DNA of 48,931 bases. It comes from an uncultured Synechococcales cyanobacterium (GTDB taxonomy: Bacteria; Cyanobacteriota; Cyanobacteriia; CAIUCS01). The position numbers and the translations under genes are program-made. Shown here piece by piece: positions 1 to 48,931 of this stretch. Under the pieces are notes generated by a model, which was not told the origin of the DNA, did not search any database, and worked only from the letters and a program-made list of their open reading frames with translations. The stretch covers positions 1-48,931 of the forward strand of contig CAIUCS010000010.1 of NCBI GenBank assembly GCA_903897715.1. The letters run 5' to 3'. Positions within the stretch are counted from its first letter, which is position 1. Each line of letters opens with the position of its first letter.

Positions 1-728
1 CCTGAGTAAAGCTTCAACTTCTTTCCACCTCCCACTGGCACTTCCTGCAAATCCCTATCTGCAAGGTATTGAGTCACCTGCTCCCTCAATTCCTTAAGCT
101 GGGACTCTAGGGGCTTGATCTGGGCACTCAGCTCCTCTATCAAGGTCGTAGCTTTAATTAAATCATCCAGGTTATCCAGGTTTAGGATATCAGGGTCATG
201 CTGTAGGTCTGCCTGGGCGATTTGCTCTAGGCAGGCAATGGTGGCTAGGCAGTCTCCAATGGCGGAATGGTCACCCTGCAATGCTTGCGGTTTGGGACTG
301 CCCGTAAATCGCTGGTGAAGCCGCATGATGCAAATATCTTCAATCTCTGGAAATTCCAATCCGTTCAAAGCCGCTGTTCCCTCCAACATGGCCAGGTCAA
401 AACGGCTGTTATAGGCGAGGATAATCCTACCTTCCAGTAGATCCAGAATGCTACCGTGGGCGGTTTCCCATGGGATCGCCCCCTTCTGTTCCAGCAAGTC
501 TACAGACAACCCATGAACAGCTAGGGCACTGGGGCTGATCGCATGCTTAGGCTGAAAGTACTGATGAAACAGGGTTTCCCCAGTAGGACTGAGAATAGCC
601 AGTTCTAGAATCTCAGCCAGGGACCCAAACCCACTGGTTTCGGTGTCTAAGACCACGTAACCATCAGGGTCATCGAAAATATCCCGGGCTGTGGATATGG
701 CGGCGTTCCTGATGCTAATTGGGTTCAT
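1..728 (-). CDS. DEDDh-family 3'-5' exonuclease (DnaQ-like), C-terminus off the window
   Basis: The gene starts at ATG 728 and its 3' end lies beyond base 1, so about 242 residues are visible. The start has a good ribosome site (AGGAG, 8 nt upstream). The fold is that of the proofreading exonuclease family: the DTET motif gives Asp28 and Glu30, NSRFD gives Asp111, and His154 and Asp159 complete the DEDDh set, so catalytic 3'-5' exonuclease activity is expected. After about residue 195 comes a charged helical, coiled-coil-like stretch and a Lys-rich tail that is not part of the epsilon-subunit core. It is divergent from the aspartase gene, with 77 bp between the two starts. The precise substrate cannot be told. 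It could be a stand-alone repair exonuclease, or one joined to a recombination-type C-terminal module. Confidence 0.85.
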   Translation of the reverse strand, partial: MNPISIRNAAISTARDIFDDPDGYVVLDTETSGFGSLAEILELAILSPTGETLFHQYFQPKHAISPSALAVHGLSVDLLEQKGAIPWETAHGSILDLLEGRIILAYNSRFDLAMLEGTAALNGLEFPEIEDICIMRLHQRFTGSPKPQALQGDHSAIGDCLATIACLEQIAQADLQHDPDILNLDNLDDLIKATTLIEELSAQIKPLESQLKELREQVTQYLADRDLQEVPVGGGKKLKLYS

Positions 729-749
729 CGTGTTGACTCCTAGATGTTC

Positions 750-761
750 TTCCATATGGAA
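750..761. promoter_or_regulatory. Perfect 12-bp palindrome between divergent genes
   Basis: TTCCATATGGAA is self-complementary. It lies in the 77-bp gap between the exonuclease start (728, minus) and the aspartase start (806, plus). The position suits an operator acting on one or both genes, but a 12-bp palindrome with an NdeI-like core can occur by chance. No regulator is assigned. Confidence 0.3.
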
Positions 762-805
762 TAATAGTATTATATCAAGTTGGGTTTGACGTGCTGTATT
801 GGTGT

Positions 806-2209
806 ATGAATCAACCATTAACCTTTCGGATTGAATCAGATTCCATGGGGGAACGGCAAATTCCCTTAAATGCCTATTATGGGATCCAAACCTTGCGTGC
901 CACTGAAAATTTTCCAATTAGTGGATTACGCCCTTTGGCTACTTATATTGATGCCTGCCTTCTAATTAAAAAAGCGGCTGCCTGGACCAATGGTCAATTA
1001 AAGTGTATTCCTGAAGATATTAGTCAGGCGATTGTTCAAGCGGCGGATGAAATCCTTGGGGGTCAATTGCGTGACCAATTTGTGGTTGATATTTACCAAG
1101 CAGGGGCTGGTACCTCCCATCACATGAATGTAAACGAAGTACTGGCAAATCGAGCTTTAGAATTACTCGGGGATGAAAAAGGAAATTATGGGCGGGTGAA
1201 CCCAAACGATCATGTTAATTATGGTCAATCCACCAATGACGTTATTCCCACTGCCATCCGAATTGGTGGATTGCTGGCATTGGAACATACTTTGTATCCA
1301 GCTTTATCCAATGCGATCGCCATCCTGAATCAAAAAGCAGTTGAATTTCATCATGTGATCAAGTCTGGTCGAACCCATTTGCAAGATGCTGTTCCAGTCC
1401 GACTGGGGGAGGGGTTCCGTGCTTGGGCTTATATTTTCACCGATCATTTACACCGTTTGCAATCCGCTGCCCAGGAATTGATGATTCTAGGATTAGGGGG
1501 CAGTGCCGTGGGAACTGGAATAAATACTCATCCCCAGTATCGCCCACAGGTAACCCTAAAATTAAGTGAACTTACTGGTCAACCCCTACGGACAGCGCCT
1601 CATCTCATGGCTGCCATGCAAAGTATGGCACCCTTTGTCTCCCTGTCTGGTACATTACGCAACCTTGCCCAAGACTGCATTAAAATTTCCCATGACCTAC
1701 GGTTAATGGACTCTGGACCCAAAACAGGATTAAAAGAAATTCAATTACCCCCGGTACAACCAGGCTCTTCAATTATGCCGGGTAAATACAATCCGGTTAT
1801 GGCTGAAATGATCTCCATGGTTTGTTTTCAGGTCATGGGATATGATACTGCCGTCCTTCTCGCTGCTCAAGCAGGACAATTAGAGCTGAACGTCATGATG
1901 CCTTTAATTGCCCATAATCTGATCCATAGTATTGAAATTTCTGGCAATGCCATCACCGCTCTGACTGACCAATGTTTAACCGGTATCACTGCGATGGATG
2001 AACGCTGTTATGCCTATGCTGAAGGAAGTCTAGCTCTAGTGACAGCATTGAATCCCCACATTGGTTATCTCAATGCTGCCATGGTTGCCAAAGAATCATT
2101 GGAATCCCACAAAACTCTGCGGAATATTGTATTAGAACAGAAGTTGATGGATGAAACCATGCTGGCAAAGGTATTGGATTTGGGTGAAATGAGTACATTA
2201 CCTGATTGA
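806..2209 (+). CDS. aspA: Aspartate ammonia-lyase (aspartase)
   Basis: Converts L-aspartate to fumarate and ammonia in the cytosol. The protein is a full-length (467 aa) member of the aspartase/fumarase superfamily. The N-terminal block with YYGIQTLRA is typical of aspartase rather than class II fumarase. SGRTHLQDA and the flexible SS-loop GSSIMPGKYNP (Ser321/Ser322, catalytic base region) are present. I chose ATG 806 because the following residues match the family N-terminus; GTG 791 would add five residues with no support. The gene converges on guaB3 with only 3 bp between stops. Specificity for aspartate over malate rests on overall similarity, so a fumarase label is the alternative. Confidence 0.9.
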   Translation: MNQPLTFRIESDSMGERQIPLNAYYGIQTLRATENFPISGLRPLATYIDACLLIKKAAAWTNGQLKCIPEDISQAIVQAADEILGGQLRDQFVVDIYQAGAGTSHHMNVNEVLANRALELLGDEKGNYGRVNPNDHVNYGQSTNDVIPTAIRIGGLLALEHTLYPALSNAIAILNQKAVEFHHVIKSGRTHLQDAVPVRLGEGFRAWAYIFTDHLHRLQSAAQELMILGLGGSAVGTGINTHPQYRPQVTLKLSELTGQPLRTAPHLMAAMQSMAPFVSLSGTLRNLAQDCIKISHDLRLMDSGPKTGLKEIQLPPVQPGSSIMPGKYNPVMAEMISMVCFQVMGYDTAVLLAAQAGQLELNVMMPLIAHNLIHSIEISGNAITALTDQCLTGITAMDERCYAYAEGSLALVTALNPHIGYLNAAMVAKESLESHKTLRNIVLEQKLMDETMLAKVLDLGEMSTLPD

Positions 2210-2212
2210 TAA

Positions 2213-3376
2213 CTATTTGCCCATTCCCAGTTGTTGTGCCTTTTGATAAACCTTTCCCTCCGTAAGTAAGGAGGGGGCGATCACCAGCTTCACCTGCTGC
2301 ATTTCCCGAATGTCTTTTGCACCCAAAGTGCCCATACTAGTCTTTAGTGCACCCAGTAAATTATGGGTGCCATCATCCAACCGGGCTGGACCTCGTAAAA
2401 TTTGTTCCACCGTTCCTGTTGTTCCCACTCGTATCCGGGTTCCCCTGGGAAGCACTGGGCTTGGGGTTGCCATACCCCAGTGATAACCCTGACCAGGGGC
2501 TTCTTCGGCTCGGGCAAAGGGAGACCCAATCATAACCGCATCAGCACCACAAGCTATACATTTGCAGATATCACCACCTGTAATGAGACCACCATCAGCA
2601 ATTACCGGAACATAGTGTCCAGTTTGGTGAAAGAAGTCTTCCCGGGCTGCGGCACAATCGGCGATCGCAGTTGCTTGGGGTACTCCCACCCCTAAAACCC
2701 CACGGGATGTGCAAGCTGCCCCTGGACCTATGCCAACCATTACCGCTGCAGCTCCAGCCCGCATAAGATGTAACGTCACTTCATAAGTTACACAATTGCC
2801 CATAACCACAGGCATTGGCATAGCTTGACAAAACTCTGGCAAGTTAAGAGGAGCCATTGTCTCTGGAGCTTGGTGGGAGGTAGATACGACCGTAGCCTGG
2901 ATAAAAAATAAATCTGCCCCCGCTTCTGCCACAAGTGAACCATATTTTGTTGCCGCAGCGGGGGTTGCGCTTACTGCGGCAATTCCTCCCTGCTCTTTAA
3001 TAGATGCAATCCGTTGGTGAATCAACTTCGGCTGAATCGGTTCGGCATATAGCTGCTGCATTAATGGTACAAATTCCTCAACCCCCACTGATGCAATTTT
3101 ATGTAATATGGGTTCAGGGTTTTCATATCGGGTTTGAACCCCCTCTAAGTTAAGAACTCCCAAGGAACCTAACTGGGATAGTTTCACTGCCATATTCACG
3201 TCCACTACCCCATCCATTGCACTGGCAATAATTGGAATTTCCATTACCAGGTTGCCAATCTGCCAGCGAGTCTCAGTTAACGAGAAATCTAAAGTACGTT
3301 GACCAGGCACTAAAGCAATTTCATCGATGCCATAGGCTCTGCGGGCGGTTTTACCACGACCAATTTGAATTTCCAC
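2213..3376 (-). CDS. guaB3: GuaB3, IMP dehydrogenase-related protein without CBS domains
   Basis: A (beta/alpha)8 barrel protein of 387 aa that lacks the tandem CBS insert of normal IMP dehydrogenase. The active-site loop GPGAACTSR supplies the nucleophile Cys222, and the N-terminus [10 protein letters not shown] is characteristic of the GuaB3 subgroup. As I recall the literature, cyanobacterial GuaB3 has been reported to have IMP dehydrogenase activity (IMP to XMP, NAD-dependent). That role in guanine nucleotide synthesis is family knowledge, not shown here. The start is GTG, with no ATG nearby in frame. It is followed on the left by aspA in convergent orientation and preceded by ppk1 transcription from the same strand, with about 110 bp between them. 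Confidence 0.88.
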
Positions 3377-3487
3377 TTGACCAACCCACTAAACTGTAAT
3401 TAAGCTAGTTTCCATGAAAACTCCCCACTCTGTCAATTTAGTTACATTAGATTTATATTCTTTGTAAACTTTTTGTTCATCATAAGG

Positions 3488-5692
3488 CTAACCAGGGGAA
3501 CTGGCTAACTCCATGAATCTTTGCTGGGCAATGTTGAGTGATTCATTGGCAGTCGCCCGTCGGGGAATGTAGGAACCATCTGACTGGAGTTCCCACGTTT
3601 GGTAATTATCAGCCAGTAAAGTCCTAAGTATTGCTTGCAAGTCCTTTACAATCCCAGGTTCTTCAACGGGTACCACCGCTTCCACCCGACGATCCAAGTT
3701 ACGAGGCATCCAGTCAGCACTTCCAATCAATAATTGTTCCTGTCCATTGTTATGGAAATAAAAAATTCGTGAATGTTCTAAAAACCGTCCTACTAAACTT
3801 ATGACGCGAATATTTTCACTAATTCCAGGTAAACCTGGACGAAGACAACAGATTCCACGGACAATTAAGTCGATCTGGACCCCGGCTTGGGATGCCTCAT
3901 ACAAAATGGAAATGAGGGTTGGATCGACGAGGGAATTCATTTTAGCAATTATCTGTCCTGATGCCCCAGCTTGGGAATGGTGAATCTCTTGGCGAATATA
4001 GGTAATCATTTGCTCTCGTAAGTTAACAGGAGCAACTAATAATTTACGGTAGGTGTGTTGACGAGAATAACCAGTTAGATAATTAAATAAATCAGTGAGG
4101 TCTGCTCCCAAGTCTTCTCGACAACTCAACAGTCCTACATCAGTATAAAGACGAGCGGTTTTTGGATTATAGTTACCAGTGCCAATATGAACATAACGAC
4201 GAATCCTTCCTTCCAAGGAATGAGGTCCCCCGCCCCCTTCCTGTCGAACAACTAGTACGATTTTTGTATGGGTTTTTAATCCCACCAATCCATACACCAC
4301 ATGTACTCCAGCGTTTTCTAGTTTTCGAGCCCAGTTAATATTATTTTCTTCATCAAACCGTGCCTTCAGTTCCACAAGGGCTACAACTTGTTTACCATTT
4401 TCGGCGGCAGCAATCAATGCTTTCACGATGGGTGAATCGCCGGATGTTCGATAGAGGGTCATTTTAATGGCTAACACGGATGGGTCATAGGCAGATTGGG
4501 TAATAAATTGTTGAACAGATGCAGTGAAGGATTCATAGGGGTGATGTACCATTAGGTCTCGATGGCGAATAATGGCAAAAATGTCTTCACTCTCTTCCAA
4601 TCGGGGGATGTTTTTCTCCGGATCGAAATCACTAACCCATTTTAGGCGGTTGGGGATAACCGGGGTCCATGGCGGATCCTTTAATTCTGGCAATGGTAAG
4701 GAAATAAACGACATTAAATCTCTTAAGTTGAGCAACCCATCCAGACTGTAGACATCCTTTTCAGTAATATCCATTTCATCCATTAAGGTGTTTTTCACAT
4801 CACTTGGCATGGAGGATTGAATTTCTAGGCGGACAACAGAACCCCCTAACCGTCGTTTGCTGATTTCCTGTTCAATGGCAAGCAATAAGTCATCAGCTTC
4901 TTCTTCTTGGAATTCAAAGTCTCCATCCCTGGTAATGCGAAAAAGATGACATTCTTGTACAGTCATTCCAGGAAAGAGAAATTCTAGATTATGGGCGATC
5001 GCCTGTTCTAACGGTATTCCAGTCCAAGCCCCAGTATTATTATCATTTTGAGGGTGTAAATCCTTTGGAAAGACAATGAATCTGGGAAGAATGTTGGGGA
5101 CTTTAATTCGGGCAAATCGTTCTTCATCCCGTACCGGGTCTTTCACAACCACCGCCAGATTTAGGCTGAGGTTGGAAATATGGGGAAAGGGATGTCCTGG
5201 ATCAACGGCAAGAGGGGTTAGAACCGGGAAAATACGCTCTTCAAAATATTGTTGTAAATAATCCCGTTGTTTTTGGCTTAAGTCGGTAAAATTCCTTAAG
5301 TGAATACCATGGGTTGCCATTAAGGGACGTAGAACATCTTCAAAATGTTGATGTTGTTGTTTAACTAAAGGATGGAGGCGTTGACTAATTGCAGCGAGTT
5401 GTTCTTCTGGAGTAAAACCATCAGGACTTAACTGAGCAACCCCGGCGTCCACCTGTTCCCGCAGTCCTGATACCCGTACCATAAAATATTCATCCAGGTT
5501 GGAACTAAAGATGGCCATAAACTTTAATCGTTCCAGAAGGGGAGTGCGAGGGTCTATGGCTTCGTATAATACTCGTCGATTAAACTCCAGCCAACTTAAT
5601 TCACGATTGAGAAAGTACTGAGGATCAAGTAGATTGAGGGAAGATTGAATATCTGGTATTTTTCCTGAAAGCGAAGGCTTGGGGTTAGACAT
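3488..5692 (-). CDS. ppk1: Polyphosphate kinase 1
   Basis: Reversibly polymerises the ATP gamma-phosphate into inorganic polyphosphate. The 734-aa length is normal for PPK1. The N-terminal domain opens with NRELSWLEFNRRVL. The catalytic C1 domain contains KTHTK with His475, equivalent to the autophosphorylated His435 of the E. coli enzyme, followed by HIGTGNYNPKTARLYTD. The C2 domain carries EHSRIFYF with His640, equivalent to E. coli His592, then the IGSADWMPRNLDRR block. Every expected motif is intact. It stands alone, with no exopolyphosphatase gene beside it. The ATG start is followed by about 25 hydrophilic residues before the conserved domain. Confidence 0.95.
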   Translation of the reverse strand: MSNPKPSLSGKIPDIQSSLNLLDPQYFLNRELSWLEFNRRVLYEAIDPRTPLLERLKFMAIFSSNLDEYFMVRVSGLREQVDAGVAQLSPDGFTPEEQLAAISQRLHPLVKQQHQHFEDVLRPLMATHGIHLRNFTDLSQKQRDYLQQYFEERIFPVLTPLAVDPGHPFPHISNLSLNLAVVVKDPVRDEERFARIKVPNILPRFIVFPKDLHPQNDNNTGAWTGIPLEQAIAHNLEFLFPGMTVQECHLFRITRDGDFEFQEEEADDLLLAIEQEISKRRLGGSVVRLEIQSSMPSDVKNTLMDEMDITEKDVYSLDGLLNLRDLMSFISLPLPELKDPPWTPVIPNRLKWVSDFDPEKNIPRLEESEDIFAIIRHRDLMVHHPYESFTASVQQFITQSAYDPSVLAIKMTLYRTSGDSPIVKALIAAAENGKQVVALVELKARFDEENNINWARKLENAGVHVVYGLVGLKTHTKIVLVVRQEGGGGPHSLEGRIRRYVHIGTGNYNPKTARLYTDVGLLSCREDLGADLTDLFNYLTGYSRQHTYRKLLVAPVNLREQMITYIRQEIHHSQAGASGQIIAKMNSLVDPTLISILYEASQAGVQIDLIVRGICCLRPGLPGISENIRVISLVGRFLEHSRIFYFHNNGQEQLLIGSADWMPRNLDRRVEAVVPVEEPGIVKDLQAILRTLLADNYQTWELQSDGSYIPRRATANESLNIAQQRFMELASSPG

Positions 5693-5877
5693 GATGTTGA
5701 TTACTGGGGGATATTAGTTTTTAGGTCAGGAAACATTAGGATGATAAAAAGTGTCTATGACTAAGTGTTGTCCCTTGGGGAGGAGAAGCCAACCTGTGGG
5801 TTTTATTCCGTGGGTAAAAGTGGTTAGCCCTAAAGGGAAAGGAAAAATCAATTTAAGACGTAGGTAACAACAATATT

Positions 5878-6747
5878 ATGGTTCCTCTCCAAGATTTATT
5901 CACTACTTGTTTGAGTACTTCATTATTCAGTTCATTATTTTTTGTCTTGCCTGGATATTTAAACCTCCCTTCTGATCCGCTTGTTCGAGAAACTTCCCTT
6001 AATAGCTATGCTAATTTTATTCCCTCCTCTTCTGTTCTGTCAGTTAGCCAAAGCACTCCTGGAGATATTATGGCTGGCATTCGCAAACAAATCCTGATGG
6101 ACGTTGCCCGTCTTACAGGCAGTTCCTCTAGTCAAGAGTTTCAAATTTTGCGGGTAGAATCTCGAACTTGGCAAGATGGTTGCTTAGGGTTGGCAGACCC
6201 CGGTCAACTCTGTACCCAGGCACTTGTTCCTGGATGGGAAGTGGTTGTCGGCAGGGGGAAAGAACGGTGGATCTTTCGCAGCGATCGCACTGGACGGACG
6301 ATCAAATTAGATGCATTAGCCAGTTCCGAAACTGCAACCCCAAAGCCTGTCTCTCCATCTCCCGCCCCGTCAGCCCAGTTTCCAGTTAGTACACCACCCC
6401 TGCCTGAACAACAAATACCCGACGCTAAACTACCGATGACTGGTCAACGAACAACTGTTCGCCTCCTAAACCGTACAGGTGCCATCATCAATTATGCAGT
6501 TATTACAAATGGGTTGGATGGTCAGTTGCCCCAAGGTCAGTTGGCAGGGCGGAAACAAGTTGATTTAACCCCGTTATCACCCCCCGTGACGATCAACTTC
6601 CGACGACAAGACGGGGGGTTGCTACAAGGGAGCATACGGGTTATGGAATCAAATAGCCTAGAAGTTACCCTTACTGCAACAACTGATTTAGGACTAGACC
6701 GCACTGCCCTGAGTATTGAACCATCGGGATTTGTGTTTTTAAATTAA
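5878..6747 (+). CDS. Secreted or membrane-anchored hypothetical protein, two domains
   Basis: 289 aa with a hydrophobic N-terminus (about residues 8-27) consistent with a signal peptide or anchor. Residues of about 62-145 form a compact domain containing CLGLADPG and CTQALVPGWEVVV, a pattern I recognise from cyanobacterial proteins of unknown function. A Pro/Ser-rich linker (about 147-180) leads to a C-terminal beta-rich domain (about 194-289). The two cysteines in the first domain could form a disulfide in the periplasm. ATG 5878 is used; no strong ribosome site is visible. It is divergent from ppk1, with about 185 bp between starts. No enzymatic motif is seen. Confidence 0.7.
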   Translation: MVPLQDLFTTCLSTSLFSSLFFVLPGYLNLPSDPLVRETSLNSYANFIPSSSVLSVSQSTPGDIMAGIRKQILMDVARLTGSSSSQEFQILRVESRTWQDGCLGLADPGQLCTQALVPGWEVVVGRGKERWIFRSDRTGRTIKLDALASSETATPKPVSPSPAPSAQFPVSTPPLPEQQIPDAKLPMTGQRTTVRLLNRTGAIINYAVITNGLDGQLPQGQLAGRKQVDLTPLSPPVTINFRRQDGGLLQGSIRVMESNSLEVTLTATTDLGLDRTALSIEPSGFVFLN

Positions 6748-7275
6748 TAGATTTTGGGCACCTCGAATAATTCAAGCTTATGAGAAACGCGATTGAATAT
6801 GGGGTATGAATACATGCGTTTCTCAAAACTGAGGAAACATGAATGTCAAAAGGTATATGATAGATTTTATATTCTGCTAGGCGGTAACATTTTTCCACAA
6901 AGCCCATATAATTGGGAACATGTTCAAAAACATCAATATTGAACCGATCTTAATGTGCTTGAAGGCAGCCCTAGTTTCCTTCTTGCGCCCTTTTTATCCA
7001 CCGCCAACAGGTCGTTAGCCACCTGATTGTTGATAATCGTTAGACAGCTCCTCCGCCTTGACTTGGTTGAGGTGATAAAACGGAAGCTGCAAAGTGATTG
7101 ATAATTCTGCCATGGGATGGTTATAGAATCTATTCTGCAAGACTGTGTAGGATACAAAAAAATTATCAAGACAACGAACCAACATGGTTGGCTAAAGCCC
7201 TGTTGAATCGCTTTTCATCCTCCCGTTGAAACAGGGATGCTCTCAAGCTCCCGCATTATTTTAGGTAGGATTCAA
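6748..7275. other. 528-bp intergenic stretch without a convincing gene
   Basis: Two minus-strand frames of 78 codons lie here, but neither has a recognisable domain, ribosome site or coding-like composition. An inverted repeat CCCTGTT...AACAGGG lies near 7200-7238, and GTTGAATC / GATTCAAC also pair across this end of the gap. These could form a hairpin between the hypothetical gene and the tRNA. The segment of about 6950-7170 may be decayed coding sequence, but no family could be recognised. Confidence 0.4.
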
Positions 7276-7362
7276 CGGAGAGGGAGGGATTCGAACCCTC
7301 GTTACCCTTACGAGTAAACAGCATTTCCAGTGCTGCGCCTTCAACCACTCGGCCACCTCTCC
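7276..7362 (-). tRNA. tRNA-Ser (anticodon GGA)
   Basis: An 87-nt cloverleaf with a long variable arm, as expected for tRNA-Ser. The acceptor stem is GGAGAGG/CCTCTCC, the anticodon GGA is at 7326-7328, the T-arm has GGTTCGAATCC, and the discriminator is G (base 7276), which fits serine identity. CCA is not encoded. It reads codons UCC and UCU. It lies upstream of, and divergent from, the ferredoxin gene. Confidence 0.96.
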
Positions 7363-7401
7363 ATGGTATCCACGTTGGTGGAGAACACAGAAATTAAACT
7401 A

Positions 7402-7427
7402 TAACATTGAACGTTCGTTCAATGTTA
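7402..7427. promoter_or_regulatory. Perfect 12-bp-arm inverted repeat, candidate operator
   Basis: Two exact 12-bp arms (TAACATTGAACG and its complement) are separated by TT. It sits between the divergent tRNA-Ser and the ferredoxin gene, 54-79 bp before the ferredoxin ATG. The ACGTTCGT core resembles TetR-family operators. No T-run follows, so it is not a standard terminator. It may be an operator or a 5'-leader hairpin. Confidence 0.55.
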
Positions 7428-7480
7428 ATCTGGTTCAGATCATAATAATAATATCAAAGTTTGTACATCCTAGAATACCA

Positions 7481-7849
7481 ATGCCCAACTTTTATCAAGT
7501 AACGATTCATGATCGCCAGAAGAATACCTGTTATCACATCGACGTACCAGACAACCAGTATATTCTTCAATATGTGGAACATCAGGGAATTCATTTACCC
7601 TTTTCCTGCCGAAACGGGGCTTGTACTACCTGCGCAGTCAGGGTGTTGTCGGGAGAGATTGACCAACCTGAGGCGATGGGGTTATCTCCAGTGATTCAAC
7701 GAAAGGGATATGCCCTTCTCTGTGTCAGTTATGCCCGGTCTGATGTGAAAGTGGAAACCCAAGACGAAGACGAAGTATATGACCAGCAATTTGGTTGTTT
7801 TTTTGGTCGGGGTAAATTTGTTTTGGGTTTGCCAATGGATGAAGATTGA
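7481..7849 (+). CDS. Plant-type [2Fe-2S] ferredoxin with C-terminal extension
   Basis: A soluble one-electron carrier of 122 aa. The cluster ligands are visible as CRNGACTTC (Cys-x4-Cys-x2-Cys) followed by a fourth Cys in ALLCVSYA. Compared with the roughly 97-aa photosynthetic ferredoxin PetF, it carries about 25 extra C-terminal residues, including a Gly/Phe-rich stretch and an acidic end (GLPMDED). This indicates one of the minor cyanobacterial ferredoxins rather than PetF itself. The acidic surface typical of ferredoxin partner docking is present (QDEDEVYD). ATG 7481 gives the family N-terminus. It is monocistronic and preceded by the 7402-7427 palindrome. Its redox partner cannot be deduced. 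Confidence 0.88.
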   Translation: MPNFYQVTIHDRQKNTCYHIDVPDNQYILQYVEHQGIHLPFSCRNGACTTCAVRVLSGEIDQPEAMGLSPVIQRKGYALLCVSYARSDVKVETQDEDEVYDQQFGCFFGRGKFVLGLPMDED

Positions 7850-8142
7850 AGGATTGGCTACGGTTCTGGGGAAAACAAAGACCCTCGATGCCGAGGGGAT
7901 TGTCCGCTTTACTCAAAGCGTAAACCTTACGCGACCGCAACCTATGATGGCAGCATCGGCTCAACAGTTGAGTGACTTGATCCCATCGCCGTCAGAAATT
8001 AGTAGACATTCAGGTGGCAGAGAAGCATCATCTGTCTCTTGTCTTCAAAGCCCTTAAATGTCTTTTGTATCCTCGCTCCCCTAATTTGACAGATGGTGAC
8101 CGAGGCTGAAAACGCTCTGCTAAGGAAGGGGCACCAATTATT

Positions 8143-8682
8143 TTAAGGAATATTGAGGGGTTGCCCTGATCGGCTATACACTTGAATATCCCACTGACCA
8201 TTGATTGCAACTTCAAAGGCGATAGTCTGACCATCGCTGCTAATGGTTGGATTTCGAACTTCACCCACCACATTGGAGACAAGATTTTGTAATTGACGGG
8301 TGTCACGATTATAAATAAATATTCCTGAACGTCCTTGACGACTGGAGGCAAAAACAATCCATCGACCATCGGCTGACACCCCCGGATGAGAGCTTAGGGT
8401 ATCAAATGCGTTCAGTCCTGGCAATTCCATCAGGCGGCGTTGTACAGTATCGTATAGGTAAATATCTTGGCTTCCCCGACGGTCAGAGACGAATACAACA
8501 TAACGACCGGAAATCTGAGGGCTGGATTCAGTAAAACTACTATTGAGACTGCGTCCACTTGGATCAAAAGGGGTGGACAGTAGACGGGGATAACCAACAC
8601 AACTGGTCAGGGTCAATGTCAGGGTTGCAATGAATCCATTGCATTGACAACATTGAAAAAGTTTTCTACAAAGTATATTCAT
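8143..8682 (-). CDS. TolB-like PD40/beta-propeller lipoprotein
   Basis: 179 aa. An N-terminal hydrophobic segment ends in a lipobox (LTSC), so a lipid-anchored, periplasm-facing protein is likely. The mature part has three PD40-type beta-propeller repeats (roughly residues 50-80, 95-125 and 140-170), each with the S.DG..IAF/VF...R.G...I..Y pattern found in TolB. It is much shorter than TolB (about 430 aa) and lacks the TolB N-terminal domain, so it is not expected to replace TolB of the Tol-Pal complex. Its start overlaps the stop of the SLH gene by 4 bp (ATGA type), indicating translational coupling and a shared job at the cell envelope. Confidence 0.8.
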   Translation of the reverse strand: MNILCRKLFQCCQCNGFIATLTLTLTSCVGYPRLLSTPFDPSGRSLNSSFTESSPQISGRYVVFVSDRRGSQDIYLYDTVQRRLMELPGLNAFDTLSSHPGVSADGRWIVFASSRQGRSGIFIYNRDTRQLQNLVSNVVGEVRNPTISSDGQTIAFEVAINGQWDIQVYSRSGQPLNIP

Positions 8683-10139
8683 TCTGATTGGGTGCTTATT
8701 TCCGCCTTAACGTCTGCGGCTGAAATACCATCTCCCTCCGTTCCAAAATACCAAAGGGCGGCCGCCGCTTCACCACGGGTAACTGGGCGTTTCGGTTGGA
8801 GCAATGTTGTGAACCCAAACGCTCGCCGAATGTTGGATAGTTCCCCATTTTGATAATCTGCCAAAATGAATTTTAATGCACCAGAGGTAATTCGGGGAGC
8901 ATCTTGGAATCCCCAAGTTTGTTGTACCGACTCTAATGTTCCCAAAGGAAGCCTTTGTCTAACATCTAAAGGCACTTTCCATGTGAGCAATCCTTCTCGA
9001 ACTAACGGTATATTTGGTCGAAACAAGACTGTTGTGTTATCACCCGTAAGAGAACTGGGTAAGATTCCTGCTTCAGCTAATCCTTGTATCACAGGAAAAT
9101 CAGCATCATTTCTAGGGATGTCTTGGTAACTGGGTCGTGTCGTCTCAACCGCCAAACGTATCTGCCGTCCGGGACGAGCGGCATTGAGACGATTATTCAC
9201 CGTTGCCAACCAACGAGCAAACTCCCGCCTCGTAATTGGTTGATTGGGACGAAACAGCTTTTGGGATGGACTTTTAGTTTGAACATCAGAATCATCAGTG
9301 ATTAGCAGTCCCAAGTCCGCCAGGTCTTGGATATAGGGGCGTAATGACTGAGGAGCCTTACTCAAATCGCTAAAGGATTGGGGAATAGGGGAGGTGGGGT
9401 CAGGGGACTGGGATGATGGTTTTCGGAGATTAGTTATGGGATTAACTCCATTCCACAAAGGACCGATAAAATCGGGGCTGCCTGGTTGAGGAATCAAGAC
9501 ACTGACTGGACTGGATGGGGGGGTTGTGGGTTTATGTGTGGGTACTTTGAGAAAATGAATCGTAAACTTTATTTCTTCCGCACCAGATTGGTTCAATCGC
9601 CGCGGTGGGGTAGATACAATAACCTGGATGTCGTTGCGTTGAGCAATCAGGCTATCTGGTGGTGAAGTTGGGGTACGACTGAGACGCTCCCATCCTTGAT
9701 TCTGAAACGTTTTTTGAAAAAAATCACGAATCAGATCCACACTATCTGTGGTACTCCAATGACTTGCTTTCGCCATGGCATCCTGGATGTTTGAGGACGC
9801 TACTTGGCTAAAGGGAAAGATGGTTTTATCCTGGATGGTGAGGATGGTGATTAATTTAGCATTTGGATATACAGGGACTTCAGCCAGAATATCATCTTGG
9901 GGAGGATTGAGGGGTGATGGAAGATTAGCCTGGGGAGTGTTGACCCCGAAACCGGTTGGACTACCTTGTAATTGTGGATCAGGAGTTAGGGATCGCTGCC
10001 AGACATCTCCTGAAGAACTGTTGGCACATCCTGAGGTCATACAGAGTAAACTAACCATCCAAATTCTATGAAGGAATGAACGGGGGATAATGTGTTGTCC
10101 TAGCAAAAAGGTGTTTGTTTGGGTTTGAAATGGGTTCAT
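8679..10139 (-). CDS. S-layer homology (SLH) domain lipoprotein
   Basis: 486 aa. A signal sequence with a lipobox-like MTSGC motif (about residues 34-38) is followed by a Pro/Ser/Thr-rich segment and a globular region (about 85-205). Three SLH repeats follow in the C-terminal half (about 275-480), recognisable by FRPNQPITRREFARWL, FRPNIPLVREGLL and PKRPVTRGEAAAAL. SLH domains usually bind secondary cell-wall polymers or peptidoglycan. The protein therefore probably tethers the outer membrane or envelope to the wall. It is the first gene of a two-gene unit with the TolB-like lipoprotein, which starts inside its last codons. Confidence 0.83.
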   Translation of the reverse strand: MNPFQTQTNTFLLGQHIIPRSFLHRIWMVSLLCMTSGCANSSSGDVWQRSLTPDPQLQGSPTGFGVNTPQANLPSPLNPPQDDILAEVPVYPNAKLITILTIQDKTIFPFSQVASSNIQDAMAKASHWSTTDSVDLIRDFFQKTFQNQGWERLSRTPTSPPDSLIAQRNDIQVIVSTPPRRLNQSGAEEIKFTIHFLKVPTHKPTTPPSSPVSVLIPQPGSPDFIGPLWNGVNPITNLRKPSSQSPDPTSPIPQSFSDLSKAPQSLRPYIQDLADLGLLITDDSDVQTKSPSQKLFRPNQPITRREFARWLATVNNRLNAARPGRQIRLAVETTRPSYQDIPRNDADFPVIQGLAEAGILPSSLTGDNTTVLFRPNIPLVREGLLTWKVPLDVRQRLPLGTLESVQQTWGFQDAPRITSGALKFILADYQNGELSNIRRAFGFTTLLQPKRPVTRGEAAAALWYFGTEGDGISAADVKAEISTQSE

Positions 10140-10484
10140 ACATATCTCCAGAAAACCCTACTCAATTGGAAATGGGCAGGGATGTCAATTCAGGGGGATT
10201 CGGTTCCTAGGAAATCGACATAATCTTTGTAACTATATTACTAACACTCTAGTCCATGAAAATGGAATGTGAACTGAATCATAGAAAAACAGGTTTATAC
10301 TATTCTTGAACAGAATATTGATTTAAAACGCCTAGGAAGTTGGTAGCCCCCGGGTGTATCCCACAGCCTTCAAGCAGGGGTTGAAACCCGATTTAAGCAG
10401 ATTAATCCCCTTACCTGAGGGAGAAACCAGACCTACATCCCTTTCTCAGGGGGGGAATGGTTATGGGGAAACTTCAATGTTTTA
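10140..10484. other. 345-bp intergenic region between ldpA and the SLH gene
   Basis: No gene seen. It holds a small perfect hairpin GGGTTGAAACCC (10378-10389) and a second partial one (CCTGAG near 10414 with CTCAGG near 10445) close to the ldpA stop. These may end the ldpA transcript. The half nearer the SLH gene is AT-rich and should contain its promoter. Confidence 0.35.
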
Positions 10485-11705
10485 CTACTTTAATTGGTTA
10501 ATTAAGGAATAGGCAAGCCGGACTGACTTCCATAATAAATCCGGATAATCCTCCAGACGGGGAAACCTACCTCCCCCCTGTGCAATCACAGAGGGAGCTG
10601 CCGTTATTTCCTTCCCCACAGAGGTTGTCATCGGTATTGAAGATAGGGGATAAGAATAAGGTTCATCTTCGCGGGATGCTAACTCATCTAAAACTGGAGA
10701 CAGCAGCACCCGTGCATAACTTCCATAGGCAACTCCAGAAATCCATGGAGTCACTTCAGATAGTTTTTGACCGATGTTGGGTTGAATGGACATTGAAGGT
10801 AAAGGAGGGAGTAAACCCATCGTGCGTAACTTGGGAACCGTGTAATGATTAGTGCCTCCCGCCAATTGAACATAGCCAGGCAATCCCGCTGCCAGCACTT
10901 TTTGTCCTAATCGAATTGCAGCATGGGTGGTGCCATCCCCAATATCCCCACTCATTGGCCGTCCGTCCGTTTGCCATAATAATTGATTGGGCAGGGGATT
11001 CATCACCTGGATAAGGGACTGGAGATAATCAATGAAGCCTTCGCCATCGGGACAACTAACCGCCACCAGTTTGAATTGGTTTATCCAAGGACTAATCCCA
11101 TGCCATAGGCGTTGAAATTCGGATAGCCGTCCTATTTGGGTATGGATTTCAATCGCATCTATCGCCAATTGGAATAAGCTGGGAGCAATAGCGAACAGGG
11201 GAAGTTGATGGGAGGTGGTTGTAATCCGTTGTTCAGGACAAACCGATAAACAACGACCACATCCATAACACCGATCGCCAATGACTCCGGTAAAGTCCAA
11301 TGATCCATGGGTTTGGGGTTGAGTGACTTTTGATGGAACCATTGGAATTGCATTGGTGGGGCAAACTGCTGCACAGGGTCGGGGGCATTCAATGGGACAT
11401 GAATGAGCATCAAACACTGCCTTACGGAAATGGGGGTCTTCCCCATCATTTAAGCTAATCATCAGCCAAGGTTTACTGGTGGGAAATCCATGGGAGCGAG
11501 CCAATGGAGCTAGGGTGGCGGCAATATCCAAAGCTGCCCTAGTAGATTGAATGACGGCTAAATCAGCGGCAACATCAATACAATCTGCACCCGCCAGCCC
11601 ATAAGCTAAAACCAGATTACGGATTGAGGGAAGATGTTGATAACTAGCACCACAGATGAGTTTAAACCAATGGCAACTGTTTAAAGATTGGAGGGGAGAC
11701 ATCAT
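10485..11705 (-). CDS. ldpA: LdpA, light-dependent-period iron-sulfur protein
   Basis: 406 aa. It matches the cyanobacterial LdpA family from the start (FKLICGASYQHLPSIRNL...AGADCIDVAAD). Two ferredoxin-type clusters are visible: CPIECPRPCAAVCP and CYGCGRCLSVCP. In Synechococcus elongatus, LdpA senses cellular redox state and feeds it to the circadian clock, modulating period in response to light intensity; that role is transferred by similarity. It lies 22 bp downstream of dnaX on the same strand, so co-transcription with the replication gene is likely. The start is ATG 11705, or ATG 11702 one codon later. Confidence 0.9.
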   Translation of the reverse strand: MMSPLQSLNSCHWFKLICGASYQHLPSIRNLVLAYGLAGADCIDVAADLAVIQSTRAALDIAATLAPLARSHGFPTSKPWLMISLNDGEDPHFRKAVFDAHSCPIECPRPCAAVCPTNAIPMVPSKVTQPQTHGSLDFTGVIGDRCYGCGRCLSVCPEQRITTTSHQLPLFAIAPSLFQLAIDAIEIHTQIGRLSEFQRLWHGISPWINQFKLVAVSCPDGEGFIDYLQSLIQVMNPLPNQLLWQTDGRPMSGDIGDGTTHAAIRLGQKVLAAGLPGYVQLAGGTNHYTVPKLRTMGLLPPLPSMSIQPNIGQKLSEVTPWISGVAYGSYARVLLSPVLDELASREDEPYSYPLSSIPMTTSVGKEITAAPSVIAQGGGRFPRLEDYPDLLWKSVRLAYSLINQLK

Positions 11706-11727
11706 CTAGGCTATCCAAGTAAATAGT

Positions 11728-13596
11728 TCAGAAAGGCAAACCATCCTCTGCTTCCCCTAAACCCTGGGTCATCATCCCTGAAAGGGGGGGGAAATCACCC
11801 ATTTCCAAGTCATCATCACTGACAACCTGCCCGTTAAAAAATTGAGCCAGACTTTCAGCCGCTAGTCGTCCTTCATCTGGGATTGCAGGTGACTGGGAAA
11901 CAACTGGGTTTATGATCCGTTCAGGTGGGCTAATGGATAAACGAGGTTGGGATTCTGAAACCGATGGAGCCCCAGAACTTTGGGGTAAGTTGTAGGAAAC
12001 AGGGGGAATGGATGGGTGTTGTGTCCCCGTAGGGCGATCGCCTGCTGGAGGAGAGGGAGGGGCATCTTGGGTTAATGGCGGAGGCGACTTGTCATCAACT
12101 TCAGATACACGAGTAGCCCCTTCTAAGGTTACCTTAAATTGAGGATAACCCACCTTAGCCAATGCTGCTTCCAAGGTGGCAATATCCTTCGCTAAATTAG
12201 CTTGACGTTTTTTATACACCTGGGGTTGCAATCCAATTCGGGCACATCCATCATCTAGCGAAATCAGATGACCCATTTGTTGCATCAAGGCGCGAGTGCT
12301 GGGTAAGGAAATATGGTTGAGGATTTGTTGCCAGACTGGTAAGCCATGGGAGTCGGTGGAGGCTGAAGAGGGAAAGTTGACGGGCTTGGGGGTTGGAGAT
12401 ACAGAGGGGACGGAAGCAGAAAAAGAGGATGAAGACGAGGGAGTGGAGAGGATTGGTGCAGTTATCCCGGTAGTTGGGGGAGTAGGATGGGAGAGGGCAG
12501 GGGAGAGAGCCGATGGCAATAGACTTAATAACACCACTTCTAACCACAGGCGGGGTTGGGTGGTATGCTTCACTTGCACTTCACTGGTTCGTAACTGCTG
12601 CTGGGCAGCCAAGATAAACTCAACCTCCCAAGCCTGCACAAATGGGCATATTGCATCCCAGGTCTGTCGGGTAAGGGCGACTAAATCATGGCGATGGGGG
12701 GCAGTTTTTGCAATTAATAAATCACGATAAAATGCAGTTAAATTTTGTAATACGATGAGGGGTTCCCTCCCCCGATCCATTAAACGACGAATCTGGTCAA
12801 GCACTGTTTCAGGTTGATTTTGAGCGATCGCCTGAACCAATGCAAATAAATCTTGTTCCGGGACAGCCCCTACCAAATCCCACACTTTTTCAATGGTCAC
12901 AGCCTCCGCCAATAAACTCAATTGATCCAATAAACTTTCCGCATCCCGTAACCCCCCCTGGGCAATTTGGGCAATTAGGGTCAGGGCATCCTCCGTAATG
13001 GTAATTTTTTCCTCATGGGCGATGGTTTGTAAATGGGGAACCATGGCATCCAGAGAGATTCGACGAAAGTCAAACCGTTGGCAACGGGAAATGATCGTCG
13101 GCAAAACTCGCTGGGGATCGGTGGTGGCTAACACAAAAACCACCCGTTGTGGGGGTTCTTCCAATGTTTTGAGTAGGGCATTGAATGCAGCGGTACTCAA
13201 CATGTGGCACTCGTCGATCACATAAACCTTATAGCGACATTGAATTGGGGCAAACTGAGATTTTTCAATTAATTCTCGAATGTTATCCACCCCTGTATTA
13301 CTGGCAGCATCAATTTCAATCACATCTAGGGCGGAACCATGGGTGATGGTACGACAGACTTCACATTTACCACAGGGGGATGCAGTAGGAGCATCCCCAT
13401 GAATACAATTAAGGGACTTGGCTAAAATCCGGGCACTGGATGTTTTCCCAGTTCCCCTAGGTCCACAAAAAAGATAGGCGGGGGCAATTTTCTGTTGTTC
13501 AATGGCATGGGTCAGGGTTGTGGCGATGGCAGCTTGTCCCACTAAATCTGCAAAAACCTGGGGGCGATATTTATGGTGTAATGGTTCATAACCCAT
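11728..13596 (-). CDS. dnaX: DNA polymerase III subunit gamma/tau
   Basis: Clamp-loader ATPase subunit, 622 aa. The order is Walker A GPRGTGKTSSAR (about residues 45-56), zinc module CGKCEVC, Walker B IDECHML, sensor 1 ATTDPQRV and the SRC arginine-finger motif ISRCQRFDF. Residues from about 360 on are Pro/Ser-rich and low complexity, as is usual for cyanobacterial tau tails, and end in an acidic segment. No intein is present, although some cyanobacterial DnaX proteins carry one. I see no A-rich slippery site like that which makes gamma in E. coli. The gene is upstream of ldpA in a close-packed minus-strand run. Confidence 0.96.
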   Translation of the reverse strand: MGYEPLHHKYRPQVFADLVGQAAIATTLTHAIEQQKIAPAYLFCGPRGTGKTSSARILAKSLNCIHGDAPTASPCGKCEVCRTITHGSALDVIEIDAASNTGVDNIRELIEKSQFAPIQCRYKVYVIDECHMLSTAAFNALLKTLEEPPQRVVFVLATTDPQRVLPTIISRCQRFDFRRISLDAMVPHLQTIAHEEKITITEDALTLIAQIAQGGLRDAESLLDQLSLLAEAVTIEKVWDLVGAVPEQDLFALVQAIAQNQPETVLDQIRRLMDRGREPLIVLQNLTAFYRDLLIAKTAPHRHDLVALTRQTWDAICPFVQAWEVEFILAAQQQLRTSEVQVKHTTQPRLWLEVVLLSLLPSALSPALSHPTPPTTGITAPILSTPSSSSSFSASVPSVSPTPKPVNFPSSASTDSHGLPVWQQILNHISLPSTRALMQQMGHLISLDDGCARIGLQPQVYKKRQANLAKDIATLEAALAKVGYPQFKVTLEGATRVSEVDDKSPPPLTQDAPPSPPAGDRPTGTQHPSIPPVSYNLPQSSGAPSVSESQPRLSISPPERIINPVVSQSPAIPDEGRLAAESLAQFFNGQVVSDDDLEMGDFPPLSGMMTQGLGEAEDGLPF

Positions 13597-13679
13597 GGAT
13601 ATTTCCCAATTTCCTCATTCAATCAGGTGGACTAGAATACCAAGACCAGAAAGGTTCACTTCATCTCCATCAACAATCA

Positions 13680-15008
13680 TCAAGCACTATGGGAATCAAG
13701 CAGCCACATCCCTCCGGCAATTTTAGGACTGGGTACGGGCAAGGACAAACCCTGTTGTAAACTATTAACTAACACTGATAAAATTGTGATCAATTGTGGA
13801 TCCCAGCGCTCACCACCTTGTTTCTGGCAAAGTTCAAACGCAAGGGTGAGGCTTTGGTCGGAATGAAGCGTCAGGTTTGTCCCCGGCTGAATAGGGCAAT
13901 AATGGGTTAGGTGGGACTGGAAATAGGTGACCAAGCCTAAAATGCGGGATTCTAAGGGGATGGCAACACCAGCTAACCCGGCGGGTTGCCCCGAACCATC
14001 CCACCATTCTCCCTGATGGGCGATGATAGTGCCAATTACCGCCATCTGGGGTATGGTCTCCAATGGGGAGGATGGTGGGGAACCAGTTGGCAGGGGTGAT
14101 AGGCGATGAAGTAATCCGGATAAACGAAGACGATGGAGTTGCCGCGGTGGAAGATCCATTAATTGTCCCATGGCTTCAGCCAAAGCTGATACCTCCGTTG
14201 CCGCCATTGGGTTTTCAGGGTCAGTTTGGTCAATCAGTTGGGCTAAACGTAAAAATGCTTGTAATTCGTTGGATAGTAGATTCTCGTCCAACGGACTCGG
14301 GGTGGATAGATCAGAACTGAAGTGGTTTAGTCCCTGGCGGGGGATAGCGGGGGATTCATGGGATTGTAAATAGTGAATCACCTGATGTACTACGGATGTT
14401 AAATCATCATTGACCACTGTAGAAGTGGCTATGGCAGCAACCTGACTCAGTAACGACTGCTGGAGTTGGGGATGGTAAGTGCCAATATGAGCAATGGCTA
14501 TTTGTAATGCTTCATGGACTAGATGAGGTTCAAAAGTCCACAGTCCATAAAATTTACGCTCCCAATCATGGGATGGCTCTCGACCCCCATAGTCTGAAAT
14601 TGAAAGTTCCTGACAGAGAACCATGGCTGCATAGGAGGGAGACAGGATAATTAGATGCCATTCTTGTCCAACCGGGTCTTCAGGGGCTAAGGTTATTAAT
14701 GCCACATTCTCCAATTGACTTGTGGGGTGTTGGGTAAAGCCAGCATCATCACCAGCCATGATGACCACCTGTCGTGACCGGGCAGCTAGGGTTCCATATC
14801 GGTCAGCTTCTTGTAGATACCACATTCCCCGCTGGAATGCAGTTACCATTAAAGGTTGACTAGGACAGTCTAAAACATGATCTTCTAATGCATGGCACAG
14901 GGCTACCAATGTATTTTTGTAATACACACCAAAGTTTAGTAAACGCTTGCCCCCTTGTCCAGGACGGTGAGCTAAGGATAATTTTTGTAGGATGGAACCG
15001 TCTAACAT
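13680..15008 (-). CDS. DICT sensory domain protein with degenerate HD-GYP region
   Basis: 442 aa using ATG 15008 (MLDGSILQKL), which lies 22 bp after the glmU stop; a longer frame would overlap glmU. The N-terminal half resembles the DICT domain (found with diguanylate cyclases and two-component proteins). The C-terminal half (about residues 255-430) resembles HD-GYP phosphodiesterases, but the key residues are changed: LLHRLS replaces LLHD, GQP replaces GYP, and the final VADxYDA block reads VTYFQSH. Cyclic-di-GMP hydrolysis is therefore unlikely, and a sensing or scaffold role is more plausible. It probably belongs to the same transcript as glmU. Confidence 0.75.
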   Translation of the reverse strand: MLDGSILQKLSLAHRPGQGGKRLLNFGVYYKNTLVALCHALEDHVLDCPSQPLMVTAFQRGMWYLQEADRYGTLAARSRQVVIMAGDDAGFTQHPTSQLENVALITLAPEDPVGQEWHLIILSPSYAAMVLCQELSISDYGGREPSHDWERKFYGLWTFEPHLVHEALQIAIAHIGTYHPQLQQSLLSQVAAIATSTVVNDDLTSVVHQVIHYLQSHESPAIPRQGLNHFSSDLSTPSPLDENLLSNELQAFLRLAQLIDQTDPENPMAATEVSALAEAMGQLMDLPPRQLHRLRLSGLLHRLSPLPTGSPPSSPLETIPQMAVIGTIIAHQGEWWDGSGQPAGLAGVAIPLESRILGLVTYFQSHLTHYCPIQPGTNLTLHSDQSLTLAFELCQKQGGERWDPQLITILSVLVNSLQQGLSLPVPSPKIAGGMWLLDSHSA

Positions 15009-15030
15009 AGAAGGACAGGGAAGAAAAGGA

Positions 15031-16425
15031 TTATTCTGATGCCGAAGTTGGGGGATGCCAACCAGGAAGAATGGTTTGACGAGGACGAGCAATTACAAGG
15101 GAGTCATCGGGAACATCATCGGTGATTACAGACCCCGCCGCAACGGTTACATCAGTTCCTAGGGTAATGGGTGCCACAAGTACGCTATTAGAACCAGTTT
15201 TAGTGCGATCGCCAATGAATGTTTTGTGTTTCCGAACCCCATCATAGTTGGCAGTAATGGTGCCAGCACCCACATTAACCCCCCTACCAAGGGTGGCATC
15301 CCCAAGGTAAGAAAGGTGTGCCGCATTGGTATGATCCCCCAATTGGCTATTCTTTAATTCTACAAAATTACCCACCCTGCAACCAGTACCCACTTGGGCA
15401 TGACCGCGTAAATGGGCATAGGGTCCTATACGGGTATTATCTCCCACCTCCGTGTCGGTAACAACCGAATAGAGGACAGAAACCTGAGCCCCTAAATGAC
15501 TATTTTCCACCCAACTTCCTGGTCCAATTCTACTACCCCCTTGGATGGAAGTATATCCCCTTAGGTGAGTCTGAGGCTCAATCACTACATCAGGAGCCAG
15601 TTGTACCGTGTCATCAATGGTAACACTACTTGGATCAACCATTGTTACTCCCGCTGCCATCCATTGATCCTTAATACGAGTTTGCAGAATTCCATAGGCA
15701 TCAGCCAATTGCTTGCGATCGTTGATCCCTAAAATTTCCTGATAGTCATCCACATCAACCACCATTACCCCCCGACCCCCAGTACCATCTCCTGTGGTCA
15801 CCAACCCATTGAGAGCGTCAGTAATGTAATATTCCTGTTGACTATTATTATTTTGTAACTGTGGCAATAGGGTTGCTAACAGGGGCCAATGGAAACAGTA
15901 AACACCAGCATTTATTCGATGACTTTGTCTTTGGGCAGGGGTACAATCCCGGTCTTCAATGATGTTTTGCAAGTAATTTTGCCCATCACAAAATACCCGT
16001 CCATACCCTTTGGGGTTGGGTAGATGGGCAGCAAGAAGGGTGGCAGCATTCCCATGACAGACGTGGGTATCTAGCAATAATTTAACGGTTTGAGGGCGCA
16101 ACAGGGGGACATCCCCATTCAGAACTAATAAATCCCCACTAAAGTCATCTAGGTAGGGTAGAATTTGCTGTACGGCATGTCCCGTTCCCTTTTGTTCGGT
16201 TTGTTCAACGAATACCACATCTGGATAGTCTTTCAGGGTGGAACGAACCTGTTCCCCTTGGTAACCCACAATTACCAAACGATGCTGGGGCTGGATCTCA
16301 ATGAGGCTGGTTAATACCCACTCCACCAAGGATCGCCCCCCAAGGGGATGTAACACCTTCGGCAACTTTGATTTCATCCGAGTGCCTTTTCCAGCGGCTA
16401 AAATTGCGACTGCTACCATGGTCAT
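15031..16425 (-). CDS. glmU: Bifunctional GlmU: glucosamine-1-phosphate acetyltransferase / UDP-GlcNAc pyrophosphorylase
   Basis: Makes UDP-N-acetylglucosamine for peptidoglycan and lipopolysaccharide. The N-terminal nucleotidyltransferase begins with [20 protein letters not shown] (signature G-x-G-T-x-M-x6-P-K), followed by [11 protein letters not shown]. The C-terminal half is a left-handed beta-helix of hexapeptide repeats with the acetyltransferase motifs ELKNSQLGD and ANYDG. The 464-aa length is normal. ATG 16425 is used; ATG 16419, two codons in, is equally possible. It is the promoter-proximal member of the run leading into the DICT protein gene. Confidence 0.96.
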
Positions 16426-16660
16426 GTTCCCTATTTATACCAAACTCATCATCATACTAAATCGAAGTAACCCCCCGTATTTTAAACCTGTGAATAAAGC
16501 CTTAAGGTTGTTCTAGCCAGCCTATTTAATTATAGTAAGCTATGGCATAAGAGTTCTAAAATCGAAATTTCCCTATCGCCAGATGGAGTCTATTACTTTT
16601 GCTGAGAACTTGATAAGATTTCTAAAAGAAGTTGTAAAGAAGCTTGGATATTGGGACTCT

Positions 16661-17704
16661 ATGACCACCGTATTGGCGATTGAAACCAGTTGTGATGAAA
16701 CAGCAGTAGCGATTGTGCGTCATCGCCAGGTTTTAAGCCATGTTGTAGCATCTCAAATTGCAGCCCATCGCCCCTATGGAGGCGTTGTACCAGAAGTAGC
16801 CTCCCGTCAACACCTAGTTTCGATTAATGAAGGAATTGCCCAAGCCCTGGAAACTGCCCAAGTTAAGTGGAATGATATTGATGGTGTTGCTGCCACTTGT
16901 GCCCCCGGCTTGGTAGGTGCCCTATTGGTTGGGTTAACAGCAGGGAAAACGTTAGCAATGGTTCACAATAAACCATTTGTGGGAATCCACCATCTGGAAG
17001 GTCACATTTATGCAATTTATTTAACTGAACCTGAACTTCACCCTCCGTTTCTTTGCCTATTGGTGTCGGGGGGACACACCAGTTTAATTGGGGTCAAAGG
17101 GTGTGGAGACTATTGTATCTTAGGGCAAACTCGGGATGATGCTGCTGGAGAAGCTTTTGATAAAGTGGCTCGATTGATGGATTTAGGCTATCCAGGCGGG
17201 CCTATGATTGACCACTTAGCACAGATGGGAAATTCCCAAGCATTTCATTTGCCTGAGGGGCAGGTGTCCCTTCCCCAAGGAGGGTTTCATCCCTATGATT
17301 CTAGTTTTAGTGGACTGAAAACAGCCATGTCACGACTGGTAGACCGCATTAAACAAACCGGATATCCCCTGCCTGTTGCAGATTTAGCGGCAAGTTTCCA
17401 GATGACGGTCGCCAAGGCACTGACTAAACGAACCATTGCCTGTGCCCTAGACCATGGATTTTCTACGATTGTGGTGGGGGGTGGAGTAGCTGCAAATCAT
17501 GGGCTTCGTCAATGGATGCAAGGGGCAACCCATGAAGAGGGTCTGCGTTTATTATTTCCATCCCTGCAATTTTGTACTGATAATGCTGCCATGATTGGTT
17601 GTGCCGCAGTGGATCATTTGCAACAAGGGCATCGCTCTCCGTTAACATTGGGAGCTCTATCCCGGATGGAATTAACTCGAGTAATGGATCTATACTGCAA
17701 CTAG
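16661..17704 (+). CDS. tsaD: tRNA N6-threonylcarbamoyladenosine transferase TsaD
   Basis: Transfers the threonylcarbamoyl group to A37 of ANN-decoding tRNAs, working with TsaB and TsaE. The protein opens with VLAIETSCDETAVA. The metal-binding motif HHLEGH is present, as are the ASKHA-fold phosphate motifs (SGGHTSL, GGGVAAN). I start at ATG 16661, which gives 347 aa, the usual family length. The frame stays open back to 16583, but the extra 26 residues have no family counterpart. The CHAT-FHA gene follows 35 bp downstream on the same strand and may be co-transcribed. Confidence 0.95.
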   Translation: MTTVLAIETSCDETAVAIVRHRQVLSHVVASQIAAHRPYGGVVPEVASRQHLVSINEGIAQALETAQVKWNDIDGVAATCAPGLVGALLVGLTAGKTLAMVHNKPFVGIHHLEGHIYAIYLTEPELHPPFLCLLVSGGHTSLIGVKGCGDYCILGQTRDDAAGEAFDKVARLMDLGYPGGPMIDHLAQMGNSQAFHLPEGQVSLPQGGFHPYDSSFSGLKTAMSRLVDRIKQTGYPLPVADLAASFQMTVAKALTKRTIACALDHGFSTIVVGGGVAANHGLRQWMQGATHEEGLRLLFPSLQFCTDNAAMIGCAAVDHLQQGHRSPLTLGALSRMELTRVMDLYCN

Positions 17705-17739
17705 GTTACTTTATCAGACGAAATAATCAAGGGTAAGGC

Positions 17740-19335
17740 ATGAGTCAAACAGAAATTCCAGAATTATGTGTGGCGATCGCTCCATTGAGAATGTCACCCG
17801 AGGAATATTTTGCTGCATGGGTTCTAAAGGCACCTTACCCTGGGGGGTATGTCCACCATGACCGGTCTTGGCCCAGAGAATTAACCACCTTGTGGCATCA
17901 ATGGTTAGATATGTTTACCACTGGCGGTATGCCCATGCCCCCTCGGATTCTAACGCCCACTATCATTCATTCATCAGAGTTGAAAGGAGTTGGAGAAAAT
18001 CAACCATCCAGTCAAAGTGGTCGATTGATGCAGCAACTGGGAATTTACCTATATCGTTGGTTATTTACCAGCACCGTTGAAAATAGTTTAAGTCACAGCC
18101 AAGGGATTGCCAGTGGGCAACGGACTCCCCTTAGAATCCGGTTAGACATCAGAGACCCCGACTTAATTGCCCTGCCTTGGGAGATCATGCAAACCGAAGC
18201 GGGTAAACCACCCCTATCCCTTGGTCCCCAAATTTTATTGAGCCGTACCACCAGTGACGTGGAACATCTATCCATCCCTCGATGTGAGCCCTACTTAAAA
18301 ATTTTACTTGTATTGGGTCGCAATCACCTTGGTATATCTGCCCCCCTCAACCTTTCTCAAGAGGCATCTTTACTAGCTCAAACCATGGAAAAAGGCTTCC
18401 AATCTGGGTCTTCAGGGAATTCGGTTCCATGTCAGGTGGATGTGCTTCTTCAACCCACGGCAGAAATCATTAAATCTCACTTAGAAAAGGGAGGATACAC
18501 TTTATTTTTCTACGGGGGGCATGGGCTTCCAGGTTCCGATGGTGGAATGTTACTTCTAGGAAAAACCACATTGAGCGGCATGGATCTGGCTCAAATGTTA
18601 ACCCAATCAAGGGTTACATTAGCTGTATTCAATAGTTGTTGGGGTGCCCAACCTGTCCGTACCCCCGATGGTATTGCCATCTCTCGGGGTAGTTTAGCGG
18701 AAGTATTAATCCACCACGGCGTTCCAGCGGTCTTGGCAATGAGGGATGCCATCGCTGATCCAGAAGCCCTTACCTTCATTCAATCGTTAGCCCAATCCTT
18801 AGCGGAACGAATGCCCATCGACTTAGCGGTTGCCATGGCTAGACAACAACTCTTGGCACTGTACCGTTTCAATCAACCAGCCTGGACCTTACCAGTCTTA
18901 TATCTTCATCCAGAGTTTAATGGTGAATTAGTCCAATCATTAACCCGCACTGAACTGCCCCTCAATACCTCCAGTTGGTTTCGCAATCCCATACCTTCAG
19001 CCCGACTGCAAAGTGTTGAAAATCACCAACAAAATTGGGCAGTGCGGAGTGGCTTAATGAAAGTAGGACGGGGGGAAGAGAACGACCTAGCATTAACAGA
19101 ACAATGGATCTCTCAAAAACATGCTGAGATTTTTTATCGTGATTGTTCAGATACAAGTCCCAGCAGTTTGCCAACTTTTTTTCTACGGGATTTTTCCCGT
19201 TATGGTACTTTAATCCTCATCGAGGGTAGTTGGCAAAAAATCCACCACCAAGAAATTCCATTGACATCAGGGATGCAAATTAAATTTGGGAGTTCCTACA
19301 GTCCAGCCCTAGAATTCAAAATTGACGACCCATGA
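17740..19335 (+). CDS. CHAT caspase-like protease fused to an FHA domain
   Basis: 531 aa, no signal peptide, so probably cytosolic. An N-terminal region (about 1-180) of unknown fold is followed by a CHAT domain (about 185-395). Its predicted catalytic His261 lies in FFYGGHG and Cys300 in FNSCWG, so the dyad is intact. A C-terminal FHA domain (about 425-525) shows the core VGRGEENDLAL and the ISQKHAEI motif (Ser and His positions kept), but the usual Asn before Gly-Thr is Tyr (RYGT). FHA domains bind phosphothreonine peptides. A protease or scaffold recruited or gated by phosphorylation is an inference. It lies 35 bp after tsaD and converges on hrcA. No CRISPR or defence genes are adjacent. 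Confidence 0.85.
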   Translation: MSQTEIPELCVAIAPLRMSPEEYFAAWVLKAPYPGGYVHHDRSWPRELTTLWHQWLDMFTTGGMPMPPRILTPTIIHSSELKGVGENQPSSQSGRLMQQLGIYLYRWLFTSTVENSLSHSQGIASGQRTPLRIRLDIRDPDLIALPWEIMQTEAGKPPLSLGPQILLSRTTSDVEHLSIPRCEPYLKILLVLGRNHLGISAPLNLSQEASLLAQTMEKGFQSGSSGNSVPCQVDVLLQPTAEIIKSHLEKGGYTLFFYGGHGLPGSDGGMLLLGKTTLSGMDLAQMLTQSRVTLAVFNSCWGAQPVRTPDGIAISRGSLAEVLIHHGVPAVLAMRDAIADPEALTFIQSLAQSLAERMPIDLAVAMARQQLLALYRFNQPAWTLPVLYLHPEFNGELVQSLTRTELPLNTSSWFRNPIPSARLQSVENHQQNWAVRSGLMKVGRGEENDLALTEQWISQKHAEIFYRDCSDTSPSSLPTFFLRDFSRYGTLILIEGSWQKIHHQEIPLTSGMQIKFGSSYSPALEFKIDDP

Positions 19336-19360
19336 AAAATTACTAACAAAGCCCATGAAT

Positions 19361-20440
19361 TTATCGAATGATATCAGACAAATAGTCAGCAGTAGCAGAT
19401 ACCAAAGCAATGGCATTTTCATACATCATCCGGGTGGGTCCTAGCATCCCCACACTTCCCACAGGGATTAATCCCCTTTGATAGGTTGCAGAGACCAAGG
19501 TACAGGTTCGCATGCGCTCCAATGGATTCTCTGATCCAATCCGGATCCTTACCCGATTTGGATTTTGATGGGGATATTCAAAAATGAGGGGTAATAATTG
19601 ATTTTGCTCAGTTTCCAAAAGACGCATCAACATCTGCACCTGTTGCAGTTCAGCAAACTCCGGATGGCGAAGCACTTCTGATACTCCACTGACCATCATT
19701 TGGGTCTGGGTGGGTTGGTGTAACCGACTAAGTTCAATGGTAATTTTACGGAGAAACTCACCATACCGTTCAAATTCTCGATCCAATTCACTGAAGTCTA
19801 AGGTCGGAAGTTGGGATAGGGTTTTCCCTCGAAGTTGATGGGTTAAAAAGCTCGATAAGAGTTGTAATTCTTGGTCAATCTGCTCTTCTTCCGTCGGTCT
19901 CCCATCGGGATAGGGGGATGATTGGGGTAAACCCATCAATAGGGATTGGGTTTCATAGCGGTCTGTCACAATAACAACCATTATTCTTCCTGATGCCACC
20001 TGCACTAATTGCAAGTGGCGGATACTGGCATCATCAGCCTGGGGCATTGTGATCAGTACAATATACCCACTAATCTTAGATAGAATTTGGGCTGCACCCC
20101 GGAACAAACTCTCCAAACTCCACTTTTGCCAGTTCAATTCATCACCCAGCAATTTTTCCACTTGTGATGTTATTTTTTCTGTTGGTAATACCAATTGATC
20201 CACATATAACCGATACCCGGAATCAGAAGGAACTCGACCAGCAGAGGTGTATGGTTGGTAAAGTAAGCCAACCTTTTCTAACACCCCCATGGAATGACGA
20301 ATGGTTGCAGGACTGACACTCAGGTTATATTCATCCACCAATGCTTTAGAACCCACTGGTTCAGCCGTAGCAATATAATGACGGATAGTAGCCCAAAGGA
20401 TTTGCTGTTGCCGAACAGTAAGGTTGACTGGGGTGGACAT
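19361..20440 (-). CDS. hrcA: HrcA, heat-shock transcription repressor
   Basis: Binds CIRCE operators upstream of groES/groEL and similar genes. The N-terminal winged helix ([28 protein letters not shown]) and the later [18 protein letters not shown] block are typical. The regulatory GAF-like and insertion domains follow to about 359 aa. ATG 20440 ([11 protein letters not shown]) was chosen; the upstream in-frame codons add twelve residues without support. No CIRCE sequence (TTAGCACTC-N9-GAGTGCTAA) was found by eye beside it, so it does not appear to autoregulate from this region. The DUF760 gene lies 54 bp upstream on the same strand. Confidence 0.94.
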
Positions 20441-20494
20441 TGATTCAATGGGATGGGTGTCAAATGGGGTAATCAATGGTCTGAATCAAAAAAA

Positions 20495-20836
20495 TTATGT
20501 TGACTCGTCCGGGTTGTTTAAAGAAATTGAACTGATTAAACTACTCTCAAGTTCCATTCGATGTTCCATCTGACGTAAAAAATAACCAGTCATCATGGCT
20601 GAACCCAATAACCCAGCCAAATTATCCCGATCCGTATTGATTTGAACATTAAAGTGTTCATTAGGCAGCATTCCTAACAAACCCTGAACATTTTGGGCAA
20701 TAATTTGTTTAATTTCAGCACTGGCAGAGCCTGCTACCATTGCTAAAGTTTCCGGCGATTGATGCTGGAGATACTTTAGTAAAGAATTAATTTGTACATC
20801 TTCGGTACTACTAAAGAAGTCAGGATTAAATGCCAT
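20495..20836 (-). CDS. DUF760 domain protein
   Basis: 113 aa from ATG 20836 (MAFNPDFFSS), chosen because the longer frame adds eleven residues absent from the family as I remember it. It is a single all-alpha-looking domain with the DUF760 pattern (LLKYLQHQSPETLAMVAG, LLGMLPNEHF and a GSAMMTGYFLR helix). The family occurs in cyanobacteria and plastids, and no biochemical activity is established to my knowledge. It is upstream of hrcA with a 54-bp gap and could be co-transcribed with it, which hints weakly at a stress-related role. Confidence 0.8.
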   Translation of the reverse strand: MAFNPDFFSSTEDVQINSLLKYLQHQSPETLAMVAGSASAEIKQIIAQNVQGLLGMLPNEHFNVQINTDRDNLAGLLGSAMMTGYFLRQMEHRMELESSLISSISLNNPDEST

Positions 20837-21098
20837 GGTTACCTTTCGGGCTGAGTTGAGCCAATACATTCATTGAGTTTAATCTGGAAATTGAAATGCA
20901 ATAGAGTAGAGGATAACAAGAATGACAAACCTTATTGGAATTAGGATTCTATCAATTGCTACCCTAAGGGGATTTTACCTTGGTCATAATGAATCAAGTT
21001 AAACCATTAAGCTGTCAGATAACGGTTCTCAACAGAAATAAGATGATTCAACTAAAATTTACATTTAATGAATTATACATTGGTAAAATCTGAAATGT

Positions 21099-21722
21099 TC
21101 AAGGATCTTTGGTCGTTTTGGGGGATTTGTATGCCGATGGTTCATAGGGACTGAATTGAAGGACAGTGGTTCGTTGCGCCTTTTTAAAATAAACCCTAGC
21201 TTTATCAGGTTGATTAACTGCCATTAAATGGCGACCCCAATACCAATAAGCGATCGCCTGCCATCGTTTTACTTCTAAATCCTGGGGAAACCGTTGAACC
21301 ATTCCTTCAACCAAGGCAATGGCACGGGGGAAACGTTGATTGTGCAAATGTTCCTGTAAATATTGAACGGAAGTCTGTTTGAGGTGTTGTTCGGGAAGTG
21401 CCAAGGGCATGGATTGACCCGTTATCATTCCATGGGAAGGGTGGAAAGAGGTTGTCTCGTTCCCGTACTTTACCGGGTTTGCGGACCAATGACGGGGGGA
21501 TAATGGAGAAGTTTCCCGTTGATGCCCTTCATGGTTTGTTAAGTATTGTTCCAAGGTTTTATAAGCCTTGGTTAGGGTGATAAATTGTTCCGGGGCGTAG
21601 CGCCGGTCTGAATTTAAATCAGGATGGTAGTTCCGAACCAACCTGCGGTAGGCTGCTTTAACCTCCCCTAGAGAAGACCCTGGTCTGAGTCCCAGGATTC
21701 GGTAACAGTCGAGATAATTCAT
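21099..21722 (-). CDS. J-domain protein (DnaJ-like) with helical C-terminal region
   Basis: 207 aa. Residues 1-60 form a J domain with the obligatory HPD motif (YHPDLNSD), which stimulates Hsp70 ATPase activity. The G/F-rich, zinc-finger and C-terminal substrate-binding domains of DnaJ are absent, so this is a class III type J protein. Residues of about 120-195 look like a TPR-type helical repeat (FPRAIALVEGMVQRFPQDLEVKRWQAIAYWYWG). ATG 21722 starts directly with the J domain. It lies 33 bp downstream of tyrS on the same strand. An atypical Hsp70 gene is present at 36.4 kb, but a partnership is speculative. Confidence 0.85.
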   Translation of the reverse strand: MNYLDCYRILGLRPGSSLGEVKAAYRRLVRNYHPDLNSDRRYAPEQFITLTKAYKTLEQYLTNHEGHQRETSPLSPRHWSANPVKYGNETTSFHPSHGMITGQSMPLALPEQHLKQTSVQYLQEHLHNQRFPRAIALVEGMVQRFPQDLEVKRWQAIAYWYWGRHLMAVNQPDKARVYFKKAQRTTVLQFSPYEPSAYKSPKTTKDP

Positions 21723-21755
21723 GGACTTGGGCTTAAAAGACCTGAATAAGACATT

Positions 21756-22976
21756 TTAGATGAGGCGGACACATTTATTTTTGCCGACTTGGATAATTCG
21801 TCCTCTTAACTCATGGGAATGGTGAATTAACCAGTTGACATCCCCCATGGGATTGCCATCCACCTTGACTCCCCCTCCTGCAATTTGACGACGGGCTTCA
21901 GAACTGGTTTTACACAAGCCTGACGCACTCAAAATATAAAAGAATTTCGCAGGAAATACAATGGTGGATAGATTAAATTCAGGCACTACTAAGGTGTTAT
22001 GAATAGTTCCTTTCACTAAGGAAAGAGCAGATTCCTGAGCAGCCAAGGCTGCAGATTCACCATGGTATTGGCTGGTAATGGACAACGCCAGTTGCTTTTG
22101 GCGATCGCGGGGATCACGGGAAATTTCTTCAGGGTTGAAATGGGTTAACAATTCAAAGTATTGGTCAATCACCCTGTCTGGTGTTTTTTCTAGTTTTGAG
22201 TACATGGATAGTGCATCCTCCCGAAGCCCCACATAATTACCCAGGGATTTTGACATTTTTTGCACTCCATCCGTTCCCACTAAAATTGGCATCAATAAAC
22301 CAAATTGGGCGGGTAGCCCAAAATGACGCTGCAAGTCTCGCCCAATGGCGATATTGAATTTTTGGTCAGTCCCACCAAGTTCTACATCCGCTCCCACGGC
22401 TACGGAGTCATATCCTTGCATGAGGGGATAAAGGAATTCATGTAAATAAACTGGTTCCGATCGCCCATACCGTTCAGCAAACCCTTCCTTCGCCAACATT
22501 TGTCCTACGGTAGTTGTGGACAGAAGGTCTAACACTTTAGACAAATCTAAGCCACATAACCACTCAGAGTTATAACGAATTTCCAGGCGGCCTGGGGTAT
22601 TAAAATCTAAAATCGGCTGAATTTGTTCCAGATAGGTGGCAGCATTTTCCTGAACATCCGCTTCAGTCAATTGTCGTCGCATTTCAGATTTACCGGTGGG
22701 GTCACCAATCCGTGCCGTAAAGTCACCAATGATTAAAACTGCGGTATGTCCGGCATCCTGAAATGAACGTAGTTTTCGCATCGGGATACTATGACCCAGA
22801 TGAATCTCGGTTCCGGTGGGATCGATCCCCAACTTAACCCGTAACGGACGGACATCCATTAACCGTTGAATGATATTTTCCGATGGGTCAAGGCTGGTGG
22901 GGGAGTGGGGAAATATTTCACTGGTACCACGGTGGAGCCATAGGGGTTCAGGAGTTGATGGGGAATGGGCTATCAT
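21756..22976 (-). CDS. tyrS: Tyrosyl-tRNA synthetase
   Basis: Charges tRNA-Tyr. Class I synthetase of 406 aa with the HIGH-type motif HLGHS in the [15 protein letters not shown] block and the KMSKS motif in [12 protein letters not shown]. The C-terminal 60-70 residues form an S4 RNA-binding domain ([17 protein letters not shown]). The sequence resembles the TyrZ-like branch rather than classical TyrS. ATG 22976 is used. It is divergent from the ATPase gene at 23261. No T-box leader is seen, as expected outside Firmicutes. Confidence 0.95.
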
Positions 22977-23260
22977 GGAAGAAATTAATCGAAATCCTTA
23001 CCTGAATAGGGGACGTTCATTAATCATAATCGCACTTAAGCCCATAACTTACGATTCCACCAAATCTCATTTAGATGATTTATCCAGCACAGGGGAAGCA
23101 GTGAAGACCCACACCGGATACTATAGAGACTAGCAATTAAAATCGTTTGCATTGTCTCCATTTCACGTCTTAAAACGCCCATCTGCCCATGTTACCCTAA
23201 TGATGATCATTAAACCATCAATAAAGAATCACTTCTAAACTTGTTGTTTCATTGTTGCTA

Positions 23261-24415
23261 ATGCCCGTTAATTCCCATCCCTACCCATCACCCACCTTTG
23301 CTTCCCCTGATCTCACCCCACCTCTTCCCATTGAACTAGTGGGTCGATTTGGTGAATTTCAGCGTATCATCCAAGTATTAAACCGGGATGGCGACCTACT
23401 CATTGTTGGGGTTCCAGGAAGTGGACGTCGTCGTTTAATTCGATTGGCTGCCCGCCAGGTATCGGCATTTGTTTTAGAAGTTGACTGTATCCGGGTTACG
23501 GACGGCATCCGCTTCATTCATCTGCTTTGTGAAAGTATCAATCATCGTTTTAATAGTCGCACCGCAGTTCATATTATTGATCAATGGATTAGTCAGTTAG
23601 AACCTGGTTTATTCAGACGCGTCTTAAGACCAGAAGATGACACCCCCCTAATTAAGCCCATACACGATTTAAGCCGAGAACAGTTGTGGGCAGCGTTTGA
23701 GTGTTTGTTGCGATTACCCCAATTATTAGCGGAAACCCTAGAACGTCGAGTTGTATTGATTTTACAAAGCTTTCCCCATATTCGTACCTGGGATCGGGAT
23801 CGGCAATGGGAGACATTACTGCGTCGAGAAATTAAACAACAAACCCATGTCAGCTATGCCTTGGTTGCCACCATTGCTGAAACAACCATTCTCTCCAATA
23901 TGGATAACCTGGATGTGGTCAAGTTAGGACCACTGGCTGATGACATATTGGGGGATTGGGTAGAAGCAACCTTGCTGGAAATGGGGTTATCCTTTGCCGA
24001 TCATGCCACATTGATCCGTTTCTTAGAGGTAGTTCGGGGACATGCTGGGGATGCGGTTATGTTAGTGAGACAACTCACTCGGTTCATGCTTCCCTCTACA
24101 TCTGGTCTGAAAATCAGTCATCAGTGCCTCGAACAGGTGATTCATGACTTATTAGTTGATATTTCTGGAACATTTGAATCATTTTTATTATTATTACCCG
24201 CCAGTCAAGTTCAATTACTCGAATGCCTGTCCCTGGATCCTACGGATAAACCACAAAGCAAGGAATATATTCAACGGCATGGGCTGTCCCGGGGTGGAAG
24301 TTTGCAAGGGGCATTGGTGGGTTTACAGCAAAAGGGACTGATCTATGGTGCTGAGTATGGGTATCGTGTTGCATTGCCCTTATTTTCACTTTGGATTCAA
24401 AAGTATTTAAAATAG
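23261..24415 (+). CDS. AAA/archaeal-ATPase-like protein with degenerate Walker motifs
   Basis: 384 aa from ATG 23261 (MPVNSHPYPS); upstream TTG codons are ignored. The layout is that of an Orc/archaeal-ATPase module: an ELVGRFGEFQRI entry motif, a P-loop region, a lid and a C-terminal winged-helix-like segment (about 305-380). The P-loop reads GVPGSGRRR, where the family has GK[ST], and the Walker B position reads VLILQSF instead of an acidic LLDE. ATP hydrolysis is therefore doubtful. It may act as a regulatory or scaffold ATPase-like protein. It is 88 bp upstream of apcD on the same strand, but a functional tie to phycobilisomes is unproven. Confidence 0.7.
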   Translation: MPVNSHPYPSPTFASPDLTPPLPIELVGRFGEFQRIIQVLNRDGDLLIVGVPGSGRRRLIRLAARQVSAFVLEVDCIRVTDGIRFIHLLCESINHRFNSRTAVHIIDQWISQLEPGLFRRVLRPEDDTPLIKPIHDLSREQLWAAFECLLRLPQLLAETLERRVVLILQSFPHIRTWDRDRQWETLLRREIKQQTHVSYALVATIAETTILSNMDNLDVVKLGPLADDILGDWVEATLLEMGLSFADHATLIRFLEVVRGHAGDAVMLVRQLTRFMLPSTSGLKISHQCLEQVIHDLLVDISGTFESFLLLLPASQVQLLECLSLDPTDKPQSKEYIQRHGLSRGGSLQGALVGLQQKGLIYGAEYGYRVALPLFSLWIQKYLK

Positions 24416-24503
24416 TAAACAAACAATACATCATCAAATTTTGAGTTTTTAATGATGCATCGAGTGGCTAAAATAAGAAAAGTACTTGAAAATTATCTGA
24501 ATT

Positions 24504-24989
24504 ATGAGCGTTGTAAGTCAAGTTATTCTCAAAGCCGACGATGAACTTCGCTATCCCACTACGGGCGAACTCAATGCTATTAAAAGTTTTTTGGGTTCTG
24601 GCGAACAGCGGTTACGAATTGCTCTTTCGTTGTCTGAAAACGAAAAAAAGATTGTTCAAGATGCCAGTAAACAACTTTGGCAGAAACGACCTGACTTCAT
24701 ATCTCCTGGGGGTAATGCCTATGGCGATCGGCAACGGGCACAATGTTTGCGAGATTATGGTTGGTATTTACGCCTAGTCACTTATGGATTATTAGCTGGA
24801 GATAAGGAACCTATTGAAAGTATTGGAGTGATTGGAGCCAGGGAAATGTACAATGCCTTGGGTGTCCCCATGCCAGGTATGGCAGAAGCCATTCGCTGCC
24901 TGAAGAAGGCATCTTTGGCTTTACTGACGGATGATGATGCCGCTGAGGTTTCTCCATTTTTTGATTATTTAATCCAGGCTATGTCTTGA
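24504..24989 (+). CDS. apcD: Allophycocyanin B alpha chain (ApcD)
   Basis: A phycobilisome core biliprotein acting as a terminal energy emitter, implicated in energy transfer to photosystem I and in state transitions. It is 161 aa, the normal length. The [19 protein letters not shown]-terminus matches ApcD rather than ApcA. The chromophore cysteine is in [14 protein letters not shown], which binds phycocyanobilin. The ending [10 protein letters not shown] is typical. Like most apcD genes it stands apart from apcAB. The 88-bp leader is AT-rich with a plausible -10 box (TAAAAT near 24472). Its presence shows that the organism builds allophycocyanin-core phycobilisomes. Confidence 0.95.
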
Positions 24990-25160
24990 GTAAGCTGTCC
25001 AGTCATTAGTCAGGCTTTTGTTTCTCAACCGCCAGCAATTCCCATTGCTAAAAATGAAGTACCCGTCGCTCGTTGTCCATTCTAGAGCCCGGGTTTTTTC
25101 ATTCATGGAGGGTTTGGTGGGAAGTACCTCACTAGCTTTCCTTCACCCGTTAACCATGAA

Positions 25161-26888
25161 TTAAATTCCTAAATCTGCCTTAGCACTCTTAGCAGCTTGG
25201 AGTACCATAGCCGTGGGTAATTCACTCCAATCCCTCTCCCCCACATCAGCATAAAACTGATGATCATAGGGGCGGGTACGAATGACCACTGGCATGGGAA
25301 CGGCATGCCCAAGAATGAGTGCCTGTTGCTTAGAATCTAGTTTGGATAATACTGAACGAAGCCCCTGGGCACCCGCCACCCCAGTAAAAATTGCATCGAT
25401 GTCCCTCTCGTCATTCAACAAGGCAGTGATGCGTGTTCCAATCTGAGACATCACTTCATTATCAATCCCTGAGGGACGCTGGTCAACCACAAGTAACGTA
25501 ACAAAATATTTACGCATTTCCCGAGCAATGGTACCAAAAATAGTTTGTCGAACGGTGGCTGGATCTAGAAAACGATGGGCTTCTTCAATGGTAATTACTA
25601 GATGATGGGGGCGATCGCCAGGATTTTTAGAGTGCAAAAATTTTTCAGCTTTACGCACATAGGCTTGATGGATTCTCCGGGCAATGACGTTAGTTGCTAA
25701 CATATAGGACAACATATTAGACTGGGATCCAAATTCGATCACCACATGCTGACCAGCTTCCAAGCAATCTAAAATTTGTCCAACATAGTTATGAGTACAG
25801 GTTTGACGAATGTACTTTAGATCATCCAGCCTGGTTAATTTCCGTTGCAACGCCATGATTGAGGATTTACTACCCATTTTTAGTTCACAGAATTCCTGGA
25901 TTTCCCCATTGGTCATGGTGAGTAGTCGATTAATCCAAGATTTACCAAATTCATTGCGGAGAATAATCGCATTCTCCAGACTGGCATCGGATAAGTTTAA
26001 TTCACAGCGCACCAATGCCAAATCTTCTACATCAATTTGGTCATAACTGATAAATAATTCCTGGGCATCCCGTACACCCCGTCGCTGAGTTGACTCTGGG
26101 TCAAGGGTGTAAATCTTAACTTGGTTGGGAAATAGTTGACGTAACCCTTTTACCAGATTGATGCGATCGCGGGATCCTTCACTCGTCGCTTCCCATCCAT
26201 ATTCTGAGTGCATATCAAATATTAGGTTAACCGCTGCCCGCTTACGCACAATACCCGACAATAACAACCGGGTTAAGAAAGACTTTCCAGTTCCCGATTT
26301 ACCAAAAATACCATTACTCCGTTCCACAAACCGATTTAGGTCTATACAAATGGGTACATCCATATCAATGGGTTGACCAATGGCGAAATTACGACGATGG
26401 GGGTCATCTTCCCAGCCAAAAATGATCCGAAAGTCAGCCGCCGTGGCATCGTAGACTTGGCTAAAGTGGCTAGGTATGGTTTTGACTGGCAAGAGCTCCA
26501 CGTCCCCATTGGATTGGATTGGGAGGGAGATAAGTTCATTAGCTAGTGGAGATTCAATGAACCCAGGGTTTAAGTCAGCATTGGATTTTGGTTCAGGGGT
26601 TAGCATTAACATTGGTGATAGGTTCACTGTTCCATAGGTTCCTGTTCCAGCCAAAACCTCCTGTAAAAACGTATTTCCTGGTTCGGGAGGGTTGGCAAAA
26701 ATTCGGGAACTGGCAGTGCCTAACGCAACATCCGTCAGCATACAGAAAAAACGCGATCGCGTACCCTGAACCACTAAAAACTTCCCCACTCGGATATCTT
26801 CTACACAGATGTCGGGATGTAAGCGTACTTCAAGACCCTGACTCAGGGAACCTTGTATAACAGAACCGAGGGGATGTTGTCTATTCAT
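25161..26888 (-). CDS. HerA-like (DUF87) hexameric ATPase
   Basis: 575 aa from ATG 26888 (MNRQHPLGSVIQGSL), chosen because the family begins here; the open frame continues to 26960. An N-terminal HerA-barrel-like region (about 1-110) is followed by a RecA-type ATPase core with Walker A GKSGTGKSFLTRLL, a DMHSEYGW motif and Walker B ITIEEAHRF. All nucleotide-binding residues are intact. HerA proteins translocate DNA in end resection with the NurA nuclease, and related ones take part in conjugation or anti-phage systems. No NurA, SIR2 or nuclease gene lies beside it, so its partner is unknown. It converges on apcD, with about 170 bp between stops. Confidence 0.85.
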   Translation of the reverse strand: MNRQHPLGSVIQGSLSQGLEVRLHPDICVEDIRVGKFLVVQGTRSRFFCMLTDVALGTASSRIFANPPEPGNTFLQEVLAGTGTYGTVNLSPMLMLTPEPKSNADLNPGFIESPLANELISLPIQSNGDVELLPVKTIPSHFSQVYDATAADFRIIFGWEDDPHRRNFAIGQPIDMDVPICIDLNRFVERSNGIFGKSGTGKSFLTRLLLSGIVRKRAAVNLIFDMHSEYGWEATSEGSRDRINLVKGLRQLFPNQVKIYTLDPESTQRRGVRDAQELFISYDQIDVEDLALVRCELNLSDASLENAIILRNEFGKSWINRLLTMTNGEIQEFCELKMGSKSSIMALQRKLTRLDDLKYIRQTCTHNYVGQILDCLEAGQHVVIEFGSQSNMLSYMLATNVIARRIHQAYVRKAEKFLHSKNPGDRPHHLVITIEEAHRFLDPATVRQTIFGTIAREMRKYFVTLLVVDQRPSGIDNEVMSQIGTRITALLNDERDIDAIFTGVAGAQGLRSVLSKLDSKQQALILGHAVPMPVVIRTRPYDHQFYADVGERDWSELPTAMVLQAAKSAKADLGI

Positions 26889-27106
26889 ACCGGGATGTAA
26901 GGTCAGGGTGTGGGATAATTTAGACCTTACCATGGTGCATCGCCGTTTTACCGCTTTCAACTTGCATCCTTCTCCTATTCTGCCTTAATTTATACAATGT
27001 AGCTTGCACAATGTAGTTGGAGAGGATATACCTTGGCTAGGGTATGTCCTGGAAATGATGACATCGCTATATAATGGCTAAAAATGGTTGTCAACCTAGG
27101 GGGGAT

Positions 27107-28288
27107 ATGGAGGGTATTGGGTTGGGTATGGCAATCCTATCGTTGTTCATTTGGATAGGATTGCTGCTATTTCGAGGACAGTTCTGGAGAACCGATCAAC
27201 AACTATCGATGGGTCAATCCCCCTTAGACTATTGGCCGGCAGTGTGCGTTGTTATTCCGGCTAGAAATGAGGTGGATCTCATTGGTTTAACAATAAAATC
27301 CCTATTAACCCAAGACTACCTTGGAAATTTCATCCTGATCTTAGTTGATGATGACAGCACGGATGGAACCGCCGGGGTTGCCCAAGAGATGGCATCATCC
27401 CTGGGCAAAGGGGATCAACTGCAGATCATTCCATCCCAGCCATTGCCCAACGGTTGGACGGGAAAACTATGGGCACTGGATCAAGGTACCCGTTATGCTC
27501 AATCCTTAGCCCTCAATCCCCTTTATATCCTGCTCAGTGATGCTGACATTGAACATGACCGGAGAAATCTCAGTCAATTAATCATGAAAGCCGAACGGGA
27601 AAGTTTAGATCTAGCCTCCCTTATGGTGTACTTACGTTGCCAGAGTTTCTGGGAAAAGTTGTTGATTCCAGCCTTTATCTTCTTTTTTGCCAAACTCTAT
27701 CCATTTCGTCAGGTTAACAATCCCAAAAATTCCACCGCCGCTGCCGCCGGGGGGTGTATTTTAATCCGCACTCAAGCCCTGATTCGGATTGGTGGCATTG
27801 CCTCCATCCGTCACGCATTGATTGACGACTGCACCTTGGCACAACGGGTTAAAGCTGGTAACCCATTCCATCCTATTTGGTTAGGACTTTCAAAAACTAC
27901 CCATAGCTTGCGTCCTTACGACACCCTCAGTGCGATTTGGAATATGGTAGCCCGGAGTGCATATACTCAACTGGATTATTCCCCAATTCGATTGTTGGGT
28001 ACCTTCATTGGAATGACAATTGTTTATTTAATTCCACCCATGGGATTGGGATTTGGACTAGTGACGGGACAATGGATTCTGGTAACTGTTAGTTTAAGCA
28101 CATGGGTTCTGATGTCATTGATGTATCAATTAACGATCCATTTTTATCGAATTAACCCCATGTGGTCTATAACCTTGCCCATAACTGCTTTTCTGTATAC
28201 TTTAATGACCCTCGATTCAGCATGGCGGCATTGGCAGGGACGGGGTGGAGCATGGAAAGGGCGGGTATATTCTGGAGAAAGCCCTTAA
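27107..28288 (+). CDS. Family 2 glycosyltransferase, HpnB-like
   Basis: 393 aa from ATG 27107, which has a strong ribosome site (AGGGGGG about 4 nt upstream); ATG 27074 lacks one. It is membrane-bound, with one N-terminal helix (about 4-22), a cytosolic GT-A domain, and three or four C-terminal helices (about 300-375). The GT2 motifs VVIPARNE, VDDDSTDGT and LLSDADI are present. The GWTGKLWA motif is characteristic of the HpnB group found with hopanoid genes. No hopanoid cluster is adjacent, so the acceptor is unassigned. It is divergent from the HerA-like gene, with about 220 bp between starts. Confidence 0.83.
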   Translation: MEGIGLGMAILSLFIWIGLLLFRGQFWRTDQQLSMGQSPLDYWPAVCVVIPARNEVDLIGLTIKSLLTQDYLGNFILILVDDDSTDGTAGVAQEMASSLGKGDQLQIIPSQPLPNGWTGKLWALDQGTRYAQSLALNPLYILLSDADIEHDRRNLSQLIMKAERESLDLASLMVYLRCQSFWEKLLIPAFIFFFAKLYPFRQVNNPKNSTAAAAGGCILIRTQALIRIGGIASIRHALIDDCTLAQRVKAGNPFHPIWLGLSKTTHSLRPYDTLSAIWNMVARSAYTQLDYSPIRLLGTFIGMTIVYLIPPMGLGFGLVTGQWILVTVSLSTWVLMSLMYQLTIHFYRINPMWSITLPITAFLYTLMTLDSAWRHWQGRGGAWKGRVYSGESP

Positions 28289-28607
28289 TTAACGTGAGTT
28301 TGGAAATTCTTTCTGCCAATACTTACACATTTGTGTTTGATAGAAATGCTTGAAGTTGCGGTAGTGGTTTTGGTGAAAGGCGATCAGGATCGTCATGATT
28401 TTACTCATACTTAGTCACCTTGCCCTCTGTCTTTGTTGTAAACCATTGCCCAGTAATAGCTGTTGCCATTTTGGTTGAAATAGTTGGCAAAATCATCCAC
28501 ATGAACGATTAGTCAAGGGAACTACTTCACTGAATTTGTTTTTCTTATTTTCAGCTTATCGGTTTCTCCCTTTTTTGTCCTTTTCCTTATCCCGAGCTCA
28601 GTTTATC
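28289..28607. other. 319-bp intergenic region, no supported gene
   Basis: It lies between convergent genes. A 29-codon GTG-started minus-strand frame (28411-28500) encodes an aromatic-rich peptide but lacks a ribosome site. A T-rich stretch before the tadA stop (28540-28590) could serve in termination. No RNA gene is recognised. Confidence 0.3.
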
Positions 28608-29159
28608 TTAACCCCTGGCGGACGGATCCGTTTCAATGGATTTGAGGATTCCACTTGTTTTCTTTTCCTTCCTTCTTTGGACAAACCACTGGTGTAATTG
28701 CTGTTTACATTCTTTCGCCAATACCCCACGCACTACCGGAAAACGATGGTAAACGCCAAGACCATTGGGAATATTTAAAACAGTATGAACGGCTCCCGTT
28801 TTGGGATCGTCAGTGCCATAAACCACTTGACCGATCCTAGATAATACTAACGCGCCTGCACACATAATACAGGGTTCCAGGGTAACGTAAAGGATACAAT
28901 GATCTAGGTGCCAACTACCCAAGGCAGAACCTGCAGCACGTAAAGCGATAATTTCCGCGTGGGCGGTCGGGTCACAATCCCGTTCACGACGGTTTTCCCC
29001 TTCTGCCAGCAATTGACCTTTACTATCAACGATTAGGGCTCCCACGGGAACTTCCCCCTGTTGTCCTGCCGATTCAGCTAATACTATACATCGCCTCATC
29101 CAGTGGGAATGAGATGTTGATAATTGCTGATTTCTTGAATGGTGATGACCATTCACCAT
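28608..29159 (-). CDS. tadA: tRNA-specific adenosine deaminase TadA
   Basis: Deaminates A34 to inosine in tRNA-Arg(ACG). A cytidine-deaminase-fold zinc enzyme of 183 aa with the HAE motif (TAHAEIIAL; His is a zinc ligand and Glu the proton shuttle) and PCIMCAG (two Cys ligands). The SHWMRR segment before the core matches the usual TadA N-terminus, so ATG 29159 is kept, although a shorter start at 29099 is possible. The C-terminal 25 residues are basic (RRKEKK), a common RNA-binding feature. It stands alone between two intergenic gaps. Confidence 0.94.
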   Translation of the reverse strand: MVNGHHHSRNQQLSTSHSHWMRRCIVLAESAGQQGEVPVGALIVDSKGQLLAEGENRRERDCDPTAHAEIIALRAAGSALGSWHLDHCILYVTLEPCIMCAGALVLSRIGQVVYGTDDPKTGAVHTVLNIPNGLGVYHRFPVVRGVLAKECKQQLHQWFVQRRKEKKTSGILKSIETDPSARG

Positions 29160-29343
29160 AGCTTCGATAGTTAAACTATTGAATTAATTTATTTCAAATG
29201 TAACATTTTAAGGATGATGGTAAGACTCTACCTGAATATGCCACTGACAATCATACCAGACAATACTCTTCCCACTATTCCGATTTGGAAATATGGAAAC
29301 ACAGAAACCCTATACCTCACCCAATGGAGTTTCTAGCACTGGT

Positions 29344-29679
29344 CTAGGATTTAGATTTTGGGATTAAAACCTTCCCTAACCCCCAGGCTAATCCAAAGGT
29401 CACCAACGTACCAACTAAACCAGCGATGGGAGTAGCGACAAATTCAATTTTATCAGGTACTCCCCTGAGGGCATATTCATCAAAAACGGCATGGAAGGGT
29501 AGTTGTTGAGTAGGGGCAACTTCCAATGCCTTGTCTTCAAATTTTAAGTCTTGAGCGACTCGGTCCAGTCCATCTGGATCAGAGCTAGCCAAGGGGGAGA
29601 GAACTAGGGCTATTAAAAGGGAAATTCCTAAGCCTAGCCCGACGATTGACTGGTTTTGAAGAAAAGGGAAGAGACGCAT
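29344..29679 (-). CDS. PDGLE-domain protein, CbiN-like component of a Co/Ni ECF transporter
   Basis: 111 aa. It contains the diagnostic PDGLD motif just after the first membrane helix (about residues 10-30) and a second helix near the C-terminus (about 82-105), so an extracytoplasmic loop sits between two membrane anchors. In ECF-type cobalt and nickel uptake systems, such a small protein (CbiN/NikN type) assists loading of the metal into the S-component CbiM. It lies downstream of cbiM on the same strand, 75-bp gap, and in many genomes the two are fused or adjacent. The energising subunits CbiQ and CbiO are not in this window. Confidence 0.82.
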   Translation of the reverse strand: MRLFPFLQNQSIVGLGLGISLLIALVLSPLASSDPDGLDRVAQDLKFEDKALEVAPTQQLPFHAVFDEYALRGVPDKIEFVATPIAGLVGTLVTFGLAWGLGKVLIPKSKS

Positions 29680-29754
29680 GGTTTTGACTGATAAAAAATG
29701 TAGGAAGTGGTTTTAGATCCTCAATGGGAAGCCCAATAAATATCAAGACCAGGG

Positions 29755-30468
29755 TTATCCCAGTTGCGACTGACGGGGTGGATCAAAAAAGAGGTCAGGG
29801 CGGGTGCGCCATAAAAAACGCAGGGTGGCTATGGTAATTAATGCTTCCCCAATACCAATACCTATATGCCAGCCTATCATGGCTGGTAATACTAACGGTA
29901 AGGGTACAGTCCCAGACCAGCCCAATTGCAAAGCCGTGATAATTGCAGCAAAAACAACACTACACCAAGCGGCGATCGCCCCGCCGATGGCTACCCCTCT
30001 CCACCGATTGCGACCGATGACGAAACGGATGGTGCGGTACATATAATACCCACCAAAGGTACCAATTAACCCCATGTTGACGATATTTGCCCCCAATACC
30101 GTCAGACCCCCATCCTGGAACAATAACGTCTGGACAATAAAGACAACCGTCATGACCAACGAACCTGCCCATGGACCTAACAAAACCCCCGCCAAAGTGC
30201 CGCCCAACAAATGACCGGAGGTACCACCGGGAATAGGGAAATTAATCATTTGGGCTGCAAAAATAAAAGCCCCACATACCCCCATTAACGGAACTGTCCG
30301 TTCTTCATAGGTGGATTGCACCTGTTTCAGGGCAATTAAAACCAAAGCGATGGCAATTACCGAAGTTGACATGATGATCGGTAGGCTTAAAAAGCCATCT
30401 GGGATGTGTAACGCTAAGTGGGATATCATTCTGTTTCCCATCTCCAAGTTTAATTGCGTCAGTTCCAT
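29755..30468 (-). CDS. cbiM: CbiM, substrate-specific component of a cobalt/nickel ECF transporter
   Basis: A polytopic membrane protein whose body matches CbiM/NikM (HIPDGFLSLP, PLMGVCGAFIFAAQMINFPIPGGTSGHLLGG). I chose ATG 30468 because GGAGG lies 6 nt upstream, giving 237 aa; the open frame extends to a TTG at 30552, and ATG 30429 is a third option. In studied members the mature N-terminus is Met1-His2 and helps coordinate the metal. Here the residue before that His is a TTA leucine and there is an N-terminal extension under every possible start. Whether Co or Ni is transported cannot be told. No cobalamin riboswitch is recognised in the short upstream gap. Confidence 0.88.
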   Translation of the reverse strand: MELTQLNLEMGNRMISHLALHIPDGFLSLPIIMSTSVIAIALVLIALKQVQSTYEERTVPLMGVCGAFIFAAQMINFPIPGGTSGHLLGGTLAGVLLGPWAGSLVMTVVFIVQTLLFQDGGLTVLGANIVNMGLIGTFGGYYMYRTIRFVIGRNRWRGVAIGGAIAAWCSVVFAAIITALQLGWSGTVPLPLVLPAMIGWHIGIGIGEALITIATLRFLWRTRPDLFFDPPRQSQLG

Positions 30469-30635
30469 GAATGACCTCCATAAGGATCCACTGATTAACA
30501 GTAAAAGGAACTGGATAGTAAAATCAATGCTGGGGAGGGGCATTTTGTCCAAAAGAACAGAACATTTAATTTAAGTTTAAGAATTGGATAGTGCTGGGGC
30601 ACCACTTCGAGGACAACCAAGGGGGCGTAAACCAT

Positions 30636-31763
30636 TCAACTCCATAATCGTCTTCGCCCCGGTCCTTGCAACCGCTGATGGGTATCGTTTAATAAATCTG
30701 GAATATTGAGGTGTTCTGGACATCGGGGTAAACAATCGCCACATGCGGTACACGCTGAAGCTTTACGTCCAGGAAACCAATGTCCGGCTTGTTCAAACAT
30801 CTGATAACGATATTGTCCATACTGGGTCATGTCAAATGCAACGGTCAGATTCCGTAACCGCAGCACCTCTGGAATGGAGATGGATTCGGGACAAGGTAAG
30901 CATTCATAACATTGACGACAGTGTTCCGCCGATAGGGCTAGTTGTTGATGGTGTTCTAGCTTTGCCAATAATGCCAATTCTTCACTGGTTAATCCATGGG
31001 AACTATCCCCCAACTCCAGCGGTTTCGCCAGTTCTTCAATGGTTGACGGACCAATACTTAATGTAGTGATGCGGTGATCGGCTAATAAAAACCGATAGGT
31101 TAATTCTAATGGGGAATAGGGCTGACATAGTTCTACTAATGATGGAGGGGGGGTATGGAGTAAACCTCCCTTGTCAGCAGGGGAAATAATAAAAACTCCC
31201 ATGTCTTCCGCCTGGGCTTGGATTAGGGCACTGGCATTCCGTTGCCCAAAGAAATAGTAATGAAGATTGATAAATTCAAATTGTTGTGTTGCGATCGCCC
31301 CTAAAATAACATCCAACGAACCATGGGTAGAAAAGCCTATATGCCGAATTCTGCCCTTAGCTTTTGCCTCACGAATGGCTGCCATACATCCATTGGGTTG
31401 CTGCACCCATTCCAGATGGGTCTTAGTATTAATACCATGAACCGCAAAACAATCGATGTACTCCAGATTTAACCGATTGAAGGATTGATCAATCTGGTCT
31501 GCCATTGCTGATGCACTAGCAGTGGGAACCCCTTTGGTGGTAATGTAAACGCTGGAACGAGGAACTCCTAGAACTTTCAACGCTTGACCCAGAAAAATTT
31601 CACCGTTGCCATAACTCTGGGCAGTCTCCAAATGATTAATACCCGCTGCGATCGCCTTTTCGATAACCAGACCAGTTTGGCTTTCAGTGTCCAGACATCG
31701 CATAGTTCCCAGTGAAAAAATAGACAATTGTAAATTTGTTTTACCAAATCGGCGATAGTGCAT
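30636..31763 (-). CDS. Aldo/keto reductase with C-terminal ferredoxin-type Fe-S domain
   Basis: 375 aa. An N-terminal TIM barrel (about 1-270) begins MHYRRFGKTNLQLS. The catalytic Tyr lies in AQSYGNG, Lys in ITTKG and His in FAVHG; the usual Asp of the tetrad is Glu (HLETAQSYG). A C-terminal region holds two cysteine clusters, CRQCYECLPCP and CTACGDCLPRCP, suggesting two [4Fe-4S] centres. This architecture is common among bacterial AKRs thought to couple NAD(P)H to Fe-S electron transfer; the substrate is unknown. It is upstream of cbiM on the same strand (about 170 bp), with no clear functional link. Confidence 0.85.
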   Translation of the reverse strand: MHYRRFGKTNLQLSIFSLGTMRCLDTESQTGLVIEKAIAAGINHLETAQSYGNGEIFLGQALKVLGVPRSSVYITTKGVPTASASAMADQIDQSFNRLNLEYIDCFAVHGINTKTHLEWVQQPNGCMAAIREAKAKGRIRHIGFSTHGSLDVILGAIATQQFEFINLHYYFFGQRNASALIQAQAEDMGVFIISPADKGGLLHTPPPSLVELCQPYSPLELTYRFLLADHRITTLSIGPSTIEELAKPLELGDSSHGLTSEELALLAKLEHHQQLALSAEHCRQCYECLPCPESISIPEVLRLRNLTVAFDMTQYGQYRYQMFEQAGHWFPGRKASACTACGDCLPRCPEHLNIPDLLNDTHQRLQGPGRRRLWS

Positions 31764-31892
31764 TGACTGATAGGGATAATAAACTTAAAGAGTAGGTTAA
31801 CGTGAAACCAATGGAATAGAGTTGGATAGATATCATCCCACCGGATGTGTTACCCATCCCCTCTTTTTAGTACTGATGGTGATAAATAATAA

Positions 31893-31966
<74 letters not shown>

Positions 31967-32063
31967 AATTTAGTAGCTTAGTTTCTATACTAACAATAAA
32001 AAGAACTGATTCGCTAATAAACTTTTAGCCCCAATGGACAAGGTACCCTTTGAACATTGTTTC

Positions 32064-33056
32064 TCAGGCATCCATGGAAAAATGCTGCAAATACTGACCC
32101 AGACTCCGAAAGGAACAACTATAGGACAAAATAGGTGAATCATAACCTTTCAGTCGTAACAGATGGTGATGAAAGATGGATAAGTCGCCGTGGATCAGAT
32201 TGGCAATTAATCCATAGGTGGTCTCTCCCAGTGCTACATCCGTCTTAATTTGCTTGGTAGAGGACTCCAGCCTAAAGGCTCCATTTACGGTATCTCCCAG
32301 GGGGGTGTAATCTGGATGGTTGTTACTGCCGGTATTTTTTACGATGGCATATCCAGTATTCACTCCTATTCCAACACGCAGGGGAAATGGCAATGGAAAC
32401 TGCTTCCATAATTCACCTGTCATTGACTGTAGAGCATTGACAGCCCTTAAAATTTTGATTAGCTCTTCCTGACTCACTCCCCCATGGGAGTCATGGATCC
32501 AAACCGCCATCACTCCATCCCCAATGTACTTATGAATCCAACTTCCGTGGACTCCAAGGATGTCCCCAGCACGGAGGAACCAACAACTCATCAGTTCAGA
32601 CAAAATCACTTCATCCATTTGCCTGGTTATTTGGGTAAAATTCCGCATATCCACCACCAATACTGAAATCAGACGACGGAATTGTAATAGTGCCGTTGGC
32701 AATAGGGTTTTTGGTACTTCCAAGTCAGTAAGTTGTGGGTTATCTGGGGGACTACAAAAAGTAACGTTAGTTTGTCCCAGGGTTAGTTGATCCTGGTTGC
32801 GGAGTTTGATTGGAATATTAGCCCACCGTCCATTAACAAAGGAACCGTTGCGACTTCCTAAATCGATTAGGTAAAAGTCTCCATTATCCATACGCTGTAG
32901 TATGGCATGAATGCGAGAAATACAATGATCCTTGATCACTAAATGGTTATTGTCACTTCGCCCAATGGTCCATTGATTGCCATTGGTTAACGATACGCAA
33001 TGGTCTTCAGTTCCTGTCCGTAATACCAGGTGGGGTTCAGGGGGAGGATCAATCAC
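32064..33056 (-). CDS. FHA domain-class III adenylate cyclase
   Basis: 330 aa, start GTG 33056. The N-terminal FHA domain (about 8-100) has all core motifs: IGRSDNN, SRIHA and LGSRNGSFVNG. The cyclase homology domain (about 128-315) has the two metal-binding aspartates, Asp136 (VVDMRNFT) and Asp180 (YIGDGVMAVW). The adenine-selecting Lys177 and the Asp of PDYT are present, as are the transition-state Asn and Arg in VNGAFRLE. ATP-to-cAMP activity is predicted, gated by phosphothreonine binding at the FHA domain (inference). No membrane segment. It is one of two FHA proteins in the window. Its upstream gap is 323 bp. Confidence 0.9.
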   Translation of the reverse strand: MIDPPPEPHLVLRTGTEDHCVSLTNGNQWTIGRSDNNHLVIKDHCISRIHAILQRMDNGDFYLIDLGSRNGSFVNGRWANIPIKLRNQDQLTLGQTNVTFCSPPDNPQLTDLEVPKTLLPTALLQFRRLISVLVVDMRNFTQITRQMDEVILSELMSCWFLRAGDILGVHGSWIHKYIGDGVMAVWIHDSHGGVSQEELIKILRAVNALQSMTGELWKQFPLPFPLRVGIGVNTGYAIVKNTGSNNHPDYTPLGDTVNGAFRLESSTKQIKTDVALGETTYGLIANLIHGDLSIFHHHLLRLKGYDSPILSYSCSFRSLGQYLQHFSMDA

Positions 33057-33424
33057 AGGACTAACAATTGGGATCAGTATTTAACATCTTAGTATTCACC
33101 CCTTAGCCCTAAGATAGGATTTCCTTGGATAATGATAGAAAAAAGATACTGATCCCCAATGGTAGTTGAGATGTTATGCAGCTCAGTCCTTAGTGGGGGG
33201 CAACAACCTGAAATCTTCTGATTAGGATGAAGGGATATATCTTCATTTATCGCTTCAAAATGCCTGTGCTTTTGTGTCTATTCATCGTTGGATTGGGCTA
33301 AAAATCAAACCATAGTTATCCTGATTAGGAGTTCTTTGCCTGATTAAGCCCTTTATATCTGCTATAGATTTACCAGTCGTTGTTTCAGAAAACCCAAGAA
33401 AGTCGAGTTGAGGCATTGCGGCAG
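33057..33424. other. Intergenic region upstream of the FHA-cyclase gene
   Basis: The first 323 bp (33057-33379) hold no gene. They must contain the promoter of the divergently oriented FHA-cyclase gene. From 33366 an open frame without ATG runs into the probable pseudogene at 33425, which suggests that its 5' end has been lost or that it starts from TTG 33380. Confidence 0.3.
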
Positions 33425-33918
33425 ATGCTTGACTACCCTCTAAAGCAGCGTGACCCGGGCGGCTCCCGATTCTGGTTTCTGCGTCCTAGTACTGATGAAG
33501 ACGAAGTAGAAGACACCTGCCCGATCGCCGTTGGCTTTTCCTCTGAACTGGATGGATTGACTGATAGTGAGTCCAAGCAGTGTTTAACGGCGGATGATCA
33601 GCAGCGCGAGATTTACGGACACTACATTGGACACATTATTTCGAGGCAGTGGGTGAATATGACAGGGGGGCTGCTACCGCCCTATGGTCAGAAAAATCAA
33701 ACGAATCACCTGTGATTGCCGATGAGTTGATTGTCGCAATTGCAGAGGTGGTTAGCATTCCCCAAGCGGCGCAGATGGATGCTATCTTGGAGGATTTCCG
33801 AGCCAAGATGAACCGTGAAGACATTGTGATTCGGTTCTATGAAGACTGCAGCGTACCCGACACAGGTGCAATTATGCATCGCTTTGCCATCCTCTTCGAG
33901 GATGGTCTCCACCTCTAG
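33425..33918 (+). pseudogene. Unrecognised gene, apparently split by a frameshift at a G6 run
   Basis: Two overlapping open frames occur. The first (ATG 33425, or TTG 33380, to 33715) encodes an acidic segment with RDPGGSRFWFLRP. The second (open before 33649, ending 33918) encodes VADELIVAIAEVV-like helical sequence ending FAILFEDGLHL. Adding one base to the six-G run at 33665-33670 would join them into one product of about 165-180 aa. Neither half matches a family I know. The composition is more GC-rich than the neighbours and no HIP1 site is present, which hints at acquired DNA. Alternatives are two small overlapping genes or a programmed frameshift. No clear ribosome site is seen for either frame. 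Confidence 0.45.
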
Positions 33919-33967
33919 CTTCTATACTTTACACAAAATGCTTGACAGTCTCTAGAATAACAACTAT

Positions 33968-33985
33968 CTCAAGACAATCCTTGAG
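33968..33985. terminator. Small hairpin after the split gene
   Basis: CTCAAG-ACAATC-CTTGAG forms a 6-bp stem 50 bp after the end of the split gene. It is followed by GCTTTAAATA rather than a clean U-run, so terminator function is weakly supported. Confidence 0.3.
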
Positions 33986-34287
33986 GCTTTAAATATAGTC
34001 ATTGCTTAATTTTTGCCGATTGTTGTGAAATGTTTACTTGCTTGTTCAAAAATGTATGCGGTTGCCCTGTCCCCTCCAGTACTCGAAGGTATAATCTCCC
34101 TAGTCAATGATAGGATAGATTAGTTTACTAGAGATAATAGCCGTGTCTGTTGCCACCCTACGCCCATCTCCGTGAACAGGATGATGCAACCTCAACCTAT
34201 GATTCAGGTGATTCCCTAAAATACTATTTAACAGTCCCATCACCTCAAGAATTAAGTTGGTTGCTTAATTTTCATAGGGAGGTTCGT

Positions 34288-35439
34288 TTGTTACTTTCAA
34301 AAGGATTTGAGATCGAAATTTATACTGGCACATCCCAAGGGGATGTGGTTGGCTTTTCGGATCGGATTGTTGCCAATTTAGATGGATTTGTGCGGGAGCC
34401 TGATACTCGTAATGTGGAGTATACAACTCCTCCACTAAATAGCTATGAACGGCTTTTGTGTGAATTAATCAAACCCAGGCTCAAATTACGTCACTACCTA
34501 AAGACCCTGGGGGACTTTACCTTGATACCGGGTAGTTGTTTATCTTTGGGGGGTGCCCATAGGTTTTTTCGCTCGGATCCCCTCAACCCCTATCATACGT
34601 TTATTGAACAAACCTATGGCACCCGTGTCGTCACAGCTAGTGTTCATATTAATGTTGGTATTGCCGATCCAGAGTTGTTGATGCGGGCTTGCCGATTAGT
34701 CCGGATGGAAGCCCCTCTTTATTTGGCATTGAGCGCATCTTCGCCTTTTTTGAATGGGGAAACCACAGGGAATCATTCCACTCGTTGGGCAACTTTTCCC
34801 ACTACCCCAACCCTTGTTCCGTTATTTGAAAACCATGGTCACTTTATCCAATGGACTGAAGAGCAATTGGTAATTGGAACGATGCAAAATGTTCGTCATC
34901 TATGGTCTTCTGTTCGACCAAACGGCGATCGCCGTCCATACTCCCTCAATCGCTTAGAACTTCGAATTTGCGACTTGGTTACCGACCCCATTGCTCTTTT
35001 AGCAATCACTGCCCTCTTGGAGGCACGGATCATCCAATCATTCCATGATCTCACCCTTGATCCGCTAAAATCATCCCAACTATCTGCCCATGAGTTGATC
35101 AATTTAACCATAGATAATGAAAAAGCTGCGGCACAGGCTAGTTTAGATGCAACCTTACACCATTGGCAGGATGGTCGTCCATTGGGAGTTAGGGAATGGT
35201 TGGAGGAAATTTATCCAGATGCACAGGCGATCGCCAAATCCAGGGGATTTAGTTGTTTCCTATCTCCTTTATCTAAAATGCTTCGGGATGGCAATACTGC
35301 TCAACAATGGTTAACCTTATATAATCAATTCGGTGACAGTCGTCTTGTGTTAATTCATGCCATCCAATCCATGGCAGAACAAGAACTGGAACTGAGTGCC
35401 AACCTTTGTCAACCCTTTGCTGCTTCGGCATCATTTTGA
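34288..35439 (+). CDS. gshA: Glutamate-cysteine ligase, cyanobacterial type
   Basis: Makes gamma-glutamylcysteine, the first step of glutathione synthesis. It belongs to the cyanobacterial GCL family, seen in LSKGFEIEIYTGT at the N-terminus, then REPDTRNVEYTTPP, GSCLSLGG and VTASVHINVGI, and RPNGDRRPYSLNRLELRICD. I place the start at TTG 34288: AGGGAGG lies exactly 5 nt upstream, and the resulting 383 aa fits the family. The frame stays open to 34150, but the extra 46 residues have no family counterpart. A hairpin follows 38 bp after the stop. No gshB is nearby. Confidence 0.9.
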   Translation: MLLSKGFEIEIYTGTSQGDVVGFSDRIVANLDGFVREPDTRNVEYTTPPLNSYERLLCELIKPRLKLRHYLKTLGDFTLIPGSCLSLGGAHRFFRSDPLNPYHTFIEQTYGTRVVTASVHINVGIADPELLMRACRLVRMEAPLYLALSASSPFLNGETTGNHSTRWATFPTTPTLVPLFENHGHFIQWTEEQLVIGTMQNVRHLWSSVRPNGDRRPYSLNRLELRICDLVTDPIALLAITALLEARIIQSFHDLTLDPLKSSQLSAHELINLTIDNEKAAAQASLDATLHHWQDGRPLGVREWLEEIYPDAQAIAKSRGFSCFLSPLSKMLRDGNTAQQWLTLYNQFGDSRLVLIHAIQSMAEQELELSANLCQPFAASASF

Positions 35440-35476
35440 TGACTATACAATCACCAATCTATCGTCAGGAAATAAA

Positions 35477-35511
35477 GACTGGGATAACCCCAAGTCGGGT
35501 TAAGCCCAGTC
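35477..35511 (+). terminator. Hairpin downstream of gshA
   Basis: GACTGGG pairs with CCCAGTC (outer 7 bp), and AACCC with GGGTT inside it around loop CAAGTC. It lies 38 bp after the gshA stop and could stop or protect that transcript. There is no U-run, so a rho-independent terminator is not proven. Confidence 0.45.
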
Positions 35512-35539
35512 GGTGCCCTATGTCTGGTCAGCCCCCACT

Positions 35540-35600
35540 CCCCCTAGGGAAAAGGGGGAAGTAGAGTTTGAAAGTCCCTTTTCCGTGGGGAGAGGGATTT
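35540..35600. repeat. GC-rich inverted-repeat patch between gshA and hisB
   Basis: GGAAAAGGG (35548-35556) and CCCTTTTCC (35576-35584) are exact inverted repeats, with further CCCC/GGGG runs around them. It resembles the dispersed GC-rich intergenic repeats common in filamentous cyanobacteria. A minus-strand frame across it is an artefact of this repeat. Confidence 0.4.
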
Positions 35601-35711
35601 AAGATGAGGTCTAGCGTTGAAACTGAAACCAAGGTTTCTAACGATTGAAGCCCTTGATTATCCCAACTCAGGTTAGGATACAGTTCATGTATCAAGAGGT
35701 TTAATACACAA

Positions 35712-36356
35712 ATGGGTGATCTATTCACTGATGTACACCAACGTGCGTCTACTTCCGGTGGAAGCCAAGTCCGCACCAGCATTGTTCATCGACAAACCAA
35801 GGAAACTAAGGTAACTGTTGAAATCAATCTAGATGGACAGGGGGACTGCACCTGCCAAACCGGCATCCCTTTTTTAGACCACATGCTCCATCAATTGTCA
35901 TCCCATGGTTTGTTGGACTTGGGAATCCAGGCTGAAGGAGACCTAGAAATCGACGATCACCACACAAATGAAGACGTGGGAATCACCCTGGGGCAAGCAT
36001 TTACCAAAGCCCTAGGCGATCGCAAGGGGATTATGAGATTTGGGCATTTTGTAGCACCATTGGATGAAAGTTTAGTTGAAGTTGTACTGGATTTCTCTGG
36101 TCGCCCCCACTTAAACTATGGACTCCAAATCCCCACCCAGCGTGTTGGCACTTATGACACCCAACTGGTGCAAGAATTTTTTAGGGCATTTGTCAACCAT
36201 GCCCAATTAACCTTACATATCCGTCAACTGGATGGCATAAATTCCCATCATATTATTGAAGCCACCTTCAAGGCGTTTGCACGAGCCATAAGGATGGCAA
36301 TCACCATTGATCCCCGTCGGGCTCACACCATTCCCAGTTCTAAGGGTGTACTATAG
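35712..36356 (+). CDS. hisB: Imidazoleglycerol-phosphate dehydratase
   Basis: Seventh step of histidine biosynthesis: dehydrates imidazole glycerol phosphate to imidazole acetol phosphate. The 214-aa protein is the monofunctional form. The manganese-binding motifs are intact: [24 protein letters not shown] and the late [17 protein letters not shown]. About 20 variable residues precede the conserved domain, as in other cyanobacterial HisB. ATG 35712 is used. It is isolated from other his genes, as usual in cyanobacteria, and converges on the Hsp70-like gene. Confidence 0.96.
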
Positions 36357-36403
36357 CCCAGGTGTCCAAAGAACCCACTTAATTCTTTCATCTTAACGCT
36401 GCC

Positions 36404-37987
36404 CTATTTCAACTGACCAACTGGAGAATTTTCCAACAAGGTTTGTTTGGTCAGCAGATCGGTGACTTTAATCCGCAAGAAACGATCCCCATCCACCCAA
36501 AAATAAACCTTGATCCGGTCTTGCCCTGGATGACCCGTCGGGTTCAATATGGCAATATCGCGGCATCCATCCCGATCATTGAGGGGTTGGGCAGTGAGTT
36601 GATCAGCAGCTATCATCCGGGTCGTTAACCGGTCGCCATCAAAAAAAACCTCTAAACCGCCAGATTGGGTGGCAAGTTCACCAATAATCAATTCAATATT
36701 AGGCTGAAGTGGCACGGATGCCCCTAATACTAATTCCACTGGATGATCCATGGGATAGGGCTGTCCTGCTTTGATGATCGGATGCCAACTGTGGCATTGA
36801 TGGCGACGGTTCCAATACCGTACACCATAACTATGGTATAAATAATCCTTTACTTGTATCCCTCTATTGAGTTGTAAAGCCCCATAGGCGATCGCTTCAA
36901 ATGGCTTCTGGAAATGGACTTTAGCAGGATGGAAGTACTTTTGAACCCAAGTCCGTACCATAGGGATTTGAGCCGTTCCCCCCACCAGTAACACCCCATC
37001 CACATCATCAGTTTCCACCCCGTGTTGTTGCGCTTGGTGTAATACTTGGAACAGGGTTTCATCCAATTGGGAAAATAATTGATGTTCAGTCAGGATTGCT
37101 TCTAATTGTGTTCGTTCTAGGGTTAGTTCATAGCTATCTAAATGAATATCATCAAAGTAAACTTCTTTGGCATGGGGTTCAACGGATAACTGTATTTTTA
37201 TTTTTTCTGCAAGTCGGGTGGTTAAGGGATTAATTTTAATTCCATGGGTCTGACTAAAATGTTCCACTAGCCAATAATCAATATCTGCTCCACCCAAATT
37301 ACGCCCAGCCTTGGCAATTACTTCGGTAATTTGTGAAGGTGAGTCCATGGCATGTGCCATCACTTTTTTTCCCAGCTTGATCATGAATCCTAACGATTCC
37401 GTTTTCTGGAAAGCCTTTGTCTGAAGTTGAACTAAGGATACATCAAGGGTTCCGCCACCAAAATCAATCACTAATAACCGTTGTCCATCCCTTAAGCCAT
37501 AACTTAAGGCAGCGGCGGTTGGCTCATCTACCATCTGAACCTGATCCACTTCCAGCCCTTGACAAACATGTCCCAACCATTGGCGATAGGTTTCAAAACT
37601 ATCCACCGGGACGGTTAGGACTAAAGACTGAATGGGACTTGGAATTGATTCAAGAATGTGGGACAGAAACCACTGACCCAATTGTTCAGCGGTAATGGGT
37701 TTACCATCTAGATGGGGAAATGGGAGTTGACATCCTATCCCTCGTTTAAAGTCTCGAAAAAATCGGTGATCCCACCGATTATCTAGTCCCCGATTGCGCA
37801 CATCTTGCCCAAGCCGTACATGTTCAGTCCACGCATTTTCCACATAAACAATACTGGGAATGAGGGGTGGACTTTGATCCATATTGGTGGATAAGCCAGG
37901 CAGACTTAATGTACGAACCTGTTGACTATTGTGATCCCAGTGAGCAATAACAGTGTTAGTGGTTCCAAAGTCAATGGCATAGTGCAT
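36404..37987 (-). CDS. Atypical Hsp70 family protein
   Basis: 527 aa, shorter than DnaK (about 630). The N-terminal ATPase half shows the phosphate-1 motif AIDFGTTNTVIA, DEPTAAALSYGL, phosphate-2 VIDFGGGTLDVSLVQL and the adenosine motif LLVGGTAQIPMVR. The C-terminal 150 residues resemble an SBD beta-sandwich, but the helical lid and the EEVD-like tail are missing. It probably acts as a specialised chaperone or Hsp110-like factor. The ATPase core looks functional. No dnaJ or grpE is adjacent. It starts with ATG 37987 directly at the conserved fold. Confidence 0.87.
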   Translation of the reverse strand: MHYAIDFGTTNTVIAHWDHNSQQVRTLSLPGLSTNMDQSPPLIPSIVYVENAWTEHVRLGQDVRNRGLDNRWDHRFFRDFKRGIGCQLPFPHLDGKPITAEQLGQWFLSHILESIPSPIQSLVLTVPVDSFETYRQWLGHVCQGLEVDQVQMVDEPTAAALSYGLRDGQRLLVIDFGGGTLDVSLVQLQTKAFQKTESLGFMIKLGKKVMAHAMDSPSQITEVIAKAGRNLGGADIDYWLVEHFSQTHGIKINPLTTRLAEKIKIQLSVEPHAKEVYFDDIHLDSYELTLERTQLEAILTEHQLFSQLDETLFQVLHQAQQHGVETDDVDGVLLVGGTAQIPMVRTWVQKYFHPAKVHFQKPFEAIAYGALQLNRGIQVKDYLYHSYGVRYWNRRHQCHSWHPIIKAGQPYPMDHPVELVLGASVPLQPNIELIIGELATQSGGLEVFFDGDRLTTRMIAADQLTAQPLNDRDGCRDIAILNPTGHPGQDRIKVYFWVDGDRFLRIKVTDLLTKQTLLENSPVGQLK

Positions 37988-38049
37988 GGGACAGGATTAT
38001 TTCTGGAAAAGGATGCTTAAAATCCAAACAGAACCTTAACCAAAATACA

Positions 38050-38463
38050 TTAAGATACCATGCCCCCAACAGATTGGTAACGAGCACGGGCTTTCTTAAA
38101 CGATTGAGTAGCTTGGATTTGTTCTTGACGGTTATCTGAGAGGGATATTTTTTCTAATCGAGACTGGGCTTCATTATAGTCAAGTCGGGCTTGTTCTATA
38201 TTAATGGTGTCACTACGCTCAGCACTATTCACCAAAACAGTCACTTCGTTGGCTTCTACTTCAGCAAATCCGCCCATCAGAGCAATATTCTGCCAGTCTT
38301 TATTGGAACGTATGCGCATTACCCCAATATCAACAGCGGTTAGCAATGGGGCATGACCCGTGAGAATACCAATTTGTCCGGTGGTGCTAGGTAGAATAAC
38401 TTCCTCGGCGGAAGCATCCCAAACAGTTTTATCTGGGGCAATAATACGTATTGTTAATGTCAT
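38050..38463 (-). CDS. atpC: ATP synthase epsilon subunit
   Basis: Central-stalk subunit of F1 that links the rotor to the c-ring and inhibits ATP hydrolysis; atpE in plant-type naming. It is 137 aa. The N-terminal beta-sandwich (LTIRIIAPDKTVWDASAEEVILPSTTGQIGIL..., with the GHAPLLTA motif) is followed by a two-helix C-terminal domain (about 90-135). It is the second gene of the atpD-atpC pair, which cyanobacteria and chloroplasts keep apart from the main atp operon. Its ATG (38463) lacks an obvious Shine-Dalgarno sequence, and an 11-bp hairpin lies 28 nt upstream. Confidence 0.95.
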   Translation of the reverse strand: MTLTIRIIAPDKTVWDASAEEVILPSTTGQIGILTGHAPLLTAVDIGVMRIRSNKDWQNIALMGGFAEVEANEVTVLVNSAERSDTINIEQARLDYNEAQSRLEKISLSDNRQEQIQATQSFKKARARYQSVGGMVS

Positions 38464-38490
38464 AGGGATGGAGAGTGGAGGATGGGGAGC

Positions 38491-38522
38491 GGAGAGTAGA
38501 TGGACATAATTATCTACTCTCC
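38491..38522 (-). promoter_or_regulatory. 11-bp perfect hairpin in the beta-epsilon spacer
   Basis: GGAGAGTAGAT pairs with ATCTACTCTCC around a 10-nt loop, inside the 68-bp gap between the atpD stop and the atpC start. It could stabilise the upstream mRNA or adjust epsilon translation. Purine-rich imperfect repeats surround it. The function is inferred from position only. Confidence 0.5.
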
Positions 38523-38531
38523 AAGAGTAAA

Positions 38532-40043
<1,512 letters not shown>

Positions 40044-40175
40044 TTACAGATTCTTGACAACTTGGATAGAACTTAAAAAAAGTACCTTAAATTTAGTAAT
40101 ATTTTATGTTCAATATCCATACCTTTTTAACACTATCACTGAACGGTACCTCCATTGCAATTTCTGGGTAGGAAT

Positions 40176-40646
40176 CTAGGAATCTATTTTTTCCGATGGG
40201 GAAGCAGAGGAAGAATACTGAAGGGCATAATTCTTAAACCGTTCCAAATCTGCTGTGAGAGTTGCCTCCACAATCCGCCCTAGGAAAAGATTATCCATTA
40301 GTTTACCAACGAACCCAGGGATGGCATAGGAAATTGTTAAGCGAACAATACTACTCTGACGACGGTCATAAAAACGAATGGCACCTCGGTTTGGCAAACC
40401 ATCGATTGATTCCCATTGAATAATTTGACAGGGAATCACTTTGAGAATCCGTGACAACCAGCTAAATTCCCATCTCCCTGTAGATAAACGCCATCGAGAT
40501 AGTTCCGGCTCATCTTCAAGAACGGTTACGGAATCAATCCACTTCATCCATAGGGGCATCTTGCCGAGATCAGACCATAAATCCCACACCACTTGGATGG
40601 GAACCTTAATTTCAACCTGAACACTATGTTCGAGCCAGTCTGTCAT
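40176..40646 (-). CDS. SRPBCC (cyclase/dehydrase) family protein
   Basis: 156 aa, a single START/Bet v1-like fold of the polyketide cyclase/COQ10 type. The signature N-terminal pattern VEIKVPIQVVWDLWSDLGKMPLWMKWIDSV is seen in part, followed by a long amphipathic C-terminal helix (LTADLERFKNYA). Such proteins bind hydrophobic ligands such as quinones or pigments, and the ligand here is unknown. ATG 40646 starts the conserved fold. The MITE at 40789-40898 lies about 140 bp upstream of its start and may affect its expression. Confidence 0.83.
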   Translation of the reverse strand: MTDWLEHSVQVEIKVPIQVVWDLWSDLGKMPLWMKWIDSVTVLEDEPELSRWRLSTGRWEFSWLSRILKVIPCQIIQWESIDGLPNRGAIRFYDRRQSSIVRLTISYAIPGFVGKLMDNLFLGRIVEATLTADLERFKNYALQYSSSASPSEKIDS

Positions 40647-40788
40647 GGGGTAAAAAGTAGTATAAATACTAAATTATTGATTAAAAGTTATCCGTTTTTT
40701 TGATTGAAAACAAATGAGAGAATAGATTAGGACTGATATCTTAGGTTTATTCAGGTAATGCCCTTTATGACCTTAATAATAGCATAAC

Positions 40789-40898
40789 CTGGTTGACTGA
40801 CAAAAGTTGTACACCCTGACCCTAGCCCTCTCCCGATGGGAGAGGGCTAGGGTCAGGGCTTTGGGGGTTTTGGCTGAGAAGTTTTGTCAGTCAATCAG
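40789..40898. mobile_element. 110-bp MITE with 17-bp terminal inverted repeats and 9-bp target duplication
   Basis: The ends CTGGTTGACTGACAAAA (40789-40805) and TTTTGTCAGTCAATCAG (40882-40898) are inverted repeats matching at 16 of 17 positions. They are abutted exactly on both sides by the 9-bp direct repeat TAGCATAAC (40780-40788 and 40899-40907), which is a target-site duplication. Inside is a perfect 21-bp-arm hairpin (40814-40834 and 40838-40858) with a GAT loop. It has no coding capacity, so it needs a transposase from elsewhere. It lies between the SRPBCC and orthocaspase genes. The near-perfect ends indicate recent movement. Confidence 0.85.
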
Positions 40899-41017
40899 TA
40901 GCATAACTCAGAAAAAAACTGACGGGAAAGAGGATGGGGGCACACTGGAAAAGCGCCTGATGCACTGACCCATCTTCGTGATAAATCGTCAATCAATGTG
41001 GTCGTGCCCGCCTCCCA

Positions 41018-43351
41018 TTATTCGACTTGGTGAAGGAACTCTAGGGTTGTCCAAGCATTGGTTTGAAGCATATAACTCAGTGGAATTTGAGGGAAGTCAT
41101 TGGTCAAGAGGCTGCCAGCCTGATGTAAATCCGCAAGCAAAGATTTCGCCATACTGAGGGGATTGGAAATGATGGCAATCGGGGGCTTGGATCCGGCAGA
41201 GGAAGAATCTAAGGATGGCGAGGTTTGATTAAACGGGGCGGTACTGAATATTACATAGGTTCGCAGGTTTTTAGAACCGGGGGTTACCGTCCAGTTTAAC
41301 CTGGCAATTTGCTGGGGGAATAACCCCCCAGAGATGACCTCCGGAGAAGTAGCATTAGGGTTGGGGGAAGATTGCAACTCAACCCCGTAGATTCGGTTAT
41401 TATTTTCGACGATCAGGGCTAACCCATAAAGAAGACGTTGATCTCGATTAACAATTTCATATGCCAGTTGCTCCCCGGGTTGAACCATGAAAATTGATTG
41501 AATTTTCGGTTGGTTTACTTTCATTTTGGGTTGGGCATCCAAAGCTAAAAGAACTGGACAAGTTACCTCTTGAAAGATTCGCTTAGATCCTAATCCAGTA
41601 GCCTCTAAAGTTACTTCAATCCCCAATTGAGAAGAATAACTATTGACCGTGAGACGGAATAATTTGATCGCTAAAAGCACCATCAAATGTTCTTTCATAC
41701 GATAAATTGCCGTTTTGACAGCTTCAGTCCTATCTCCCATGCTATCGGGGACGGGAGTGTGGTCAGGGAAAAAGAGACCATATCCCCCCTGATTGATTAA
41801 ATGATTGTCTAAATTAGGACTTAGGGTGGCATCGGTAATAAGGCTGGCGATAGGGGATTGATTTGGCAACTGGGAGTGTCCGAACCAATAGTCTAATTGT
41901 TGGTCTCCAACCCTGACTGGCTTAACATTGGCAATATTCGCAAAGCCACTAATTGCATCTACTCGTTCAATTCTTTCCAAGCTATTGTCTAACCCAATGG
42001 TTAATTTAAGTTGTTCTGGTAAAACCCGAACCCATTCTGTTACCCACTGTCCCACACAGAAGGGGGGCGGCGTTTGTCCATTGAACTCTGGAAACCAGGT
42101 AATAGTAGCGGTTAAGCCCTCTCGTGTAGTGATCTGGACGGGAATGGATTTGAAAGAGTCAGATGATGTGGTGTCTGACGTTACCATAGTAGGTGTGGTT
42201 ATCCCTAAAACGCTCCCTGCCCCATAAAACTCAAGTATGCCCCACGGTACCCCCCCCAACCAGACCTGTGCTGTCCTATCATCGGTCACTTTAATTACAG
42301 AGCCGATAATACCCTGGATGGGAGATTGAACAAGCCCTGGGGCAGTACCACTGTCATTTATTATCCAACGGAAGTGATCCTGCCCTTGTCCTTTTACCAT
42401 TGGTAATTCCCGACTACCAATAGATTGTTTGATATCAGTTGCAATTTTAGCGAGGATAAAATGCACAGTGAAAGGTTGAGTTTTTACCCACAAACGTTGG
42501 GTAAGTTCATAGGTGAGTAGTCCTGCTGTAAACCCGCTAGCTGGAATTTCAACTACAGGAAGCCCTGGTGTTCCCCCAAGCAGAACAATTCCAGGCATTT
42601 TATCGAAAATTTCCCGGGAGTCGGGGGTGGATGACAGGGGTGGAAGTTGGGAGCGTAGTTCATCATACAATCTTTGTTCGTCTGGATGCCATTGTGCCGC
42701 GGGTATCACAGGATGGTTACGCTTCTTTAAGCCAGACACCCCATCAACCATCGTGGATAATCCAAAGCCCGCATCGAGCACAGTGATGACCTGGTCCGTG
42801 GGTAATCTCCGCAATAATATGGCTAGGGTATCTACCATCCAGTCTTGACGAACTGGATCATCAGCGGATAAATACCCATCAAAGGGAACTAGGGTGTAGG
42901 AGGGAGGAGCAGATGAAGGGGAGGGGGTAACTGGAAGTAATTGACTCCCATAGCCGCTGAAATGAAAAAGAACCTGATCCCCTGATTGTACTTGCCGGGA
43001 AAGATGATCTAAAAAAGCTGACTCTATATTTGTTCGAGTTGCTTCCTCATTGGTTAAAGTCAGAATATCAGATGGGCGGAATCCAAATCGATGGATTAAA
43101 AGTTCCCGTTGAAGTTCTACATCGGTGACACACCCGTTCAGTGGGATAGGGGCAATGGGTGGAAGTTGGGATGGATTAGAATTATGACTGTGGTTAGTAT
43201 AGTGGTTGATACCTACTAACAGGGCTAACTTACGTCCAGAGGATTGGGCTAGAACGGGTAAAAAGGATTGAACAGGCACAGAGAGTTGGCTCCCTAATCC
43301 CATCCCTGTTAGTGCCGTGCTAATGCGTCGCAAAAAGACTCGCCGTTTCAT
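41018..43351 (-). CDS. Orthocaspase (caspase-fold) with both catalytic residues replaced
   Basis: 777 aa from ATG 43351 (MKRRVFLRRI). The N-terminus has RR followed by a hydrophobic stretch, consistent with a Tat or Sec signal, so export is likely. The caspase p20 domain (about 40-205) is clear (KLALLVGINHY, DVELQRELLI), but the catalytic His of HSGHG is Tyr134 (HFSGYGSQ) and the Cys of DACFSG is Gly195 (LDAGFGL). Proteolysis is therefore not expected. A C-terminal region of about 640-720 resembles DUF4384-type beta domains. Such dyad-substituted orthocaspases are known in cyanobacteria. It starts 25 bp after the stop of the DevC-like gene and is probably co-transcribed with it. Confidence 0.85.
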   Translation of the reverse strand: MKRRVFLRRISTALTGMGLGSQLSVPVQSFLPVLAQSSGRKLALLVGINHYTNHSHNSNPSQLPPIAPIPLNGCVTDVELQRELLIHRFGFRPSDILTLTNEEATRTNIESAFLDHLSRQVQSGDQVLFHFSGYGSQLLPVTPSPSSAPPSYTLVPFDGYLSADDPVRQDWMVDTLAILLRRLPTDQVITVLDAGFGLSTMVDGVSGLKKRNHPVIPAAQWHPDEQRLYDELRSQLPPLSSTPDSREIFDKMPGIVLLGGTPGLPVVEIPASGFTAGLLTYELTQRLWVKTQPFTVHFILAKIATDIKQSIGSRELPMVKGQGQDHFRWIINDSGTAPGLVQSPIQGIIGSVIKVTDDRTAQVWLGGVPWGILEFYGAGSVLGITTPTMVTSDTTSSDSFKSIPVQITTREGLTATITWFPEFNGQTPPPFCVGQWVTEWVRVLPEQLKLTIGLDNSLERIERVDAISGFANIANVKPVRVGDQQLDYWFGHSQLPNQSPIASLITDATLSPNLDNHLINQGGYGLFFPDHTPVPDSMGDRTEAVKTAIYRMKEHLMVLLAIKLFRLTVNSYSSQLGIEVTLEATGLGSKRIFQEVTCPVLLALDAQPKMKVNQPKIQSIFMVQPGEQLAYEIVNRDQRLLYGLALIVENNNRIYGVELQSSPNPNATSPEVISGGLFPQQIARLNWTVTPGSKNLRTYVIFSTAPFNQTSPSLDSSSAGSKPPIAIISNPLSMAKSLLADLHQAGSLLTNDFPQIPLSYMLQTNAWTTLEFLHQVE

Positions 43352-43376
43352 GCCCCGCTTTCTACCGCTAAATCCA

Positions 43377-44648
43377 CTAGAAAATATCTGCAGGATCAGC
43401 CGCTTGTACCTTGCGAACTGCAATTGCGCCTGAAATTACACACATAAATATTGATAATAATAACACCACTAAAGCCCGTTCTGTGGTCATAAAAATTGGG
43501 AGAAATGTTGCTTTGTTAGTCAAATCATATAGACCTATACACAACAATAAGGCAGGAAAATATCCCAAAATTGATAAAATGAAAGCCTCTTGAAAGACAA
43601 CCGATAATAAATACAAGTTGGTATACCCCATTGCCTTAAGAGTGGCATACTCTGTCAAATGATCCATGACGTCTGTGTAGAGAATTTGGTATACAATAAC
43701 TGTTCCAACAATAAATCCCATTGCTGTACCAAAGGGGAAAATAAAGCCGATCGCTGTTCCGTTTGCCCAGTAACTGCGTTCAAACTCCATAAATTCATCT
43801 TTGGAAAGCACACAAATATCTTTGGGGAGTCCATAGGGGCGATCGCGATTACTGGATAGAAAGTCTTGACAAGTCCAAAGCTGTTTTTTGGATAAGTTTA
43901 ACGATTTGAGCAACCGATCAAACTGACTTTCCTTGGGGGTTGGGGGATCCCCACGAAATTCAGCGAGTGCTCCATTGATATTACTTCCTGGCTTCAGTTT
44001 TATGACTCCCACATCAATTAAGCCCGATTGACGACTGGTAAAAATCCGTCGAAAATTCAGGTCACTGGTAATCACATTCCCATCTGCCCCAAAGGATGCT
44101 CCCAGTTTGAAAAGACCACCGACTGTGACCCGTCGCCCAAATACTTCCGTTTGGACTAATTTACCTTGTCTAAATTGTTGGGGGATGGGACCAAACTCCG
44201 CCCTGGAATTTTCATCAAATAACACCACATCGGGAATTTGAATTTTTTTTATATTTTCCTGGATACCCGGTAAATTAAAGATGCCCCCATCGGGTTGAAT
44301 TCCCAGGATCAAAATACTCCGTGTACCCCGGGTTTCTGGATTGCGCCAAAGTGCTAAATCTAAATAAATTGAACTGACCGATTCAACTTCTGGATAACTT
44401 AACGACTGAAATAATCGACGTTGCGAAAAGGACTGCATGGCAATTAAGGCAGTGGATTGGGGATTAATTAAAAAAATGTCGCCTTGTAGATTTTTGTGCA
44501 GATTAATCGCACTTTCAAATAACGCATCTTGGAATCCCAATTGCATAAACATCAAGATTACTGCAAACCCAATCCCTGCTAGAGCCACTAACAGTCTGGT
44601 CTTTTCGCGCATTAATTGTAGCCAAGCTAAGGGAATTGCAACCATCAC
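43377..44648 (-). CDS. DevC-family ABC transporter permease with extra internal segment
   Basis: 423 aa with four membrane helices expected (one near 17-38, three after about 295) and a large periplasmic loop, the MacB/DevC layout. The N-terminus IPLAWLQLMREKTRLLVALAG and the ending RKVQAADPADIF match DevC closely. DevC normally works with the DevB adaptor and DevA ATPase to export glycolipids or other substrates, but neither partner is in this window. Compared with the usual length of about 385 aa, there are some 40 extra residues at about 232-274 (Gln/Lys/Ser-rich, with one Cys), and the stretch contains a HIP1 site. The orthocaspase gene follows 25 bp later. Confidence 0.85.
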   Translation of the reverse strand: MMVAIPLAWLQLMREKTRLLVALAGIGFAVILMFMQLGFQDALFESAINLHKNLQGDIFLINPQSTALIAMQSFSQRRLFQSLSYPEVESVSSIYLDLALWRNPETRGTRSILILGIQPDGGIFNLPGIQENIKKIQIPDVVLFDENSRAEFGPIPQQFRQGKLVQTEVFGRRVTVGGLFKLGASFGADGNVITSDLNFRRIFTSRQSGLIDVGVIKLKPGSNINGALAEFRGDPPTPKESQFDRLLKSLNLSKKQLWTCQDFLSSNRDRPYGLPKDICVLSKDEFMEFERSYWANGTAIGFIFPFGTAMGFIVGTVIVYQILYTDVMDHLTEYATLKAMGYTNLYLLSVVFQEAFILSILGYFPALLLCIGLYDLTNKATFLPIFMTTERALVVLLLSIFMCVISGAIAVRKVQAADPADIF

Positions 44649-44848
44649 TAAGTCCGTAAAATCAATAACTTAGGCTTACCATAATTGGGTTAATCAACGC
44701 CACTCTTTCTAATTATGACTCTATTCAACTGCTTAGTGCCAAGGAACCATGATTTTGGGTAAGGATGTGCTGCACTAGGCACGGTATATCCTTACTTGAG
44801 GACTGTTAGTTGTTGATGTATATCATAGCCGTTCGTTAGCGCAGTTGG

Positions 44849-45217
44849 TTAGCGAGGTGGGAGTGACCGGTCAGTCCGACACTGATTCAGCTTTAATTGA
44901 GTAAAACTTTGAATTTGAATAATTCGTTTTTTCCGTTTATCGGTGGTAACATTCATACATCCGCAGGCATACCCATAATTGCCATTCGTTTTTATAAACT
45001 GACCTGTGGTAACGTCTGGGATTTTATCCATTCCTTTTGCCTGGTAACCACCTTGGGCTGAAATCGTCCAAGTATTATTTCTATCTGTCAGGAACCAATT
45101 TGCTGGAGTGGGATTATCAATCCAACCGCATCGCTTTTCCACAGCATAAGCTGGTGAGCCAGAAAAAATCATTAACCCAACCCACAGCCCTAGTGTTTTG
45201 ATCAATTTTTGATTCAT
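44849..45217 (-). CDS. DUF4087 secreted protein
   Basis: 122 aa. A cleavable signal peptide (about 1-25, ending SPAYA) precedes a small mature domain with the DUF4087 pattern: RCGWIDNPTPANWFLTDR, TNGNYGYACGC and an ending CRTDRSLPP. Four cysteines in the mature part could form disulfides. No function is known for the family. ATG 45217 is used. The 3' end overlaps a stretch on the other strand that looks like a tRNA D-arm (44836-44854). Confidence 0.85.
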   Translation of the reverse strand: MNQKLIKTLGLWVGLMIFSGSPAYAVEKRCGWIDNPTPANWFLTDRNNTWTISAQGGYQAKGMDKIPDVTTGQFIKTNGNYGYACGCMNVTTDKRKKRIIQIQSFTQLKLNQCRTDRSLPPR

Positions 45218-45370
45218 ATCATTTCTGCCATTGGGATAACGTAAGCGAGGTTTGAGTCAGTAGAGTTGCAGTGATTTTTTACTGAAATTTTATTGTATCC
45301 TGAAACGTAATTTACTCTGAGGGGTAAACCAACAATAAGTTATATCTTTACCTAAAAAAGTAATTGAACC

Positions 45371-46687
45371 GTGCTACAACTTCTGACATCAGCTCTCGTC
45401 TCCCTGTGGGTACAAACAACTGAAGTACAATCATTCTCTAGCCCGACCACCTACCTTTATGGACTCAAAGATATTCTACGGGTTACCCTCACCAAGCAAT
45501 CTGATTCCCTTGCTAACGCCACGGTAAAACACTATTTACAGCAATTGGTAAAAAAAGGAGGCAATCAGGAGCAACAGGGGATATGGCTCCAGTCTGGTAC
45601 GGTATTGTTAATGGAACATCAGGGGACAAAACCTTTGCCCGTCGCTTCTTTAACAAAGGTGGCAACCACTCTGGCGGCTTTAGAAACGTGGGGTCCCAAC
45701 CATCAATTTGTGACAACAGTGCGTTCTAACGGGACAGTCAGGAATGGGGTGTTGACTGGTGACCTAATTATTCAAGGAGGAGGAGACCCCCTGTTTACTT
45801 GGGAGGATGGGATCGCATTAGGGAATGGGTTACAGCAACTGGGAATCCAAACAGTCAAGGGCAAGTTGGTCATTACCAACAATTTTGCCATGAACTTTTC
45901 CACTGATGGGACTGAGACAGGAAATTTTTTACGTCAGGCTTTGGATAGCAAGCGTTGGTCCAGCGAGACCCAATTGGCTTATGGAAATTTACCAAAGGAT
46001 ACCCCCAAACCCCAAGTCAAAATTTTGGGGTCTATAGGTTACTCCCCTGGCAATAAAAAGGCGAGTTGGCAACAATACCCTTTGATAATGGAGAGGTTAT
46101 CCGTGCCATTGAAGGATATTCTTAAATCTATGAATATTTATAGTAATAATTTTATCGCAGATACATTGGCTGAATTATTAGGGGGTGCTGGTAAGGTCGC
46201 TCAAAAATCTATCCAAGTAACTAGAGTTCCAACTTCAGAAATCCAACTGATTAATGGCTCAGGACTGGGTTCTGAAAATCGAATTTCCCCTAGGGCAGTA
46301 TGTGCCCTGCTGATTGCCATTCAACAATACCTCGAATCCCATGGTCTAAACGTTGGACATATTTTCCCCATTGTTCAACAAGATAAGGGGACTATAGAAG
46401 GACGTGCAATTCCCCGGGGAGCGGTATTAAAAACTGGAACATTATGGGATGTGAGTACATTAGCAGGTGCGTTCCCAACCCGCGATCGCGGGTTGATTTG
46501 GTTCACATTAATTAATCGGGGTAGTGACTTGGATGGTTTCCGAAAGCAACAGGATCAGTTATTACAGTCCCTCACTCGCCAGTGGGGAGTACCCTTAGTG
46601 GTACCAGAGTTAATTAGTGACCAGCAACCCCATCCCAGACCAGACTACGTTGACCGAAACCAACTCACGTCAACTATTAAAAAGTAA
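45371..46687 (+). CDS. dacB: D-alanyl-D-alanine carboxypeptidase/endopeptidase (PBP4 type)
   Basis: Trims peptidoglycan stem peptides in the periplasm. 438 aa with a GTG start and a hydrophobic leader. The three penicillin-binding motifs are present: SxxK as SLTK (nucleophile Ser), SxN as YSNN, and KTG as LKTGTL. The large insert between the first two motifs fits the class C (PBP4/DacB) type, whose N-terminal part also shows VTGDLIIQGGGDPLF. The C-terminus overlaps the convergent MBL gene by 11 bp. Confidence 0.92.
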   Translation: MLQLLTSALVSLWVQTTEVQSFSSPTTYLYGLKDILRVTLTKQSDSLANATVKHYLQQLVKKGGNQEQQGIWLQSGTVLLMEHQGTKPLPVASLTKVATTLAALETWGPNHQFVTTVRSNGTVRNGVLTGDLIIQGGGDPLFTWEDGIALGNGLQQLGIQTVKGKLVITNNFAMNFSTDGTETGNFLRQALDSKRWSSETQLAYGNLPKDTPKPQVKILGSIGYSPGNKKASWQQYPLIMERLSVPLKDILKSMNIYSNNFIADTLAELLGGAGKVAQKSIQVTRVPTSEIQLINGSGLGSENRISPRAVCALLIAIQQYLESHGLNVGHIFPIVQQDKGTIEGRAIPRGAVLKTGTLWDVSTLAGAFPTRDRGLIWFTLINRGSDLDGFRKQQDQLLQSLTRQWGVPLVVPELISDQQPHPRPDYVDRNQLTSTIKK

Positions 46688-47408
46688 TTTCTTCCAATTC
46701 ATTTTTTATTTCCAGCATTTGCCCATAGGCATCAGTTACCCAACCCTGACCGCGCAAAAAACCAATATTGGCACCCGGACAAATATACCTCAATGTGGAG
46801 GGATTGAGGCGATGAATGAGTCGTACAAGACTCCGAAGTTGTCTTGGATAATGAAAGGTTTTAGCAGTTTTGAGTAATGCTAATTGACCATTGGTATTAG
46901 GTAACAGGTGTCGCCCGGAAAATAGGATTCCCCCTAATGGTGAATAGTATAGGCAAGCAGATCCTGGGGAATAACCTGGAGTCCATATCATCTCTAATTC
47001 CGAACTAAAGATATAATTTTGATCAAAGGGAATCACCGATACTTCCGGAATAAGATAAGCTTCCTGTTCTTGAATTAAAACCTGGCAATTCAGTGCCTCT
47101 TTTATTTTTTTGACGTTGCTGATACCGTCACGATGGGTCAACACTAACCAGTCTACCCCCCCCTGTTGTTCAAGGAAATTCAGATGGAGGTCATTCCATT
47201 TCGGGCAATCCACTAGTACATTCTCTTCCTTCCCTCTTAAAAAATAAGCAGTTCCCCCCAAAGTATCTTTATTAGGTGAAAAGGAGTATAGAACTGGAAA
47301 TTGATCAAAGGACTGGGGATGGAAACACTCTGTCTCTTTTTTCAAAGGGGGAAACAATACTATTGGCTGCTTAGAGTAACTGCTTTCCAGTGACAAGTTA
47401 GGGGACAT
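46677..47408 (-). CDS. Metallo-beta-lactamase-fold protein with degenerate metal site
   Basis: 243 aa. The fold is recognisable: LGGTAYFLRG, NVLVDCPKW, WLVLTHRDG, IWTPGYSPGSACLYY, GGILFSGRHLLPN. The zinc motif HxHxDH is reduced to THRDGIS, with only one His, and the second ligand region reads GYSPGS instead of GHSPGS. Metal-dependent hydrolase activity is doubtful. This may be a conserved non-catalytic cyanobacterial subgroup. The start is ATG 47408. It converges on and overlaps dacB by 11 bp. Confidence 0.75.
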   Translation of the reverse strand: MSPNLSLESSYSKQPIVLFPPLKKETECFHPQSFDQFPVLYSFSPNKDTLGGTAYFLRGKEENVLVDCPKWNDLHLNFLEQQGGVDWLVLTHRDGISNVKKIKEALNCQVLIQEQEAYLIPEVSVIPFDQNYIFSSELEMIWTPGYSPGSACLYYSPLGGILFSGRHLLPNTNGQLALLKTAKTFHYPRQLRSLVRLIHRLNPSTLRYICPGANIGFLRGQGWVTDAYGQMLEIKNELEEITF

Positions 47409-47731
47409 ATGGTTTTCACGGCTTTAGTAGGGTTTTGGGATAAATACTTTGTTTTAAGTAGCATAGAAGCAACGAAGGAACGCTGATCTTTTAACCTATA
47501 ATTTTTGTATATCAGGCATTTCGCCTGATCATTATCAGTTGGGACAGCTATCTTGCGTTATGTTACTCGCGATCTTAAGCGGCTTTTAATGAATTGGAGG
47601 TAACCGTTTGTTCCCCTGCGGGAGGGAACCAAGGGGCATAGCCAGTACCCTATTCTCAACAATTTTTATTTCTTATTTTAGACCTCTTTTACCATTGTGA
47701 TCGCTAACGGCGGCATAGGCTTTTCACACAG

Positions 47732-47757
47732 AGCTACTGAGAATATTCTCAATAGCT
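47732..47757. promoter_or_regulatory. 26-bp near-perfect palindrome
   Basis: The two halves AGCTACTGAGAAT and ATTCTCAATAGCT match as an inverted repeat at 12 of 13 positions, with a perfect core TGAGAATATTCTCA and no loop. It lies 263 bp before the ABC exporter start. The form suits a dimeric repressor site better than an RNA hairpin. The regulator is unknown. Confidence 0.5.
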
Positions 47758-47920
47758 AGGATCACGATGGGTTGAAGGTTTTCATAATGAGAAGTGTTGA
47801 TCCATTCTCCGGAGGGCGTATGAACCGTTACAATTGGTGATATGTTGATATGGTTCTACTATTCATGATGAACATCAGTAATACCTTTTTAATGGATTAA
47901 CGTTTTTCCACGTTGGACAA

Positions 47921-47952
47921 AACTAACCCTATTGTCAACTAACCCTATTGTC
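47921..47952. repeat. Tandem 16-bp duplication
   Basis: AACTAACCCTATTGTC occurs twice in direct succession (47921-47936 and 47937-47952), about 70 bp before the ABC exporter start. It may be replication slippage or an iterated binding site. Confidence 0.8.
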
Positions 47953-48019
47953 AAGTATCTAAAACAATCCGTTGTTGGTTCAAAGGGTCTCCACGTAATT
48001 CTTCCAGGCTAGTCACCCT

Positions 48020-48931
48020 ATGATCAATTTATGGCTTAAACACCAGTTCAAGTATCTATTCCCTGGCTATAATAATTCCCCAGCTCATCGAATAATCCTC
48101 CACACCATATTTCGTAATCGTGGGCTAATACTGGTAAGTTTTATTAGTGATATCATGTCAGCTTTACTTGAAGGGTTTACCCTGGGAGTACTATTCTTGG
48201 CATTAAGGGCAATGGGCGGAGAATCTCTACTCACCTTACCCCAATGGGTAGCTGAATTTTTGCCGGGTTTAGCGAATTGGGTTCAACAAGACGGGCGTGG
48301 GATACTTATTCCTTTAATTGGGCTTGCCGTATTCATGCAGATATTGCGAAGTGCCCTCAGTTATCTTAATTTAGTGAGCGTAGGGTATCTTTCTGCTCGG
48401 GTTCAAACCCAAATGACCCATAGAGTATTCGGACATATTCTTAGTTTTAGCTTCCCCTGTGCAAGTCGATATAAATTGGGGGACTTGACCAGTTATATCA
48501 ATAATGCTGCTAATACTGTTAGCACTCAAATTAATCTTATGAGTGGGCTCTTAACTGCTACTCTGCTAGTACTGACCTATAGTGCCACTTTATTAACCTT
48601 GTCGATTCCTTTGTCAATTGTTGCCTTAGGACTAGCCTTAGGGCTGATAGGGCTACAACGTTACCTTCTACCCCGTATCTCCGCCCTATCTATTCAATTA
48701 ACCGAAGGCATAATAGAGGTTTCTAAGGATATGACAGAGAGTATCCAAGCATTACGAGTGGTACACACCTTCGGACATCAACGATCTACTATCCTTCGAA
48801 TCCAACAATTACAAGGGGTAGTCCATCGGCTATTGCAAAAAAAAGCCCTGTATTCCAATATTTTAGCACCGGTGAACAGTTCTTTGACCATGTTGATTTT
48901 GGGGGGGTTATTATGGGTTGGATCACTATTA
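48020..48931 (+). CDS. ABC exporter membrane domain, 3' end off the window
   Basis: The first 304 residues are visible. They form the transmembrane half of a type I ABC exporter (MsbA/HepA-like): helices near about 36-60, 85-115, 165-205 and 285-304 are broken by the cytoplasmic coupling loops typical of such proteins, and TRVQTQ-like and SFPCASRYKLGDLTSYI motifs occur in the expected places. The ATPase domain should follow downstream of the window. The first codon taken is ATG 48020; no clear ribosome site is visible, so an internal start is possible. The substrate is unknown. Lipid, glycolipid or polysaccharide export would fit the family. Confidence 0.8.
   Translation, partial: MINLWLKHQFKYLFPGYNNSPAHRIILHTIFRNRGLILVSFISDIMSALLEGFTLGVLFLALRAMGGESLLTLPQWVAEFLPGLANWVQQDGRGILIPLIGLAVFMQILRSALSYLNLVSVGYLSARVQTQMTHRVFGHILSFSFPCASRYKLGDLTSYINNAANTVSTQINLMSGLLTATLLVLTYSATLLTLSIPLSIVALGLALGLIGLQRYLLPRISALSIQLTEGIIEVSKDMTESIQALRVVHTFGHQRSTILRIQQLQGVVHRLLQKKALYSNILAPVNSSLTMLILGGLLWVGSLL

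Follow-up and report, generated by a model that had tools for sequence, protein, structure and literature searches.

The window, the whole stretch of 48,931 nucleotides analyzed here, corresponds to contig C10 of a cyanobacterial genome of 2.86 Mb, assembled in 207 contigs. A complete element of 110 bp (40789-40898, + strand) lies between two genes, one on the minus strand (41018-43423) that ends at 41018 and one (40176-40646) that starts at 40646. Read directly, it is abutted on both sides by the 9-bp sequence TAGCATAAC (40780-40788 on the left and 40899-40907 on the right, both +). Its terminal inverted repeats (TIRs), CTGGTTGACTGACAAAA and CTGATTGACTGACAAAA, occupy 40789-40808 (+) and 40879-40898 (-) and are identical at 16 of 17 positions, or at 18 of 20 when lengthened. 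Sequence and fold further define a hairpin whose arms (40814-40834 and 40838-40858, both +) are 100% complementary over 21 bp around a loop of 3 nt. The DNA fold of this hairpin is -41.5 kcal/mol (z = -11.4 vs. shuffles). No ORF is listed within the 110-bp element. The first-pass annotation, made from the letters of the window, had described a 110-bp MITE with an exact 9-bp target-site duplication (TSD), 16/17 TIRs and a perfect 21-bp-arm hairpin, and these structural points were all borne out. Across the window, no 9-bp direct repeat other than the TAGCATAAC pair adjoins an inverted repeat matching at 12/17 or better, and 50 Markov-1 random windows contained no 9-bp repeat abutting such inverted ends.

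The ends were then searched genome-wide, a check suggested with that annotation. The 24-bp left end occurred 86 times in the whole genome at no more than 3 mismatches, and the reversed control gave 0. This copy number is the decisive evidence that the element is real. Second copies elsewhere in the genome were thereby confirmed, and 81 two-ended elements were extracted. They form two size classes, 18 copies of 98-114 bp, to which the window copy belongs, and 63 of 135-161 bp; most are 110 or 155 bp long. A perfect 9-bp TSD, for which the chance of a match is 1 in 262,144, flanks 42 of the 81 copies, and 15 more have one mismatch (57 with at most one). The preferred target around the duplication is W-S-N7-S-W: 96% of the bases just outside the TSD are A/T, and 87% of its first and last bases are G/C. 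Mean identity to their own consensus was 97.5% for long copies and 95% for short copies. Measured against the ATC-loop version of the short-class consensus, the window copy has 7 changes in 110 positions, and one inverted loop accounts for 3 of them. Given this divergence, its insertion is not very recent. The earlier description "recently mobile" therefore suits the family, but is weaker for the window copy.

The insertions across the genome avoid gene interiors. ORFs of 150 codons or more contain 9 of the 75 reconstructed insertion sites, compared with 85% of random window positions. Eight of these nine lie no more than 13 codons from the ORF edge, and the other lies 33 codons from the end. 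An outward promoter-like site was predicted at 40776-40803 (-), with TTGTCA in the left TIR and TATTAT, 16 nt away, across the TSD; it faces the minus-strand gene at 40646. One such site was found against 1.1 expected by chance, so that a promoter in the left end is no better than chance and is a weak lead.

To look for empty sites, the flanks of each copy were joined and compared with all fetched loci of the genome. Two loci, L270 (contig C53) and L260 (C137), carry the MITE inside copies of a repeat, with the duplication GACAAGAAC / GTTCTTGTC. Locus L009 (C206) holds an 88-89% identical repeat with a single GACAAGAAC and without the MITE, and is thus an intragenomic empty site. The MITEs of L260 and L270 occupy the same site of this dispersed repeat, and they may have travelled along when the host repeat duplicated. 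An empty site for the window copy was sought in 50 named cyanobacterial loci with a homolog of the neighboring gene, from genomes that included none of the same genus or family; homology ended at that gene, and the other neighbors were not conserved. Insertions within conserved genes were no use for empty-site comparisons, as they sit at ORF edges and reach no further than 33 codons in.

The parental transposase had been described as absent and unidentified. The second part did not stand, since the parent can be identified as an IS4-family insertion sequence (IS) of about 1.3 kb. In genome G023, the end CTGRTTGACTGACAAAA occurs in pairs spaced by about 1.3 kb, which bound a 1322-bp IS with the same perfect ends, and both of its split frames match the IS4 family model. 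The three 1322-bp IS4 copies there (L148, L149 and L150) are near-identical; in each the transposase frame is split and a TSD is missing, which could reflect amplification of one defective copy or programmed frameshifting. Because of the split frames and the missing TSDs, the parent was defined from other genomes. With the C-terminal half of the G023 transposase as query, relatives were found in 109 of 291 genomes of the class. Full-length IS copies span 1287-1358 bp; among those measured, most keep an unbroken transposase frame, with 390-422 open codons. Their TSDs are 9 bp in L156, L161, L163, L165, L171, L173 and L179, and 10 bp in L178 and L182.

The signature Y-(2)-R-(3)-E-(6)-K and a target duplication of 9-12 bp were used as marks of the IS4 family, whose IS50 and IS10 types make 9-bp duplications. 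ORFs of 382-408 aa in the relatives pass PF01609 (DDE_Tnp_1) at 27.7 and 27.2 bits (cut-off, 23). The match to NF033591 (transpos_IS4_2) extends over most of the model with E = 1e-36, and its 126 bits lie under the curated cut-off of 152. The signature can be read as YGLRFDIEENFLDDQ, in which Y, R and E are in register and Q replaces K.

The left 22 bp of the MITE (CTGGTTGACTGACAAAAGTTGT) are exact in L163 and L165, and the right 20 bp are exact in L163. The left and right TIRs are the counterparts of the transposase-5' and transposase-3' ends of the parent IS, respectively, and the MITE retains the two distinct subterminal ends, ...AAAAGTTGT on the left and ...AAAACTT on the right. Beyond these ends, the MITE interior is unrelated to the IS and nothing else of note is in common. 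The search for an IS with matching ends and 9-bp duplications, also suggested at the outset, thus succeeded.

An intact transposase of this IS group was not found in the 207-contig draft assembly of the MITE-bearing genome, which yielded a truncated copy and relics only. The truncated copy lies on C117 (15068-15567), with 76% amino acid identity over residues 1-118 and one in-frame TGA. C117 ends 500 bp into this copy, and a draft assembly could hide an intact one in this way. Relics are present on C131, C1, C206 and C2. The C206 relic appeared by eye to be interrupted by another IS. The window itself had been called otherwise IS-free, which does not hold strictly: at 29213-29277 (-) lies a 66-bp remnant of the parental IS that shares the MITE ends, from its IS4-family transposase region, with 79% identity (E = 1.0e-7 and 1.75e-9; protein E = 0.0135). 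The IS4-like matches on C147, C146 and C94 were rejected as parents, as they are without such ends. Five single ends were seen on viral contigs. Two of these contigs (L185 and L187) have the same single end, CTGGTTGACTGACAAAATTCACAGATCC, and the same flank, with no partner end found. The element itself had no match to phages.

The lack of an intact IS4 copy in 207 contigs would fit a different transposase sharing these ends, such as an unseen family in the assembly gaps, having moved the element. We consider this highly improbable, given that an IS4-family IS matches the two distinct ends exactly, over 22 bp and 20 bp, and makes a TSD of the same length. The MITE reading is supported by the copy number, the conserved TIRs, the independent 9-bp TSDs, the siblings' empty site and an IS with the same ends and TSD length. 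By every test that could be run, the element is a MITE.

Genomes of other families contain full-length relatives of 153-156 bp that are 79-90% identical and flanked by 8-10 bp duplications of their own (L280, L281, L282, L284, L290, L292 and L294). Horizontal transfer is plausible. Two further loci, L082 and L096 (genomes G008 and G015), contain MITEs of 140-141 bp with the same IS4-type ends around a different palindrome, GTAGGTTGGGTT. A group of IS4 elements and several MITEs thus share this end sequence. The MITE end sequences were not found in the literature searched.

We next consider the interior. By its sequence plan, CCCTCTCCC-loop-GGGAGAGGG-loop-GGGTGAGGG, the core of the 155-bp form is an inverted pair of the intrastrand triplex motif. 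The MITE has CCCTCTCCCATCGGGAGAGGGCTAGGGTGAGGGC, compared with CCCTCTCCCTGTGGGAGAGGGCCGGGGTGAGGGC in motif no. 1 of E. coli (PMC4666352). One triplex unit has gone from the window copy. The remaining one, CCCTCTCCC-GAT-GGGAGAGGG-CTA-GGGTCAGGGC, lies at 40826-40859 (+) and was compared with E. coli motif no. 1 and the family consensus. Its third run is mutated to GGGTCAGGG, which departs from the family by a G->C change. The assignment of the MITE core to the triplex motif is one of sequence plan, and its folding into a triplex is putative. The triplex-motif pattern occurred 130 times in the genome and 0 times in the control. Among 30 places examined, 22 had MITE ends on both sides, and a further 2 belonged to a single copy that has lost the right end.

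The module also exists apart from these ends. The segment at positions 25-116 of the 155-bp form is found on its own in many cyanobacteria, on Enterobacter and Pantoea plasmids (at 73-78% identity), and in the same genome at L303, L315, L316, L325 and L328. The triplex pairs without IS4-type ends at L303, L315, L316 and L328 (contigs C6, C27, C28 and C48) appear, by eye, to have another inverted sequence around ATCCCAATTTT on their flanks. These ATCCCAATTTT-flanked modules are perhaps a second MITE family that carries the same module. Such free-standing modules would fit a palindromic repeat of REP/BIME type that includes the TIRs and is spread by a RAYT tyrosine transposase or by replication slippage. 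As an explanation of the element, we regard this as very unlikely. The 9-bp TSDs lie precisely at the TIR ends and are perfect in 42/81 copies, an empty site exists, and the ends and TSD length are identical to those of a DDE IS; RAYT elements are not known to produce such a TSD. The free-standing triplex modules may have spread by a REP/BIME-like route, and the element with its IS4-type ends is still best read as a MITE.

The 110-bp class retains one hairpin and is a deletion of the 155-bp form down to that hairpin. The short forms (L001-L018) include intermediates, L009 and L010, with unlike arms. In L015, L016 and L018 the right arm is matched to the left, and in others the left arm is matched to the right. 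Four base pairs changed on both arms and none on one side, giving 7 both-side cells compared with 1.8 in shuffles, a count that kinship can inflate. The paired changes are transversion pairs, without one-sided G-U steps. The window copy has a private pair, C30-G66 changed to G30-C66, and its loop is GAT, the reverse complement of the ATC found in most copies. Homogenized arms combined with an inverted spacer have been described as the mark of template switching (PMC8604942; see also PMC8794818). From the paired arm changes and the loop inversion, template-switch replication most likely made the arms perfectly complementary.

These arm changes also bear on whether the locus encodes a folded RNA or a transcription terminator that is kept between two genes for a host function and is not mobile. 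The strong hairpin, the intergenic position and the gene-avoiding distribution could all be taken to favor such a role. Nevertheless, the hairpin had no match in Rfam and the element has no terminator-like T tract; with no terminator found, that part of the proposal was dropped. About 80 dispersed copies have different flanks and their own TSDs, and the transversion-pair changes fit template switching, not selection on RNA pairing. We therefore judge a host-maintained RNA or terminator to be exceedingly improbable, and return to the mobile element.

We propose the following mechanism. The DDE transposase of the ~1.3-kb IS4-family IS would recognize the ends CTGRTTGACTGACAAAA, acting in trans on the ends that the two elements are observed to share. 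The element would be cut or copied and joined to the target by a 9-bp staggered cut, leaving the flanking 9-bp repeats. Its interior has a source other than the IS and, in the common 155-bp form, is an inverted pair of the G/C-rich triplex motif, which is also free-standing in many cyanobacteria and in enterobacteria. Deletion to one hairpin would have produced the 110-bp form, including the window copy. The arms would then have been made perfectly complementary, most likely by template-switch replication, and the window element appears now to sit inert between two genes. Taken as a whole, the account of a non-autonomous IS4-family MITE with a triplex-pair interior, a 110-bp deletion form and homogenized arms, now inert, is one in which we have strong confidence.

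Elements of this kind have precedents. Nezha is a cyanobacterial MITE reportedly described by Zhou, Tran and Xu in 2008. According to PMC3049150, Nezha is proposed to be mobilised by ISNpu3-like elements. By description, Nezha resembles the present MITE in that both are found in cyanobacteria and were linked to an IS through the ends they have in common with it. The likeness to IS4-family ISs consists of the PF01609-type DDE transposase in the parent (with a match to NF033591 under its curated cut-off), ends starting with CTG, and a TSD of 9-10 bp. The difference is that the MITE is without a transposase and has an interior unrelated to the IS. The triplex motif of Holder et al. 2015 (PMC4666352) has the same 34-nt plan, CCCTCTCCC-loop-GGGAGAGGG-loop-GGGTGAGGGC, and also occurs as an inverted pair with two loop types; the inverted pairs described there always combine the two, much as the MITE pairs two different units. 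That study found no link of the motif to mobile elements and left its spread open, whereas most copies examined here are bounded by transposon ends and TSDs. The kind of element is thus already known, and the part worth attention is the triplex-motif cargo.

This work proposes a concrete IS4-family parent for a multi-copy cyanobacterial MITE that occurs in other families of the class. In addition, the MITE copies provide a natural series from imperfect to perfect hairpins, in either direction and with inverted loops, so that template-switch correction is testable in one genome. The MITE is also a candidate mobile carrier for the triplex motif, which has been linked to genome instability and had no explanation for its spread. 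A second inverted-repeat element of this genome, with the unrelated ends ATCCCAATTTT and the same module, would mean repeated capture. Whether IS4-family MITEs are the vehicle that disperses inverted triplex-motif pairs in cyanobacteria is, in our estimation, an even question. If true, the vehicle model would answer how a cross-phylum triplex repeat moves between and within genomes.
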